Below are positions 1-64,000 of a stretch of 64,000 nt of DNA, piece after piece (within the stretch, counting starts at the first letter, position 1; the number at the start of each line of letters is the position of its first letter). The stretch covers positions 248,001 to 312,000 of the forward strand of contig JAENZE010000001.1 of the NCBI GenBank assembly GCA_016841425.1. Reading direction: 5' to 3'. Origin of the DNA: Syntrophomonas sp. Its GTDB lineage: Bacteria; Bacillota; Syntrophomonadia; Syntrophomonadales; Syntrophomonadaceae. The notes under the pieces were generated by a model. That model was not told the DNA's origin, searched no databases, and worked only from the letters and a program-made list of their open reading frames with translations. The position numbers were made by a program, and so were the translations under genes.

Positions 1-962
1 TCTGTGGGGAAGAAACTGCGCTGATGGCATCCATCGAAGGTAATGTTGGCGAACCCAGGGATAAGTATCTCTTTCCCGCTGAAAAGGGATTGTGGGGATA
101 TCCTACTATCATCAATAATGTCGAGACCTGGGCTAATATTCCAGTGATTATTAATCAAGGTGCACAAGAATTCACATCCATAGGAACAGAAAAGAGCACA
201 GGAACCAAAGTGTTTTCGCTGGTTGGTAAAGTTGTAAACACTGGATTAGTAGAAGTGCCTATGGGTACTACTCTAAGAGAAATAATCTTTGAAATCGGCG
301 GGGGCATTTTAAAGGGCCGGCGATTTAAAGCTGTTCAGACCGGAGGACCTTCAGGGGGGTGTATTCCAGCAGATCTGCTAGACCTGGAGCTGGACTTTGA
401 TTCCCTGAGCAAAGCAGGTTCTATGATGGGCTCCGGCGGGCTGATAGTAATGGATGAGCGTACCTGCATGGTGGAAGTGGCCCGCTATTATCTGAATTTC
501 CTGGCGGGTGAATCCTGCGGTAAGTGTGTTCCTTGTCGCGAAGGTATCCGGCGCATGCTGGAGATACTCTCAAGAATATGTGATGGTAAAGGGCAGTCAG
601 GCGATCTGGAACTTTTGGAGGATCTGGCGGAGACGGTGCGAGATGCTTCTCTGTGCGGGCTGGGTAAGACTGCTCCCAATCCCGTATTGTCCACAATCAG
701 GTATTTCCGAGATGAATATTTGGCCCACATAGAAGAACACCAGTGTCCGGCCGGGATCTGCCGCAGCTTGACCCGGTTTTCCATTGATCCAGAAAAATGT
801 ACCGGGTGTAGTTTGTGTAAAAAGAACTGTCCTGCCGATTGCATAATTGGAGAGCTAAAAGAAGCTCATTGGATCGATATTAATAAGTGTATTAAATGTG
901 GTTCGTGTGTTGATACCTGCAAGTTTGAAGCAGTTGTCATCGGTAAGGAGGGAGGAAAATGA
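1..962 (+). CDS. NuoF-like NADH-binding flavoprotein subunit with C-terminal ferredoxin domain (5' partial)
   Basis: The reading frame is already open at base 3, where the codons spell CGEETAL, the family motif found in mid NuoF, so the true start lies left of the window. The visible part covers the end of the FMN/NADH domain, the SLBB domain, and the NuoF [4Fe-4S] motif [12 protein letters not shown] tail with two further four-cysteine clusters follows ([11 protein letters not shown] and [11 protein letters not shown]). This tail is typical of HydB/HndC-type subunits of NAD(P)-linked hydrogenases and other cytoplasmic oxidoreductase complexes, not of plain NuoF. The subunit would pass electrons between NAD(H) and iron-sulfur partners. 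Its stop overlaps the next start (ATGA), which implies translational coupling. The catalytic partner is not in view. Confidence 0.93.
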
Positions 963-1696
963 AAATACTGATAGATGACCTGGAGGTAGAGGTCACACAT
1001 GGGGAAACTATTCTTACATCAGCCAGGAAAGCAGGTATTCATATTCCTACCCTCTGCTACCACGAAGCTTTTGAGGGACAGGGAAGATGCCGCCTCTGTT
1101 TGGTAGAAGTAGACTGCCGGGGTGTAAAGCAAGTGGTAACCTCCTGCACCTATCCGGTTACTGAAGAAATAACAGTCAGGACCTCCACCCCCGGGATTGA
1201 AAAGATGAGAAAGAATATTGTGATGCTCCTATACAAACAGGCTTCTGCCAGCACTATATTACATGATATGTACCTGGAATATGGATGTTCGGAAAACTCT
1301 CTGAGTGATAACCCGGAAGAAAAGTGTATGGTCTGCAACCTGTGTGTTTTAGCCTGTGAAGAGATGGGAAGCAGTGCGATATCCCTCATAATGCGAGGTA
1401 CCGAAAAAAGGGCAGCCACTCCGTACGATGAAGCATCAGAGGTGTGTTTGGGGTGCGGTGCATGTGCAGCTATATGTCCTACTCAGGCCATAGAAGTTAT
1501 TGAGCGAGATGGATACCGGATTATCTGGAATAAGAAGTTTACACTCCTAAAATGCCAGCACTGTGGCAGGTCTTTTGCGACCGAGGAGCAGCTGGCTTAC
1601 ATCGATTCAAAAGGGAAATATGCAGATCCAGATAGCCTCATTTGTTTGAACTGCCGACGAAAAATGACTGCCGAAAAGATAGGGATATTTACCTGA
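959..1696 (+). CDS. NuoG-like [2Fe-2S]/2[4Fe-4S] electron-transfer subunit
   Basis: A 245-residue iron-sulfur protein. Residues about 1-75 form a plant-type [2Fe-2S] ferredoxin domain (Cys in [14 protein letters not shown] and SCTYPV). The middle carries two four-cysteine [4Fe-4S] motifs, [11 protein letters not shown] and [11 protein letters not shown]. The His-Cys3 cluster motif normally found between these parts in NuoG is not evident. The C-terminus has two more CxxC pairs (CQHCG and CLNCRR), which look like a zinc ribbon. It lacks any molybdopterin domain, so it is a HoxU/HydC-like relay and not a catalytic subunit. It overlaps the preceding NuoF-like gene by four bases and shares its complex. 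Its substrate enzyme must be encoded outside the window. Confidence 0.88.
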
Positions 1697-1722
1697 GGTC
1701 ACAGGTCTGGAGGTGAAAAGCA

Positions 1723-1953
1723 GTGAAAATCACTGTTAAACTCTTTGCTTATCTGCGTGCGGGACGATTTAAAATCAGCTCAATGGATTTGCCTGAAGAC
1801 TGCACAGTGCAAGAAGTATTAGAAATGCTGGCTATTTCCAGAAAAGAAATGGAAATTGGGATTATTATGATAAACGGAAAACGGGCCAGTTTTAACAGCA
1901 TATTAAAAGGGAATGACACTCTGGCCATTTTCCCCCCGGTTGCAGGTGGTTGA
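1723..1953 (+). CDS. MoaD/ThiS-family sulfur carrier protein
   Basis: A 76-residue beta-grasp protein ending in the family's C-terminal Gly-Gly (FPPVAGG), the residue pair that is adenylated and thiocarboxylated by an E1-like enzyme. The start is GTG at 1723, with AGGTG at 1711-1715 upstream. The next gene is a ThiF-like E1, separated by one base, which fits a carrier/activator pair. MoaD supplies sulfur to the dithiolene of molybdopterin. Placement beside NuoF/NuoG-like subunits suggests a role in tungsten- or molybdenum-pterin assembly for the linked enzyme. That assignment is inference; a ThiS-like role cannot be excluded from sequence alone. Confidence 0.8.
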   Translation: MKITVKLFAYLRAGRFKISSMDLPEDCTVQEVLEMLAISRKEMEIGIIMINGKRASFNSILKGNDTLAIFPPVAGG

Positions 1954-1954
1954 T

Positions 1955-2782
1955 ATGAAGAAGAAATTGCTGGAACTGCTTAATGATTCCAAATATAGTC
2001 TTTCGTTTTCCATAACTGATGAGTTAAGTATAGCAGGGAAAACGGGTTATACTCTGAACCAAGTCGAGGATACCGCCCTGGAACGGGGCATCGTCCCACT
2101 GCGTTATCAGCGCAACATGGGAGCCATAAACATTTATGAACAACGCAAGCTTTTGCATTCCCGGGTTGGTGTAATCGGCTGCGGAGGGTTGGGAGGATTT
2201 GTCATTGAAGAACTTGCGCGATTGGGAATCGGTGAAATAAGCGCATGGGATTATGATTACTTTCAGGAACACAACCTTAACCGTCAGCTCATGTCGGAAT
2301 TCAGGCTCATCGGACATTCAAAGATTGAAGCAGTAAGTCGACGGGTCAGGAGGATAAACCCGGGTATCGAGTTTAATGGAATGTATCGTGAGTTTAATGA
2401 AAAGGAAGATAAAGAGTTATTAAATAAAATGCAGGTGATAGTGGATGCACTGGATAGTGTCCAGGCTCGGTTGGAGCTTAGCAGAGCCTGCCGCAACTAT
2501 GGTATTCCCATGGTCCACGGGGCTGTAAATACCTGGTATGGTCAAGTATCAACTCAGTTTCCTGGTGAAGACGTCATAGAACAAATATATGCAGGAAAAG
2601 AGAAGTATAGACTGGATGAAAGAAGTGTACTGGTTTTCACCGCTTCTCTGGTGGCCAGCCTGCAGGCAGCAGAAGTGCTTAAAATAATATTGAATAGAGG
2701 AAATCTATTACGACAAAAAATAATGCTGGTAGACATGCTGTCCATGGACATGGAAATTATTGATATACCAAAGAACGACTAA
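1955..2782 (+). CDS. ThiF/MoeB/HesA-family E1-like adenylyltransferase
   Basis: A 275-residue E1-like protein. The Rossmann nucleotide-binding motif is VGVIGCGGLGGF at about residues 70-81, followed by the conserved acidic and Arg region (DYDYFQEHNLNRQ). An ATG at 1913 in the same frame lies inside the carrier gene. The ATG at 1955 has AGGTGG at 1944-1949 and is the better start. A domain of about 55 residues precedes the E1 core. The protein has only two cysteines, so the paired CxxC zinc site of canonical MoeB/ThiF and an obvious catalytic cysteine are absent. It most likely adenylates the C-terminus of the adjacent MoaD-like protein. It is the last gene of this operon. Confidence 0.82.
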   Translation: MKKKLLELLNDSKYSLSFSITDELSIAGKTGYTLNQVEDTALERGIVPLRYQRNMGAINIYEQRKLLHSRVGVIGCGGLGGFVIEELARLGIGEISAWDYDYFQEHNLNRQLMSEFRLIGHSKIEAVSRRVRRINPGIEFNGMYREFNEKEDKELLNKMQVIVDALDSVQARLELSRACRNYGIPMVHGAVNTWYGQVSTQFPGEDVIEQIYAGKEKYRLDERSVLVFTASLVASLQAAEVLKIILNRGNLLRQKIMLVDMLSMDMEIIDIPKND

Positions 2783-2853
2783 CACACTCCCTGGTTTGTC
2801 CTTGATATTCTTTATCCAATAAGTCGAATAATGAGCGAAAATAACCCCTATAT

Positions 2854-4956
2854 ATGACAAAGAGTGTCAAATTTCCCAAAGGTTATGGAAGCACTATTGT
2901 CAAAATCATACATGGTAAGACCTGGTGTGATTTTTTTCACAGTACTGAATTGGATGAAAATCCCAAAATATTAAAGGCAAGGCTTAGTTTGGAGAATGAT
3001 GTCATGTTAGTAAAAGAAGATATTGTCCGGGAATGTAATGACGATAATGAGCAATTCCGTGAACAAGTACCAGTTCCGGAATTGATAACAACCGATATTA
3101 AAGAGTCAGAGAATTACTCTGACAGCAGTCAGAATATGATAATAGAGATGCAGAATAAGCTTCGCTTGAGTCAAGAGCGCTACTATAATGTGGTAAACAG
3201 CAGGAGTGAACTGGTGATATGCTGTAGTCCCGCTGCAGTTTTTACTTGTGTTAACCAGTCTTTCTGCCGTTTCTTTCAAAAAAATGAGGCGGAAGTGATA
3301 GGAACAAGTTTCCTGGACCTTATTTATGAGCCCGATAGGGAAGCCGTAAGGAAATCACTCCTGAGCATGAAAAAGGAAGAACCCGAATTTATATTTCCCT
3401 GGAGAATCATTAAGCCGGATGGTCGTATTGGCTGGCAGGAGTGGAATGCCCGGGCAATATTTGATGAGCAGGGAATTATGATAGAATTTCAAGCTGTTGG
3501 CAGGGATATATCTGAACGCCTGGAAATGGAATGGGCATTGAAAGAATCAGAAGCATATTATAGGGCTACCTTTGAAAGTACTGGAACAGCTATGATGATA
3601 TACAGGTATGATATGCAAATCATACTCGTAAATACTGAGTTTGAGAAACTGTCCGGCTATAAACGAGAAGAAATAGAATATAAAATGAAATGGACTAATT
3701 TTATCGATCAACGTGATCTGGACATGATGATCGGTTATCATTTCAGGCGGCAATCAAATGATCATAAGGTGCCGGACAACTATGAGTTTCATTTTCGAGA
3801 TCGCTGGGGTAATATAAAGAATATTTTCTTAACGGTAGCGGTAATTCATGAAAATCAGACCGTGGTGGCTTCTTTTATGGACATTACTGAACGCAAGAAA
3901 ATGGAACAAGCTCTGCTGCAGTCTGAAAGAAGATATTTATCGATTTTAAATGCATGTCCCAACGAACTTTCCATTTCGACCATAGATGAAGGAAGATTCA
4001 TTGATGTAAACCATCAAATGTGTAAAACCGTAGGTAGATCATATAATGAAATAATAGGCTATACATCTCTGGAATTGGGGATATGGGTCAATCCAGAAGA
4101 CAGAGATGAACTGGTGGCAATCCTAAAAGAAAACGGTTCAGTACGTAATCGTGAATATACTCTGCGGTCCAAAACAGGGAGAGAAATAATAGCTCTGGTA
4201 TCAGCCGAGATTTATGATTTTGAAGGAAAGCAGTATATGATACTTATCACCAACGATATAAGTGAAAAAAAACAGATGGAAAAAGAGCTGGCCAGATTAG
4301 ATCAGCTTAATCTGGTAGGTGAAATAGCAGCTAGCATTGGTCATGAAGTACGTAATCCCATGACCAGTGTCCGGGGATTTTTACAATTACTAAAAGACTA
4401 TGAGAATTTTGAGTTTTACAGTGAATACTTTAACTTGATGATCGAAGAACTGGACAGTGCCAACCAGATAATTACTGAATTTTTGAGTATGGCACGACAT
4501 AAAAATGTAGACTTACAGCTGCGAAACTTGAATTCAATTGTTATGAGTGTAGCGCCCTTAATAAAGGCGGACGCTGCAGCCCAGGATAAGTGTATGGAAC
4601 TTCAGTTAAATGAAGTAGTTGAAATAATGCTGGATGAAAAAGAGATACGTCAATTACTCTGCAACCTGTCCAGAAATGGACTGGAGTCAATGGAAGCGGG
4701 TAAAAGACTTTTAATAAGAACATACATGAAAGAGAATAAGATAATTCTATCCGTGAAAGATGAAGGAAGCGGTATACCTAGAGACGTGATTGATAAAATT
4801 GGCGTCCCCTTTTTCACCACCAAAGAAAAGGGAACCGGGTTAGGGCTGCCAGTCTGTTACAGCATTGCTGCTCGTCATAAGGCCAGCATTCAGATGGAAA
4901 CCGGTAAGTTTGGTACCACCTTTTATGTATCCTTTGATTTGCCTGACAGTGAATAA
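2854..4956 (+). CDS. Multi-PAS sensor histidine kinase, cytoplasmic
   Basis: A 700-residue kinase with no hydrophobic membrane segment. An unassigned N-terminal stretch of about 100 residues is followed by three PAS/PAC repeats (about 105-225, 230-345 and 350-475), each ending in a DISER/DITER/DISEK-like linker. The phosphoacceptor helix contains GHEVRNPMTS with the histidine near residue 497. The ATPase domain has the N-box NLSRNGLESM and G-box KGTGLGLP. The layout resembles the KinA/KinE sporulation-type kinases and AtoS-like sensors. No response regulator lies beside it, so it is an orphan, and a phosphorelay role is only a guess. The start at 2854 has no convincing ribosome site. A downstream ATG at 3004 is an alternative. 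Confidence 0.88.
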   Translation: MTKSVKFPKGYGSTIVKIIHGKTWCDFFHSTELDENPKILKARLSLENDVMLVKEDIVRECNDDNEQFREQVPVPELITTDIKESENYSDSSQNMIIEMQNKLRLSQERYYNVVNSRSELVICCSPAAVFTCVNQSFCRFFQKNEAEVIGTSFLDLIYEPDREAVRKSLLSMKKEEPEFIFPWRIIKPDGRIGWQEWNARAIFDEQGIMIEFQAVGRDISERLEMEWALKESEAYYRATFESTGTAMMIYRYDMQIILVNTEFEKLSGYKREEIEYKMKWTNFIDQRDLDMMIGYHFRRQSNDHKVPDNYEFHFRDRWGNIKNIFLTVAVIHENQTVVASFMDITERKKMEQALLQSERRYLSILNACPNELSISTIDEGRFIDVNHQMCKTVGRSYNEIIGYTSLELGIWVNPEDRDELVAILKENGSVRNREYTLRSKTGREIIALVSAEIYDFEGKQYMILITNDISEKKQMEKELARLDQLNLVGEIAASIGHEVRNPMTSVRGFLQLLKDYENFEFYSEYFNLMIEELDSANQIITEFLSMARHKNVDLQLRNLNSIVMSVAPLIKADAAAQDKCMELQLNEVVEIMLDEKEIRQLLCNLSRNGLESMEAGKRLLIRTYMKENKIILSVKDEGSGIPRDVIDKIGVPFFTTKEKGTGLGLPVCYSIAARHKASIQMETGKFGTTFYVSFDLPDSE

Positions 4957-5588
4957 ACTTGCTTGTTTGCGAGCCTGCAGTTAGCTTCAGGCAACATTTT
5001 CAGGAGGCTCTATAATATTCTACATCAGTGCCTTTACCAACTATTAGTAAAATACGGCTGACCAGGTAAATATAACCATCCAATATTTTTCCCCCCTCAA
5101 TTATTTTTTAAAGAGCAACAAACCTGAAACGACATTGAGTGGCGATAAAGCTGAAAAATTAATACGTGAACGTAATATTGGCTATTTAGCAAAAGGGGAC
5201 TAAACCTTTAATTGTATATTATGAGACAGGTGAAGAAACGCTATTATTTTATTTATTTTTTAAACAGAAAACTAGAAATGATGGAGTTTACAGAGTGGCA
5301 GATAAAGATTCGCGGCAAGCTTGAACTAACTGCAAATGGCATTAAAAATCAGGCATTTTAGTTAATTGTGTGAACAAAAATGGCGAATGAAAGAAAAATA
5401 TTAACAAATAAGTCTAAAATCACGATTTTTTTCACATATGGTATACAATAAAACTTAGTAAAGTGGACAGGTGTTGCTGGTTGGTTAGAATACAGAGTCT
5501 GAAGGGAGGGTAGAAGACTAGGTAGTAATTTTTTCATGTTTTCAGCAATAATCTGACTAATTATTATTAGGGGAGAGTGAAGATAAGA
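4957..5588. other. Long intergenic region with possible gene remnant and focA leader
   Basis: There is no intact gene here. Two overlapping open stretches without a usable start codon lie at about 5099-5203 and 5190-5324. They join across a one-base frame change (ending YLAKGD in the first, continuing KPLIVYYETGEE in the second), so this may be a decayed small gene. The last 150 bases are AT-rich and would carry the focA promoter. I could not fix a confident -35/-10 pair. Confidence 0.35.
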
Positions 5589-6479
5589 ATGAACTTTTTA
5601 TCACCTGCAGAAATCGCTGCAGCCGCATGTAATGCTGGTAAAGCGAAGGCTGAAATGGCATTTGGAAAACTTTTTGTATTAGGGATACTGGCCGGGGTTT
5701 ATATCGGTTTTGGGGCTAATCTGGCTACCAAAATAGGCGCTTGTGAGGATGCTGCCAGTGCTGGCGGAGTATTCCTGTTTGGCGCTGTATTCTCCGTTGG
5801 ATTGATGTTAGTTGTAATCGCTGGTGCTGAACTTTTCACCGGCAATAATATGGCCTGCTTTATTTCAGCCATGAATGGCCAGGCAGGCTGGGGTGGACTC
5901 CTGTATAACTGGGTAGTCGTTTATGCTGCCAACTTTGTTGGTTCAGTCTTGTTAGTTTATATCATTTTCTGGGGCCTCTACTGGTCTTCCAAGGATGCTA
6001 ATGGCGCTATGATTCTATCAGCTATGGGCATCAAAGCTCTAGGGATAGCAAAAGGAAAAATGGCATTAACATTTGGTCAGGCATTCTGTCGGGCTATATG
6101 CTGTAACTGGCTGGTTTGCCTGGCTGTCTGGCTGGCTTTTGCGTCCAAGGATGTTGTTGGTAAAATATTTGGTATTTTCTTCCCGATTATGGCTTTCGTA
6201 TCCAGTGGATTTGAGCATTGCGTTGCCAATATGTTCTTTGTTCCGATGGGAATAACCATAGCTGGTGCTGCTCCTGATCTGGTAGCTGCACAATATAGCA
6301 TGTCAGTTGCAGATGTTGCTGCATATTTTAGCTATGGGCACTTTATAAGTGCTAATCTTATTCCGGTTACCCTCGGAAATATCGTGGGTGGTGCTTTATT
6401 CGTAGGAGGCGTTTACTGGTACACTTACATGAGACAGCCTGCGCCGGCAGCTAAAGTAGAAAAAGCTGCAAAAGGTTAG
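5589..6479 (+). CDS. focA: Formate/nitrite transporter family channel FocA
   Basis: A 296-residue member of the FNT family of pentameric formate channels with six membrane helices. The N-terminus MNFLSPAEIA is the family signature start, and conserved FNT segments such as GAELFTGNN and the C-terminal LGNIVGGALFVGG helix are present. A GTG at 5577 in frame has its purine-rich sequence only one base away, so the ATG at 5589 is preferred on homology. It lies directly before the nuoE-nuoF-fdhA formate dehydrogenase operon. It very probably moves formate made or used by that enzyme across the cytoplasmic membrane. The C-terminal tail is rich in Ala, Pro and Lys. Confidence 0.95.
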   Translation: MNFLSPAEIAAAACNAGKAKAEMAFGKLFVLGILAGVYIGFGANLATKIGACEDAASAGGVFLFGAVFSVGLMLVVIAGAELFTGNNMACFISAMNGQAGWGGLLYNWVVVYAANFVGSVLLVYIIFWGLYWSSKDANGAMILSAMGIKALGIAKGKMALTFGQAFCRAICCNWLVCLAVWLAFASKDVVGKIFGIFFPIMAFVSSGFEHCVANMFFVPMGITIAGAAPDLVAAQYSMSVADVAAYFSYGHFISANLIPVTLGNIVGGALFVGGVYWYTYMRQPAPAAKVEKAAKG

Positions 6480-6529
6480 AGGGCAACTACCTTTCAACTA
6501 AAGGAAAAAATTACTGACTTAGTGTGTAG

Positions 6530-6650
6530 AGCCCGCGGTATTATTTACTCAGGCGACATGTAACTAATTATTGTTTGTTGCGGCAAGAATGTTGCTGCTA
6601 TCATTTGGTGTAGTTAGGATATGTCCTTGAATAGATTATACCGCGGGTAT
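6530..6650 (+). ncRNA. Candidate structured RNA between focA and the fdh operon
   Basis: Nested complementary arms can be read directly. The outer stem is CCCGCGGTAT at 6532-6541 with ATACCGCGGG at 6638-6647 (10 bp). Middle stems are GACAT 6555-6559 with ATGTC 6621-6625 and TAACTA 6561-6566 with TAGTTA 6611-6616. The apical hairpin is GCGGCAA 6580-6586 with TTGCTGC 6592-6598. The element lies in the 284-base gap ahead of nuoE. It matches no riboswitch class I recognise, and no U-tract follows directly, so it does not look like a simple terminator. A leader regulating formate dehydrogenase is plausible but unproven. Confidence 0.45.
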
Positions 6651-6763
6651 ATACTCATGATTTTTTATTTTTTTATAGATACCTTAATCACAGAAAAGCT
6701 TATTTTTCATGCTGAGCCGTTGTTGTGTGAAGGCAAGAAAAAAGATTGAAAGGAGGGTGTGAA

Positions 6764-7210
6764 GTGGCCAATTATATGGATATCATCGCCAGCTGCAAAG
6801 ACAAACCAGGTGGAATCATCGAAGCGTTCCATGCAATCCAGAAGGAATATAACTATATTCCGGAAGAAGCCCTGCGGGAAGCAGCTAGAGCATTCAAAGT
6901 ATCCGAAGCCCAAGCATTTGGGGTAGCAACATTCTATTCTTATCTCTCGGTTAAAAAGAGAGGAAAGTATATCATTCGCATGTGTGAAAGTGCTCCCTGT
7001 CATGTGGCAGGAGCGGATGAAGTTCTGAAGGCACTGGAAGCTAATCTGGGAATTAAAGCAGGAGAAACGACCGAGGATGGAAAATTTACTCTGGAATTAA
7101 CCGAATGTGTAGGTCAATGTCAGGCTACCCCGGTAGTAACCATCAATAGTGAACCAGTCTTTAATGTGAAACCAGAAATGGTACCTGGACTTCTGGCCGG
7201 ATACAAATAA
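6764..7210 (+). CDS. NuoE-like [2Fe-2S] subunit of formate dehydrogenase complex 1
   Basis: A 148-residue thioredoxin-like ferredoxin. The four cluster cysteines are visible as CESAPC and CVGQC, separated by about 40 residues as in NuoE/HndA/HydC. The N-terminal helical domain is present. The GTG at 6764 follows AGGAGGGTG with good spacing. The in-frame TTG at 6746 precedes that ribosome site and is rejected. It relays electrons between the NuoF flavin subunit and the other clusters. It is the first gene of nuoE-nuoF-fdhA, with gaps of about 21 bases between genes. The product is 148 residues like the second copy at 12542-12988, but the sequences are clearly diverged. Confidence 0.93.
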   Translation: MANYMDIIASCKDKPGGIIEAFHAIQKEYNYIPEEALREAARAFKVSEAQAFGVATFYSYLSVKKRGKYIIRMCESAPCHVAGADEVLKALEANLGIKAGETTEDGKFTLELTECVGQCQATPVVTINSEPVFNVKPEMVPGLLAGYK

Positions 7211-7231
7211 GCAGGAAGGGAGGGAAAAAAT

Positions 7232-8452
7232 GTGGCACAGGAATATCGTGTTTTACTTGAACATGCAGACAAAATAAATCCTGAAAGCGCAGCAGATTAC
7301 GTGAAGGTTGGCGGATACAAAGGTCTGGAAAAGGCGCGCAGTATGAATCCTAAAGATTTAACTGAGGAAGTAAAGAAGTCCGGACTTAGAGGCCGTGGCG
7401 GCGCAGGATTTAATGCCGGTATGAAATGGAGTTTTGTACCTCAGTACCCGGAGACCAAATATGTGGTCTGCAACTTTGACGAAGGGGAACCGGGAACCTA
7501 TAAAGATAGAATAATATGCCAAAAAAATGCTCAGGCCCTTCTGGAAGGAATGGCTATATGCGGGCATGCAATTGGATCTAACAACGGATATATATATTGT
7601 AGAGGAGAATATCCGTTTGTGGTAGAAATGTTAAAGAAAGCGATTGGGAATGCAAAAGAATCAGGTGCTCTAGGAGAATTCAATATAGAAGTCCGTATGG
7701 GAGCAGGCGCCTATGTATGCGGCGAGGAAACTGCTCTTATTGAATCTATAGAAGGGCATCGAGGAGAGCCAAGATTTAAGCCCCCGTTTCCAGGTGTAGA
7801 AGGATTATGGCGTATGCCTACGGTAGTTAATAACGTAGAGACCTTTGCCTGCCTGCCCTATATACTCACCAATGGTGCAGATTGGTTTGCCGGCATAGGA
7901 GCCAAGAGTTATCCTGGAACCAAGGTGCTTACGCTTACAGGTGATATCGAAAATCCCACCTATTTTGAAGTTCCAACTGATTATCTGCTAAGAGATGTGA
8001 TATATGAATTGGGCGGCGGAGTAAAAGGTGGCAAGAAGCTGAAAGCAGTTCAGGTGGGAGGTACCTCAGGAGCTTTTATTCCACCTCAGAATATCGATAC
8101 CCCTATTGACTTTGATTCCATGAGTGCTATCGGAGCAGCTCTGGGTTCAGGGGCAGTATTCGTAATGGATGAAAGCAGAGACATAGTAGATACCATCAAC
8201 CGGATTGCAAAATTCTTTGAACATGAATCCTGCGGGCAGTGTACACCCTGCCGGGAAGGTACCCACCGCTGCAAGGAAATTATGGAGAAGATCAATACCG
8301 GAAGAGGAACCCTCAAGGATATAGAAAACCTGAAAGTACTGGCTAGAGTTATGCAAAAGGCATCATTGTGCGGTCTGGGACAAGCCGCTCCGATTCCTAT
8401 TACTTCGACTCTGGAACATTTTGAATATGAATACTTGAGAAAATTAATGTAG
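7232..8452 (+). CDS. NuoF-like NADH/FMN subunit of formate dehydrogenase complex 1
   Basis: A 406-residue flavoprotein. The FMN/NADH-binding glycine-rich motifs are GLRGRGGAGFNAG and CNFDEGEPGTYKDR near the N-terminus. The SLBB domain and the [4Fe-4S] motif SCGQCTPCREG with a distal Cys (ASLCGLG) are at the C-terminus. It lacks the extra ferredoxin tail of the subunit at the left edge of the window. The start is GTG at 7232 after GGAAGGGAGGG. An overlapping ATG at 7230 is out of frame. It would carry hydride from formate oxidation to NAD+, or the reverse for CO2 reduction. It is close to the product of 11296-12519, indicating an old duplication of the complex. Confidence 0.94.
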   Translation: MAQEYRVLLEHADKINPESAADYVKVGGYKGLEKARSMNPKDLTEEVKKSGLRGRGGAGFNAGMKWSFVPQYPETKYVVCNFDEGEPGTYKDRIICQKNAQALLEGMAICGHAIGSNNGYIYCRGEYPFVVEMLKKAIGNAKESGALGEFNIEVRMGAGAYVCGEETALIESIEGHRGEPRFKPPFPGVEGLWRMPTVVNNVETFACLPYILTNGADWFAGIGAKSYPGTKVLTLTGDIENPTYFEVPTDYLLRDVIYELGGGVKGGKKLKAVQVGGTSGAFIPPQNIDTPIDFDSMSAIGAALGSGAVFVMDESRDIVDTINRIAKFFEHESCGQCTPCREGTHRCKEIMEKINTGRGTLKDIENLKVLARVMQKASLCGLGQAAPIPITSTLEHFEYEYLRKLM

Positions 8453-8473
8453 CATAGAAGGGAGGGAAACGAA

Positions 8474-11173
8474 ATGGATATAAAACTTACTATTAATGGT
8501 AAAGAGATAGAGGTGCCGCAGGGTACTATGCTGTTGGATGCCTGCCGTAAAGCGGGAGCAGATATCCCTACATTCTGCTACGATCCGGACCTGAAACTGG
8601 CCGGCTCCTGCCGGATGTGTGTGGTACAGCCCCAGGGATGGCGCAATCTGGTGGCCAGCTGTGTAACCCCGGCCCAAAATGGTATGGTTATAGATACCGA
8701 GAGCCCGGACGTAGTAGAAGCTAGAAAAGTAGTTTTAGAACTGATGCTGACCCGGCATAAACTTACCTGCCATACCTGTGAAAAAGATGGAGATTGCAAC
8801 CTGCAGGATTACTGTTATCGATATGGGGTGACTGAATCTCGCTTTGAAGGAAAAATCCATAATCTCTTCAAAGATGATTCCAACCCCTTTATTGAGAGGG
8901 ATTATGATAAATGCGTTATGTGTACCCGCTGTGTCAGGGCCTGTGAAGAAATTACCGGGGCCCGGGCCATCAATGTAATGGATCGCGGATACCATGCGCA
9001 TATAGCGACTGCTTTTGACGGTGAACTGGAAGACTCTCCCTGTGTATTCTGCGGCCAGTGTATAATGGTATGCCCGGTAGGGGCACTGACCAGCAAGATA
9101 GCAGCTGGGAAAGGTAAACCAGCCCAAAATGAAAAAGTGCTGACTACCTGTACCTACTGTGGTACGGGATGCACATTGGAACTAAATGTTAAGAATGACG
9201 AAATAGTCGGTGTGACCTCCAATAGAGATGCGGAATGGAGTCCGGTCAACAAAGGTGCCCTATGTGTTAAGGGACGTTTTGGCTGGGATTTTGTAAACTC
9301 CCCGGAAAGACTGACTACCCCGCTGATCAAAGAGAATGGTGAATTCCGTCCCGCTTCCTGGGATGAAGCTCTGGATCTGGCAGCTGAGAAAATAAACGGC
9401 ATCAAGGAAAAATACGGACCGGATTCACTGTCGATGTTTTCTTCAGCCAGGGTAACCAATGAAGAAAACTATCTAGCCCAGAAATTAATGAGAGCAGCAA
9501 TAGGTTCAAACAATGTGGACCATTGCGCCCGTCTCTGACACTCCGTTACTGTCGCCGGTCTGGGGGCAGCATTCGGAAGTGGTGCAATGACCAACTCCAT
9601 AAATGAACTGGAAAACGATGCTAAATGTGTTTTCTTGATAGGAACCAATACTACTGAAAACCATCCGGTTATAGGTTACAAAATCAGGCAGAATGTTTTG
9701 AAAAACGGAGCCAAATTGATAGTAGCCGACCCGCGTAGAATTGAACTGGCTGAACTGGCTGATGTATATCTGCCATTCAAACCGGGTACCGATGTAGCTC
9801 TCTTCAATGGCATGATGAATGTCATAATCAACGAAGGCCTGGCTGACCGGAAGTTCATAGAAAGCAGGACCGAAGGTTATGAAGCTATGGCTGAAGTAGT
9901 TGAGAAATATCCACCGGAAGTAGCGGCTGAGATATGCGGCGTTGATGCTGCAGATATCATCAAGGCAGCCCGCCTCTATGCCGAGTCAGAAGCTTCTTCA
10001 GTATGTTATGCTATGGGTCTTACCCAACATACTACTGGAACTGATAATGTTAAGAGCTGCTGCAACCTGGCTTTATTGACGGGTAACCTGGGTAAACCTG
10101 GAACCGGGGTTAATCCGCTGCGTGGTCAGAACAACGTGCAGGGTGCCTGCGATATGGGGGCACTGCCGGTCGTATTTACTGCCTACCAGGCAGTTACCAA
10201 TGATGAGGCCCGGGCAAAATTTGAAAAAGCCTGGGGAGTAACACTTTCAGGAGTAAATGGACTTACTCTGACCAAGACCATCAATAAAGCCTACGAAGGC
10301 GAAGTAAAAGGATTAATAGTCGTAGGTGAAAATCCTATGGTCAGTGATCCTGATCTGCATCATGTGGAAGAAGCACTTGATAAGCTAGACTTCCTTCTGG
10401 TCCAGGATATCTTCCTGACCGAAACAGCTAAGAAAGCCGATGTAGTCCTGCCCGGAGTCAGCTTTGCTGAGAAAGACGGAACCTTCAGCAATACTGAAAG
10501 AAGAGTGCAGAGAGTACGTAAAGCTATCAGCAATAAAGGTGATGCCAGGCAGGATTGGGAGATACTTTGTGATCTTTCCACCCGCTTAGGATATCCTATG
10601 TCCTATAATTCCCCGGAAGAAATTTTCGAAGAAATCAGGACCCTTACCCCATCCTACGCAGGTATGAATTATGCCCGCCTGGAAGGAACAGGTTTACCCT
10701 GGCCCTGTCCTGCCGAAGACCATCCGGGAACCCCAATTCTCCACAAAGAGAAATTCAATAGAGGGCTGGGGCTGTTCCACGCCATTGAGTATCTCGAACC
10801 AGCAGAAGTCATCAATGAAGAGTATCCTATTATTCTGACTACCGGACGCAGTTTGTATCATTATCACACTGGGACTATGACCAGAAAGGCTAAAGGCCTG
10901 GATGAACATATGCCGGAAAACGTGATACAGATAAATAGTGCACTGGCTAAAGCCAAGAATATAGTGGATGGGGAAATAGTCAAGGTGACTACCCGCAGAG
11001 GCAGCATTAAATTGAAAGCAGAGGTAATTGATGGTATACGTGAGAATGTGATATTTACTTATTTCCATTTTGCCGAAGCAGCTGCCAACGTCCTGACCAA
11101 TGCTGAGGTTTTGGATCCAGTAGCAGGAATTCCAGAATATAAAGTATCAGCAGCCCGATTGGAAAAGTTATAA
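8474..11173 (+). CDS. fdhA: Selenocysteine formate dehydrogenase catalytic subunit 1 (UGA read through at 9536-9538)
   Basis: One 899-residue gene interrupted by an in-frame TGA at 9536-9538 (residue 355). The TGA is preceded by VDHCARL and followed by HSVTVAGLGAAFGSG, the formate dehydrogenase active-site sequence where Sec or Cys coordinates Mo/W. Domains in order are an N-terminal [2Fe-2S], a His-Cys3 motif (HKLTCHTCEKDGDC), two [4Fe-4S] motifs (CVMCTRCVRAC, CVFCGQCIMVC), the CTYCGTGC cluster of the molybdopterin domain, then the bis-MGD-binding domains. A hairpin suitable for SelB lies just after the TGA. The enzyme catalyses formate/CO2 interconversion in the cytoplasm. The N-terminus substitutes for NuoG, so nuoE-nuoF-fdhA can form a complete NAD-linked complex. 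The ATG at 8474 follows GGAGGG. Confidence 0.95.
9536..9570 (+). promoter_or_regulatory. Bacterial SECIS hairpin of fdhA copy 1
   Basis: Directly after the UGA, CTGTCGCC (9549-9556) can pair with GGGGGCAG (9562-9569), closing the loop GGTCT (9557-9561). A GGUCU apical loop a short distance 3' of the UGA is the known SelB-binding form in Escherichia coli fdhF. The pairing includes a G-U and one mismatch. It marks the TGA as a selenocysteine codon and argues against a stop or sequencing error. Confidence 0.82.
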
Positions 11174-11206
11174 AGCAGAAAGATTGGGATTGTCTGCAAT
11201 AAGATG

Positions 11207-11243
11207 AAATAGACCGCGTATCGTACGCGGTCTATTTCTTTTA
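11207..11243. terminator. Intrinsic terminator between convergent fdh operons
   Basis: Perfect 14-bp arms at 11207-11220 and 11224-11237 (core AGACCGCGTA) with a three-base loop are followed by CTTTT on the plus side and by a weaker U-rich stretch on the other. The site lies in the 122-base gap between the converging fdhA and nuoF genes and probably stops transcripts from both sides. Confidence 0.8.
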
Positions 11244-11295
11244 AGGTGCACCCGGCACTCGACTTATTCAGTTAGAGAACTAACTGTAGTTAAAG

Positions 11296-12519
11296 TTAAT
11301 TGAACTTGGCAGTGTAATCAGTCTTAAAATGTTGTAAAGTAGTTAGTACAGGGCTGGGAGCTGCCTGACCCAGACCACAAAGACATGCTTTACTCATTAC
11401 GGTCCCCAACCGGTTAAGCAGGTCCAGGTCTGCGGCAGTTCCCCGTCCACTGTAAATATTCTTTACCATTTCATGCATCCTCTTGGTACCTTCCCGACAG
11501 GGAGAACATTTACCGCAGGATTCATGTTCAAAGAATTTGGTAATCTGATTGATAACGTCTACCATATCTCTGCTTTCATCCATTACAAAGACCGCACCGG
11601 AACCCAGAGTTGCTCCAATAGCAGCCATGGAATCGAAGTCAATAGCTGTATCCAACAGGCTTTCAGGAATAAAACCACCAGATGTTCCGCCTATTTGCAC
11701 TGCTTTAAACTTTTTGCCGCCCGCTATGCCGCCGCCAAAATCAAATATAACCTGACGAATCGTAGTATCCGTTGGTACTTCAATAAAAGTACAATTAACT
11801 ACATCTCCGGTCAAAGTCATCAATTTGGTTCCGGGATAACTCTTGGCTCCTATGCCGGCGAACCAATCAGCACCCTTTTCTAGTATAAGCGGTATATTGG
11901 CAAAGGTTTCGACGTTGTTAACAATAGTAGGTTTACCCCACAAGCCGGTTACCGGTGGAAAAGGCGGCTTGAATCTGGGTTCTCCCCGGTGCCCTTCTAT
12001 GGATTCAATAAGGGCGCTTTCCTCGCCACAGACATAGGCACCAGCTCCCATACGGACTTCGATATCGAAATCTCCCAGCACACCTTTTGCTTTGGCTTGT
12101 TCTATAGCGGTATTGAGTTTTTCTACCACATAAGGATATTCACCCCGGCAGTAAATATAGCCTTTATTGGAGCCAATAGCATAACCACAAACAGCCATAC
12201 CTTCCAGAACACTCTGAGGATCATTTTCCATAATAAGCCTGTCTTTATAGGTGCCTGGTTCTCCTTCATCAGCATTACAGACTACGTACTTTTGATCAGA
12301 TGGAGTATTGTAAGAGAAACTCCATTTCATGCCAGCATTAAATCCTGCACCGCCGCGGCCTCTCAGCCCGGATTTTTGTACTTCTGCCATCAAGTCCTTC
12401 TGACTCATAGCCCGTGCTTTTTCGAGCCCTTTGTAGCCGCCCGCGCTGATATAATCGTCAATATTCAAAGGATCTATTTTTCCATAATTACGCATTAGTA
12501 TGCGCATTTCCTCGGCCAT
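11296..12519 (-). CDS. NuoF-like NADH/FMN subunit of formate dehydrogenase complex 2
   Basis: A 407-residue flavoprotein with the same layout as the product of 7232-8452. The glycine-rich motif GLRGRGGAGFNAG and the CNADEGEPGTYKDR loop lie near the N-terminus. SLBB follows, then the C-terminal [4Fe-4S] site SCGKCSPCREG plus CLCGLG. There is no extra ferredoxin tail. The ATG follows AAGGAGGGT closely. It is the last gene of a minus-strand operon (fdhA, molybdopterin-binding protein, moeA, nuoE, nuoF). The two NuoF copies differ throughout, so they are long-separated paralogs that probably serve distinct complexes. Confidence 0.94.
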   Translation of the reverse strand: MAEEMRILMRNYGKIDPLNIDDYISAGGYKGLEKARAMSQKDLMAEVQKSGLRGRGGAGFNAGMKWSFSYNTPSDQKYVVCNADEGEPGTYKDRLIMENDPQSVLEGMAVCGYAIGSNKGYIYCRGEYPYVVEKLNTAIEQAKAKGVLGDFDIEVRMGAGAYVCGEESALIESIEGHRGEPRFKPPFPPVTGLWGKPTIVNNVETFANIPLILEKGADWFAGIGAKSYPGTKLMTLTGDVVNCTFIEVPTDTTIRQVIFDFGGGIAGGKKFKAVQIGGTSGGFIPESLLDTAIDFDSMAAIGATLGSGAVFVMDESRDMVDVINQITKFFEHESCGKCSPCREGTKRMHEMVKNIYSGRGTAADLDLLNRLGTVMSKACLCGLGQAAPSPVLTTLQHFKTDYTAKFN

Positions 12520-12541
12520 TATTTTACCCTCCTTTCCTTCT

Positions 12542-12988
12542 TTACTTGTATTCAGCCAGGATTGTGCTTATATTTTCCGGAGTTAGATCTCCATAGGGTT
12601 TACTGTTAATAGTAATAACGGGAGTAGCCTGGCACTGGCCCACACACTCAGTAAATTCCAGAGTAAATAAGCCGTCTGCCGTGGTTTCTCCCATCTTAAT
12701 CCCCAGTTCTTTTTCCAGAGCAGACACTACCTGGGCTGCACCTGCTATATGGCAAGGTGCGCTTTCACAAATGCGAATAATATATTTACCACGTGTACCT
12801 ACCTGAAAATAAGAATAGAAGGTAGCTACCCCATAAGCTTTTGCTTTGGGAATATCAAATATCTGTGCTGCTGCATCAATAGCGTCCTCGGGTATATAGT
12901 TGAATTCCCGCTGCAGAGCATGATAGGCTTCTATAAGTCCTCCGGGAACTTCTTTATAAGCGCCGACTATTTCTTTATAGTCTGCCAT
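12542..12988 (-). CDS. NuoE-like [2Fe-2S] subunit of formate dehydrogenase complex 2
   Basis: A 148-residue thioredoxin-like [2Fe-2S] protein, the same length as the paralog at 6764-7210. Cluster cysteines appear as CESAPC and CVGQC. The start ATG has CAGGAGGTG upstream. The gene lies 22 bases before nuoF and about 40 bases after moeA, so it is co-transcribed with the second formate dehydrogenase. It relays electrons between NuoF and FdhA. Having nuoE and nuoF at the distal end of the operon, after cofactor genes, differs from the first operon, where they come first. Confidence 0.93.
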   Translation of the reverse strand: MADYKEIVGAYKEVPGGLIEAYHALQREFNYIPEDAIDAAAQIFDIPKAKAYGVATFYSYFQVGTRGKYIIRICESAPCHIAGAAQVVSALEKELGIKMGETTADGLFTLEFTECVGQCQATPVITINSKPYGDLTPENISTILAEYK

Positions 12989-13027
12989 TATCGTTTCACC
13001 TCCTGATTATTAATCCTTCTTATTTAT

Positions 13028-14251
13028 TTAGATTTTAATAAAACGTTCATCTGCTTGCAGCAGAATCACGGCAACCTCTTGACCCGATTCCAGCGGTGTG
13101 TGTCCGGCTGGCATATCGATCAGAGCATTACAGTTGACCAGTGATTTCAGCATGCTGGGTTTCTGACCGGGCAGTACTGTTACCTCCCAACCTTCTGAGC
13201 TGTATCGGGCTCTGCCTCTGACCAAACGGTGTGTACGGGCTGTTTTGTTAAAGCCGTTGATACACCTGGCCGGTACCTTTATAAGTGGGGGGGATAAACC
13301 CTGCATATAACGCAGGGCAGGTACTACAAAAAGGTTGAAACCGACTGCACAAGCAGCTGGGTTTCCAGAAAGGGCAAATACCGGTTTGGATTGGTACATT
13401 GCCAGGCCATTATGGCTCCCTGGCTGAATATCTGTACCCCAGTAAATCATGCTGGCACCTGCTGATTCCAACAGTGTTTGTGCTTCGCTTTGCGTATCGG
13501 CATATGTCCCTCCAATTAGTATTATTAAGTCTGCCATCGATTGTAAATCATCCAGAGAACTTATCAATTCCTGTCCTTCAAGTTCCAAAGCCAGTTTATA
13601 AGCTGCTACCGTACCTCCCGCCTGGTTAATGAGGGCAGACAGCAGAGGGCTGTTACTATCTCTAGTCTGGCCTCGCTGTGGAGTTTGAGAACAAGGAATC
13701 ACATTTTTTGCCAGACCGAGAAGAGCCACTCGTGGGCGCTGGTACACGGATACTTCATTATACCCAAAAGCTGCCAGCAATCCGATATGACCTGCGGAAA
13801 GCAGCGTGTGAGGGTCTGCCAGTGTCTCGCCCTGTTTATAATCTTCTCCTGCCTGCTTGATATTGTTACCTGGTTTGATTTCTTCCAGTATGCTTATAGT
13901 GTTATTCTCCACCAGCACCTTTTCGTGCATAATTACTGCAAGGGCTCCTGATGGTAAATCGCCACCTGTATGTACTCCAAATGCCTGCCCTTGGCTGAGC
14001 TTCATTGGGATTCCTCCAGGCTGCATACAGGTTTCTAATGAAAAACAGCTGCCAGTTGGAGCTCTGTCATCACCCAGGGCATATCCATCAACTGCAGATT
14101 GAGGTACCGGGGGAAGATTTTCATCAGCCACCACTTCTTCAGCGAGAACTCGTCCGGCTGCCTGCATTATGGATACCCTCTCCGATGGAAGTTGACATAT
14201 ATTCTCCAGGATTAGCTGTTGAGCTTCTTCAATACACAGGTCTTTTTTCAT
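13028..14251 (-). CDS. moeA: Molybdopterin molybdenumtransferase MoeA
   Basis: A 407-residue MoeA. The N-terminal signature PVPQSAVDGYAL and GRVLAEEVVADENLP are conserved, the MoCF domain carries LIGGTYADTQSEAQ, and the C-terminal domain IV follows. MoeA inserts metal into adenylylated molybdopterin. The open frame extends 22 codons upstream of the chosen ATG. The start at 14251 has AGGGTG upstream and gives the canonical start MKKDLCIEEAQ. The canonical MoCF motif (GGvSvGdyD) is altered to GGTYADTQS, so substrate handling may differ. The gene sits inside a formate dehydrogenase operon together with a second MoCF-domain gene, which suggests a dedicated cofactor-insertion pair, perhaps for tungsten. 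Confidence 0.88.
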   Translation of the reverse strand: MKKDLCIEEAQQLILENICQLPSERVSIMQAAGRVLAEEVVADENLPPVPQSAVDGYALGDDRAPTGSCFSLETCMQPGGIPMKLSQGQAFGVHTGGDLPSGALAVIMHEKVLVENNTISILEEIKPGNNIKQAGEDYKQGETLADPHTLLSAGHIGLLAAFGYNEVSVYQRPRVALLGLAKNVIPCSQTPQRGQTRDSNSPLLSALINQAGGTVAAYKLALELEGQELISSLDDLQSMADLIILIGGTYADTQSEAQTLLESAGASMIYWGTDIQPGSHNGLAMYQSKPVFALSGNPAACAVGFNLFVVPALRYMQGLSPPLIKVPARCINGFNKTARTHRLVRGRARYSSEGWEVTVLPGQKPSMLKSLVNCNALIDMPAGHTPLESGQEVAVILLQADERFIKI

Positions 14252-14265
14252 AATGCACCCTGCCT

Positions 14266-15294
14266 TTATACGCTTGATTTGCCGAAAGGACAAAGCGGAT
14301 AATGACAGACCTTGCATTCTTCGCAGAGTCCGCCGTGTCCTAGTGCTACGATATCTGCACGATTAATTACCTCACCACAGAATAAGCGCGGTAACAGAAG
14401 ATCCAGCGTAGTTCTGCGGCTGAACAAAGCTCCTCCGGGCACCCCACATATTGGTACCGTACCCTGGTAGGCCATCATAAATTGTGACCCAGGTAATACC
14501 GGTGCGCCGTAAAAGATAACTTCAGCCCCGGAGTGCCTGATTCCTGAAGGAGTAGCGTCATCGGGATCTACCGACATACCGCCGGTGACCAGTATCAGCT
14601 GGGCTCCTTCGGAAATAAAGTTCTGAATCTCCATCGCTATTAAGTCAGCATCATCTGGTACGGTTACCTGGCTCATCCATCGACCGCCGAAAGGTATAAT
14701 TTTACGCCTTATTACCCTCCCAAAGCCGTCTCTGATTAAGCCGTTATTTACCTCAGAACCGGTGGTAATAACAGCTACCCATAAAGGTTGATAAGGTTTG
14801 ACGGTAATAAGTGAACAAGGTTCCTGGCATAATCTTTCCGCCTCCTGCAGCACATCACGATCAATTGCTACTGGGACTACTCGCGTGCCGGCTATGGTTT
14901 GGTCTTTGGAGACTGAACGGTTATTGTGCAAGGTAGCGAAAATTATATTGTCAATGTTATTTACCCAGCTCAATTGCTCAGTCTGTACCTTTATGACTCC
15001 ATCATATTCAGCCTTTAGATTTACCCGGCCCTGACTAGGGCGGGTAAAATATACTCCGTTTCCCGCCGCGGCTGTCGCAAGGCGCAGGGCCCCTTCGTCT
15101 TCATGAATTAAGTTATCATCAGGTTCCCAGACCATAATATGCTTTTTACCCAGTTCCAAAAAAAGAGGAATATCATCGGCTGTTATAACGTGGCCTCTGG
15201 AAAAAGCGCAGTATTTTTCGCTTTGAGGTACTATTCTGGTAATATCATGTCCAAGGGTCAAACCTACTGCATTCTCCACAGGAACTCTACGCAT
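14266..15294 (-). CDS. Molybdopterin-binding (MoCF-domain) protein with C-terminal cysteine cluster
   Basis: A 342-residue protein found in Firmicutes near molybdo-enzymes. The middle and C-terminal half contains a MoeA/MogA-type MoCF domain (VAVITTGSEVNNG, LILVTGGMSVDPDD, GVPGGALF). The N-terminal half is unlike full MoeA. The last 25 residues hold a C-x2-C-x2-C-x4-C motif (CEECKVCHYPLC), a possible metal or Fe-S site. The start overlaps the fdhA leader of the operon tightly: the fdhA stop is three bases upstream and GAGGTG lies within the fdhA end. The stop lies 14 bases before moeA. It probably binds or delivers the pterin cofactor to the second formate dehydrogenase. The exact reaction is unknown. 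Confidence 0.82.
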   Translation of the reverse strand: MRRVPVENAVGLTLGHDITRIVPQSEKYCAFSRGHVITADDIPLFLELGKKHIMVWEPDDNLIHEDEGALRLATAAAGNGVYFTRPSQGRVNLKAEYDGVIKVQTEQLSWVNNIDNIIFATLHNNRSVSKDQTIAGTRVVPVAIDRDVLQEAERLCQEPCSLITVKPYQPLWVAVITTGSEVNNGLIRDGFGRVIRRKIIPFGGRWMSQVTVPDDADLIAMEIQNFISEGAQLILVTGGMSVDPDDATPSGIRHSGAEVIFYGAPVLPGSQFMMAYQGTVPICGVPGGALFSRRTTLDLLLPRLFCGEVINRADIVALGHGGLCEECKVCHYPLCPFGKSSV

Positions 15295-15297
15295 ATT

Positions 15298-17988
15298 TTA
15301 CACCTCTACTTTGTCTATTTTCACCGCACATACTTTGTATTCACCAGTCCCGGTAATTGGATCCAGGACATGGGTAGTGACTTCATTAGTAGGTGTAGCA
15401 CTATGATGGAATGACATCCATATCATCCCCGGCATAACTCGATCGGTAACTTTTACTTCACTAGTTACCTGGCCACGCCTGGATGTTACTTTAACCTTGC
15501 TGCCTGATTGCAGACCCAGCTTTTCTGCATCCAGCGGGTTGACTTCAGCTAGTTCACGGTCCCACATGCTGTTGATACCCATGGAATAAGGGGTGGTAAC
15601 ATTGTAATGATATAGGATCCTTCCTGTTGACAGGAGGAATGGGTACTCTTCATCTGGCATCTCTCCAGGTGGAATATGGTCAGAGGGCTGGAAGCTGCCC
15701 AATCCGCGGGTGAATTTACCAGCATGCAGAAATGGTGTTCCTGGATGATCGCTGCTGGGGCAAGGCCAATGAAGCCCAACTTTATCAATGCGATCATAAT
15801 TAATACCAGTCATCGAAGGTGACAGGGAAGCCATTTCATCCCATATTTGTCCAGGATGATCATAGCTCATAGGGAAACCGACCCGAGTTGCCATCTGGCA
15901 TATGGTCTGCCAATTGGCTTGACCGGGGATGGGCTCAATGGCTTTACGTACCCGCTGTACCCGCCGCTCAGTACTGGTAAATGTACCATCACATTCTGCG
16001 AAACTAGCTGCAGGCAGTACAACATCGGCAAATACTGCGGTTTCAGTTAAAAACAGTTCCTGTACAACTAGAAAATCAAGTTTGTCCAGGGCAGCCTTAA
16101 TATGGTTAGCGTTAGGATCAGTTAATACCGGATTTTCACCTAGAATATACATGGCTTTTAGTTTGCCGGCATATGCTTCTTCAAACATTTCAGGAATCTT
16201 TAATCCCAGGTTTCCGGGCAGGGAAGCTCCCCAGGCTTTTTCAAATTTAGCCCTTATTTCGTCATTTGTAACCGCCTGATAAGCCGGGTAAACGTTGGGC
16301 AGGGCTCCCATGTCACAGGCTCCCTGTACATTGTTCTGGCCGCGTATCGGACATACCCCGGTACCGGGCCTGCCAACATGACCGGTAAGCATAGCTAGAT
16401 TGGCGATGCTCATAACGTTGCGGGTACCACAGATATGTTCCGTTATTCCCAGAGTATAGAATATCATAGCCTTGTCGGTAGTAGCATAAAGACGGGCTAC
16501 TGTATAGAGGTCTTCTACCGATATGCCAGTCAGTTCAGATACATATTCAGGATTATAGGCTTCTACAGTTTCCTTTAATGCTTCATAATTTTCTGTACGT
16601 TCAGCAACAAATTGCTTATCTTCCAGGCCTTCCTTGATTATGATACGCATCATACCATTTAATAGAGGTATATCAGTACCTGGATTATGTCTTAGCCAGT
16701 AATCAGCATCATCTACTAAATCAATCCGGCGGGGATCACAAACTACCATTTTACATCCTTTACGAGCTGCTTGACGCATTTTATAGCCAATAACCGGATG
16801 TGCTTCAGTAGTATTGGTGCCAATGAGCAGCATTAATTCTGCTTCATTAGTTATATCACTGATGGGATTAGTCATTGCGCCGCTACCAAAAGTGGTGGCC
16901 AGACCGGCCACGGTGGGCGCATGTCAGGTGCGGGCACAGTGGTCAACATTATTGGTTCCCATATAGGCGCGGGTAAATTTTTGTACCAGATAATTTTCTT
17001 CGTTGGTACAGCGAGCTGAACTGAGGGCTGCAAAGCTTTCTGGACCATACTCATTCTTAATTTCGTTAAAGCGAGCAGCTATCAGGTCAAAAGCTTCATC
17101 CCAGCTGGCTGGCTCAAATTGGCCATTTTTCTTAATTAACGGAGTAGTGAGACGTTTTTCATTATAAATGTAGTCCCAACCAAAACGGCCCTTAACACAT
17201 AGGCTGCGGCCATTTACAGGACTTTCCGGGTTGGAAAGCACTCCAATTACCTTCCCATCCTTTAGCGCCAGATCAAAATTACACCCGGTTCCACAGAAAG
17301 GACAGGTGGTTCTTACTCGATCTATTTCCCAGCGACGGGCCTGCCCTGCCATAGTCTTCTCAGTTAAGGCGCCGGTAGGGCAGACCGCTACACACTGGCC
17401 ACAGAAAACACAGTCTGACTCGGCATACGGCACATCACCAGCAGTGGTAGCTTTCCTATCAAAACCGCGATAGAGGTAGGATAGATTGTCCTGTCCGGTC
17501 ATTTCTTCACAGGCTCTGACACAGGCTCCACAGAGGATGCATTTATTCAGGTCTCTGATGATAAATGGGTTGCTGTCATCGCACTTGTAGTTGTGTTTTT
17601 CTCCTGCAAACGGGCTTTCTTTTATGCCGTACTGGTAGCAGTAATCTGCCAGTTTGCAATCGCCCAGTTTATCGCAGGTCATGCAATCCAGAGGATGGTT
17701 AGCAACCAGAAGCTCCAGGATGGTTCGCCGTGCTTCAATTACTGCAGGGGATTCAGTAAAGACTTCCATACCCGGCATTACTGGTGTAACGCACGAGGCT
17801 GGTAAAAGTCGATTACCTTTTACTTCTACCACGCAAAGGCGGCATGCGCCCAAAGCGCTTAAATCCGGGTCATAACAAAGACGTGGAATTTCTATCCCGG
17901 CAAGGTCTGCAGCCTGCATAATTGTGCTCCCCGCTGGAGCTCCTACCTCCTTCCCATTGATGTATAGATTTACCATTTCCACCAACAT
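15298..17988 (-). CDS. fdhA: Selenocysteine formate dehydrogenase catalytic subunit 2 (UGA read through at 16924-16926)
   Basis: One 896-residue gene spanning an in-frame TGA at complement 16926-16924, residue 355, the same position as in copy 1. Flanking residues are VDHCART before and HAPTVAGLATTFGSG after, the active-site sequence of formate dehydrogenase. Domains run N-terminal [2Fe-2S], His-Cys3 (HPLDCMTCDKLGDC), two [4Fe-4S] motifs (CILCGACVRAC, CVFCGQCVAVC), the molybdopterin-domain cluster CPFCGTGC, and bis-MGD domains to the end. AAGGAG lies only three bases from the ATG at 17988. TTG and GTG codons just downstream, or ATG at 17976, are alternative starts. It heads an operon with cofactor genes and nuoE-nuoF, and is preceded by two riboswitch-like units. 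Confidence 0.95.
16891..16926 (-). promoter_or_regulatory. Bacterial SECIS hairpin of fdhA copy 2
   Basis: On the minus strand, 12 codon bases after the UGA, GTGGCC and GGCCAC pair perfectly around the loop GGTCT (plus-strand arms 16895-16900 and 16906-16911, loop 16901-16905), with further pairing possible outside. The GGUCU loop is the same as in copy 1 and matches the known SelB-binding loop. This supports selenocysteine insertion at residue 355. Confidence 0.88.
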
Positions 17989-18023
17989 TCACTCCTTCCA
18001 TTTTAATCCTTCACACAATAATA

Positions 18024-18054
18024 TAAAAACCTCCTGCCGGAACAGGAGGAGGTT
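18024..18054 (-). terminator. Hairpin terminator between proximal riboswitch and fdhA copy 2
   Basis: On the minus strand CCTCCTG and CAGGAGG pair around a six-base loop (plus arms 18030-18036 and 18043-18049), followed by a run of five U. It lies about 36 bases before fdhA and about 145 bases after the proximal aptamer-like core. That is the usual place for the expression platform of a transcription-attenuating riboswitch. Confidence 0.75.
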
Positions 18055-18194
18055 TACACTAGTTCATGGCAAATCATGAACAATTGTTATATTCAAACGC
18101 ACGCTCCCCCTTGCCCATGACCATTTAGCGGTGCAGAATAAACAAATCCACACCTGCCATAACCCGCGTTGCAGGCAACGCAAATAGATCTCAC

Positions 18195-18300
18195 AGGCCC
18201 ATGACTCCTTTCCAAGTAAGGGAGGCAAACCCGTTTCCAGATTTACCGTACCGGCTATTAACCGTGTCGGCTAAGTCCCCATGACCGAAGTTTTAGGTGA
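18195..18300 (-). ncRNA. Proximal Moco/Tuco-type riboswitch candidate upstream of fdhA copy 2
   Basis: Read on the minus strand, this unit contains CTTAGC, then ATCTGGAAACGG, TGCCTCCC and TTGGAAAGGAGT in order. The same ordered set recurs about 290 bases upstream. The blocks resemble what I remember of the molybdenum/tungsten cofactor RNA motif, and the gene it precedes encodes a Mo/W-pterin enzyme followed by moeA. I cannot run a covariance model, so the class name is a recognition from memory. The repeated conserved core itself is directly visible. A hairpin with a U-run follows at 18024-18054. Confidence 0.62.
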
Positions 18301-18396
18301 AATAGCTTTGGAGCAAAGCTTTTGAAAAATATTTAATTATACTTAATTAATTCTTTGAACATTAGCAAGCTGCTGGGAAAATATTCCCGGCCTAAA

Positions 18397-18436
18397 TTAA
18401 CAAAGACCTCCTGCCTGAACAGGAGGTCTTTGTTAA
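18397..18436 (-). terminator. Long perfect hairpin after the distal riboswitch candidate
   Basis: A 17-bp perfect stem with a six-base loop has plus arms at 18397-18413 and 18420-18436 and a core CCTCCTG/CAGGAGG shared with the hairpin at 18024-18054. Its minus-strand 3' flank is U-rich but interrupted (TTAATTTAGG), so termination may be partial. It follows the distal aptamer-like core by about 50 bases. Confidence 0.65.
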
Positions 18437-18487
18437 CTAAAATACATGGCTAGTAACTAGCTTAAATCACATATCAGTAGCTAAAAC

Positions 18488-18590
18488 CTATACTCCTTTC
18501 CAAACACGGGAGGCAGAACCGTTTCCAGATCCACCCAAAGGCTTAAACATCATAGCTAAGACTTTAGATGCTGAAGCTCGGAGATTTAAT
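18488..18590 (-). ncRNA. Distal Moco/Tuco-type riboswitch candidate
   Basis: On the minus strand this unit carries CTCCGAGC, CTTAGC, GGATCTGGAAACGG, TGCCTCCC and TTGGAAAGGAGT, the same ordered blocks as the unit at 18195-18300. CTCC at the 5' end can pair with GGAG at the 3' end to close the element. It lies downstream of the fdhD remnant and upstream of the proximal unit, each with its own hairpin. Two full units in series would give a steeper or two-signal response. Class assignment is from motif memory. Confidence 0.62.
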
Positions 18591-18752
18591 ATTCTATTTT
18601 CACATTAACTAATTCTACACCCGGTAGTAATTTACCTGCTAAAATTACAATAAATTTTAAAAAATCCTATAGTCATATAGGCAGCATCTGCCATTATATT
18701 CCATAACAATCTATAGTCTTGAAAATCATTCCCCGGAAATGGGATGTACAAG

Positions 18753-18968
18753 CTATACAATTATGCGTTCGGGGTGAGTATAAACATTAAAGCGACTGCC
18801 CCGGGCAAATCCCACCATAGTAATTTTCAATCGTTCAGCCCATTCAACGGCTTGCAGGGTTGGGGCAGAACGGGAAAGAATCAAAGGTATCCCATTTTGC
18901 GCTGCTTTGGCTAGGATTTCAATGGAAATCCTGCCGCTTAAGACCAGACATTTATCAAATAAGGTTAT
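18753..18968 (-). pseudogene. fdhD: fdhD remnant, 5' truncated
   Basis: About 70 codons on the minus strand read FDKCLVLSGRIS, then SRSAPTLQAVEWAE, GFARGSRFNVYTHPER and a stop at 18753-18755. This is the C-terminal quarter of FdhD, the sulfurtransferase-like chaperone that activates formate dehydrogenase. The frame closes with a stop codon just upstream (18969-18971) and there is no start, so roughly the first 180 residues are missing. It lies upstream of the second formate dehydrogenase operon and points the same way, suggesting the operon once began with fdhD. An intact copy elsewhere in the genome would be expected. Confidence 0.85.
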
Positions 18969-18995
18969 TTATTAATAAATTGAATAATAGAAACA

Positions 18996-19026
18996 AATAA
19001 AAAAGGAGACCTTAAAAAGATCTCCC
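18996..19026 (-). terminator. Terminator after the lipoprotein gene
   Basis: On the minus strand GGAGATC and GGTCTCC pair (one G-U) around an AT-rich loop, followed by a run of six U. It starts about 15 bases past the stop of the lipoprotein gene at 19042. Confidence 0.75.
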
Positions 19027-19041
19027 TGAAACCCAAATCGG

Positions 19042-19554
19042 CTATTGCATCTCAGAGATGAAACTGATAGATCCAGTTGCATCGTCACCTACTGCTACCA
19101 CTACACTGTTATTATCTTTAACAGCATTTAGAGACCATCCAGCTCCCATCTGCTGTGTGAATTGTATGGTCCAGCCATTACCTTCCAGAGCATTTTTATA
19201 CTTATCAAAAGAATCTGCCTCAATATTCTCCAGAGCTATAGTATAGGATTTCCCCGCCTCATAGTTAGTTTCCATTACTCCGATAATAGTGCCGTACTTA
19301 AACTCTGGTACATCAGACGGTATTCCCGCGGGCCAATTATAGGTGCTGCCAGCTTTTAAGGAACCCTGATCAGTTGTTATCTCAACCGATTCATTGTCAA
19401 CATCCAGGTCTACTTTTTCCCCGCTTTCACTTTCGATTGCTGTCTCTAATGCTTTTTCGGTAGCTTTTTCAGCTGCATTGCCGCATCCTCCTATGATCAG
19501 GCATAAGGCTAGAAGAACAACCAATACCATGCTTAAATATTTTTTCATTCTCAT
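19042..19554 (-). CDS. Small lipoprotein of unknown function
   Basis: A 170-residue secreted protein. The N-terminus MRMKKYLSMVLVV is followed by a hydrophobic core and the lipobox IGGC, so it is predicted to be lipid-anchored on the outer face of the membrane after cysteine about 25. The mature part is acidic and soluble, with a short Ala/Glu-rich helix and a C-terminal domain of alternating beta-like segments (YTIALENIEADSFDKY, NNSVVVAVGDD). I do not recognise a named family; similar lipoproteins are common in Firmicutes. AGGAGG lies 11 bases before the ATG. It has its own terminator and is divergent from the zinc-ribbon gene. Confidence 0.8.
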   Translation of the reverse strand: MRMKKYLSMVLVVLLALCLIIGGCGNAAEKATEKALETAIESESGEKVDLDVDNESVEITTDQGSLKAGSTYNWPAGIPSDVPEFKYGTIIGVMETNYEAGKSYTIALENIEADSFDKYKNALEGNGWTIQFTQQMGAGWSLNAVKDNNSVVVAVGDDATGSISFISEMQ

Positions 19555-19916
19555 TGGCTACAGTACCTCCTGTTTTAATTTGTCCCTGCCCAATATTATT
19601 CTGTTTGCTCAAATGTAAATCCTGCCAATATTGTTATTTATACCGGTTTATTTTTTAAGACCCTGGGTGGATAAATGCTTGTACAAGTCAGATCTTAGCG
19701 ATTTTATTTTTTCACAATCAGTTTGAGTATCACTGAAACATAGATGTGTCGTCAGCCCGTATATCCCATTTTTGTTAGCTTATGGCTAATGATGGATGGA
19801 TATGAAAAAAATAGACTTACATACAGGAATTAACAAATATTGGTTGAATTAATATAATATCCGCTGTTTTAAAAAATTGCTGATAAATCTCTATATTGTT
19901 TTGGGAGGAACGGGGT
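19555..19916. other. Divergent intergenic region
   Basis: AT-rich spacer between the lipoprotein gene (minus) and the zinc-ribbon gene (plus). It holds the clear plus-strand promoter listed at 19830-19858. No open frame of interest is visible. Confidence 0.6.
19830..19858 (+). promoter_or_regulatory. Sigma-A type promoter for the zinc-ribbon gene
   Basis: TTAACA (19830-19835), a 17-base spacer, then a perfect TATAAT (19853-19858). The start codon lies about 58 bases downstream, with GGGAGG in between. Confidence 0.7.
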
Positions 19917-20456
19917 ATGGAATGTCCTGATTGTAAAGACTGTCAGCTGGAGTCGGTTCTTACCAGACAAGGTCTGTTAGTGGACTACTGCAGAAACTGT
20001 CATGGAGTTTGGCTCGATAGGGGTGATATTTATTTGTTGTCACTCCGAAATGAAATTGCTTCTAAACGGCTGAAGGAGTCGGAAAAGACCTCGAAAAATA
20101 AAATATCTCCCAAAACTAATATTTCTATGACCCCTATTAATTACCCGGAAGGGATTGAGATATACATATGTGATTCCGGGGGGATTTGGATAGAAGGCAA
20201 GCAGGTAAACAAGTTCAGATGCAGTGAAGAAGACCATACTATGTTGGATTTGGGTATCCTTAGCTCACGTGATGATATGCAGCCGGAGTTATCTAATGCT
20301 GCTGGTTTCCCAGGTACAATTGCGGCATATGAGAAATCACCTCTAATACCCAGCCAATGGATTACGAAAGCGAAGAAGGTTAGTATACTGGTGTTTTTAA
20401 GTATTGGTATTTTATGGGTTTGGGTGTTTGCAAGCCAGAGATTATCAAATTTATAA
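19917..20456 (+). CDS. TFIIB-type zinc-ribbon protein with C-terminal membrane anchor
   Basis: A 179-residue protein. The N-terminus has a zf-TFIIB-like zinc ribbon, CPDCKDC with CRNCHGVWLDRGD at about residues 3-40, the form seen in many uncharacterised bacterial proteins. A second, similar segment (YICDSGGIWIEGKQV) keeps the G-W-x(3)G pattern but has lost most cysteines. A lysine-rich linker joins them. The C-terminus has one hydrophobic helix (VSILVFLSIGILWVWVFA), so the ribbon is probably held at the inner membrane face. The ATG at 19917 after GGGAGG is preferred over an in-frame TTG at 19896 that lies before it. Function unknown. Confidence 0.75.
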   Translation: MECPDCKDCQLESVLTRQGLLVDYCRNCHGVWLDRGDIYLLSLRNEIASKRLKESEKTSKNKISPKTNISMTPINYPEGIEIYICDSGGIWIEGKQVNKFRCSEEDHTMLDLGILSSRDDMQPELSNAAGFPGTIAAYEKSPLIPSQWITKAKKVSILVFLSIGILWVWVFASQRLSNL

Positions 20457-20569
20457 AAAGTAGTGTACTGGTGAAAGTCAATGGCGAGTGGAAAATTCAT
20501 GAGATTGCCACCGGACCTTAATCAGGTCAGCATTTTTATCTTAGTCTTACCTTCTCTATTTAGGGAAAC

Positions 20570-20600
20570 AAAGCCATGGGTCCAGCCCATGGCTTTTGAT
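20570..20600 (+). terminator. Terminator after the zinc-ribbon gene
   Basis: AAAGCCATGGG pairs perfectly with CCCATGGCTTT around a five-base loop, then GATTT. It lies 115 bases past the stop at 20456. Confidence 0.75.
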
Positions 20601-20720
20601 TTCATATGGAGTACTCATGTTTTGTCAATTTAAGGTTAAACCTGTTTTAATAAATTATTGAATAGGAAGTACGGAATTAAAACAACCTATAATGCTGTTA
20701 TCAAGCTAGGAGGTTGGATC

Positions 20721-21443
20721 ATGGCACAGTTTTTAGAAGTAGTATGGTCATCCCTGGCGGTATATCTCTTGCTGATTATACTCGCCCGAATTATCGGCAA
20801 GAAATTACTTTCTCAAATGACGTATTTTGATTTTGTGATTGCAATTGTAATCGGTACTGTAGCTGGATCTTTCATCGTAAATCTGGTCAAGGGGTTCTGG
20901 GTACTCTTGAGCCCGATAATTCTTACCGCGTTAACTATAGCTACCGGATATTTAACTTTGAAGAATTTAGCTGCCCGAAAACTTCTTGCCGGAGAGCCGG
21001 TGATTGTAGTTCACAACGGAAAAGTATTGGAACATAACATGCTCAAGCTTCGTTACAATATTGATGATTTGGAGATGCAGCTGCGGCAGAAAGATGTATT
21101 TGACATTAAAGATGTTGAATTTGCGGTTTTTGAGCCTCACGGACAATTCAGCGTATTAAAAAAATACGAAAACCTTTCAGCTACCAAAAAAGATCTAGGT
21201 CTGGCCGGTCAGTCCAAAATGGCTACAGAAATTATTAAGGATGGGGATATACTTCAACAAAACCTGTCGCAGAATAACCTGGATATGTTGTGGCTGGAAA
21301 AAGAATTGGGGAAAATGGGGATTATGGATGTTTCTGAAGTGTTCTATGCCGCATTGCAATCTGATGGTACTTTATATATAGATCTTAAACAAGACATCCT
21401 GCCATATATTCAAAAAGTAGAAGACAATCCGGAGTCTAACTGA
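20721..21443 (+). CDS. DUF421 (YetF-family) membrane protein
   Basis: A 240-residue protein. The first 90 residues contain three hydrophobic helices with the DUF421 signature (ARIIGKKLLSQMTYFDFVIAIVIGT). A soluble C-terminal domain follows, with the family pattern GKVLEHNMLKLRYNIDDL, FDIKDVEFAVFEPHG and a final WLEKEL segment. YetF-like proteins are common in spore formers, but their biochemical role is not established. The ATG at 20721 has TAGGAGG eight bases upstream. The open frame extends 21 codons further upstream without support. It is monocistronic, with a terminator at 21557. Confidence 0.85.
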   Translation: MAQFLEVVWSSLAVYLLLIILARIIGKKLLSQMTYFDFVIAIVIGTVAGSFIVNLVKGFWVLLSPIILTALTIATGYLTLKNLAARKLLAGEPVIVVHNGKVLEHNMLKLRYNIDDLEMQLRQKDVFDIKDVEFAVFEPHGQFSVLKKYENLSATKKDLGLAGQSKMATEIIKDGDILQQNLSQNNLDMLWLEKELGKMGIMDVSEVFYAALQSDGTLYIDLKQDILPYIQKVEDNPESN

Positions 21444-21808
21444 CAAGATAGAATCTTTTGTCTTTCAACTATCGCCTCAATCACAGGCTTTTTACTTGCC
21501 TTGCTCTTAACCTTTTTTCTCGCTTTGGCAGGGTGCCGACTTTTTAGACACCCTGAGCCCGCCATCATGGCGGGCATTTTCTTTCATACTTGAGCACGAC
21601 TTGATATCCCACAGAAAGTTTTATATAAACTTTTATGATTGAGTTTTATATTTGCTTAGACATTAGTTAATAAGAACCACATTGGAAGAGGTGGAACGCT
21701 TTTCAATGTGCTGGTGCTTAAACCTGGGTTATGATATAAGAGTAACGAGAAGTTTTCCGAGTGCATACAGTGGATTGGATGATAATTAAATACCTGGAGT
21801 GATTAGAT
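21444..21808. other. Intergenic region
   Basis: It holds an inverted pair AGGGTG/CACCCT around a U-rich loop at about 21531-21554, the terminator at 21557-21582, and an AT-rich upstream region of the next gene. No gene seen. Confidence 0.6.
21557..21582 (+). terminator. Terminator after the DUF421 gene
   Basis: GCCCGCC and GGCGGGC pair around ATCAT-type loop bases, followed by ATTTTCTTT. Strong GC stem and U-rich tail. Confidence 0.75.
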
Positions 21809-22180
21809 ATGATACGGGTGTTTGTATATGGAACTTTAATGAAGAATTGTTATAACCATGAAAATTATCTGGGTGGACAAAAATTCCTGGGCCGGGCTGT
21901 TCTTCCTGGATATGCCCTATATAATCTGGGCAGTTATCCGGGGGTTGTCAGGGATGAAGAGGAAAGGGTGCTAGGGGAGGTTTATGAGATCGACCAGCAG
22001 GTACTTGAACAGTTAGACTGGTTGGAAGACAACGGCTGGCTTTATACCCGTCAATCAGCCTGGATTTGGCTGAATAAGGTTAGGGTTAGTGCTGAAGTGT
22101 ATGTCTGGAATGGCACAGTTCGAAAAGAACAAAGAATAGAATTCTGCTCTCAACCCTGGCATGATGGGAATGTATTTTGA
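21809..22180 (+). CDS. Gamma-glutamylcyclotransferase-like (AIG2/GGCT) family protein
   Basis: A 123-residue protein beginning with the family hallmark VFVYGTLMKN (the YGTL loop that binds the gamma-glutamyl group). It has a conserved acidic position near the middle (VLGEVYEID, Glu as the expected general base) and the LDWLED segment. Members cyclise gamma-glutamyl amines or act on related amide substrates; bacterial versions such as YtfP are mostly uncharacterised. The gene stands alone between a DUF421 protein and a permease, which gives no pathway hint. Length matches the family. Confidence 0.85.
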   Translation: MIRVFVYGTLMKNCYNHENYLGGQKFLGRAVLPGYALYNLGSYPGVVRDEEERVLGEVYEIDQQVLEQLDWLEDNGWLYTRQSAWIWLNKVRVSAEVYVWNGTVRKEQRIEFCSQPWHDGNVF

Positions 22181-22483
22181 ATTGAGAAAACTTCGTAAGC
22201 TACAAAAACCTACCATCACGGGAGGGTTCTCTATTTTATTTTGTTGGGGCACAGGAGAGCATTCTTGCTACAAATCATAGGAATTCAGCAGAAATATCAT
22301 ATTAGAAGGGATAAGTCTGCGTTTATAACAGTTTTTTGACATCCTGCTGCAGGATTTAATTTTGTTTAATAGAAATAGTTCTATAGCAAAATATAATGTT
22401 ATATTTTGGCAAAGATCTGGATAGGCTCATAATGGGACTGGGTAGACCTGAGATTTAAATTTTTAGGATTTAATAGTACGAGT
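22181..22483. other. Intergenic region
   Basis: It contains an imperfect hairpin (AACCTACC with GGAGGGTT, about 22206-22228) followed by a U-rich stretch that may end the upstream transcript. The rest is AT-rich with no gene visible. Confidence 0.5.
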
Positions 22484-23638
22484 ATGTTCCCATTAGACAT
22501 GATATTAAAGGGGTTGATTCCAATTAACATAAAAAAGAATAAGGACTTAATGTTGCTGATAACGTATGCCGCGATCCTGATTCTGGTGGTGCTCAACTTC
22601 AGCCCCATTATACTCGGTTTGGTATGGTTTGTTTCTTTATTTAAACCATTGTTGATCGGCATAGCTATCGCTTTCATTTTACATAAACCATGTATATTTA
22701 TTGAAATGTATATAAGAAAAATGATTTTGAAAAACAGCAGTCCCGGGTTGATCCGTGGGCTGGCTGTTGTTATGACCTATTTTTTTGCTTTGCTGCTGTT
22801 GACAGTTATAATTCTCTTTATAATTCCCCAGTTAATAGATAGCATCCGACTATTCGTCTCCAATATCGGCACCTACGTTGACAATATGCAGGGTTTAATT
22901 GACCGGGCTGCCAATCTATTAAAGGTGACCAATGTGGATGTGTCATCGTTAATTAACCGGATTTTTGAATCAGTCAACCAGTTGACCAGTAATTTTGCAG
23001 GCCTTCTATCTGGAATCATTGGCGTTACTGCGGGGGTGGCCGGGTTTCTTGCCAACTTGCTTATTTCCTTGATTTTTTCCATCTACCTTCTAGCAGGTTA
23101 TGAAAAAATCCTCGGTAATTGTAAAGCCGTCTGCCGGACATATCTGCCGCCAAGAGCATATCAAAGCGTAGTTTATGTTTATCGGGTGACTACGGATACC
23201 TTTGATAAGTTTGTCTATGGCCAGTTAGCGGAAGCTGTCATTTTAGGGGTGCTTTGCTTCATAGGTATGCTTATTTTCAGGTTCGAATATCCCTTGATGA
23301 TTAGCACCTTAATCGGAATTACCGCCCTGCTGCCTTTAGTGGGAGCCTATATTGGCGGCTCCATTGCTTTTTTGGCACTGCTAATAATTTCACCAGTGCA
23401 GGCGCTCTGGTTTATCGTCTTCTTAATCATCTTGCAGCAGTTTGAAGGTAATATCATCTATCCCAAGGTGGTGGGAAGCAGTCTGGGCTTACCCGGCATC
23501 TGGGTTCTGCTATCCGCGATTGTTGGCGCCGGCCTCGCTGGCCCAATGGGCATCCTGCTTGGCGTACCTATTGCTACTATTCTCTATATCTTACTGAAAA
23601 ATGATGTTCATCAAAAAGCAGCAAAGGAAGGTTCGTAA
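22484..23638 (+). CDS. AI-2E family (PerM-type) membrane transporter
   Basis: A 384-residue polytopic protein. Hydrophobic helices flank a central soluble stretch (SNIGTYVDNMQGLIDRAANLL), and the C-terminal family motifs GALLPLVGAYIGG-like (here ITALLPLVGAYIGG), PKVVGSSLGLPGIWVLLSAIVG and GILLGVPIATILY are present. Family members export small molecules or ions; YdgG/TqsA exports autoinducer-2, others are Na+/H+ antiporters, so the substrate is not predictable. The start at 22484 has no strong ribosome site; ATG at 22499 is an alternative. The neighbouring genes are unrelated. Confidence 0.85.
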   Translation: MFPLDMILKGLIPINIKKNKDLMLLITYAAILILVVLNFSPIILGLVWFVSLFKPLLIGIAIAFILHKPCIFIEMYIRKMILKNSSPGLIRGLAVVMTYFFALLLLTVIILFIIPQLIDSIRLFVSNIGTYVDNMQGLIDRAANLLKVTNVDVSSLINRIFESVNQLTSNFAGLLSGIIGVTAGVAGFLANLLISLIFSIYLLAGYEKILGNCKAVCRTYLPPRAYQSVVYVYRVTTDTFDKFVYGQLAEAVILGVLCFIGMLIFRFEYPLMISTLIGITALLPLVGAYIGGSIAFLALLIISPVQALWFIVFLIILQQFEGNIIYPKVVGSSLGLPGIWVLLSAIVGAGLAGPMGILLGVPIATILYILLKNDVHQKAAKEGS

Positions 23639-23792
23639 AAAAAGCAGGAAAAACTATCACCAGGATCTTATCCACAGGCCACCAAAACTTCTTCTTACTT
23701 ACTCTCCAATCTTGCAGCGAACCGGTATCTTGAATGAGGTTAAAGGGCTTCTCCAAACATTGTATGGTGCCAGGCTGCATTCTTCCCCAAGG

Positions 23793-24536
23793 CTAATCCT
23801 CAAATAAATACTTTAACATTCTATGAGGATTATTGAGGAATTCTTGGGTCAAAACGAAATGTTCTGTTTTATCATATGGGGTTAAAGTGATACCTTCTTC
23901 CGAGAAGACATATATTTCAGCATCAGGATAGGCTAGAATGATTGGCGAATGGGTAGCAATAATGAATTGTGAATTCTTTTTAACCAGGTTATTTATCTGT
24001 ACCAGCAGTGACAGCTGTCTGGAAGGAGATAATGCGGCTTCCGGTTCGTCCAAAATGTATAACCCGTTCCCACCAAAGCGATTTAAAATTAAGGACATAA
24101 AGCTCTCACCATGCGATTGATTATGCAAAGATCTGCCGCCATAACTTGACAGCAGCGGGCATATTTCATCCAATCGGTCAATTTCTGAAGCGACATTATA
24201 AAAACTTTCAGCCCTTAAGAAAAATCCATCGGAAGGTTTCCTTATTCCCCGGGCAACTGTTAAATATCGGTACAACTCTGAATGTGTTTGTTTGGAGGAA
24301 AAGTTGAAATTCTTTGTTCCTCCTTCTGCGTTAAATCCACAAGTAACAGCGATTGCTTCAAGAAGCGTAGATTTTCCGGTACCATTTTCACCAATAAAAA
24401 AAGTTACTTTTTTATTCAGCTCAAGTTCCTGTATTCTTATCAGATTTTTAATCACTGGAAGCCTAAAAAAATAGTTTTCATTTTCATTGGCAGAGTTAAC
24501 CAGTTTTATGGCTTTTATGAATAAATCATCGAACAT
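23793..24536 (-). CDS. Stand-alone AAA/ABC-type ATPase
   Basis: A 247-residue ATPase of the AAA_23/AAA_21 class related to SMC/RecF-like ABC ATPases. Walker A is FIGENGTGKSTLLEAIA, a signature-like SHGESF lies near the middle, Walker B is GLYILDEPEAALSP, and the switch histidine is in IATHSPIILAYP. No membrane partner or nuclease (such as an OLD or TOPRIM domain) is fused or adjacent. AGAGGTG precedes the ATG. Such lone ATPases are often defence or DNA-repair linked, but nothing nearby supports a specific role. It is followed by about 150 bases without features. Confidence 0.8.
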   Translation of the reverse strand: MFDDLFIKAIKLVNSANENENYFFRLPVIKNLIRIQELELNKKVTFFIGENGTGKSTLLEAIAVTCGFNAEGGTKNFNFSSKQTHSELYRYLTVARGIRKPSDGFFLRAESFYNVASEIDRLDEICPLLSSYGGRSLHNQSHGESFMSLILNRFGGNGLYILDEPEAALSPSRQLSLLVQINNLVKKNSQFIIATHSPIILAYPDAEIYVFSEEGITLTPYDKTEHFVLTQEFLNNPHRMLKYLFED

Positions 24537-24732
24537 ACTGACACCTCTTTTGAATGAACATAAGTATCATATCATTTCATTTATTTACCTTGAAATACTG
24601 TTTTATTAATAATAGTATCTGCCTGCAGGCTATCAGCATTTTACATGTGGTCATTTACCCTCCAGAGCAAAGGCTTTGCTCCACCGTTTATGATGATAGC
24701 TTTTCTTCATCATCCAATTCGATATCTATACA

Positions 24733-25935
24733 TCAATTGGCATCATCAATTATTTGAAGCATATCCCATATTTTAATGGCTAAATAAAGATTAACCCGGT
24801 TGAACATTTGCGAAAGATCAAGACCTAGTATTTCTTCTATTCTATTTATCCGGTAATACAAGGTATTGATATGGATATATAATCTATCTGCCGTATCTTT
24901 AAAGTTAAGACTGTTATCCAGCAGTTCCCGCAAAGTAGGCAATAACCTACCTTCGGCTTTATCATCATAATCCAGCAATTTAACCAGGGTATTGAAACAG
25001 TAGCTCTTCAATGTACAAGTATCCTGACCAAAGAGAAGAGAGAATATGCCAAGCTCAGAGAAGTGCTGAGTGACATTGATATTCCCCATAAGAAGCTGTA
25101 AATCTATAGCAGTACAAGCTTCATTATAGCTTTTACGTAAATCTATTAACGGGTATATTTGCCCTATACCCATGGAAACGGCAAAACTTAATTTTTTGCT
25201 AATCAACTCCTTAAAATTGCATATTATCAGGGAGTTTGGCCAATTCTGATCTAAGTCCATACTATCATTAATAAACCGAGCCGGGATTATTATCAATAGA
25301 CTATCGCACCGGGCGATTGCAATAATATCAATTTTTGACCTTCTAAAATATTCTTGTGAATATTTACTGAGCATGTGCCAGTCAATTTTAGCCTTTGTAT
25401 TTATTTCACCAATTCTTATTACCAGAACAAAGTAGGGTTTGTTGACATCGAGGTTTTTATCACTAAGAGCTGCAATATCTCGAATATCTATATTACTTAT
25501 ACAGGTAAGATAATCCCCCAGTTCTTTCCCAAACCTATCTTCGCTTTTGTTCAATTTGGAAAAATAGCATTTGACGGCCAGACTGGCTTCTTTAAGTAAA
25601 GATAAAGTATGATCAAGTAGCTCCGGTGGGATGTCCTTAACGACAATGAATGCACTAGTATTGCCGCATATTACTCGGTAATATAAAGATCTATTCTCCT
25701 CTTTGCGCAGATAAGTTTTATTTTTCTTTAAACATGGAAGCTCTACAAACATATCATTGATTTCCTGTGGGTCTTCTTCTAAGCTGGGATAATATATTTT
25801 GCCGCTGTTATCAGTTATTATTAGCGGTCGTTGAATCATCTTCTCCAAATATGAAGCTACATATCCAAGTCCTTCATCAAGCACCCCGTCCACTAATTGA
25901 TAAACACTTTTGTAAGGCATACTTGCAATGACCAT
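24733..25935 (-). CDS. PucR/CdaR-family transcriptional regulator
   Basis: A 400-residue regulator. The C-terminus has the PucR-type helix-turn-helix (FKDTADRLYIHINTLYYRINRIEEILG) typical of CdaR and PucR activators, preceded by a GGDEF-like domain (residues about 150-290). The N-terminal 130 residues contain a GAF-like sensory segment. The ATG at 25935 has AGGAGG nine bases upstream; the in-frame TTG at 25944 abuts that site and is rejected. A sigma-54 promoter lies 40 bases upstream and an enhancer-binding protein gene is divergent. The regulator is therefore likely made only when that activator is on, and probably controls a catabolic or redox gene set. Confidence 0.87.
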   Translation of the reverse strand: MVIASMPYKSVYQLVDGVLDEGLGYVASYLEKMIQRPLIITDNSGKIYYPSLEEDPQEINDMFVELPCLKKNKTYLRKEENRSLYYRVICGNTSAFIVVKDIPPELLDHTLSLLKEASLAVKCYFSKLNKSEDRFGKELGDYLTCISNIDIRDIAALSDKNLDVNKPYFVLVIRIGEINTKAKIDWHMLSKYSQEYFRRSKIDIIAIARCDSLLIIIPARFINDSMDLDQNWPNSLIICNFKELISKKLSFAVSMGIGQIYPLIDLRKSYNEACTAIDLQLLMGNINVTQHFSELGIFSLLFGQDTCTLKSYCFNTLVKLLDYDDKAEGRLLPTLRELLDNSLNFKDTADRLYIHINTLYYRINRIEEILGLDLSQMFNRVNLYLAIKIWDMLQIIDDAN

Positions 25936-25974
25936 AATACCCAACCTCCTAGATTAATACTTGCAATAAATTTA

Positions 25975-25990
25975 TGCAATAAGCATGCCA
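25975..25990 (-). promoter_or_regulatory. Sigma-54 (-24/-12) promoter for the PucR-type regulator
   Basis: The minus strand reads TGGCATG CTTA TTGCA, against the consensus TGGCACG N4 TTGCW. The invariant GG and GC dinucleotides are spaced exactly 10 bases. Transcription would start near 25963 and give a leader of about 28 bases before the ATG at 25935. The divergent gene encodes a sigma-54 activator, which makes the match functionally sensible. Confidence 0.75.
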
Positions 25991-26067
25991 CTTCATAGGT
26001 GCCTTGACCTTTCGCAATAATTGTCGTTTAATAGAAAAAAGAGCATCTCAAAATCGGTCACAAATAA

Positions 26068-28197
26068 GTGAATTTACATACAGAAGTAAGTAAATTGTAC
26101 GATAATGAGATTTCAGAAGAAAGTATGGTGGTGATTCATTCAATGTGGCCTCTTGAGCAAATGATAAGCCCGTTGATAAGGAACAAGGAAATTCTCTGCC
26201 AAAATCTTGATACTGATGATATTGTACTGATCAAAAAAATCCAAAAGCAAAAGCTGGATGTTGTCAATAAGAGAATAAAACCTTCCGAGGTAAATTCAGT
26301 ACGGCCGGAAATAGTTAAATCCTGGCTCAGGTCGTATAGCTATGGTGTTGATTTACACGAATATCATGCTCCTGCTATTGAAAAAGATTTATATGCGCAA
26401 TTATGCCTGGAAAAAGAATTTCTGATTGAAGCAGTTGATAATATTATTAAGCAATTTGAACCACTGTTGAACAATAACTTCGTTATTTTTTTATCTGATC
26501 CAAAGGGAGTGTTGCTTCGTGCAGCAGTAGGAAGCAATGATTCAAGGGCAATTGAAGAATTTAAAGTGTCACCTGGAATAATATGGAGTGAAAAAACGGT
26601 AGGAACCTGTTCAATGACATTATGTGCTATATTAGAGATTCCATTACAAATATACGGTCCAGAACATTATGGCCGTATCTGGGATCAAATATCAGGTTCC
26701 TCAGCTCCGATTTTTGATATAAATAAAAAGCTAGCAGGAGTTTTAACTTTAGGCTGCATGTATTATAATCCGGTAAACTCTCATACTCTTGGCCTGGCTG
26801 TTTCTATGGCAGATGCTATTCAGAGAGAATTTCAATTGAAATTGAATAATGAGTTGCTGAGAATTACGTTTGATGCTTCAGAGGAGGCTATAATTACCGT
26901 TAATGATACAGGTATAATTACTAAAGCTAACATTACAGCCGGGAAAATATTTCAGCAGAAGAACAAAGATCTGATAGGTAAGTCTATCGATGATATATTA
27001 GGCAAACAATCAGTAATTAAAGATGTTTTGGATGGGAAACCCGTTAATAATGATGATATTAATATTAAAAAACTAAACCTGATGTTGCATTTACGTTCAG
27101 CACAGCCTGTAAAAGATTGTAATGGAAGAAATTTCGGTTATGTATTAGCTTTGAAAAATATTGGCAGGGTAGAAAAAATAGCTGAGCTATCTAAGGATGA
27201 GGAATCTACATTCACTTTCGATAAAATAGTAGGCAGCAGTCCTCAATTGGTAAATACAATTGATAATGCCAAAAAATATGCGCGGCTTAATGAAAACATA
27301 CTAATTCTAGGGGAAAGTGGTACCGGAAAGGAGTTGTATGCAGAGGCAATTCATAATGAAAGTCGTCCAGATAGGCCGCTAATTGCTATTAACTGTGCAG
27401 CTATTCCGGGAAGCTTAATCGAAAGTGAATTTTTCGGATATGAGGGTGGATCTTTTACTGGCGCTGAACGCCAGGGCAGGCCGGGTAAAATTGAGCTTGC
27501 TCACGGGGGAACATTATTCCTTGATGAGATAGGGGACATGCCGCTTGAACTTCAGCCGGTATTGTTAAGGGTCCTTGAAGGAAAAAAAGTAATGCGTATA
27601 GGTGGTAATAATTATATTCCGGTTAATTTCCGGTTAATTGCTGCTACTAATAAAAATTTACTGGAATTAGTGAGAAATGGCCAGTTCAGAGAAGATTTGT
27701 ATTATCGATTAGCCGTATTAAAAATAAATATTCCGCCTCTAAGAGAAAGGGGTACAGACATTATTAATCTGGCCAAATATTTTATTGAAACAAATTGCAT
27801 TAATAAGCAGGCATCTCTTCCCGAATTGAGTAATGCTGTTATACTTAAACTGCTGCAGTATAGCTGGCCGGGAAACGTCAGGGAGCTTAAGAATGTAATA
27901 ATTCATGCAGTAAATACTACTGATGATGGGGTCATCAAGCCGGAAGACCTTCCGGACGATATTACTGGTTCTAAGGCTATCCGTAATGATACTACTGAAC
28001 GTCAAGAAGCATTATACAATACGGGAGTTAATTATCTTTCTATGAAGGATATGGAGAAAATTACGATAATGCAGACCTTACTGCAAACTGGGTCAAATAT
28101 ATCTGCAGCTGCTAAAATTTTGGATATGAGTAGGTCCACCCTTTATAGAAAAGTGAAAGAATATGGTCTAACCAATGAACTACTTGTTAAAGAATAA
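26068..28197 (+). CDS. Sigma-54-dependent enhancer-binding protein (AcoR-like)
   Basis: A 709-residue activator. Residues about 85-270 form the GAF-like sensory region with the VRPEIVKSW motif found at the start of AcoR-type proteins. A PAS domain covers about 270-385. The AAA+ domain has Walker A GESGTGKE (near 414), the sigma-54 contact loop as GSFTGA (consensus GAFTGA, near 461) and Walker B LFLDEIG. A Fis-type helix-turn-helix (NISAAAKILDMSRSTLYRKVK) ends the protein. The first 80 residues are longer than usual; GTG at 26068 has no clear ribosome site and ATG at 26125 is possible. It is divergent from a gene with a sigma-54 promoter and convergent to a flavoprotein gene. These are its likely targets. 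Confidence 0.9.
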   Translation: MNLHTEVSKLYDNEISEESMVVIHSMWPLEQMISPLIRNKEILCQNLDTDDIVLIKKIQKQKLDVVNKRIKPSEVNSVRPEIVKSWLRSYSYGVDLHEYHAPAIEKDLYAQLCLEKEFLIEAVDNIIKQFEPLLNNNFVIFLSDPKGVLLRAAVGSNDSRAIEEFKVSPGIIWSEKTVGTCSMTLCAILEIPLQIYGPEHYGRIWDQISGSSAPIFDINKKLAGVLTLGCMYYNPVNSHTLGLAVSMADAIQREFQLKLNNELLRITFDASEEAIITVNDTGIITKANITAGKIFQQKNKDLIGKSIDDILGKQSVIKDVLDGKPVNNDDINIKKLNLMLHLRSAQPVKDCNGRNFGYVLALKNIGRVEKIAELSKDEESTFTFDKIVGSSPQLVNTIDNAKKYARLNENILILGESGTGKELYAEAIHNESRPDRPLIAINCAAIPGSLIESEFFGYEGGSFTGAERQGRPGKIELAHGGTLFLDEIGDMPLELQPVLLRVLEGKKVMRIGGNNYIPVNFRLIAATNKNLLELVRNGQFREDLYYRLAVLKINIPPLRERGTDIINLAKYFIETNCINKQASLPELSNAVILKLLQYSWPGNVRELKNVIIHAVNTTDDGVIKPEDLPDDITGSKAIRNDTTERQEALYNTGVNYLSMKDMEKITIMQTLLQTGSNISAAAKILDMSRSTLYRKVKEYGLTNELLVKE

Positions 28198-28205
28198 GAC
28201 ATTTG

Positions 28206-28253
28206 CTTTAATAATTAAAGGGAGCCCAAAATGACTCCCTTTAATTATTAAAG
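28206..28253. terminator. Bidirectional terminator between activator and flavoprotein genes
   Basis: Perfect 19-bp arms at 28206-28224 and 28235-28253 (core TTAAAGGGAG/CTCCCTTTAA) close a ten-base loop. AT-rich outer stem bases supply U-rich ends in both directions, fitting the convergent gene pair. Confidence 0.85.
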
Positions 28254-28281
28254 CATATGAATATATTAAACCATGAGACTA

Positions 28282-30000
28282 TTAGATACTTTGTTTAGCA
28301 CAGTTTATGCCTGCAATACGACCAAAGGTCATAGTGCGTCCCAGAGCAACACCAGGCAGCAGTTCAGGATAGTTATGGGCAAAGAATCCGCCAGCATCAT
28401 TTCCAGCTGCGTATAATCCTGGAATAGGATTCATATTCTTGTCAAGTACCTGAATATCAGTATTTATTCTAAGCCCATTCAAAGTGCAAAGCAGCAAACC
28501 TGACAATCTTGCAGCATAGAAAGGCGCCTTTTCAATAGTAGATAAGTGGGCAGCCCTTTTGCCAAAATCTTCGTCTGCGCCTTTTTTAGAAAGTTCATTA
28601 TACCTGCTTATGGTAGCCGCTAGCTTATCCGAGGGAATATTCATCATTTGAGCTAATTCCTCGATAGTGTCAGCCTTTTTAATCAAGCCTTTTTCGATAT
28701 AGGTTTCGACACCCTTTGCAGTAAAATCAACGCCGTCCCTGGGAGGTGCACCCTCAGTATTTACTATTCTGGCGCAACCGGTAGTGTGAAATCTGGTTAC
28801 ATCTTCTTTCCAGTTATCATCAAATATCTGCCACCATAATCTTTCCGGCTGCAATAAGACAGCATTGGTTCCAAAATCATAAGGCAGGTCTTCGTTAGCA
28901 TATCTTTCGCCATTAACGTTAACCCTTAAGAAAGGCTGACTGCCTAATTGCCAGTAAGTGCCTTCCCAGGGAGGGCCTAACTTAACGCCATCAGGTACAA
29001 GTCCACGGTCAAATATCATAGTCGTATGCTGGGTTTCCAGGGCTGCTCCAACCCACGATGCAGCTTTTATTCCTTCTCCCAGTGGTCCCGACTGAGCAAT
29101 ACAGAAGCCAGTTGATAATGAATCCGGGCACAATGCCTGCAGCATTTCCGGGTTACGAGCATAGCCACCGGTACAAATTATTACTCCTTTAGCAGCATTA
29201 AATTTTATATATTCTTCATCTTTATTTTTTGCTATTGCGCCAGTAACTCTGCCGGTACCATCACCTTCACGTACAAGCTGCGCTAGTGGAGTATTATAGC
29301 GAATATCTACACCCAACTCTATCGCTTTCTTTTCCAGTACAGGCATGTAATATTGAGCCCCTATTAATGCATTAGATGATTTGTATTCTGCATTACGATT
29401 AACTGCGATGTGAGCAATTGGATAACTTGGATAAAACCCTTCCTTTGTATCATACTCTAACACTACCTCTAAATCTCCAGCTTCAAGGATGGGCACCAGC
29501 CAATCCATCATTTCTCCGCTTTTATCAGCCCATAGATTAATCAGACGCTGATCACATAAATGGGATGCATATCTGCATAATTCTTCTGCTATTTCGTTTC
29601 GATTAATTTCGATTCCCATTTTCTTTTGCATGCTGCTGTTTACAGCACCCATCCAATAAGTTCGGGTGATATATGTTGGCTGTTTCTCTATTAGAATTAC
29701 TCTGGCCCCTGCTTCTGCAGCAGACAAAGCTGCCATCATACCTGAATTACCTGCACCAACTACCAATACTTCTGTTTCAACGGTCTCTTTAATGGCATTA
29801 TCTGAAATAGCCTCGGGTGGTGTATCCCAGGCAGTTATCTCAGAAGTTTCGGCAGTACTGCCAGTATTAGATTTACTTGCTTCTTGGGGAGAGCAACCAG
29901 CCAATACACCTGCGGAAGCTAGGCCCATAGTCCCGATGGCTGCGCCCTGGATAAATTTTCTGCGGGATATACCTTTAGTTAATTTTTGCTCTTCACTCAT
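28282..30000 (-). CDS. Tat-exported FAD-dependent fumarate reductase/dehydrogenase-family flavoprotein
   Basis: A 572-residue flavoprotein. A twin-arginine signal (SRRKFIQG) is followed by a hydrophobic segment and a lipobox (VLAGC), so it is probably exported folded and lipid-anchored. The FAD Rossmann motif is VLVVGAGNSGMMAALSAAEAG near residue 80. The C-terminus carries GLYAAGNDAGGFFAHNYPELLPG with the second FAD-binding stretch. The domain belongs to the fumarate reductase/urocanate reductase/3-ketosteroid dehydrogenase family. No haem or covalent-FMN domain is fused, so an external electron donor is needed. The substrate is unknown. It is convergent with the sigma-54 activator gene. Confidence 0.88.
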   Translation of the reverse strand: MSEEQKLTKGISRRKFIQGAAIGTMGLASAGVLAGCSPQEASKSNTGSTAETSEITAWDTPPEAISDNAIKETVETEVLVVGAGNSGMMAALSAAEAGARVILIEKQPTYITRTYWMGAVNSSMQKKMGIEINRNEIAEELCRYASHLCDQRLINLWADKSGEMMDWLVPILEAGDLEVVLEYDTKEGFYPSYPIAHIAVNRNAEYKSSNALIGAQYYMPVLEKKAIELGVDIRYNTPLAQLVREGDGTGRVTGAIAKNKDEEYIKFNAAKGVIICTGGYARNPEMLQALCPDSLSTGFCIAQSGPLGEGIKAASWVGAALETQHTTMIFDRGLVPDGVKLGPPWEGTYWQLGSQPFLRVNVNGERYANEDLPYDFGTNAVLLQPERLWWQIFDDNWKEDVTRFHTTGCARIVNTEGAPPRDGVDFTAKGVETYIEKGLIKKADTIEELAQMMNIPSDKLAATISRYNELSKKGADEDFGKRAAHLSTIEKAPFYAARLSGLLLCTLNGLRINTDIQVLDKNMNPIPGLYAAGNDAGGFFAHNYPELLPGVALGRTMTFGRIAGINCAKQSI

Positions 30001-30377
30001 AATCTTATCTCCCTTCTTTAATATAAACCTGCATTTGCAGCCAGATTACGGGTTGTATCCTGGTTAGCCCGGTGAATGCTATTTTAATAAGTCTGTTAAA
30101 GGGTTCATGATTAGTGGGTCTTACAGGACGTAACAAGCCTGGCAGCAGTTGATTGATGGCTTAAGTATAGCATGGAGTTATTTTACTGACATTGGAGTTG
30201 CTTACGAAAGATTTAAATAAAAATTGGGAAAAAACATAAGTCATAACAGTTATGTTATCTAATGCATAGATTCAGCAATACAATAAAAAAGGAATGTTCC
30301 AGGAGGAGAACAGGTGAACATATTATAATTCTTGAAAGGGCGGTCCTTTTTTTCCCTTGCTTCGTCATGTCATTTAG
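30001..30377. other. Intergenic region upstream of the flavoprotein gene and transposase remnant
   Basis: It includes the minus-strand leader of the flavoprotein gene (AAGAAGGGAG about ten bases before its ATG) and the left flank of the transposase remnant. I searched for a sigma-54 promoter reading to the left and found none with correct spacing. No gene seen. Confidence 0.5.
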
Positions 30378-31108
30378 ATGCCTAGTATTGCTACATTTAG
30401 TCGTTTCTACGAACAGTTAACTCAATCAGAAGTACTTGGGGAACTGTTCAATAAACAGGTTAAAACAGCAGAATCCATGGGAATTCTTGATACCAGTTTC
30501 ATTGCCATAGATGCTTCCAAAGTAGATGCCAATGAGAAGTCAGTCCCACGCAAGAATATTAAAGACGATGGCCAGTCCGCTAATTGGGCAGTAAGCTAGA
30601 TACCAATGGTAATCAGATAACCTGGTTTGGCTACAAGCTGCATATAGCTACTGACGTTAAATCTGAATTACCAGTAGCATTGAGCATAACCCCAGCTAGT
30701 ACCAACGATGGTATAATGGTCGAAAGCATCCTTGAAGAATGCAACAATAACTTGAATAGTAAACCCCAGTATTATCTCATGGATGCCGGTTATGATCAAA
30801 AGCCCCTTTGGTTCCTCCTGGTGCTCGCCAGCAATTATGGAATGGTTGTTAAAACCAGAGCCAGACAAGATTCCAGATTGTTCACAGTGCCTCATCGAGG
30901 AACTTCAAACTGGAAACTGCTATACAATAAGAGAACCGGTGTAGAGCGATGTTTTGGACGTTTAAAAGAGCATCTGGGACTTGAAACTGGACTCAACGTG
31001 CGAGGCATTAAAAAAGTCAAAACTCATGCCTACCTGAGTGCTATTACCCTGATTGCATCGGTTATCGCCATAAACAAAGACACATCTTCTGCAGATATAG
31101 TTGCCTAA
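30378..31108 (+). pseudogene. DDE transposase remnant, frameshifted and probably 5' truncated
   Basis: Two overlapping frames form one transposase of the IS4/IS5/IS1182-like DDE superfamily. The first frame reads RFYEQLTQSEVLG and DTSFIAIDASKVDAN (catalytic Asp region), then closes at 30597-30599. The second frame begins around 30584 with SKLDTNGNQITWFGYKLH and continues through YYLMDAGYDQKP to NKRTGVERCFGRLKEH (catalytic Glu region). A one-base loss near 30590 explains the shift. A stop codon lies immediately before the first ATG, so the N-terminal domain is missing. I found no clear terminal inverted repeats. It is inactive. Confidence 0.82.
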
Positions 31109-31578
31109 AGCAAGCAGAGATTAAGATTCTTGATGGAAAGGGGTTAAGGGGTTAGCCTGCTCATTTTTAGATAAATCCAGTAAACTTGTGATACAAAGGC
31201 AATATTAACCAAAAATTAACTGGTTATTATGTGTTAATACCATATTGTAGTTTCAAAGAACTTGATTTTTGCTATTATGTAAAAGTCTCAGATATATACC
31301 AAACAATAAAATTTCAGTTTTTTTAGTGCGATGATATAGATTTCTTTCAGAACGATTTATTCGGAAAGGAGTTACTATTTTATGAAAAAGATTATGATCA
31401 CCGGACTAGCATTGATTTTTTTACCGGTAATGATGGGATGTGCTAATGGCTAACAGACAATTTCATCTGATAATCAAGCATTATTTAGAGGCCTTGGCAG
31501 ATTAGCCAGGATAAAAAGACAAGAGACGGTAAAAAGACGTCAGGTGATAAATTAGAACATAGAAAGAGGTTAATATTA
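31109..31578. other. Intergenic stretch with degenerate gene starts
   Basis: AT-rich sequence following the transposase remnant. It holds only the 23-codon lipoprotein start listed at 31382-31453 and the leader of the recombinase remnant. It looks like eroded accessory DNA. Confidence 0.5.
31382..31453 (+). pseudogene. Truncated lipoprotein gene (signal peptide only)
   Basis: AAAGGAG is followed by an ATG and 23 codons, MKKIMITGLALIF then a lipobox ending MMGC and ANG before TAA. This is a complete lipoprotein signal peptide with no mature domain. It has a proper ribosome site, so it is probably the remaining start of a disrupted lipoprotein gene and not a chance frame. Confidence 0.5.
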
Positions 31579-32111
31579 ATGACTAAGAAAAGGGCAAACG
31601 GCACCTGGTGCGCTCAGGTTAGCTTATTGATCCGGGTACCGGAAACCGTAAAAGGAAAACCGATTCTGGGAAAACCAAGCAGGGAGAGTTGAGAAAAAAA
31701 CGGGAGCTGGAGGCCTTGGAGGATACAGGGCGGTTGATAGATGCCGGGAAAATTACTCTGGGTCAGTGGTTGGATAGATGGTTAGAGGTATATAAAAAGC
31801 CTACATTAAAACCTTCTACATGGTTCTCAAATAAAAACCTGATGGATCTACATATTAAGCCTGCCCTGGGTGATAAGCAGCTTGACCGCCTACGGGCCAG
31901 TGAGCCCCAGACATTTTATAACCGCTTATCTACCCACGCTCTAAGGCATACATTTTGTACCATATTATTAGAGCAAGGAGAAGATCTATCTACTGTCAGC
32001 AAATTAGCCAGGCATAGCAGTTATTCCATTACTGCTGATATCTATGGACACCTTACAAAATCAATGCAGGATAAAGCTGCTGATAAACTGGATGTAATTT
32101 TAAAGAGGTAA
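31579..32111 (+). pseudogene. Tyrosine recombinase (phage-type integrase) remnant with frameshift and internal deletion
   Basis: The ATG at 31579 after AAAGAGG opens MTKKRANGTWCAQV, an arm-binding domain. The frame breaks within 20 codons and the homologous reading continues one frame over as IDPGTGNRKRKTDSG. The SAM-like core-binding domain follows (ITLGQWLDRWLEVYKKP). After FYNRLS the sequence jumps straight to the C-terminal catalytic part (THALRHTFCTILLEQGEDL, ITADIYGHL), missing about 150 residues with the first catalytic Arg. Tyr is kept in IYGHL. The recombinase cannot be active. It lies just before a tRNA-like sequence, a common attachment site for such elements. Confidence 0.85.
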
Positions 32112-32176
32112 TGGAATTACTTGACAAAATCCCCATTTAATTGGACAATATTTATGCTGGCATGCTATGCATGCAT

Positions 32177-32249
32177 AGGCTGGTAGCTCAGCGGATAGAG
32201 CAACCGCTTGCTAAGCGGAGGGTCGCGGGTTCGAATCCCGGCCAGAGAA
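32177..32249 (+). tRNA. tRNA-like sequence, anticodon GCU, degenerate acceptor stem (probable pseudo-tRNA)
   Basis: D-arm (GCTC...GAGC), anticodon arm (CCGC TTGCTAA GCGG) and T-arm (CGGG TTCGAAT CCCG) are recognisable. The loop gives anticodon GCT, which would decode serine codons. However the variable loop is only five bases, while serine tRNAs have a long arm. The acceptor stem pairs at only four of seven positions and no CCA follows. The body looks more like an arginine-type class I tRNA. A terminator follows at once. It is either a decayed tRNA or the scar of element integration. Confidence 0.55.
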
Positions 32250-32253
32250 TAAC

Positions 32254-32277
32254 GCCGAAGAACACTTCGGCTTTTTT
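32254..32277 (+). terminator. Terminator after the tRNA-like sequence
   Basis: GCCGAAG and CTTCGGC close an AACA loop, followed by six T. Confidence 0.85.
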
Positions 32278-32350
32278 GTTGGCTAGAATTATTGAAATTT
32301 CCTGGGTTGCAGCACGGTTGCAGCAAAAGGCAATATTAAGAAATGTGCCA

Positions 32351-32383
32351 GAAAAACAAAAACCGTGGGAAATCCCACGGTTA
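32351..32383 (-). terminator. Terminator of the tRNA-Pro gene
   Basis: On the minus strand AACCGTGGGA pairs perfectly with TCCCACGGTT around a two-base turn, followed by a T-rich run. It lies just past the tRNA-Pro 3' end. Confidence 0.8.
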
Positions 32384-32395
32384 CTTTATTCTAAA

Positions 32396-32472
32396 TGGTC
32401 GGGGCGACAGGATTTGAACCTGCGGCCTTCTGATCCCAAATCAGACGCGCTACCAAACTGCGCCACGCCCCG
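32396..32472 (-). tRNA. tRNA-Pro (anticodon UGG)
   Basis: A complete cloverleaf on the minus strand. The acceptor CGGGGCG pairs with CGCCCCG, and D, anticodon (TCTGA TTTGGGA TCAGA) and T arms are all intact. The anticodon is TGG, and the CCA end is encoded at 32396-32398. A terminator follows. Confidence 0.95.
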
Positions 32473-32837
32473 AACTTAATTATAATAACATCTGAAGCTT
32501 CAAGATGTCAATTCGTTAAATCGTTCTCGGTAGTCTAGGGATCAGGGTGCTGGGCGGTGCACAGCAGCAAGGATTATAAAGATCAGCCAGTGATTCTTAA
32601 TACTGAAAATGCGATGGATTAAGAACGCTACTGGGAGTATATTGAAAACCAGGACCTGCATATATTTTCCCTAGTCCGAAATATTGACAAAATCGGTCTC
32701 GCATATAATACAAAAGTGTTTAAAGACCCCGAAAAATCGGGATAAAAGCAATAAAATATTGACAAAATATGGAAGGAAATCGAGTTAGAATTGTTGAAAT
32801 ATATTAATGAAAATATATTTCAAGGGTGTGATTAATA
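32473..32837. other. Intergenic region upstream of the TPR gene
   Basis: AT-rich. It contains a small hairpin CCCGA/TCGGG at about 32729-32742 and a 9-bp AT-rich inverted pair (GAAATATAT/ATATATTTC) just before the TPR start. A TTGACA at about 32684 has only a 14-base spacer to TATAAT, so it is a doubtful promoter. No gene seen. Confidence 0.5.
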
Positions 32838-34037
32838 ATGAGTAATGGTGCAAACGGGAGTACCCCCTGGCAGACTGCTCTAGAAAAAATACAGGAGCAC
32901 GATCTAAGTGCTGCGCTGGAGATTATTCTTGAAATGGTTGGTTATGAACCCGATAATGTGAGCCTGATCAATTTACTGGCTGATTGTTATTACTACCTGG
33001 GAGAATTTGATCGGGCCAGGGCTTGTTGGGAAGAGGTTTTGAGAATAACCCCATTCAACCAGGAGGCGAAAAATAAATTGGGCCGTTATAAAACACCGTC
33101 TTTCCAATCCTGGATAAAACGATATAAACATGCACTATATAATATAGAACAAAAAAATTATGAAGCAGCATTAGGATCACTGCGTGAACTTCTGGGAGAA
33201 AACGATGGGTTTGTTAGTGTATACCAGTTTCTCGGTTTATGTTATATGGCCTGTTCTGAATATGATCAGGCCAGGATAGTGTGGGAGAAAGGGCTGGCAA
33301 GGGATGTTGGCAATGAGACCCTATCCGGTTATCTGAACATGATTGCTGATACAGGGAATAAAAAGGTTTTGATAACAGATGTAGAAGAGGAGCAGGTCAG
33401 CCAAAAGAAACAAGGAGCCCAATTTCCTATTCAAAAGGCGGCCCTGGCACTAACTGCTGCCGCCTGCCTGCTGCTGCTGTTTAAATTCGGAGTTAATCCT
33501 GATCAGGGAGGAACTTTAGAGAACCCGGAAGCGACACAACCGGACCAGATAGCTGCCCATGAAGTCGTAAATGATAAGGCGGCAGAAGATAGTCTGGTGT
33601 TATCAGATAGCCTATTAATAGAAGAGGAAAACAGCCGTGGCGGTTCAGACTACGATGTGGAAAAAGAAAAGACTTATTACAATGAAGGATACCAGGCTTA
33701 TCGGGAAGGTAACCTGAAGAAAGCGATGAGCAACCTGGGAGTAGTAGTTTCTATGAATACCGGGAGCTATCTTAACCGGGAGGCTCTATATTACCTGGCC
33801 CGAACCTGTTATCTTCAGAATAGTTACCAAGAAGCTGAAGAATATTACCTGCAGTATCTGGAGCAATTTCCAGGAACTAATTACCATGATGACAGTCTCT
33901 TTTATTTGGGAGTTGTATATAACGCAACCGGCCAGAAAGAAAAAGCAATACAAGTTTTAGAGGAGATGCAGAAAGTATCCCCCAATTGCGGGTACGAGTC
34001 ATCTGAGTTTTTCCAAACAGTAATGAAAGATAAGTAA
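32838..34037 (+). CDS. TPR-repeat membrane protein
   Basis: A 399-residue protein. Tetratricopeptide repeats occupy about residues 10-165 (for example INLLADCYYYLGEFDRARACWEEVL). One membrane helix (AALALTAAACLLLLFKFGV) lies at about 200-220. An acidic linker follows, then a second TPR block at about 275-395 similar to the tol-pal accessory YbgF type (YYNEGYQAYREGNLKKAMSNL). The N-terminal repeats should be cytoplasmic and the C-terminal ones outside. It is probably a scaffold protein with unknown partners. The ATG is preceded by AAGGGTG. It stands alone, with tRNA genes on either side of its neighbourhood. Confidence 0.82.
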   Translation: MSNGANGSTPWQTALEKIQEHDLSAALEIILEMVGYEPDNVSLINLLADCYYYLGEFDRARACWEEVLRITPFNQEAKNKLGRYKTPSFQSWIKRYKHALYNIEQKNYEAALGSLRELLGENDGFVSVYQFLGLCYMACSEYDQARIVWEKGLARDVGNETLSGYLNMIADTGNKKVLITDVEEEQVSQKKQGAQFPIQKAALALTAAACLLLLFKFGVNPDQGGTLENPEATQPDQIAAHEVVNDKAAEDSLVLSDSLLIEEENSRGGSDYDVEKEKTYYNEGYQAYREGNLKKAMSNLGVVVSMNTGSYLNREALYYLARTCYLQNSYQEAEEYYLQYLEQFPGTNYHDDSLFYLGVVYNATGQKEKAIQVLEEMQKVSPNCGYESSEFFQTVMKDK

Positions 34038-34333
34038 GCAGCAGTAGCTAAACAACTATAAAAAAATAATCTGATGTGTCTGGGGCTGTTGGTTAATAAA
34101 TTGGCAGCCCTGGTTCAGTATAAAACAAAATAAGTTCACAGCACCATACCTGATTAGAACCGCAAGATCAGGGAATGCAATCCGGGTTAGAGAGGATATG
34201 AATACTAAAACTTGAATAGTCTTGAACCGTAAGTCAAATATCATGTAAAATTAAAAATATAGTGCATTTATCCCTTTAAATCTGTTATCTTTAATTTATA
34301 GAAAGATGACTAAATTGCATGGGAATGGTAATA
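34038..34333. other. Intergenic region
   Basis: No gene, terminator or promoter that I can defend. Short AT-rich stretches upstream of the lipoprotein gene probably hold its promoter. Confidence 0.4.
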
Positions 34334-34867
34334 ATGAAGAAAAAGACCGTATTCTCGCTGCTTATAATTATACTCATAATACTCTCGTATTCTGGTTGTG
34401 CTTCAGATAAGGGTGGTATGGTAAGTGAAAAGGCCGAGGTTATGCAGGCACTTGATGAAACGGTTACCAAAGAAAAGGAATCTAATACTGCTAATCAAGA
34501 CCTAATCGAATTGAGGCAATGTAAATACGGCGGAAATGCTGCGACCACCTATCAATCAGTCGGGGCAGAAGCAGACGATTCAAACGATACGCCATCCAGC
34601 GGTATTGTCATTCCTGCTTCAACTCCTGCTACCACTGAACAGTTGAGTACTTCTTATGAGAAGGAAGTCGTAACTATACAGTTGATAACAGAAGATGAGA
34701 TGGGTATGATAATAAGGAAATTATTGAATTTGGGCTATCTGGAATCGACAGCGGTATCCGAAGCAGATTTTAAAGAGGCTCTGAAAAAATTTCAGGCCGA
34801 CAATGGATTAGCTGTTTCGGGGGTTTTGGATGCTTCAGCTTTGTCCTTATTAAAGACAGAAGAATAA
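34334..34867 (+). CDS. Lipoprotein with C-terminal peptidoglycan-binding domain
   Basis: A 177-residue lipoprotein. The signal peptide MKKKTVFSLLIII ends in the lipobox SYSGC. A low-complexity Ser/Thr/Glu-rich spacer follows, and the last 60 residues form a peptidoglycan-binding type 1 fold (IIRKLLNLGYLE, FKEALKKFQADNGLAVSGVLDASALSLL). It probably anchors near the cell wall or spore cortex. No catalytic domain is present. ATG at 34334 is preferred to ATG at 34319, because it gives a typical positively charged signal start. Function beyond wall binding is unknown. Confidence 0.82.
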   Translation: MKKKTVFSLLIIILIILSYSGCASDKGGMVSEKAEVMQALDETVTKEKESNTANQDLIELRQCKYGGNAATTYQSVGAEADDSNDTPSSGIVIPASTPATTEQLSTSYEKEVVTIQLITEDEMGMIIRKLLNLGYLESTAVSEADFKEALKKFQADNGLAVSGVLDASALSLLKTEE

Positions 34868-34945
34868 AAAAATTATTTCTTTTTATTTAGAGGCTTGACT
34901 TCAGATGGGGTAATTAATTATCCTATTAGGAGAAGCAAATTGAGT

Positions 34946-35020
34946 GCGGAAGTAGCTCAGTGGTAGAGCATCGCCTTGCCAAGGCGAGGGTCGAGAGTTC
35001 GAATCTCTTCTTCCGCTCCA
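34946..35020 (+). tRNA. tRNA-Gly (anticodon GCC)
   Basis: A complete 75-base cloverleaf including the encoded CCA. The acceptor GCGGAAG pairs with CTTCCGC, and the anticodon arm CGCCT TGCC AGGCG gives anticodon GCC. D and T arms are intact. A GC-rich hairpin with a U-rich tail at about 35033-35062 probably terminates it. Confidence 0.95.
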
Positions 35021-35178
35021 TTTAAAAAAATGTGCCTCGGCCAACTGCCGGGGTGTTGTATTTTTCACTAAATTAGGGTAAATTCTTTAGAGGGCTTAAT
35101 TAGCTTATTTTTTATGGCGTTAATTATTAGTTATTAATAATAAATCCAGTTAAAACGATGAGGTTAGGAGGAGCGTAA

Positions 35179-36549
35179 ATGAACGCGAGGGTAGAAAAAA
35201 TTGACAATGGTGAGGCATTCCTGGAAATAGAGGTAAGCGTGGATAAGCTTGAAGAGGGTATGGAGCATGCTTATCGTACCGTGGTAAAACAGGTTACGGT
35301 ACCAGGTTTTAGGAAAGGCAAAGTACCCCGCCAACTTTTGGAAGCGTATTATGGTAAGGAAGTGCTTTACCAGGATGCTCTGGAACATGTTATTCCTGGA
35401 GTCTATGACCAGGCTGTAAACGAGTTGGAACTTAAGGTAATGGGACAGCCGGAATTTGATTTTGATATTGAAACTATAGAAGAGGGTAAGCCCTTTATGT
35501 TAAAAGCAGCAGTAGCTGTTGAACCCGAAGTTGTGCTGGGTGATTTAGAGGGCATTGAGATAGAAGTTCCCGACTTTGCGGTTAGCGAAGAAATGGTTGA
35601 AAACAGGCTGAATGATATGCGTTCTTCTTATGCTCAAATGGTAGAAAAAACTGAAGCCAGTGAAATGGGGGATACAGTTACCATAAACTTTGAGGGTTTT
35701 ATTAACGGAGTGCCATTTGAAGGTGGTCAAGGAGAGGATTATCAGCTTGCTCTGGGTTCCAATACCTTTATTCCAGGGTTTGAAGAACAATTAACTGGTT
35801 TAAAGGCAGGGGAAGAAAAGGATGTAGAGGTTAGCTTCCCGGAAGACTACCAGGCCGACGAATTAGCAGGCCAGCCAGCAGTTTTTAAAGTTGAAGTAAA
35901 GAGTGTACAGACTAAACAAATAAGAGAATTGAATGATGAATTTGTCCAGGAAGTCAGTGAATGTGAAACAGTAGCAGAGCTAAGAGAGGATATTAGAAAA
36001 AACCTGACCGAAATGAATGAAACTAATCGGCGGGATACCATGCGCCAGGAAGTGATTGGGAAGGCTCTGGAAAGATGCCAGGTGGTATTGGCAGAATCAG
36101 CTATTAGGTCTCAGGCTGCTGTTATGACCCAGCAGCTGGAGCAGCGCCTCATGTCTCAGGGAATATCCCTGGAACAATATCTGACTATAACTAACAGCAG
36201 CATCGAGGTTCTGATTAATTCAATAATGCCAGATGCAGAAAAGCAATTAAAGACTAATTTTATGCTGGAAAAATTAATTGATGAAAAAGGTATAGAGATT
36301 AACGATGAAGAATTAGATATATATATAAACGATATGGCTGAGAAAATGGGAATGGAAGTTGAAGAAGTCCGAAAGAATATCGAAGGTATGGCAGAAAATA
36401 TTCGATACAATCTTAAGATGGACAAAGCAGTTGATTATATAGTCGATCATGCTGTAGTTTCCATTCAGGACCCTGCATCGGCAGATAAGGACATCAAAGA
36501 AAATGAAAGTACTGAGGACCCAGCAGAGGAACCCGAAGCTGAAGAATAA
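35179..36549 (+). CDS. tig: Trigger factor
   Basis: A 456-residue ribosome-associated chaperone and prolyl isomerase. The ribosome-binding signature [15 protein letters not shown] lies at about residues 42-56. The FKBP-type isomerase domain spans about 150-245 ([20 protein letters not shown]). The C-terminal helical chaperone arms follow and an acidic Glu/Pro tail ends the protein. AGGAGGAGCG precedes the ATG. It is first in tig-clpP-clpX-lonB-lonA, the usual order in Firmicutes, which groups nascent-chain folding with ATP-dependent proteolysis. Confidence 0.97.
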
Positions 36550-36599
36550 AAAAATACTTACAGCTGAAATTGGAGAATAGCATTAAAGAGGTGAATTAC

Positions 36600-37205
36600 A
36601 TGTCTTATTTGGTACCAATGGTGGTAGAGCAGACTAACCGCGGAGAAAGATCGTATGATATATATTCCCGTTTATTAAAGGACAGGATTATTTTCCTGGG
36701 GAGTGCTATAGACGATACCGTTGCAAATCTGGTAATTGCGCAGCTGTTGTTTTTAGAAGCAGAAGATCCGGACAAAGATATTGCTCTTTATATTAACAGT
36801 CCGGGAGGCTCAATTAGTGCGGGTATGGCGATATATGACACTATGCAGCATATCCGGGCAGATGTATCCACCATATGTGTTGGTCTAGCAGCAAGTATGG
36901 GGGCCTTTTTGCTTGCAGCCGGAGAAAAGGGAAAACGTTTTGCTTTACCTAATGCAGAGATAATGATTCATCAGCCCAGTGGTGGAACTCAGGGGCAGGC
37001 TACAGATATTGAAATACATGCTAAAAGAATAATTAAAATGCGAGAATCGTTAAATCGGATTTTAGCTGAAAGAACAGGCCAACCCTTGGAAAGAATCGAG
37101 CAGGATACTGAAAGGGATTACTTTATGACTGCCCAGGAAGCTGTTGAATATGGTATTATTGATGAAGTAATGGGTCATCCAAAGGGCCTTAGTAAGAAAA
37201 AATAG
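36600..37205 (+). CDS. clpP: ATP-dependent Clp protease proteolytic subunit
   Basis: A 201-residue ClpP. The catalytic Ser lies in [11 protein letters not shown] (near residue 98), His in IMIHQPSGG (near 123), and the Asp is in the DTERDYFM region. The canonical N-terminus is [15 protein letters not shown] at 36600 follows AAAGAGGTG; the open frame extends ten codons upstream from a TTG that lies before the ribosome site. It forms the tetradecameric chamber fed by ClpX, whose gene follows 26 bases on. Confidence 0.97.
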
Positions 37206-37231
37206 TGCTACCTGGAAGAGGGGGTGAATAT

Positions 37232-38482
37232 ATGCATAAATACGGGGACGACAAAGGACAATTAAAATGTTCATTCTGTGGAAAAACCCAGGATCAGGTC
37301 AAAAAACTAGTGGCTGGCCCCGGTGTTTATATTTGTGATGAGTGCATTGAATTATGCAATGAAATAATCGAGGAAGAACTGGCGGAAGACCTGGGACTGG
37401 AACTGGGTGACATTCCTAAGCCCCTGGAAATAAGGGAAACCCTCGATGATTATGTAATAGGACAGGATACTGCTAAAAAATCTCTGGCGGTAGCAGTATA
37501 TAATCACTACAAAAGAATTAATCTGGGAATGAAATTGGATGATGTAGAGCTTCAGAAAAGCAATATCATGATGTTGGGCCCGACCGGGAGCGGAAAGACG
37601 CTTCTGGCTCAGACTCTGGCTAGAATATTAAATGTACCTTTTGCTATTGCAGATGCCACCTCACTTACGGAGGCTGGATATGTGGGAGAAGATGTTGAAA
37701 ATATTCTGTTAAAACTTATACAGGCTGCTGATTATGATATTGAAAAAGCCGAGAAGGGTATCGTATATATTGATGAGATAGACAAAATAGCACGTAAAAC
37801 AGATAATCCCAGCATTACCCGAGACGTTTCAGGCGAGGGTGTGCAACAGGCTTTGCTTAAAATACTGGAAGGAACGGTAGCCAGTGTTCCGCCTCAAGGA
37901 GGCAGAAAACATCCTCACCAGGAGTTTATACAGATAGATACCAGCAATATACTGTTTATCTGTGGAGGAGCATTTGAAGGCATCGATAAGATTATTCAAA
38001 ACCGTGTAGGGCAGAAAGTTATGGGTTTTGGAGCTGACATCAAGGTCAAAGAAGATAAAAAAATTGGAGAAATCCTGGAAATGATACTGCCTCAGGATCT
38101 TCTGCGCTATGGGCTTATACCAGAATTTGTAGGTAGAGTACCGATAATAGTAACTCTGGATGCTCTTGATAAGGAAACTTTGATAAAAATCTTAACTGAA
38201 CCCAGGAATGCTCTGGTGAAACAGTATAAGAAATTATTGGAACTCGATGGTGTTGATCTGGAGTTTATGGACGATGCGCTGGATGCCATCGCAGAAGAGG
38301 CACTACGGAGGAATACTGGTGCCAGGGGCCTCAGAGCAATAATCGAAGATGTAATGCTGGAAGTTATGTATGAGGTACCCTCACGTATTGACATTACCAA
38401 GGTAGTAGTGACCAGAGATGTAATTGCCAAGAAGGAAAAACCTCTGCTGGTAACAGTCGATGCCAGAAGGAAAGTCAACTAG
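37232..38482 (+). CDS. clpX: ATP-dependent Clp protease ATP-binding subunit ClpX
   Basis: A 416-residue AAA+ unfoldase. The N-terminal zinc-binding domain has CSFC at 13-16 and CDEC at 35-38. Walker A is [12 protein letters not shown], Walker B is [11 protein letters not shown], and the pore loop lies in the [11 protein letters not shown] region. IGF-type ClpP contact is present as [14 protein letters not shown] at 37232 follows AGAGGGGGTG; an in-frame GTG at 37205 overlapping the clpP stop is less likely. It delivers substrates to ClpP. A terminator follows. Confidence 0.97.
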
Positions 38483-38507
38483 TTTAAAACAATAATTGAT
38501 TAAAAAC

Positions 38508-38532
38508 AAAGGCAGTGAAAACTGCCTTTTTC
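38508..38532 (+). terminator. Terminator after clpX
   Basis: AAAGGCAGT and ACTGCCTTT close a GAAA tetraloop, followed by a T-rich tail. Confidence 0.85.
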
Positions 38533-38746
38533 ATTTTGTTGGCAAAGGCAAAAGATGGGGGCAGACCAACAACAATGGTGCATCGAGGCATAAACAGAGC
38601 CTTACAGAACACAGTTTGAAGCTCATGCATAGAAATAATAATGCAGTCTAAGATTAAATCATATTTGAGTGTGTTAAGCGGGCATTTATTGTGATCCTGT
38701 GAGCGCTTTGAAATAATGTGGATACTGGCCGTTGTCATCGGTATGG

Positions 38747-38773
38747 AAAAGGTAGTGAAAACTGCCTTTTTTT
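38747..38773 (+). terminator. Second copy of the clpX-type terminator
   Basis: AAAAGGTAGT and ACTGCCTTTT (one G-U) close the same GAAA loop, followed by seven T in the tail region. The sequence is almost the same as the terminator at 38508. Confidence 0.7.
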
Positions 38774-38926
38774 ACTGTCATTATTACCTTATTAACTGAC
38801 TCTGCAGGGAGATAATAAAATCAATAGCCTATAATGCTCATAAATTTATTGTGAGAAATTCTGTAAAACCCATCTGGCCAATATCAAGCCGTGCGGATAC
38901 CAACCTGCAGAGAAAGGAAAGAGAAT

Positions 38927-40552
38927 ATGAATAATTTATTCCTGGATTACGGTCCTATCTTGTATATGGTACAATTATTTTTCGCTATAGTAATAGGGGT
39001 TTATTTTTGGAATCTCTTGAAAAATCAGCAAAATAAAAAGTATGGCATGGTAAAGGAGTCAGAGAAAGAAAACGGCAAGTTAAAGGAAATGAGAAATATC
39101 AGGCTTACTGAACCATTGTCCAGCTTGACCCGTCCTGCCGACTTAAAGGATGTTATCGGTCAGGAGGAAGGAGTAGATCTTCTGCGTGCTGCTCTATGCG
39201 GACCAAATCCTCAGCATGTCATTATCTATGGTCCTCCGGGAGTCGGTAAGACCGCAGCGGCCAGGCTGGTTTTGGAGGAGGCCCGGCGGGTGGAAGTATC
39301 ACCTTTCGGTAAGGAAGCAAAATTTGTGGAAATAGATGCTTCTATTACCCGTTTTGATGAGAGGAATATTGCTGATCCCCTCATCGGTTCAGTACATGAT
39401 CCAATTTACCAGGGAGCAGGATCAATGGGATCAGCAGGTATACCTCAGCCCAAGCCAGGTGCATGCACTAAAGCTCATGGCGGAGTTTTGTTCGTTGATG
39501 AGATCGGTGAATTGCATCCCATGCAAATGAATAAACTGCTGAAAGTTCTGGAGGATCGAAAAGTCCTTCTGGAAAGTGCTTATTACAATGAGAATGATAG
39601 AAATATTCCGGGTCACATACACGATATTTTCCAAAATGGGCTGCCGGCTGATTTCAGGTTGGTAGGGGCTACCACCAGAATGCCGACTGAATTATCTCCA
39701 CCGCTTCGTTCCAGGTGTATGGAAGTATTTTTCAAACCACTGGATAAAGAAGATATAAAACAAATTGTAATAAATGCAGTTAATAAAGTTAATATCCAAA
39801 TCATGGATGATGCGGTTAACGAAATAGTAAAATATGCTGGAAACGGCCGCGAAGCAGTCAATATTGTGCAGTTGGCAGCAGGAATTGCGCAGGTAGAAAG
39901 TTCCTCCCGAATAAGCCTGGAAACAGTAGAAAAGGTTTTAAATAATGGACGGTTTTCTCCGCGATCCGACGTTCGCCCCAAAGAAAGTCCAGCGGTAGGG
40001 ATTGTTAACGGCCTGGCTGTATCAGGGGCTAATGTAGGCATGCTGATCGAAGTTGAAGCTAAAGCAATTCCGGTAGACAAAGGAACTGGCAACTGGACCG
40101 TAACCGGGGTTATTGATCAGGAAGAGGTGGGAGGAGAAGGAAGAAAACTAACTCGCAAAAGCATGGCCCGGGGTGCGGTGGAAAATGTTCTAACCGTGTT
40201 GCGTTCAGAGTATGGAATCCAAATACATGATTATGATCTGCATCTTAACTTCCCAGGAGGAACTCCGGTAGATGGGCCATCGGCAGGAGTAAGTATCGCT
40301 ACCGCGGTTTATTCAGCCATTACTAATAAAGCCGTTTATAATTTGCTGGCCATGACCGGAGAAATATCAGTTCATGGTGAGGTTAAACCGGTAGGGGGAG
40401 TCATGAGCAAAGTTGACGCGGCCCGTAAGACAGGTATTAAAAAAGTAATCATTCCCAGTGGGAACTGGTTGACAATATTCGAAAATCTAAGTGATATTGA
40501 AGTCATTCCGGTAAATCATTTAAAACAGGTGCTGGATCGAGCATTTGTTTAA
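38927..40552 (+). CDS. lonB: ATP-dependent protease LonB
   Basis: A 541-residue membrane-anchored Lon paralog. One N-terminal hydrophobic helix (LYMVQLFFAIVIGVYFW) replaces the long LonA N-domain. Walker A is [10 protein letters not shown] near residue 101 and Walker B is GVLFVDEIGEL. The protease dyad is Ser in DGPSAGVS (near 451) and Lys in GGVMSKVDAA (near 493). In Bacillus, LonB is made in the forespore. ATG at 38927 has AGAAAGGAAAG upstream; the longer frame from 38891 would place residues before the ribosome site. It is followed by lonA, as in Bacillus subtilis. Confidence 0.93.
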   Translation: MNNLFLDYGPILYMVQLFFAIVIGVYFWNLLKNQQNKKYGMVKESEKENGKLKEMRNIRLTEPLSSLTRPADLKDVIGQEEGVDLLRAALCGPNPQHVIIYGPPGVGKTAAARLVLEEARRVEVSPFGKEAKFVEIDASITRFDERNIADPLIGSVHDPIYQGAGSMGSAGIPQPKPGACTKAHGGVLFVDEIGELHPMQMNKLLKVLEDRKVLLESAYYNENDRNIPGHIHDIFQNGLPADFRLVGATTRMPTELSPPLRSRCMEVFFKPLDKEDIKQIVINAVNKVNIQIMDDAVNEIVKYAGNGREAVNIVQLAAGIAQVESSSRISLETVEKVLNNGRFSPRSDVRPKESPAVGIVNGLAVSGANVGMLIEVEAKAIPVDKGTGNWTVTGVIDQEEVGGEGRKLTRKSMARGAVENVLTVLRSEYGIQIHDYDLHLNFPGGTPVDGPSAGVSIATAVYSAITNKAVYNLLAMTGEISVHGEVKPVGGVMSKVDAARKTGIKKVIIPSGNWLTIFENLSDIEVIPVNHLKQVLDRAFV

Positions 40553-40557
40553 TAATG

Positions 40558-40585
40558 TTGACACATATTATATAATCAGTAATAT
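40558..40585 (+). promoter_or_regulatory. Sigma-A type promoter candidate upstream of lonA
   Basis: TTGACA at 40558-40563, a 16-base spacer, then TAATAT at 40580-40585. It begins six bases after the lonB stop and about 115 bases before the lonA start. Confidence 0.5.
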
Positions 40586-40697
40586 AATTTTGATATCACA
40601 AGTCTAAAATAAGTATGGTATTTGCTGATGACTCCAATCCTAAACTTGCCTGAGTGTCAGTCATATAGTAGAATTAATTTGCCTGGGAGGTGTTTTT

Positions 40698-43040
40698 TTG
40701 CAGTCAAATATTGACACTTTTAGAGTAATACCTATGCTCCCTTTGAGGGGAATGCTGGTTTTTCCATATACTGTTATTCATCTTGATGTTGGCAGGAAAA
40801 AGTCAATTAGTGCCATAGAGGAAGCTATGCTGGAAAACAAGGAAATATTTCTAGCCACCCAAAAAGAGGCTCAGGATGATGACCCGGAAGAAGCAGATAT
40901 ATACAATGTAGGGACGGTAGCAGAAATCAGGCAAATATTAAAAATGCCTGGTGGGACCATGCGCGTCCTGGTGGAGGGCTTACATCGGGCAGAAGTGCGC
41001 AGTTATGTAACCCATGAGCCATATATTAAGGTTAGAATCGAAGAATATAAGGACGACCCAAAACATAAACCAGCTGAACTGGAAGCTTTAATGAGAACGC
41101 TGGTATCCCAGTTTGAGCAGTATGTGCGGGTGAGCAAGAAGATACCGCCGGAAACGGTAGTATCAGTGGTAGCGATAGAAGAACCCGGCAGACTGGCTGA
41201 CGTAGTAGCTTCCCATCTATCCTTGAGGATTAATGAGAAGCAGAAGATACTGGAAGCGCGTGATATATCAAACCGACTGGAATATATGTGTGATATTCTA
41301 GCCAAGGAAATGGAAGTATTAGAATTAGAACGGAAAATAAACATCCGGGTACGTAAGCAGATGGAAAAGACCCAGAAGGAGTATTATCTGCGTGAGCAGA
41401 TGAAAGCTATACAGAAGGAATTAGGGGAAAAGGATGAGCGGACAGCAGAAGTTGAAGACCTGAAGGAACGTATAGAGGAAGCTAAGCTGCCCAAGGATGC
41501 ACACGAAAAGGCTTATAAAGAATTGGAAAGGCTGGAAAAGATGCCGCCTATGGTGGCCGAAGCAGTTGTGGTCCGTAATTATTTAGACTGGATGCTGTCG
41601 CTGCCCTGGTCATCCGAAACCAAAGATAGGCTTGATTTGAAAGTGGCCGAAGGGATACTGGAAGATGATCATTACGGGTTGGAAAAACCGAAAGAAAGGA
41701 TTTTAGAGTATCTGGCTATCCGTAAGCTGGCTAAAAAGATGAAAGGACCAATCCTGTGCCTGGTGGGACCTCCAGGGGTTGGTAAAACTTCTCTTGGTAA
41801 ATCAATAGCCAGATCTTTAGGACGCAAGTTCGTGCGTATGTCTCTGGGCGGTATCCGTGATGAAGCTGAAATCAGAGGACATCGCAGGACCTATGTAGGC
41901 TCTATGCCAGGCAGGGTATTGCAGGGCATGAAACAGGCAGGTTCTAAGAATCCGGTCTTTTTATTCGACGAAATTGATAAAATGACTATGGATTTTCGAG
42001 GAGATCCAGCTTCTGCATTGTTAGAAGTTCTAGACCCGGAACAGAATTTCTCTTTCAGCGATCATTATTTGGAAATACCCTTCGATCTTTCCAAGGTGAT
42101 GTTTATTACTACTGCTAATTCAACTTACAATATACCCCGTCCATTACTGGATAGAATGGAAATTATAGAAATCACCAGCTATACCGAAGAGGATAAAGTG
42201 CATATCGCCAGGGATTATCTGGTACCCAAGCAGGTTAGTGAACATGGTCTGAAACCTAAAAATATCAGTTTCTCTGAAGGAGCCATAAGAAAGATAATTC
42301 GTAATTATACTCGTGAAGCAGGAGTGAGAAACCTGGAAAGGGAAATTGCCTCTATGTGCCGCAAGGTAGCCCGGCAGGTAGTGGAGGATAAAAATGTTCA
42401 TGTTAATGTGACTGCCAGCGTTGTCACCCGTTATCTTGGAAAAGAACGATACCGTTTTGGTGTAGCGGAGACCGAGAATCAAGTTGGGGTAGCTACAGGT
42501 CTGGCCTGGACCGAGACCGGCGGCGATATACTGGCAATTGAGGTAGCCTTATATAAAGGTCAGGGCAAGCTGATTTTGACTGGAAAACTGGGTGACGTTA
42601 TGAAAGAATCTGCCCGGGCGGCTCTGACTTATGTGAGGTCCAGAGCTGACGAACTGGGTATAGCCCAGGAGACCCTGGATGAAAATGATATTCACCTGCA
42701 TGTTCCTGAAGGAGCCATCCCCAAGGATGGCCCGTCAGCAGGGATAACTATAGCCAGTGCACTGGCCTCAGCCATGTCAGGGATACCGGTAAAAAGCAAT
42801 ATAGCTATGACCGGGGAAATTACCTTGAGAGGTCGGGTCCTCCCCATCGGGGGGGTAAAAGAAAAGGTACTGGCAGCTCACCGGGCTGGAATTAAGACGG
42901 TTTTATTACCTGAGGATAACAAGAAGGATATCCAGGACATACCAGTACAGGTTCGGAAAAAGGTTAATTTTCAACTGGTGGCGCACATGGATCAGGTATT
43001 GGCAATCACCATGGAGAAAGCTGATATTCCTTTAAACTAA
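40698..43040 (+). CDS. lon: ATP-dependent protease Lon (LonA)
   Basis: A 780-residue Lon. The N-terminal substrate-recognition domain opens with [16 protein letters not shown]. Walker A is [13 protein letters not shown] near residue 356, Walker B is [10 protein letters not shown], and the protease dyad is Ser in DGPSAGIT (near 680) with Lys in [14 protein letters not shown] (near 722). The start is TTG at 40698, preceded by GGGAGGTG; the next ATG at 40734 would cut the conserved N-terminus. It degrades damaged and regulatory proteins in the cytoplasm. A terminator follows. Confidence 0.97.
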
Positions 43041-43054
43041 CCAGAGTATAGGAG

Positions 43055-43086
43055 AAACAAGCAGGTATATCCTGCTTGTTTTATAT
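43055..43086 (+). terminator. Terminator after lonA
   Basis: AAACAAGCAGG and CCTGCTTGTTT close a five-base TATAT loop, followed by TATATT. It is located between lonA and ltaE. Confidence 0.85.
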
Positions 43087-43105
43087 TGCTTAAGGGGGAG
43101 GCATT

Positions 43106-44131
43106 ATGAAATATATTGATTTGAGAAGTGATACAGTAACCCAACCGACACAGGAGATGCGTGAGGCGATATATAATGCCATAGTAGGTGATGATGTTTA
43201 TGGAGAAGATCCTACTATGAAAAAGCTAGAAGAATATGCCGCCGCTGCATTGGGTAAAGAAGCGGCGATATTTGTACCAAGTGGAACATTTGGTAATCAA
43301 TTGGCGCTTTTAACTCATTGTCAGCGAGGAGACGAAATTATTCTGGGAGAGCACTGTCATATAGTACAGCATGAGGTGGGAGCATCTTCAGTCATAGCCG
43401 GAGTCCAGTTAAGAACTATACCAGACCCCGGGGGGATGATGGAAATAGCTAAAGTAGAGAAAAGCATTCGCAATAAGGATGATATACATTATCCTAATAC
43501 CGGGTTAATTTGCATTGAAAATGCCCATTCCAACGGCATGGCAGGTTCACTGGAATATATGCAGGAGATATACCAAGTCGCCAGCAGGAACGATTTGCCT
43601 GTACATCTAGATGGAGCCAGGATTTTTAATGCGGCATTATATTTGGGTGTAGATGCAGCTGAATTATGTAGCTATGCTGATTCTGTGATGTTCTGCCTAT
43701 CCAAAGGATTATGTGCTCCGATCGGTTCTATCCTGGTTGGGAGCAGTAAATTTATTGAAAAGGCCAGGAAAGGCCGCAAATTAATGGGAGGGGGATTGAG
43801 GCAGTCTGGGTTTTTGGCCGGTGCTGGTTTAATAGCTCTCAATAAGATGACTAACCGCTTGGCAGAAGATCATGATAATGCCAGAATTCTGGGTCAAGAG
43901 TTGCTAAATATAGGGCTTAAAATTGATCTGAATGATATACATATAAACATGGTATTCTTTGATATAGATGGACTTAATTTTAGAGAAGAGGAATTTGTTC
44001 AAAGAATGCTGGAAAAAGGGATAAAAGTTAATGGACCAGAAGAGGGCAGGATGCGCTTGGTTACCAACCAGGGAGTAAGCCGTGAAGATATATATTATGT
44101 AGTAGAGAGTATCAAGAATATTCTCGGGTAA
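43106..44131 (+). CDS. ltaE: Low-specificity L-threonine aldolase
   Basis: A 341-residue PLP enzyme of aminotransferase fold type I. It begins with the family N-terminus IDLRSDTVTQPTQEMR and contains DDVYGEDPT. The PLP-pocket Asp is in VHLDGARIFNAA. The PLP lysine lies in MFCLSKGLCAPIGS (near residue 200), and ENAHSNGMAG corresponds to the conserved ENTH-type region. It cleaves L-threonine or allo-threonine to glycine and acetaldehyde. GGGGGAGG precedes the ATG. It sits between lonA and engB, which are adjacent in Bacillus, so it is an insertion in that order. Confidence 0.94.
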   Translation: MKYIDLRSDTVTQPTQEMREAIYNAIVGDDVYGEDPTMKKLEEYAAAALGKEAAIFVPSGTFGNQLALLTHCQRGDEIILGEHCHIVQHEVGASSVIAGVQLRTIPDPGGMMEIAKVEKSIRNKDDIHYPNTGLICIENAHSNGMAGSLEYMQEIYQVASRNDLPVHLDGARIFNAALYLGVDAAELCSYADSVMFCLSKGLCAPIGSILVGSSKFIEKARKGRKLMGGGLRQSGFLAGAGLIALNKMTNRLAEDHDNARILGQELLNIGLKIDLNDIHINMVFFDIDGLNFREEEFVQRMLEKGIKVNGPEEGRMRLVTNQGVSREDIYYVVESIKNILG

Positions 44132-44155
44132 TAACAACGAAACAGGATTGATAAC

Positions 44156-44752
44156 GTGAAGATTAAAAATGCTGAATTCAAAGGGGTATTTGTTGATATT
44201 AAACAGCTTCCAGATGGTGGCCTGCCTGAGATTGCACTGGTGGGAAGATCAAATGTAGGTAAGTCTTCTTTAATTAATAAACTTGTAAACCGTAAGAAAC
44301 TGGCTAAATCCAGTTCTACGCCGGGTAAGACCAGAACCATTAATTATTATCTAATCAACGATGAATGGTATATGGTTGATTTACCTGGCTACGGCTATGC
44401 AAAGGTATCAAAAGTGGAGAGAGCTAAATGGGGGAAGATGATTGAATCCTATTTGAGCCAGCGCCAGCAGTTAAAAGGTGTTTTACAGATACTTGATATA
44501 AGACACCCTCCCTCAAATGACGATATAATGATGAAAGATTGGCTCAGCCATCATGAAATACCGGTACTTATGGTAGCTACTAAAGCTGATAAGATATCCC
44601 GGGGCGCTCGGGCTAAAAACCTGGCAGTAATAAGAAAAGATTTAAAGATACCCGCAGGTCAACTGCCTATTTGTTTTTCCGCTGAGACCGGGGAAGGGGT
44701 AGATGAAATTAAAGAGGCCCTGCAGGAAATCCTGAAGGATAAGGAGGAGTAG
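44156..44752 (+). CDS. engB: Ribosome-biogenesis GTP-binding protein EngB/YsxC
   Basis: A 198-residue TRAFAC GTPase needed for 50S subunit assembly. G1 is GRSNVGKSSL, G2 Thr lies in SSTPGKTRTINYY, G3 is DLPGYGYA and G4 is TKADK. The GTG at 44156 is the start, with a weak CAGGA upstream. The gap from ltaE is 24 bases. The stop falls inside the bidirectional terminator at 44741-44776. Confidence 0.95.
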   Translation: MKIKNAEFKGVFVDIKQLPDGGLPEIALVGRSNVGKSSLINKLVNRKKLAKSSSTPGKTRTINYYLINDEWYMVDLPGYGYAKVSKVERAKWGKMIESYLSQRQQLKGVLQILDIRHPPSNDDIMMKDWLSHHEIPVLMVATKADKISRGARAKNLAVIRKDLKIPAGQLPICFSAETGEGVDEIKEALQEILKDKEE

Positions 44753-44776
44753 CGGTTTAAGGGGCTACTCCTCTTT
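44741..44776. terminator. Bidirectional terminator between engB and the SEC-C protein gene
   Basis: GAGGAGTAGC pairs with GCTACTCCTC around a ten-base loop and overlaps both stop codons. CTTTAT follows on the plus side. Confidence 0.75.
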
Positions 44777-46027
44777 ATCCTGACACCGGATTTTAATATA
44801 TTCTACCACTTCTTTTTCTTCATCCATTACAATGGATGCTAAATATTCGTCCAGTATAGAAATGACTTTTTCTGCTCCGCTTGCTTCCAGCAAGATTTCC
44901 TGGGGAGTTTTGCCGTTTAACTCGCGGTGAGGAGTATTAAGCCATTTTTCACATTCCCGGTCTTTTAATACCATGAACCACAACTCGCTATACTCCGGAT
45001 CAGGCGGAGCCTGCAGCATCAAACTGTTAATAACCTGCACCTGCTTGCCGGGCAATAAGGAGTCAACAAAGTTTGAATGTTTGATTACATCTTCCAGTAC
45101 ATCTGAACAGCTCAGAACCATGTCCTCTCCAAGGATCATGCGGGAGTAACCGGCTATCTCTTGAGTCGCTTTGAACCAGGATAAACCTGCGGTCTTATGC
45201 TGCAGGATATAATCCTGCTCTGATAATAATCTTCCCAGCAGCAGCGCTCTTTCGCCTTCATTAAGGAACCAGATGCGTATATCGTGTAAATTAACCAGCG
45301 TCTTTTGACCTGCATGATCGAATATGCCGTAAATAATTTCCCCATATTCTTTTAGCAGGCAGGAAAAATCGTCCTGGTATAAATTTTTAAGATAATCCAG
45401 ATGTTCCTTGATAAACTCTTCCTCCAGGAGTTTATTTTCCAACATTAAAACCATACCCGAAAAGAGATTCGTCTCGGGCAGACAAATCATTCTAGCCAGA
45501 AGCAGCATTTCCGGGTCTTCTTCTTTAAGCTGGAGAGGTTCTTTGATTATGACCTGATTAGTGGTACCTAGAAAAATATCCTGAACTTCCAGGGTTACTC
45601 CTTCTGAGCCAGATATGCGATATACCGACAGATAAGACTCGTCAAGCGCTTGCAGGCATTCGCGCAGAGGCTGTTCCATATATTCTTGATTATCAGCTAA
45701 ATAGTATCCGGTCATACTTATACCCTGCTCGTCCTTGACATCAAACCATAACCAGTCGGAAAAGACTGACTCGTGTTCCGGCCTGATACTCTTATTTACG
45801 CTGTATCTGGTAAAGCGCGATTTAACTGCCTGACGGTGTTTCTTCAAATCTGCTGAAAAATAACGGTCCAGTTTAAGCTTGGCTGATGCTGCCAGCTGAT
45901 TATAATGTGCGAAAGGATCATCAAATACTGGTGTAATTTCATTCAGCAATCCACAGCAATTTTTGTATTTTTTACCGCTGCCGCAGGGACATGGGTCATT
46001 CCGACCTAACTTAAGCTTTCTCGCCAA
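44765..46027 (-). CDS. SEC-C motif protein of unknown function
   Basis: A 420-residue protein. The N-terminus has the SEC-C zinc motif [19 protein letters not shown] (C-x1-C...C-C), the same module that ends SecA and links it to SecB. The rest is soluble and mostly helical with no family I recognise. A segment [18 protein letters not shown] near the C-terminus resembles the conserved block of other Firmicute SEC-C proteins. I chose TTG at 46027 because GGGGGA lies eight bases upstream; the in-frame ATG at 46048 has no ribosome site. The role is unknown; zinc-dependent protein or nucleic-acid binding is likely. Confidence 0.78.
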
Positions 46028-46236
46028 TTTAATATTCCCCCATAACATATATCATTTGTAGTAATTCCATAACCAAAGATTACTACATTATGGGGCTAAA
46101 ATATAGCTGATAGATTGAATAAAGAGATTTTCTTCACATTACTTGCAATACAGGGCAAAATTTAAGTACAATTTAGAATGTATAAGCAGACATTAATTAC
46201 TACTTATGGATAGATACTGCAAGGAGGTTATCTAAG

Positions 46237-48891
46237 ATGGGTACAGCCAATAATCTGCCCACCGTATACGATCCAGGTCAGGTAGAGCGTAAATGGTATC
46301 AGTACTGGAAGAATAACGGATACTTCACTCCAGAACCCGATAACAACGAAAAGATGTTTTCTGTTGTTATGCCACCGCCCAACGTAACTGGAGCACTGCA
46401 CCTGGGTCATGCTCTGGACAATACCATACAGGATATCCTGACCCGCTGGCACCGTATGCAGGGTTATAACACTCTCTGGCTTCCAGGCACTGATCATGCT
46501 GGTATAGCTACCCAGGCCAGGGTTGAAGAGTCTCTTGCCCAGCAGGGGATAAGCAAACATGATCTGGGCAGAGAACAATTCCTGGAGAAAGTCTGGGAAT
46601 GGAAACATTTATATGGCAATACTATTACTGACCAATTGAGCCTTCTGGGTTCTTCCTGTGACTGGAGCAGGGAGCGCTTTACTATGGATGAAGGGTGCTC
46701 TAAAGCGGTACGGGAAGTTTTTGTTAATCTTTACGAAAAGGGCTTGATATACAGGGGTAATTATTTAGTCAACTGGTGTCCCAAATGTCATACCGCTATA
46801 TCAGACATTGAAGTTGAACATGAAGACCATGATGGGCATCTTTGGCATATCAAATATCCAGTCTTGGATTCTGAGGAATATCTGGTAGTAGCCACTACCA
46901 GACCAGAGACCATGCTGGGTGACACTGGAGTTGCAGTACATCCTGAAGATGAGAGATATAGTCATCTTATTGGGAAGACAGTCTTGCTTCCCCTGATGAA
47001 TCGGGTGATTCCCATTTTTGTTGACAGCTACGTAGATCCGGAATTTGGCACCGGAGCAGTTAAAGTAACTCCTGCACATGATCCCAATGATTTTGAAATG
47101 GGTTTAAGGCATGATTTAGAACAAGTTGTAGTTATGGACAGTAATGGTTACATGAATGAAAATGCCGGTCCATACCAGGGTATTAGCCGGGAAGAAGCCC
47201 GTTCCAGGATCGTACAGGACCTGGAACAGCAGGGACTGCTGTTGAAGGTAAGCGATCACAGTCATGCGGTTGGTCAATGCCAGCGCTGTGCTACTATAAT
47301 TGAACCAATGATATCCATGCAGTGGTTTGTGAAAATGAAACCGCTGGCTGAACCTGCTATACAAAAAGTATTAGATGGAGAGACTAGATTTGTTCCTGAA
47401 AGATTTACCCGCATCTACATAAACTGGATGGAAAATATACGGGACTGGTGCATATCCAGGCAGCTGTGGTGGGGACATCGTATTCCGGTTTGGTACTGCC
47501 AGGATTGTGGAGAAGTAATCTGCAGCCGGATTGATCCGGATAAGTGCAGTGCCTGTGAATCAAGCAACCTGGTACAGGATGAAGATGTTCTGGATACCTG
47601 GTTCAGCAGTGCTCTATGGCCTTTTTCCACCCTGGGCTGGCCCGATGATACTAAAGACATGGAATTTTATTATCCTACCAGCGTACTGGTTACCGGGAGA
47701 GATATCATATTCTTCTGGGTTGCACGCATGATATTCTCGGGTATAGAACAAACTGGCCGAGTACCTTTTTATGATGTAAACATACACGGTTTAATTCTGG
47801 ATGGACAGGGTCGGAAAATGAGTAAATCCCTTGGAAATGGGATAGACCCCATCGAAGTAATAGATAAGTATGGGGCTGATACCTTAAGGTTTTCCATGAT
47901 CACTGGAGTTACTCCTGGTAATGATGTGCGTTTCAATTGGGAGAAGGTTGAAAACACCAGGAATTTTGCTAATAAGATTTGGAATGCATCTCGCTTTGCG
48001 ATGATGAATCTGCAGGGTTATCAAAAGACTGATATAGCTGATGAAGAACTACAGCTGGTAGATCGCTGGATTTTGACCCGGCTTAACCTTATGGTACAGG
48101 AGGTTAGTGATCATCTGAAAAAATATGATCTGGGTGAAGCAGCCCGGGAGCTATACGAGTTCATCCGAGATGAGTTTTGCGACTGGTATATCGAATTAGC
48201 TAAACCCAGGTTGTTTAATCCCCGGGATGAGCGTCAGAAGATGGTAGTACAAAACTTATTAAATGATGTACTGCAGACCATTTTAAGAACCTTGCATCCT
48301 TTTATGCCGTTCATTACGGAGGAGATATACCAGAACCTGCCTGGGCATAGTCAGAGCATAATGATGGATTCATGGCCTGGAGTAGATGAAAAGAGGATAT
48401 GGCCTGAAGCTGTAGAGCAAATGAAACAGATCATGAATTCTATCAGGTCTATTCGGAATATCCGGGCAGAATTCAATATTGCACCAGGAGCTCCGATCGA
48501 TGTTCTTATACTTATGCCTGATCCGGGTCTAAGGCAGGTGTTTATAAGCAACGAGGCATATCTGGACCAGATGGCCAATGTGGGCAAACTAGAAGTAGTA
48601 GAACAACTGGAGAGTAAACTGGAACAGGCAGTTTCAGCGGTAAGTTCACTTATGGAGATATATGTTCCGTTGGAAGGTGTTATCGATTTTGAAAAGGAAA
48701 TAGCTAGATTGAATAAAGAGCTCAAAAATGTTCAGTCGGATTTGGAGCGATCTGAAGGTAAACTGCGGAATGAAGCCTTCTTATCCCGGGCACCGGAAGA
48801 GGTCATTGCTAAAGAGAAATTTAAAGTGGAAGAGGCTAAAACCAAGAAAGAGGGTATATTACAACGTCTGCGGATATTCAGCGAGCAATAG
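46237..48891 (+). CDS. valS: Valyl-tRNA synthetase
   Basis: An 884-residue class I synthetase that charges tRNA-Val. The HIGH motif appears as PPPNVTGALHLGHAL near residue 50 and KMSKS as GRKMSKSLGNG near 527. The editing (CP1) domain lies between, with a zinc-ribbon-like CQDCGEVICS...CSACESS. The C-terminal coiled-coil arm that contacts tRNA is complete (IDFEKEIARLNKELKNVQSDLE). AAGGAGG precedes the ATG. The leader contains no T-box consensus. folC overlaps or nearly abuts the 3' end. Confidence 0.97.
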   Translation: MGTANNLPTVYDPGQVERKWYQYWKNNGYFTPEPDNNEKMFSVVMPPPNVTGALHLGHALDNTIQDILTRWHRMQGYNTLWLPGTDHAGIATQARVEESLAQQGISKHDLGREQFLEKVWEWKHLYGNTITDQLSLLGSSCDWSRERFTMDEGCSKAVREVFVNLYEKGLIYRGNYLVNWCPKCHTAISDIEVEHEDHDGHLWHIKYPVLDSEEYLVVATTRPETMLGDTGVAVHPEDERYSHLIGKTVLLPLMNRVIPIFVDSYVDPEFGTGAVKVTPAHDPNDFEMGLRHDLEQVVVMDSNGYMNENAGPYQGISREEARSRIVQDLEQQGLLLKVSDHSHAVGQCQRCATIIEPMISMQWFVKMKPLAEPAIQKVLDGETRFVPERFTRIYINWMENIRDWCISRQLWWGHRIPVWYCQDCGEVICSRIDPDKCSACESSNLVQDEDVLDTWFSSALWPFSTLGWPDDTKDMEFYYPTSVLVTGRDIIFFWVARMIFSGIEQTGRVPFYDVNIHGLILDGQGRKMSKSLGNGIDPIEVIDKYGADTLRFSMITGVTPGNDVRFNWEKVENTRNFANKIWNASRFAMMNLQGYQKTDIADEELQLVDRWILTRLNLMVQEVSDHLKKYDLGEAARELYEFIRDEFCDWYIELAKPRLFNPRDERQKMVVQNLLNDVLQTILRTLHPFMPFITEEIYQNLPGHSQSIMMDSWPGVDEKRIWPEAVEQMKQIMNSIRSIRNIRAEFNIAPGAPIDVLILMPDPGLRQVFISNEAYLDQMANVGKLEVVEQLESKLEQAVSAVSSLMEIYVPLEGVIDFEKEIARLNKELKNVQSDLERSEGKLRNEAFLSRAPEEVIAKEKFKVEEAKTKKEGILQRLRIFSEQ

Positions 48892-48965
48892 CCGGGCAAC
48901 TGGAAAGATTTAGCGTTTTCGGGATCAGACCAGGCCTGGCGAGAATAAATAGACTGCTGGAGCTC

Positions 48966-50171
48966 ATGGGCAGACCGGAAAAAGAGTTAAAATTTATACA
49001 TGTAGCCGGTACCAATGGCAAAGGATCAGTTACTTTTATTACTGCTTCTTTATTAACTGCTGCGGGATACCGGGTAGGACGGTTTTCTTCACCCCATTTA
49101 CATTCCTACCTGGAACGGTTTACTATCGGCGGCCAGCAAATAACTGCTATACAGTTTAAAAAGTATCTGGATTTTATTCAATGTCAGGTAGATAAAATGA
49201 TAGCTGCCGGAGAAGAGCATCCTACAGAATTCGAGGTATTGACTGCCCTTGCTTTTCAGTATTTTAAAGATAGTCAGGTGGACCTGGCAGTAATCGAAGT
49301 TGGATTAGGCGGAGTCTATGACTCCACTAATGTTATTACGCCGTTGATCTCAGTTATTACCGGAGTTGATTACGATCATACCGCTGTTCTGGGGGAGACT
49401 CTAACGGAAATTGCTGAGAATAAAGCAGGTATAATCAAACCTGGTATACCGGTGGTTGCAGGGACAATGGGTGAAGAAGCTTGGAAAGTTATACAGTCCA
49501 GGGCGGATACCAAAGATGCCCCCTGCTTTGAACTGGACGCTGTAAAGATAAGCCCCTGCGGGCATCCAGACTTGGAGGGGCAGAACATTAATATTGAGTG
49601 GGCCGGACAGGAGATAGCCGAAGTTCATTTTGGGCTGATCGGGGATCATCAACTGGATAATCTGCGCCTGGCGCTGGCCATAATTAGCTTGTTAGAGAAA
49701 TACTCTTTTACAATATCCGCTGCTGATATTATAAAGGCTCTGGAGCATATGAAATTCCCGGGCCGGATGGAAGTTGTATCCTATAATCCCCTGGTCATTG
49801 TTGATGCGGGGCACAACCCCCAGGCTGCACGAGCCCTGTCAATTTCTCTGAATACTATCCTGGGGGAACGGAACAAGGTTTTGCTCTGTGGTTATTTAGA
49901 TGACAAAGATGCGGAAGAAGCTTTAATATACCTGGGAGTCAATACCAGTAAATGTATTGTGAGCAGGCCGGAGGGGGAGCGAGCAACAAAGTGGTATAGA
50001 GTTGCTCAGCTGTGGAATAAGATATACCCGGAAATCGAATGCTATCTACAAGAAGACATCGAACATGCTGTGAAATTAGGACTTCAGCTGCTGGGTGATG
50101 ATGAATATCTTTTAATTACCGGATCTTTTTATCTGCTGGATAGAGCACGACGGGAGTTTACGAATCCTTAA
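48966..50171 (+). CDS. folC: Folylpolyglutamate synthase/dihydrofolate synthase
   Basis: A Mur-ligase-family enzyme that adds glutamate to folates. The P-loop is VAGTNGKGSVTF, with SSPHLHSYLERF and VGLGGVYDSTNVI following and the C-terminal GHNPQAARAL. The first ATG is at 48966 (401 residues), but conserved sequence continues upstream in the same frame (FSVFGIRPGLARINRLLEL). That upstream part has no ATG, GTG or TTG. It is open back to a TAA inside valS, with ATT at 48858 (AGAGGG just before it) and CTG at 48900 as possible unusual starts. The annotated start is therefore a minimum. It probably shares the valS transcript. Confidence 0.9.
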   Translation: MGRPEKELKFIHVAGTNGKGSVTFITASLLTAAGYRVGRFSSPHLHSYLERFTIGGQQITAIQFKKYLDFIQCQVDKMIAAGEEHPTEFEVLTALAFQYFKDSQVDLAVIEVGLGGVYDSTNVITPLISVITGVDYDHTAVLGETLTEIAENKAGIIKPGIPVVAGTMGEEAWKVIQSRADTKDAPCFELDAVKISPCGHPDLEGQNINIEWAGQEIAEVHFGLIGDHQLDNLRLALAIISLLEKYSFTISAADIIKALEHMKFPGRMEVVSYNPLVIVDAGHNPQAARALSISLNTILGERNKVLLCGYLDDKDAEEALIYLGVNTSKCIVSRPEGERATKWYRVAQLWNKIYPEIECYLQEDIEHAVKLGLQLLGDDEYLLITGSFYLLDRARREFTNP

Positions 50172-50203
50172 GGCTTTGTTAACAAATTATTAACAAAGCC
50201 TTA
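50168..50203 (+). terminator. Terminator after folC
   Basis: TAAGGCTTTGTTAA pairs perfectly with TTAACAAAGCCTTA, spanning the folC stop, followed by an AT-rich but weak U-run. Confidence 0.65.
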
Positions 50204-50267
50204 ATATTATTATTGATATAATTACAATAAGGGACAGTACAGGGTGCATAATTGAGGAGGTGTCAAA

Positions 50268-50903
50268 GTGGTTTTTAAACTAAAGCCACGTAATGACCTG
50301 TTTTTTGCTTATTTTGATCAATTAGCTGATGCTATATCCGAGGCGGCCAGCTTGTTGAAACAGTTTATTGAACAGCCCGGGTGTGATCCAAGTCAGAACC
50401 TGGAATTTATCAATCAGGTTGAAGAACGCGGAGATAACATTCTATCCGAGATTATGGGGCAGATTAATAGTTCATTTGTAACCCCATTTGACCGGGAAGA
50501 TATTCTGCAATTAGCCAGGAGCTTAAATTTTGTAGTGGACCATACTCAGGGTACTATGGAAAAGATTGTTATATATAAAGCCGGCCAACCCAAAGAAATT
50601 TATATATTAAAGTTAGCCAATGTATTGGAAGAAGCTGCTCAAGAGATAAAAGCAGCCGTGTCAAAGCTTCCACATATTAGAGACCTGCATAAAGAGGTTG
50701 TGGAATCCAGTGAAAAAATTAGGGGATATGAACAGGAGGGCGATTACCTGTATAGAGCAGGTATTGCCCTTCTTTTTGAGAATACTGAGAATGTGGTGGA
50801 TATCATCAAATGGAAAGAGATATATGAACATCTGGAAACCACCCTTGATTACTGTGAGAATGTGAGCAATATTATAAAGGGAATTGCAGTGAAATATGTT
50901 TAG
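50268..50903 (+). CDS. DUF47/PhoU-like protein of a Pit transporter pair
   Basis: A 211-residue, all-helical protein of the DUF47 (PhoU-related) family. Typical segments are FFAYFDQLADAISEAA, the heptad-like EERGDNILSEI, and TPFDREDILQLARSLNFVVD. Members accompany low-affinity Pit phosphate transporters and are thought to regulate them. It overlaps the following pit gene by eight bases, so the two are translationally coupled. The GTG at 50268 follows GAGGAGG. It lacks a transmembrane segment and probably acts at the inner membrane face. Confidence 0.9.
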   Translation: MVFKLKPRNDLFFAYFDQLADAISEAASLLKQFIEQPGCDPSQNLEFINQVEERGDNILSEIMGQINSSFVTPFDREDILQLARSLNFVVDHTQGTMEKIVIYKAGQPKEIYILKLANVLEEAAQEIKAAVSKLPHIRDLHKEVVESSEKIRGYEQEGDYLYRAGIALLFENTENVVDIIKWKEIYEHLETTLDYCENVSNIIKGIAVKYV

Positions 50904-51894
50904 TATTGCTATCATTATTGCAATAGTATTTTTAGCTCTTATTTTCGATTTTATCAATGGATTTCATGATACAGCCAATGCCATAGCTACCTCGGTTTCT
51001 ACAAAAGCACTATCACCCCGAAACGCAATTTTAATTGCTGCTAGCCTGAACTTTGTCGGAGCCCTTAGCGGTACGGCAGTGGCCGCTACTATTGGGAAAA
51101 GTCTTGTAGCACCAGAGCTGGTAACAGGTTCAGTAATGGTAGCAGCTCTGATAGGCGCCATATTCTGGAATTTGTTTACCTGGTATTTTGGGATACCAAG
51201 CAGTTCTTCTCATGCTCTTATTGGAGGGTTAACCGGGGCAGTTATAGCTGGCTTTGGTTTTCATGCTGTTCTATGGGGCGGTTTCCTAAAAATCCTGGCC
51301 GGGTTGATTATAGCACCAATAGTAGGGGGCCTGATGGGCAGCGGTGTAATGACTATCCTTTTTTGGATTTTTAAACCTGCAGCTCCTTCTAAAATTAATA
51401 ATGGCTTTCGCAAACTGCAGATAGTGTCAGCCTGCATGGCCTCTTTCGCCCATGGATCAAATGATGCCCAGAAATCTATGGGTATTATTACCATGGTCTT
51501 GGTAGGCGGAGGAATTATAGGAGTTTTTGATGTTCCCTTATGGGTGAAAATTGCCTGTGCTGCATCTATGGGTATGGGTACTGCTGTGGGGGGATGGAAG
51601 ATAATCAAAACCATGGGGGGGAAAATATTTCGAATAGAACCGATAAATGGTTTCGCTGCTGATTTTAGTTCTTCTTTGGTTATTTATTCGGCAAGTCTGC
51701 TGGGGGCTCCGGTAAGTACTACTCATGTAGTTTCATCTGCGATAATGGGAGTTGGTGCAGCCAAACGGCTTAAAGGAGTAAGATGGAATATAGCCCGACA
51801 GATTATTGTAGCATGGTTTGTAACCATCCCTTCTTCGGCAGTAGTTGCTATTTTAACCTACAATATTTTAAAAATTATGGCTCTGGTCTTATAA
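50896..51894 (+). CDS. pit: Pit-family inorganic phosphate transporter
   Basis: A 332-residue polytopic protein of the PiT (PHO4) family. The duplicated signature is present as FDFINGFHDTANAIATSVST near the N-terminus and ASFAHGSNDAQKSMG in the second half. The conserved GIPSSSSHALIGGL and VSTTHVVSSAIMG loops are intact. It imports phosphate (or metal-phosphate) with H+ or Na+. It overlaps the DUF47 gene upstream and is followed by rex. Confidence 0.95.
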   Translation: MFSIAIIIAIVFLALIFDFINGFHDTANAIATSVSTKALSPRNAILIAASLNFVGALSGTAVAATIGKSLVAPELVTGSVMVAALIGAIFWNLFTWYFGIPSSSSHALIGGLTGAVIAGFGFHAVLWGGFLKILAGLIIAPIVGGLMGSGVMTILFWIFKPAAPSKINNGFRKLQIVSACMASFAHGSNDAQKSMGIITMVLVGGGIIGVFDVPLWVKIACAASMGMGTAVGGWKIIKTMGGKIFRIEPINGFAADFSSSLVIYSASLLGAPVSTTHVVSSAIMGVGAAKRLKGVRWNIARQIIVAWFVTIPSSAVVAILTYNILKIMALVL

Positions 51895-52011
51895 ATTCTA
51901 CTCTTTTGCAAAGAAAGAGCTTATTTTTATGCCCATTTTTATGTACAATAGTAGTACTAGATAGTGCATATTGTAACATGAACAAATAAACTGCCATGAA
52001 GGGGTGGGAAA

Positions 52012-52641
52012 TTGAAAGCATTTAAAATACCAGAGGCAACCGTACAAAGACTTTCTATATACTCCAGATATCTTCATCAGCTGATGGACGAAGGGGAAGA
52101 GACGATTTCTTCTGGCCAAATCGCCCGTGGGGTAGGAGTCAGTTCAGCCCAGGTCAGAAAGGATTTGGCTTACTTTGGAGAATTTGGAACTAGAGGAGTC
52201 GGCTACAGGGTTGATGAATTATATGGTTACTTAATGGAGATTCTGGGCCTGGATCATGAATGGAATGTGATCATTGTAGGAGCAGGTAAATTAGGGTCTG
52301 CCCTGGCACTCTATCAGGGATTTAGAGAGCGTGGCTTTGTGGTTAAAGCCATTCTGGATGTATCTGAAGACAAAATAGGTACCAAATTAGGCCAACTGTA
52401 CGTGGAGTCGCTGGAACTGCTTAACAATAAAGTGCGGGATAATGATGTACATGTAGGAGTAGTTACGGTTCCGGCTTCAGCAGCTCAAAAGGTTACTGAT
52501 GAAATGGTAGAAGCAGGAGTTAAAGCTATATTAAACTTTTCACCCCGGGTGCTCAAGGTTCCTAACGATGTTGTTTTAAGGAATGTTGACCTGTCAGTTA
52601 ATCTGGAAGTTTTGAGTTTTAATCTGGTTCAAAACAAATAA
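52012..52641 (+). CDS. rex: Redox-sensing transcriptional repressor Rex
   Basis: A 209-residue NADH/NAD+ sensor. An N-terminal winged-helix domain (ARGVGVSSAQVRKDLAYFGEFG) is followed by a Rossmann fold with VIIVGAGKLGSALALY, and the C-terminal domain-swap helix is present. Rex represses fermentation and hydrogen/formate metabolism genes when NAD+ is high, so it could act on the formate dehydrogenase operons of this window. The start is TTG at 52012 with AAGGGGTGGG upstream. No convincing Rex operator was found near it. Confidence 0.95.
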   Translation: MKAFKIPEATVQRLSIYSRYLHQLMDEGEETISSGQIARGVGVSSAQVRKDLAYFGEFGTRGVGYRVDELYGYLMEILGLDHEWNVIIVGAGKLGSALALYQGFRERGFVVKAILDVSEDKIGTKLGQLYVESLELLNNKVRDNDVHVGVVTVPASAAQKVTDEMVEAGVKAILNFSPRVLKVPNDVVLRNVDLSVNLEVLSFNLVQNK

Positions 52642-52687
52642 GTATGGTTTATCATTATAATTATTATTACTTATGACATGATAAGCG

Positions 52688-52720
52688 AGGAGAATTTCTA
52701 GATAAGAATTCTCCTTTTTT
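52688..52720 (+). terminator. Terminator after rex
   Basis: GGAGAATT and AATTCTCC close a loop of about eight bases, followed by six T. Confidence 0.85.
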
Positions 52721-52789
52721 AACGAACTTGTGTTTATAGGGTAGTAATGCTACACTTTAAAAAAAATAAGTGGTTGTGGAGGGAGTGCA

Positions 52790-53056
52790 TTGGCAGGTAG
52801 AACGCGCACCTATCCTGGCTGGCAGATATTAATTTTGCTGCTGGTACTTGGCGGTATTATTGGGGGCTGGATAGGGGACGCTATTAAAACCTTATGGCCA
52901 GCTGCTAGTATATTGGGAGAAACACAGAGTGTTGGGATTCCAGGGTTTAGTGTTGATCTGGGAGTTATACATTTTTCCCTGGGTTTTATGATGCATATCA
53001 ATCTTTTTACTATACTTGGTTTTATGGTTGCTTATATAGTATACAAGAGATTATAA
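52790..53056 (+). CDS. Small membrane protein (DUF4321-like)
   Basis: An 88-residue protein with two hydrophobic helices, WQILILLLVLGGIIGGWIG and the C-terminal LFTILGFMVAYIVYKRL. It precedes maf-radC-mreB, the position held in Clostridia by a small conserved membrane protein (DUF4321). I recognise it from that context and its topology. The start is TTG at 52790 after GGAGGGAG. Function unknown; a link to cell-shape genes is suggested only by position. Confidence 0.75.
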   Translation: MAGRTRTYPGWQILILLLVLGGIIGGWIGDAIKTLWPAASILGETQSVGIPGFSVDLGVIHFSLGFMMHINLFTILGFMVAYIVYKRL

Positions 53057-53074
53057 GAGATGTGGAGATAAGAT

Positions 53075-53656
53075 TTGAAAAGGATTATTCTCGCTTCGCA
53101 ATCCCCGAGGCGTCTAAAAATTCTGGAACTGCTGCACATTGAATTTGACTGCTGTCCTGCTGATATAGATGAAGATTTTCTGCCGGATGAAAAACCCCGG
53201 GATGCTGTGAAGAGAATTGCTCAGCGTAAAGCAGAACAGGTTCAGAAACGGATTGAAAGAGGTCTAATAATCGCGGCCGATACAGTGGTAGTATGTAATG
53301 GAGAGATGCTGGGTAAACCAGGAGATGAACAGGACGCTTTTAATAAATTATCGTTACTCAAAGGGAGAAAACATGAAGTGATCACTGCCGTTTGTGTATT
53401 AGATGCAGAAAGCGGCTTTTTTGAAGTTCAAGATGAGACAACCCGGGTATATTTTCGAAATATTACAGATGATGAAATAAGAGCTTACATATTAACTGGA
53501 GAACCGATGGATAAAGCAGGTGCTTACGCAATACAGGGAACCGGATCAGTGTTCATTGAAAGAATAGAGGGTTGTTATTTCAATGTAGTGGGTCTGCCTT
53601 TGAAAAATGTGTATTTCATGCTCAAGAGATGCGGGGTAAAACTGCTGGAGGTGTAG
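53075..53656 (+). CDS. maf: Maf-family nucleoside triphosphate pyrophosphatase
   Basis: A 193-residue house-cleaning pyrophosphatase. The N-terminal motif ASQSPRRLKILELL, the Glu/Asp region DIDEDF and KAEQV, the catalytic IIAADTVVV and the C-terminal YAIQGTGSVFIERIEGCYFNVVGLPL are all present. It hydrolyses non-canonical or modified NTPs such as dTTP/UTP and is linked to septum formation in Bacillus. The start is TTG at 53075 with GTGGAGA upstream. radC follows almost directly. Confidence 0.94.
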   Translation: MKRIILASQSPRRLKILELLHIEFDCCPADIDEDFLPDEKPRDAVKRIAQRKAEQVQKRIERGLIIAADTVVVCNGEMLGKPGDEQDAFNKLSLLKGRKHEVITAVCVLDAESGFFEVQDETTRVYFRNITDDEIRAYILTGEPMDKAGAYAIQGTGSVFIERIEGCYFNVVGLPLKNVYFMLKRCGVKLLEV

Positions 53657-53690
53657 AGTTCTGAGTTTTTATCATACTGGTATCAAAGAT

Positions 53691-54347
53691 ATGCCTGAAG
53701 ATATGAGACCAAGGGAAAAAATGATGCTTAAAGGGGAAAGGAATCTGACTGATCCGGAACTGCTAGCCATAATACTGGGGCAGGGAACGAGAGAGCTCAG
53801 TGCCCTGGAGCTAGCCCAGTTGTTAATGGTTAAGTATAAATCCCTTAGGCATCTAAAAGATGCCAGCCTGGAAGAACTGCTGGAAGAGAAGGGGATTGGC
53901 CCGGCTAAAGCAGTAAGCGTCAAAGCCGCTATAGAGATGGGTAGGCGCATGGCCCAGGAAAGTCAGCTGAAAGTGCAGATAAAATCACCTGATGATGTGA
54001 AAGATATAGTGATGGAGGAAATGAGGTATTTTGATAGGGAACACTTTCGTGTTATATATCTTGATCGCAAAGGTGGAATGCTTGAAATGCAGGATATATC
54101 AGTAGGGGGGTTGCACAGCTCCATCGTTCACCCCCGGGAAGTATTCAAGGTAGCAGTGAAAAAAAGCGCCGCATCCTTGATACTGGTGCATAATCATCCC
54201 AGCGGAGACCCTACTCCCAGCCAGGAAGATGTGGAGATAACGCGGCGTTTGATAGAAGCCGGTAATATCATGGGAATTACCGTGCTTGACCATATTATAA
54301 TCGGGGATAATACTTACTGCAGTCTTAAATCGAAGGGATTAATCTAA
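53691..54347 (+). CDS. radC: RadC family JAB-domain protein
   Basis: A protein of at least 218 residues. The N-terminal helix-hairpin-helix part (GIGPAKAVSVKAAIEMGRR) is followed by the JAB/MPN metalloprotease-like motif HNHPSGDPTPSQED. The ATG at 53691 has no ribosome site. Upstream codons in frame read SFYHTGIKDMPED, which fits the family, and a CTG at 53661 has GGAGG nine bases before it. Translation may therefore start at that CTG. Function in DNA repair is doubtful for the family; it may act in recombination or metal-dependent hydrolysis. It sits between maf and mreB as in many Firmicutes. Confidence 0.92.
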   Translation: MPEDMRPREKMMLKGERNLTDPELLAIILGQGTRELSALELAQLLMVKYKSLRHLKDASLEELLEEKGIGPAKAVSVKAAIEMGRRMAQESQLKVQIKSPDDVKDIVMEEMRYFDREHFRVIYLDRKGGMLEMQDISVGGLHSSIVHPREVFKVAVKKSAASLILVHNHPSGDPTPSQEDVEITRRLIEAGNIMGITVLDHIIIGDNTYCSLKSKGLI

Positions 54348-54368
54348 ATTCTAAGGAGGCAAAGGACA

Positions 54369-55385
54369 TTGGTTTTCGGAAAAGACTTGGGAATAGATCT
54401 GGGCACTGCAAACACACTGGTGCATGTGAGAGGCAAAGGTGTGGTTTTGCGTGAACCTTCTGTTGTAGCTATAGAAATTGACAGTGGTAAAGTGCTGGCG
54501 GTAGGTGAGGAAGCCAAGCAGATGATTGGGAGAACTCCCAGCAATATAGTAGCTATCAGGCCTATGAAGGATGGAGTAATAGCAGATTATGATGTCACTT
54601 TAGCAATGATCAAATATTTTATAGCCAGAGCTATAGGGCAAAAGAATCCATTCATGAGGCCCCGGGTTATTGTCAGTATACCAACTGGCTGTACAACGGT
54701 TGAAGAAAGAGCTGTAAGAGAAGCTACAGTAGCGGGGGGGGCTAAAGAGGCATACCTCATTGAGGAACCAATGGCTGCAGCTATCGGTGCTGGCATGCCT
54801 GTGCATGAACCTACCGGTAACTTAATAGTGGACATTGGTGGTGGTACGACTGAAGTTGCGGTTATATCATTGGGGGGTATAGTTACTTCCAGGTCCATAA
54901 GGGTAGCCGGGGACGATATGGATGAAGCAATCATAAGTCACCTGAGGAAGAACTATAATCTGCTAATTGGTGAGAGAACAGCAGAAGCTATAAAGATGCT
55001 GATAGGCTCAGCATTATGGGAGGAAGAAGAAGAGTTTTATGAAGTCCGGGGACGAGACCTGGTAACAGGGTTACCCAAGACTATACAGGTATCATCCACC
55101 GAAATACAGAAAGCCCTTAAAGAGACCGTGGATCAGATTGTGGATGGTATAAAAATATGTTTGGAAAAAACTCCTCCAGAGCTGGCCTCAGACATTATGG
55201 ATCGGGGAATAGTCATGGCCGGGGGTGGTGCCCTGTTGAAAGGGCTGGATAAGTTAATAAGCAGTGAAACTAATATGCCAGTTTATGTTTGTGAAGATCC
55301 GCTGCTGGCAGTGGCCAGGGGAACTGGAAAAGTATTGGAAAATATTGATATACTTAAAAGGGTGCTGATATCGCCACGAAAATAG
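54369..55385 (+). CDS. mreB: Rod shape-determining protein MreB
   Basis: A 338-residue actin-like protein. Phosphate 1 motif is [13 protein letters not shown], phosphate 2 is [14 protein letters not shown] and the adenosine motif is [14 protein letters not shown]. It polymerises at the membrane and guides lateral wall synthesis by the MreC/MreD/RodA/PBP2 complex encoded downstream. The start is TTG at 54369 with AAGGAGG upstream. Confidence 0.97.
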
Positions 55386-55406
55386 ACATTATTTGGGTGA
55401 GGAGAT

Positions 55407-56267
55407 TTGAAAAAACATCTTAAGAATAAGTATTTCTGGCTGGTCCTCATATTATTTATAGGAACCTCAATACTTATAAATAGCACCTCGTCAGAAAGGA
55501 ACCAAATAAGCCTCATAGAAAAAATAATCAGGGATGCTTATACCCCGCTGCAAAGCGGGGTAGTCGAGTTTAAAGACCGCCTGGGTAATTTTACTGTCTT
55601 TTTCAGCAGCAAAGAGCAGCTGCAGCAGGAAATAGATAGTCTTAAAGAACAAAACCAGGAACTGACTATAGAAAATCAGGTGCTGCGGGAAGATAAAATG
55701 GAACTGCGCAGACTAAGAAGCCTGTTGGGATTCCAGGATATCAGCCTGTCAAAATATGAAATGGTTCCAGCCCGAGTAATTGCCCGTAGTCCCAGCAACT
55801 GGTACCGGAATATAGTCATCGATAAAGGCTCTGATAGTGGTATTGAGAAAGATATGGCGGTCATCAGCTCCAGGGGACTGGTAGGTAAGGTCGCGAGTGT
55901 TAGCAGAGATTCAGCGCATATTGATTTGATTACCCATCGAGAAATAGCCGTAGGTGCTATTGTACAGGAGAGCAGGGAGACCCAGGGTATCGTTGAAGGT
56001 CTTGGTAACAGTAATCTTTTGAGAATGGTCAACATACCTTATTATTCAAATGTAGAAGCAGGTAACAACATTATTACTTCAGGGTTATCTGAATCTTATC
56101 CTAAAGGTATTGATATCGGGGTGGTTAAAGAAGTCGAGCTGCAGCCGGATGGCATACTATTATCAGCTCTGATAGAGCCTGCCGTTAATTTTGATAAACT
56201 TGAAGAAGTTCTGGTAGTTATAAATTATACACGAGTTTCACCGTCTGAGGATAATGTTGTTGAATAA
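55407..56267 (+). CDS. mreC: Rod shape-determining protein MreC
   Basis: A 286-residue protein. One N-terminal membrane helix (YFWLVLILFIGTSILI) is followed by a coiled coil of about 40 residues (EQLQQEIDSLKEQNQELTI) and the beta-rich C-terminal domain (VIDKGSDSGIEKDMAVIS, GLVGKV). It sits outside the membrane and links MreB/MreD to penicillin-binding proteins. The start is TTG at 55407 after GAGGAG. Confidence 0.95.
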   Translation: MKKHLKNKYFWLVLILFIGTSILINSTSSERNQISLIEKIIRDAYTPLQSGVVEFKDRLGNFTVFFSSKEQLQQEIDSLKEQNQELTIENQVLREDKMELRRLRSLLGFQDISLSKYEMVPARVIARSPSNWYRNIVIDKGSDSGIEKDMAVISSRGLVGKVASVSRDSAHIDLITHREIAVGAIVQESRETQGIVEGLGNSNLLRMVNIPYYSNVEAGNNIITSGLSESYPKGIDIGVVKEVELQPDGILLSALIEPAVNFDKLEEVLVVINYTRVSPSEDNVVE

Positions 56268-56284
56268 ATGGGGGATAGAATATT

Positions 56285-56791
56285 TTGCGATATTTTATAC
56301 TGGGCCTATTACCTTTTATAGCAATTTTTTTACAGTCGACATTTTTCAGTGCTTATAGTATAAATGATGCACTACCGGATCTGGTTCTAATATTCGTAGT
56401 ATTCTTCGCCTTTTTAAATGGAGAAAAAAAGGGAGCCGTATATGGCTTTGTATGCGGCTTATTTGAAGATTTATATCTGGGCAGGTTCATAGGGGTCAGT
56501 GCCATATCCAAAGCTATTACCGGATACATAATTGGTCGGCTGCAGGTACGCTTTTTTAATGAAAACCTTCTGGTAGGCTTAATGGTAGTATTTATTGGAA
56601 CAGTACTAAATTCTCTGTTTATGTTCATTTTGGGATGGAGTGCTTTTAGCGTATTTAACATCGATACTTCAATTATCAGCAGCGCAATATACCAGAGTAT
56701 ATATAATATTCTTCTGGCAGTTCCGGTCTACATCTGGTACTATAATTCATCCCAAAGAGGATTGCTCAGCTTAACGGGGAGAGATAGATGA
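56285..56791 (+). CDS. mreD: Rod shape-determining protein MreD
   Basis: A 168-residue membrane protein with about five hydrophobic helices and the family segments PDLVLIFVVFFAFLNGEKKG and GFVCGLFEDLYLGRFIG. The start is TTG at 56285 with GGGGGA upstream. The stop overlaps the ATG of mrdA by four bases. Confidence 0.92.
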   Translation: MRYFILGLLPFIAIFLQSTFFSAYSINDALPDLVLIFVVFFAFLNGEKKGAVYGFVCGLFEDLYLGRFIGVSAISKAITGYIIGRLQVRFFNENLLVGLMVVFIGTVLNSLFMFILGWSAFSVFNIDTSIISSAIYQSIYNILLAVPVYIWYYNSSQRGLLSLTGRDR

Positions 56792-58857
56792 AAGCTGATG
56801 AACTGAATAAGAAATTAAAGGTCTATGCTTATATAGTAATTCTGCTTTTAACCTTACTGAGTGTACGATTAGCAGTGGTTCAGCTGTTTAATAATGAGAC
56901 TTACCAGACTCAGGCCAAGGAGAATCGCATAAGATTGCTTCCCATTAAGGCACCGCGGGGGGAGATATATGCTAATGGCGGTGAGGTTCTGGCAACTAAC
57001 GAGATCGTATACTCCTTGAGCCTGACTTATCTGGGAGTAAACAACCAGGAAACGGTAATTGACAACCTGCTGATCATAATTAATGAGTATTATCCGGAAA
57101 TAACCCGAGAATTTATTGAAGAAAAAGTAGAATTGCAGCAATATCGGTTATACGAACCAATAACGCTAATACATGATATATCCTGGGAGTTGGTAGTCAA
57201 ACTGGAAGAGAATCGTCAGATGTTACCTGGCGTTTCCATCGTTGTGGAACCTCTGCGCAGCTATCCCCAGGGTGCTCTGGCTGGACATACTCTGGGTTAT
57301 ATTCATTCTATTGACGAGAATGAGCTGCAGAGTTCTGAAGACGGAGAGTACAGCATTAACAGCCTGATCGGAAAATCTGGAATTGAAAAGCAATATGAAA
57401 ATTTTCTTAAAGGCAGCGATGGAGCACGCAGTGTAGAAGTAGATGCCCAGGGTCGGCCAATTAGGGATCTGGTTACATTGGAGCCGACACAGGGTAATAA
57501 TCTCTATCTTACGCTGGATATGGAGCTTCAGCAGGTTTTGCAGAAAAGTATGGAAAATACTCTTAATCAACTGCAGAAGACATATCCCAAGGCTAAAGTG
57601 GGTTCAGCAGTAGTACTTAATGTAAAAACCGGGGAAATCCTGGCTATCTGCAGCAGTCCGTTCATGTATCCTGATGATTGGAAAGGTAATATTAGTTCCA
57701 AGCGGGCAGAATACTATTTTCCTCAGACCGAAGCTTATGATCCAATGCAGCCTGGTGCTATAACCAACCGCAGTTTACAGGCTACTTACCCTCCGGGATC
57801 AACCTTTAAAATGATAACTGGTATGGCGGCACTCGATAAAGAAGTTGTGAACCCGGTTAAGGATTATGTTAATTGCACTGGTAATTACTGGTTAGCACCT
57901 TTTATTAGATGCTGGAGTGTTCACGGCAATGTAAACTACTATTCCGCTCTTGCTGGCTCCTGCAACGTATATTTCCAAGAAATGGGACGCAGAGCTGGGC
58001 AGGACGAAATAATTCGAGTGGCCAGTGAATTTGGATTGGGATCAAAAACCGGTATAGATATACCCTATGAATCCAAAGGCTTACTGCCTACACCGGACTG
58101 GAAAAATGAATTGGGTGCAAGTTTGACTGATAGTAGATATGATAGGTTGCGGCAGGAACTGGAAGATAAATATGATGATTTGCTCAAAAAAGCAGTGGAT
58201 GACGAAGAGATAAACCGTCTTAAGAAGAAGAAGGAAAATGAGAAGAATAAGTTAGAAGCCCAGTACCAAATTGACTATAATTTTAACACCAATTGGCAGG
58301 CCTACGATACCTTTAACATGGCAATAGGCCAGGGCTATAATGACTATACGGTACTGCAAATAGCTAACTACGTGGCTGCTATTGCCAATGGCGGCTACCT
58401 TATGCAGCCTTACCTGCTGAGTAAAATAGCTTCCCAGAATGGTAAAACTATAGAACAATTTAAACCGAAAATAATAAATGAAGTAAATGTTAAACCAGAG
58501 ACTATTTCCGAGACCAAACGAGCGATGCTTGCAGTAACCCAGCCTGGAGGAACGGCCCATTTCCTTTTTTATGACTTCCCTGAAGAAATCAAGGTATGCG
58601 CCAAGACGGGCACTGCCCAGACTGGCAGAGCCGGGGACAATTCATTAAAGGAATTTCACGGAGTATTTGTTGCCTTTGCACCGTTTGATGATCCTGAGAT
58701 TGCCTTTGCCGGGGTGGTCGAATATGGTTATAGTGGGGGCGAATCAGCTGGATTGGTAGCCAGGGATGTGTTCAAGCATTACTTCGGAATTACCAATTAT
58801 CTTGAGGCTGAAGAATCGAAAAATAACGAAATGGAGTCGAATAACGCTGGCGAATAA
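56788..58857 (+). CDS. mrdA: Penicillin-binding protein 2 (elongation transpeptidase)
   Basis: A 689-residue class B PBP. One N-terminal membrane helix, the dimerisation domain, then the transpeptidase domain with SxxK as PPGSTFKMIT (Ser near 338), SxN as GSCNVYF and KTG as CAKTGTAQTG. It cross-links lateral wall peptidoglycan with RodA. Just before the conserved YDTFNMAIGQG there is a charged insert of about 60 residues (about 440-503, with KKKKENEKNK and other Lys/Glu runs) predicted to form a coiled coil, which typical PBP2 lacks. It is translationally coupled to mreD. A terminator follows. Confidence 0.95.
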   Translation: MKADELNKKLKVYAYIVILLLTLLSVRLAVVQLFNNETYQTQAKENRIRLLPIKAPRGEIYANGGEVLATNEIVYSLSLTYLGVNNQETVIDNLLIIINEYYPEITREFIEEKVELQQYRLYEPITLIHDISWELVVKLEENRQMLPGVSIVVEPLRSYPQGALAGHTLGYIHSIDENELQSSEDGEYSINSLIGKSGIEKQYENFLKGSDGARSVEVDAQGRPIRDLVTLEPTQGNNLYLTLDMELQQVLQKSMENTLNQLQKTYPKAKVGSAVVLNVKTGEILAICSSPFMYPDDWKGNISSKRAEYYFPQTEAYDPMQPGAITNRSLQATYPPGSTFKMITGMAALDKEVVNPVKDYVNCTGNYWLAPFIRCWSVHGNVNYYSALAGSCNVYFQEMGRRAGQDEIIRVASEFGLGSKTGIDIPYESKGLLPTPDWKNELGASLTDSRYDRLRQELEDKYDDLLKKAVDDEEINRLKKKKENEKNKLEAQYQIDYNFNTNWQAYDTFNMAIGQGYNDYTVLQIANYVAAIANGGYLMQPYLLSKIASQNGKTIEQFKPKIINEVNVKPETISETKRAMLAVTQPGGTAHFLFYDFPEEIKVCAKTGTAQTGRAGDNSLKEFHGVFVAFAPFDDPEIAFAGVVEYGYSGGESAGLVARDVFKHYFGITNYLEAEESKNNEMESNNAGE

Positions 58858-58888
58858 TTAGAGAAATTTCTTACCTGGAGCCGACTAA

Positions 58889-58932
58889 AATAGGGGCGAT
58901 TAGATAATATCGGCCCTATTTTTATTTTTTTC
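58889..58932 (+). terminator. Terminator after mrdA
   Basis: ATAGGG-GCGAT pairs with ATCG-GCCCTAT with one mismatch, followed by a long T-rich run. Confidence 0.8.
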
Positions 58933-59024
58933 ATCGAAGGGAAATAATGTTATATATAGAATTACATGACAAAATGATTAATTTATAGATGGAGTGTTTT
59001 TTAAGGAATGGGGGGCTAAATAAG

Positions 59025-59654
59025 GTGAGTACAGCATTTAAACAGGCCAGCGGCGGAATGCTGATAGACCTGAAAGCGTACAATACCTTCTCTCAGATGA
59101 AAAAGGGACTGGAGAAGAAGCTAACTTCAGTGACAGAGCTGCCGATTGGCAGCAAGGTAAGTATCGATATTGGGAAAAAAATTCTCAGCAATAAGCAAGT
59201 TAGGGAGCTTGAAGACACTCTCCTTGATTTTGGCATGCATTTGGATGGGCTTATGTCGGGAAGGATGCCGGATCTAGAGGAAGATTTTTATGAGGATCCA
59301 CTCATTGAGGGTATGAGCCACTATGATGATACTGCCTTGATTTGTCAGCATATCCGGTCCGGACAAAAGAAATTCGTACAGGGAAATGTGGTAGTTCTGG
59401 GAGATATCAACCCTGGGGCGGAAGTAGTGGCTGGCGGTAACATATTGGTAATGGGGTCTTTACGAGGACTGGCACATGCTGGAGTATTCGGTGACGAAGG
59501 TGCAATCATTGCTGCTTATCGCTTAATTCCAACCCAGCTCAGGATAGCTACTCATATTACCAGACCTCCGGATGGGGAAAGAAATGTGGTTGATTACCCT
59601 GAAATAGCACGGATTCGTGAGGGAAGAGTAATAATTGAGAAGTTGAAAATATGA
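59025..59654 (+). CDS. minC: Septum site-determining protein MinC
   Basis: A 209-residue division inhibitor. The N-terminal FtsZ-binding domain is short, and the C-terminal beta-helix is clear (VVVLGDINPGAEVVAGGNILVMGSLRGLAHAG, then PTQLRIA). I chose GTG at 59025 because GGGGG lies about nine bases upstream; the in-frame ATG at 58989 has no such site. The stop precedes minD by 14 bases. MinC is delivered to the membrane by MinD and blocks polar Z-rings. Confidence 0.94.
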   Translation: MSTAFKQASGGMLIDLKAYNTFSQMKKGLEKKLTSVTELPIGSKVSIDIGKKILSNKQVRELEDTLLDFGMHLDGLMSGRMPDLEEDFYEDPLIEGMSHYDDTALICQHIRSGQKKFVQGNVVVLGDINPGAEVVAGGNILVMGSLRGLAHAGVFGDEGAIIAAYRLIPTQLRIATHITRPPDGERNVVDYPEIARIREGRVIIEKLKI

Positions 59655-59668
59655 TAGGGGGCTTAAGG

Positions 59669-60469
59669 ATGAAGAGTAGAGTTATAGTAATTACTTCAGG
59701 AAAAGGTGGGGTGGGAAAAACTACAACTACCGCCAATCTAGGAACTGCTCTGGCTATGATGGGCAAGAAGGTAATAATGATAGACACTGATATTGGACTT
59801 AGAAACCTGGATGTAGTTATGGGCCTGGAAAACCGCATTGTTTTTGATATCGTAGATGCGGTTAACGGACACTGTAAATTGAAGCAGGCATTAATAAAGG
59901 ACAAACGGTTTGATGGCCTTTATCTGCTGCCTGCGGCTCAAACCAAAGACAAGACCGCAGTATCACCACATCAGATGAAGAATATGACTAATGAGTTGCG
60001 GAAAGATTTTGATTTTATACTGGTTGATTGTCCAGCCGGCATTGAGCAGGGTTTTAAAAATGCTATTGCAGGGGCTGATAAAGCTGTAGTCGTAGCTACC
60101 CCAGAAGTATCATCAGTAAGAGATGCCGATAGGATAATTGGCCTTCTAGAGGCAGCCGGACTTACTGAGACGAAATTAATTATAAATAGGATACGCAGCA
60201 AAATGGTAAAACGGGGAGATATGATGGATATCAGTGATATCATTGATATACTGGCCATTGAATTGCTGGGCGTAGTACCTGAAGACGAGGCCATAGTAGT
60301 ATCAACGAATAGAGGAGAACCTGCTGTGCTGGAAAATGTATCCAGAGCAGGGGCCGCTTACCGTCGTATTGCACGCAGGCTGACTGGAGAAGAAGTCCCC
60401 ATGTACTCATTAGACGATCCGGAAAATATAATGGACAAATTCAAGAAAATGTTGAAGCTGGCCAGGTAG
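59669..60469 (+). CDS. minD: Septum site-determining ATPase MinD
   Basis: A 266-residue ParA/MinD-family ATPase. The deviant Walker A is SGKGGVGKTTTTANLG and Walker B is IDTDIGLRNLD. The C-terminal amphipathic membrane-targeting helix is MDKFKKMLKLAR-like. ATG at 59669 with AGGGGG upstream gives the canonical start; ATG at 59651 is less likely. minE follows nine bases after the stop. Confidence 0.96.
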   Translation: MKSRVIVITSGKGGVGKTTTTANLGTALAMMGKKVIMIDTDIGLRNLDVVMGLENRIVFDIVDAVNGHCKLKQALIKDKRFDGLYLLPAAQTKDKTAVSPHQMKNMTNELRKDFDFILVDCPAGIEQGFKNAIAGADKAVVVATPEVSSVRDADRIIGLLEAAGLTETKLIINRIRSKMVKRGDMMDISDIIDILAIELLGVVPEDEAIVVSTNRGEPAVLENVSRAGAAYRRIARRLTGEEVPMYSLDDPENIMDKFKKMLKLAR

Positions 60470-60478
60470 GAGGAGGGG

Positions 60479-60769
60479 ATGAGTTTGTTAGATGTACTCA
60501 GCCGTATATTTTCGAGGGAGAGTGCGCCCAGTAAGGATATCGCCCGGGAAAGGCTGCGCCTGGTACTGGTTCATGATAGGGCTTCAGCATCACCCGAGTT
60601 TTTGAATTCCTTGAAAGAGGACCTGATAAAAGTAATAAGAGATTATCTGGATATTGATGAAGAAGCGTTGCAGGTGAATTTAGAAAATGAAGACAATTCA
60701 ATTGCCTTGATAGCTAATATACCGGTTCGAGGCTTTAAAAGAAAGGGTAACGAGGCTGTTTCTTCCTGA
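60479..60769 (+). CDS. minE: Cell division topological specificity factor MinE
   Basis: A 96-residue protein with the MinE pattern. The N-terminal membrane-binding MSLLDVLSRIF is followed by AKERLRLVL-type sequence (here ARERLRLVLVHDRAS) that contacts MinD. The C-terminal topological-specificity domain is LKEDLIKVIRDYLDID. The gene begins with ATG at 60479 and GGAGGAG upstream. It completes a minCDE set, notable in a Gram-positive lineage member, where many relatives use DivIVA instead. Confidence 0.95.
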   Translation: MSLLDVLSRIFSRESAPSKDIARERLRLVLVHDRASASPEFLNSLKEDLIKVIRDYLDIDEEALQVNLENEDNSIALIANIPVRGFKRKGNEAVSS

Positions 60770-60847
60770 TGGAAGTTGCTAAGACCAATACTGTTAGGTT
60801 TTGAAATTGATAACTCCTTAATATAATTTCCTTGAGCTCTGTCTAAA

Positions 60848-60890
60848 AGATAAACCCGGGGCAGCCCACCCCCGGGTTTATCTTCTTTCT
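60848..60890 (+). terminator. Terminator after minE
   Basis: Perfect 14-bp arms (AGATAAACCCGGGG and its complement) close an eight-base loop, with a T/C-rich tail. It lies about 80 bases past the minE stop. Confidence 0.85.
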
Positions 60891-60972
60891 GTGGAAAATA
60901 ATATCCAACCTGTATTTGCCACCTTTACAGTCCATTTTCGTTCGCTTTATAATGTATTGGGAGGATACACTT

Positions 60973-62109
60973 TTGAATATAAAGCGTTTAAAATTTATAG
61001 ACAAACCATTTATACTTACCCTCTTAATTATCTTAGCTTTCGGCATCATTATCCAAAGTAGCGCCAGCAGCGGCATGTCTAGCGATGCTCTTTATTATGT
61101 GAAAAAGCAGCTCTTTATGATAGCCATGGGTCTAATTGGGGCTATTTTCATTATTCGTTATGACTTTACCGAGTTCAAAAACTTTGGCATTATTTTATAC
61201 ATTCTATCGGTGCTCTTATTAATAGCGGTTCTAGTTTTTGGAACTGAGCTCCGGGGTACTACTGGATGGATTTCACTGGGTCCCCTTCCGGCTATCCAGC
61301 CTGCAGAGTTTACCAAGATCTTGTTGATCCTCGCATTTGCCGATTTCGTAAACCGCAGGAGAGGTGAACTTGACACTCTGATGAAAATGCTGCCGTGTTT
61401 TTTGTACATGGGACTGCCTTTTATTTTAATAATGATGCAGCCTGACTTGGGTACAGCTCTAGTCTATATAGCTATTACGGTTATAATGATGTTTGCTGCC
61501 GGAGCCAATACCAGAGTACTGTTGGCGTTAATCGGAGGAAGTATATTCCTGGCCGGGCTGGTTTTATTTTTGCACTTTAACTTGAACATGTCGATACCAT
61601 TGGAAGATTATCAGCTTAAACGCCTGACTGTATTTGTAGATCCATATAATGATGGACAGGGGGGAAGAGGAGCTGGATGGAATACTATACAATCACTGGT
61701 AGCTATAGGATCAGGCGGGTTAACCGGAAAAGGGTTGTATAATGGTACTCAGGTACAGTTGAATTTTCTTCCCGAACACCATACTGATTTTATATACGCA
61801 GTCATCGGAGAAGAACTTGGGTTTATTGGGGCAGCTTTTATAATACTGTTATATGGGATATTGATAATGCGTTCTTTATATATTGCATCAGAATCTCGGG
61901 AATTTTTTGGAACCCTGGTCGTAATAGGTGTTACGGCTATGTGGTTATTTCATATATTTGAGAATATCGGTATGTCGATAGGATTAATGCCTATTACAGG
62001 TATTCCTCTGCCGTTTATCAGCTATGGAGGAAGTTCCATGATCACCAACCTTCTGGCGGTAGCTCTAATAATAAACGTAAACATTCGCGGCAAGCAAATT
62101 GTTTTCTAG
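60973..62109 (+). CDS. rodA: SEDS-family glycosyltransferase RodA
   Basis: A 378-residue polytopic protein of the SEDS family (RodA/FtsW/SpoVE). Typical motifs are GTTGWISLGPLPAIQPAEFTK, the catalytic-region segment PDLGTALVYI and the end motif GIPLPFISYGGSSM. It polymerises lipid II glycans with PBP2. Start TTG at 60973 has GGGAGG nine bases upstream; the open frame runs 19 codons further without support. It follows minCDE and is separated from it by a terminator. Confidence 0.94.
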   Translation: MNIKRLKFIDKPFILTLLIILAFGIIIQSSASSGMSSDALYYVKKQLFMIAMGLIGAIFIIRYDFTEFKNFGIILYILSVLLLIAVLVFGTELRGTTGWISLGPLPAIQPAEFTKILLILAFADFVNRRRGELDTLMKMLPCFLYMGLPFILIMMQPDLGTALVYIAITVIMMFAAGANTRVLLALIGGSIFLAGLVLFLHFNLNMSIPLEDYQLKRLTVFVDPYNDGQGGRGAGWNTIQSLVAIGSGGLTGKGLYNGTQVQLNFLPEHHTDFIYAVIGEELGFIGAAFIILLYGILIMRSLYIASESREFFGTLVVIGVTAMWLFHIFENIGMSIGLMPITGIPLPFISYGGSSMITNLLAVALIINVNIRGKQIVF

Positions 62110-62177
62110 GGTGACAAAAGGACCGTCCCCTTGTCACCAGGGGACGGGGGTGACAAGGGGACGGTCCTTTTGTCACC
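62110..62177. repeat. Nested palindromic repeat (29-bp perfect inverted arms)
   Basis: Arms at 62110-62138 and 62149-62177 are exact reverse complements separated by ten bases. Each arm itself begins GGTGACA and ends TGTCACC, and holds the core GGACCGTCCCC. The whole can fold as one long hairpin or as two small ones. Such repeats occur in many copies in Clostridia genomes and are linked to REP-type elements. It starts at the rodA stop and may also terminate rodA. Confidence 0.9.
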
Positions 62178-62642
62178 TATCCTAAAATCGAGGGGTGCGG
62201 TTTCAGTATCATTTCGCTTATTTATCGAGAAACTATCTTCTGCTGCACCAGCTCTTCCGGTAGCGTGCCAGTCTTCTTTAGTCTCCTTAACAAACAGATA
62301 GCCTGTTGTGCAGTTTGATAAGGCTGGTGGGAGATTCTATTGCCAGCTTCCTTCGATTCGATACTTTCAGGTGAACCTGTTCGTACTATGTTACGCGTTT
62401 GTGGAACAAACATAAGAATCCTTCTATAACTGCCATCTTGAAATAAAGACTTCTGCATAGTTTCCTCTCAGAAAATCTTTCAGACCTAGATAGTCCTTTA
62501 ACTCAAAATAGAATCCACCTTCATATTAGGAAAAAGTATCCACCTGGTATGTCATAAAATGTGGAGTAAAGATATATATTTTAAGAGAATAAGATTCTGC
62601 CCATTTGACAAAAGAGGTTAATCTTGGAGGGGGGCAATACTA
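62178..62642. other. Gap between palindromic repeat and spoIVFA
   Basis: It includes the doubtful minus-strand frame at 62222-62458. The rest is AT-rich leader for spoIVFA. I could not assign a sigma-E promoter. It ends with GGAGGGGGG just before the spoIVFA start. Confidence 0.5.
62222..62458 (-). CDS. Hypothetical protein, doubtful
   Basis: A 78-residue frame on the minus strand, rich in Arg, Gln and Ser (for example QTAQQAICLLRRLKKTG). GAGAGG lies five bases before the ATG. It has no recognisable domain, signal peptide or membrane segment and stands alone next to the palindromic repeat. It could be a fragment of a mobile-element protein or a chance frame. Confidence 0.3.
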   Translation of the reverse strand: MQKSLFQDGSYRRILMFVPQTRNIVRTGSPESIESKEAGNRISHQPYQTAQQAICLLRRLKKTGTLPEELVQQKIVSR

Positions 62643-63221
62643 ATGCTGGGAAGCTTTAGAATTAGGATGCTGGTGGTAATAGTTATTGCTGCTCTAGCAG
62701 GCCTATCCATGCAGTCCGAACATAGCAGCAAAAAAATAGTTGAACCTGTGATCAAATATGTAATGAAAGACTATGGAGTACAGGATAATATGGCCCGGTA
62801 TCTATCTAAGCTCAAGGATAAAGAAACTGCCGAAACCGTATCAGTATCATCAACCACTGCTCTGCAGCAGCCCTGCGATTATGCAAATATAGAACGTGAA
62901 TACGGCTGGTATTGGAATGAGGATACTCAGCAGCAGGAATTTTTTCCTGCAGTATTGATGAATGTCGAGGAAAACTCGACAGTGAAACCGATCTATGAAG
63001 GCAGGGTAGTCGATATTAGCAGTGATGAAAGAGGTATAACGGTTTTGATTGATCACGGAGGAAGTTTATATTCGTCTTACGGAGGACTAAAGGAAGTTCT
63101 GGTAGAGAAAGAGCGTGACGTGGATAAAGATACTATTATAGGCAGGAGCAGCCGGGAGTTGTACTTTCAGATGACTAGTATAGATGGCCCCCTTAACCCT
63201 AATAAATTATTTGAGCAATAA
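62643..63221 (+). CDS. spoIVFA: Stage IV sporulation protein FA
   Basis: A 192-residue protein with one N-terminal membrane helix (MLVVIVIAALAGLSM), a charged linker, and a degenerate LytM/M23-like domain (VLMNVEENSTVKPIYEGRVVDI, VLIDHGGSLYSSYGGL, LYFQMTSIDGPLNP). M23 zinc residues are not all kept, as expected for SpoIVFA, which holds SpoIVFB inactive in the outer forespore membrane. The stop overlaps the spoIVFB start by one base, which supports the assignment. Confidence 0.85.
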   Translation: MLGSFRIRMLVVIVIAALAGLSMQSEHSSKKIVEPVIKYVMKDYGVQDNMARYLSKLKDKETAETVSVSSTTALQQPCDYANIEREYGWYWNEDTQQQEFFPAVLMNVEENSTVKPIYEGRVVDISSDERGITVLIDHGGSLYSSYGGLKEVLVEKERDVDKDTIIGRSSRELYFQMTSIDGPLNPNKLFEQ

Positions 63222-64000
63222 TGCGTTGGGCCAGAATAGCAGGCATAGACTTTAAGATTAATGGGGTTTTTCTGCTCTTATGCCTGATCTATACCTTGTT
63301 GGGCCTGGGACAGGAAGTCTTACTAATCACCACTGCCGTTCTGCTGCATGAAGTTGCTCATACCATGGTTGCGGTTAATATGGGAGTAAGGATTTCTGAA
63401 GTTGAACTTCTGCCTTTTGGAGGGCAGGCCCGGGTTGAAGATTTCACTGGGCTGGAGCCGGAAAAAGAAATCTATGTGGCACTGGCAGGTCCATTGATAA
63501 GCCTATCTATGGCAGCAGTTTGCTTTTTTCTGCTGTCTGACCGAGGACCTTTAACCGGGCTTTTTATTAACCTCAATTTATTTCTGGGGTGCTTTAATCT
63601 CCTGCCAGCTCTGCCGCTGGATGGTGGCAGGGTAGCACGGGCAGTTTTGTCCCGGAGACTGGGATATCGAAAAGCAACCCTGGCTACCTCATTAATAGGC
63701 AAATTGACTGCAGTGTTAGCTGCTGGGAGCGGAGTCTATTTGACCTATTCTTCCATGTCAGGAGCCAATTTGATAATCGTTGGCATACTATTGTATTGGG
63801 CAGCCAGCAGGGAAAAAAGCCTGCTGGCTTTTGCTTTCATGCGTTTTTTAGTGAATAAAAAGAGCCAGCTAACCCGCCATGGATACATGGAGTGCCAGCA
63901 GATGGTAGCAGCTCCAGATACATTGGTCAAGAAAATCCTTGACAGCAGCCGCCCGTCCTATTATTTAACGGTATTGATTATAGGCCCTGATGAATCGGTG
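63221..64000 (+). CDS. spoIVFB: Stage IV sporulation protein FB, M50 intramembrane metalloprotease (3' partial)
   Basis: The frame opens at ATG 63221, overlapping the spoIVFA stop, and runs 260 codons to the window edge without a stop. The zinc motif HExxH is LLHEVAHTMVAV near residue 44. The second M50 motif is LPALPLDGGR near 130, and the segment ELLPFGGQAR is typical of the family. Several hydrophobic helices flank these. It cleaves pro-sigma-K in the mother cell during sporulation. A CBS-like tail is expected beyond the edge (VAAPDTLVKKILDSS has begun). Confidence 0.93.
   Translation, partial: MRWARIAGIDFKINGVFLLLCLIYTLLGLGQEVLLITTAVLLHEVAHTMVAVNMGVRISEVELLPFGGQARVEDFTGLEPEKEIYVALAGPLISLSMAAVCFFLLSDRGPLTGLFINLNLFLGCFNLLPALPLDGGRVARAVLSRRLGYRKATLATSLIGKLTAVLAAGSGVYLTYSSMSGANLIIVGILLYWAASREKSLLAFAFMRFLVNKKSQLTRHGYMECQQMVAAPDTLVKKILDSSRPSYYLTVLIIGPDESV

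Follow-up and report, generated by a model that had tools for sequence, protein, structure and literature searches.

Organization of the leader and the operon

The window analysed here is a 64,000-nucleotide stretch of a Syntrophomonas sp. genome. On its minus strand, from 18595 to 18025, two RF01055 aptamers (U1 and U2) lie ahead of a formate dehydrogenase operon. A terminator-like hairpin containing CCTCCTG...CAGGAGG, with a CCUCC/GGAGG core, lies 3' of each unit; the original prediction had noted this shared core, and it is seen in the sequence.

18477..18595, minus strand: U1, RF01055 aptamer without P3 (proposed Tuco class); cmscan, 86.2 bits
18397..18436, minus strand: T1, long terminator-like hairpin 3' of U1 with CCUCC in its 5' arm; from the sequence
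18189..18329, minus strand: U2, RF01055 aptamer with P3 (proposed Moco class) and conserved 5' flank; cmscan, 65.6 bits, and subfamily model R2
18310..18329, minus strand: segment 1, 5' flank of the U2 aptamer plus P1 5' strand; partner is the P1 3' strand or the island
18203..18211, minus strand: segment 2, P1 3' strand of U2, AAAGGAGTC
18092..18110, minus strand: segment 3, conserved island, GGGGGAGCGTGCGTTTGAA; identity and pairing over 17 leaders
18025..18055, minus strand: T2, predicted intrinsic terminator with U-tract; 5' arm (segment 4) AAACCTCCTCCTG, 3' arm (segment 5) GCAGGAGG; terminator scan, kept in orthologues
15298..17988, minus strand: fdhA copy 2, formate dehydrogenase alpha; in-frame TGA at 16926-16924 (selenocysteine)
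14266..15294, minus strand: MoeA-like molybdopterin-binding protein; Pfam MoCF_biosynth
13028..14317, minus strand: moeA; Pfam MoeA_N, MoCF_biosynth, MoeA_C
12542..12988, minus strand: nuoE-like subunit
11296..12519, minus strand: nuoF-like subunit

The assignment of both units to the Moco/Tuco riboswitch family was confirmed by cmscan, which matched RF01055 to U1 at 18477-18595(-) (86.2 bits, E=1.4e-19) and to U2 at 18189-18325(-) (65.6 bits, E=1.5e-13). As both scores are far above the gathering score of 36, a chance match is excluded. The tandem arrangement on the minus strand, with units about 290 nt apart, was likewise borne out. Both units contain GAAA, the sequence of the tetraloop that caps P4 in the family; the receptor-like bulge in P2 was judged by eye. 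The location upstream of fdhA, the MoeA-like gene and moeA is that of a family found ahead of genes for molybdenum and tungsten cofactors and their enzymes, and the Pfam domains and operon content agree with the fdhA plus moeA target proposed at the outset. Three of the ordered blocks said to be shared by the units, ATCTGGAAACGG, TGCCTCCC and TTGGAAAGGAGT, are each found once per unit. The remaining one, CTTAGC, was rejected on alignment: it occupies non-homologous positions, the U1 copy lying in the P2 loop region and the U2 copy in the P2 3' strand.

The U1 aptamer is conserved in five Syntrophomonas species, and each of the five orthologous leaders has a T1 hairpin, whose stem shows compensatory pairs. 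T2 was detected by a consensus terminator scan. T1, with its broken U-tract, was not flagged in that scan because part of its U-rich 3' side sits inside the stem.

The window holds two paralogous formate dehydrogenase alpha genes arranged tail to tail, 8474-11173(+) and 17988-15298(-). Each reading frame is interrupted once, by an in-frame TGA at the active site (selenocysteine), and RF01055 units occur at copy 2 only. Just upstream of U1, 18753-18884(-) encodes a 43-aa C-terminal remnant resembling FdhD; a full-length 254-aa ORF occupies this place in the orthologous locus L093. Also upstream of U1, at about 18650-18610, the block TTTTAGCAGGTAAATTA is partly conserved in all five species and is possibly a promoter or regulator site.

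Two structural classes of aptamer

The alignment shows that the P3 stem is absent from U1 and its four orthologues, as in Tuco-type RNAs, and present in U2, as in Moco-type RNAs. Compensatory changes are found in U2 both in P3 and in an extended P1. J1/2 is longer in U2 (CUCC-AAAGC) than in U1, as in most U2-type members, and the gap between aptamer and hairpin is about 40 nt for U1 and about 130 nt for U2. A model of U2-type aptamers, R2, gives its members 130-172 bits, and no other RF01055 unit exceeds 79; the U2-type aptamers therefore form a discrete subfamily. Thus, the suggestion of a duplicated aptamer-plus-terminator module fails, as the units differ in P3 status, platform length and subfamily score. 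A pseudo-cooperative tandem, in which both units answer to the same ligand, requires units of one class, and here U1 lacks P3 and U2 has it.

Seventeen distinct U2-type leaders were examined, from Syntrophomonadaceae, Desulfoscipio, Desulfosporosinus and other relatives. Wherever the gene 3' of the unit was readable, it encodes a formate dehydrogenase or a molybdopterin oxidoreductase related to it; the exception is L204, where fdhA begins but soon meets a stop codon.

Distribution and history of the mixed leader

A survey of 21 genomes gave 233 RF01055 matches and 32 tandem clusters. The window's genome has 13 units above the cut-off and its relatives have up to 19. Classed by match length, five of the 32 clusters combine short (P3-lacking) with long (P3-bearing) units, and these five are the orthologous Syntrophomonas fdh leaders only. 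Because units with a long P2 loop (L098, L104 and L122:64-191) are misclassed when length is the only criterion, P3 status was checked by alignment at the fdh loci and in the window's own genome, and at the mixed fdh loci it was verified; a 251-nt match in G025 is not classable by length. None of the U2-type units outside the five mixed loci is preceded by a P3-lacking unit. No RF01055 unit was found at the formate dehydrogenase orthologues of mostly deltaproteobacterial origin that served as a negative control.

In the FdhA tree a single clade (SH-aLRT 100) holds the five mixed loci and is nested among formate dehydrogenases that have P3-lacking leaders together with moeA genes. Of the six loci with a U2-type unit only, four fall in a separate clade and the other two in Desulfoscipio. 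This placement, together with the clade of five, indicates that the mixed leader probably arose once, by the joining of a P3-lacking leader to a U2-type one, and was then kept in five species. One of the mixed leaders, L094, precedes an operon in which moeA is missing between fdhA and nuoE.

The same history could have left U1 as a decaying remnant of the older P3-lacking leader, with little present effect since the U2-type leader was acquired. The position of the mixed clade inside the P3-lacking formate dehydrogenases would suit such a relic, as would the departure of T1 from a textbook terminator. However, the U1 aptamer and the T1 stem have been kept in five species despite diverging spacers, and we consider this reading quite improbable.

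The survey also returned clusters of extreme size: five units split three to two between the strands (G003:C21:6509-8237), five units in tandem (L118:882-1913), and four units with two divergent ones (L122:2870-4147). In L012, a degenerate third RF01055-like copy lies between two intact ones, matched at about 8897 and about 9382, before an ApbE-like gene. Clostridial-type formate dehydrogenase operons occur at L121 and L123 in metagenome-assembled genomes labelled Methylobacillus and Euryarchaeota, labels that probably reflect binning contamination.

A conserved island and the predicted polarity of U2

About 100 nt downstream of the U2 aptamer, and ahead of T2, lies an island whose pairwise identity over the 17 leaders is 0.80; the linkers on its two sides reach 0.50 and 0.41. 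In 16 of the 17 leaders the island is the top pairing partner of segment 1 (-14 to -19 kcal/mol), and the resulting helix is mutually exclusive with P1. The pairing is nearly invariant, with no covariation in this helix across the 17 leaders. The G-rich head of the island is also complementary to the 5' arm of T2, and a head and an arm from one leader fit each other better than those from different leaders, none of 5000 permutations being as good, in a permutation scheme that ignores relatedness. Since the z-scores of segment 1 pairing against shuffled sequences are mostly modest for individual leaders, reliance was placed on conserved position and on the cross-leader tests. Conservation of the island for a hairpin of its own, GCAUUUGAAUGC, was considered and rejected, as this hairpin is possible in several U2-only leaders and absent in all five mixed ones.

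Partition-function folds along the growing transcript showed that forcing P1 to form makes T2 appear later or less in all five mixed loci. The polarity score of U2-type units was never negative in 16 leaders, being above 0.05 in 12 and near zero in four, and shuffling of the island lowered or reversed it in all five mixed loci. U2 is therefore predicted to be a transcriptional ON switch in which P1 formation prevents termination, the sign following from the ability of the island to engage either the 5' flank of the aptamer or the 5' arm of T2.

Predicted polarity of U1

The U1 part of the leader contains no island. In its unbound-state fold the GGAG strand is paired with the 5' arm of T1. Forcing P1 frees T1, which forms sooner in the mixed loci, with a weak effect for U1 of L093. 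Among 55 other RF01055 units, folding gave OFF for 47 and ON for three. U1 is thus predicted to be an OFF switch of the usual polarity. OFF is the default outcome, because forcing P1 removes by construction a competitor for the CCUCC arms, and for this reason the OFF result for U1 is weaker evidence than the ON result for U2. All polarities derive from equilibrium folding energies only, and once fully transcribed the terminators were formed in both states in most leaders.

The prevalence of the OFF sign bears on a reading of the leader as two OFF switches in series, in which either cofactor would halt transcription (a NOR gate, or steeper feedback if the ligand is the same). The OFF sign is proven for E. 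coli moaA (PMC2408646) and predicted for most units surveyed, homogeneous tandems are common, and the P1 3' strand of U2 can itself pair with the T2 arm. Feedback by the finished cofactor would also be ordinary, as the operon includes moeA. Against this, U1 and U2 belong to different classes, and the polarity of U2-type units is never negative and depends on the island in the five mixed loci. We regard the series of OFF switches as rather unlikely. Tight cofactor gating by two like units, as originally put forward, is likewise the less likely reading, because the classes differ and folding predicts opposite effects on termination.

A proposed gate for molybdenum and tungsten

The leader may instead comprise two complete, independent transcription-control modules of opposite sign. 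Of the readings considered this has the most support, although we think that it could go either way; under the P3 rule the two modules would make up a 'Mo AND NOT W' gate. The present analysis shows aptamer family and class, hairpins, conservation, and complementarity that is conserved or co-varies; the polarities come from folding energies, and ligands and metal specificity from the literature. An 'A AND NOT B' gate calls for platforms of opposite sign, which folding predicts in five species, and for two different ligands.

In this model, ligand binding to U1 would let P1 sequester the GGAG strand, leaving the CCUCC arm free, so that T1 would form and transcription would stop. Without ligand, the 5' flank and P1 5' strand of U2 would pair with the island, and T2 would be free to form. 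With ligand bound, P1 of U2 would form and release the island, which would capture the T2 5' arm and allow transcription to continue. If P3-lacking RNAs sense the tungsten cofactor and P3-bearing RNAs the molybdenum cofactor, the operon would be on only when the molybdenum cofactor is present and the tungsten cofactor is scarce. The earlier idea of separate Mo and W sensing survives in this form, with the units being two structural RF01055 classes. A further reading, which we hold less likely than not, extends the proposal: a natural RNA gate of a tungsten-cofactor OFF switch and then a molybdenum-cofactor ON switch would select the FDH/MoeA operon according to the metal in the cofactor, and U2 would found an activating Moco subfamily with a long-range strand-exchange platform.

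Genome context bears on the metal assignment in both directions. A TupA-type tungstate transporter gene behind a P3-lacking unit fits tungsten sensing, while a modA-type transporter behind P3-lacking units in the window's genome argues against the P3 metal rule. P3-bearing units in that genome precede genes for SLH-domain surface proteins. Two AOR-family genes suggest that the host uses tungsten. In L017 (G000:C25:51040-51160) a P3-lacking unit lies ahead of hypA/hypB-like genes and a NiFe hydrogenase small subunit gene, an arrangement that is a possible link of cofactor supply to the choice between hydrogen and formate.

A gate in series presupposes one transcript through both units. Were there two promoters, one upstream of U1 and one between T1 and U2, each unit would govern its own transcripts, and there would therefore be no series gate. 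All five mixed leaders carry a -10-like hexamer about 23 nt before the CTCC of U2, with a fair -35 in L094, and U2-only leaders require a promoter just upstream of U2. Conservation of a -35 was not found in the five mixed leaders, however, and the equivalent position in U2-only leaders is not promoter-like. Two promoters thus appear unlikely.

Significance and comparison with known systems

The assignment of P3-lacking RNAs to the tungsten cofactor and of P3-bearing RNAs to the molybdenum cofactor was proposed in 2008 from correlation (PMC2408646), and P3-based discrimination of the two metals has rested on genome correlations since. Deletion of P3 from the E. coli RNA abolished regulation and did not switch specificity (PMC2408646), and the cofactors were described in 2008 as too unstable for ordinary binding assays (PMC2408646). 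A mixed leader, with one unit per class, a terminator for each and opposite predicted signs, could let a single RNA report Mo versus W discrimination in one cell. The readout would be how transcripts divide between those stopped at T1, those stopped at T2 and the full-length form in cells grown with Mo only, with W only or with a mixture of the two. Formate transfer by syntrophs depends on Mo/W enzymes, and the leader would show how isoenzyme choice may follow metal supply.

S. wolfei has at least 15 RF01055 RNAs (PMC2408646). Tandem and triple RF01055 arrangements, including those of S. wolfei and Geobacter metallireducens, were reported earlier (PMC2408646; PMC9481103), so such tandems are not new as such; a 2022 survey gave the Moco and Wco tandems as same-ligand sets (PMC9481103). 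'A AND NOT B' RNA gates are also known (PMC9481103, PMC5912903). Among the open-licence papers searched, we found none that describes an RF01055 tandem of mixed class, a Moco riboswitch of the ON type or a platform based on such an island.

The P3-bearing Moco RNA of E. coli moaA shares with U2 its fold, P3 and Mo-enzyme targets; moaA carries a translational OFF switch, whereas U2 is a predicted transcriptional ON switch with a long-range island (PMC2408646). Tuco-type P3-lacking RNAs combine an aptamer with a terminator platform, as U1 does; U1 stands apart in having a unit of the other class downstream (PMC2408646). The S. wolfei and G. metallireducens tandems and the Moco/Wco sets likewise place several complete RF01055 riboswitches in series (PMC2408646; PMC9481103), but the S. 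wolfei triple is entirely P3-lacking, in contrast to the mixed Syntrophomonas fdh leader described here. The ZTP/THF-I and Na+/c-di-AMP tandems (PMC9481103) place an ON switch and an OFF switch ahead of a single operon, the logic predicted here; they join unrelated aptamer classes, whereas U1 and U2 are sub-classes of one family whose putative ligands differ in metal only.
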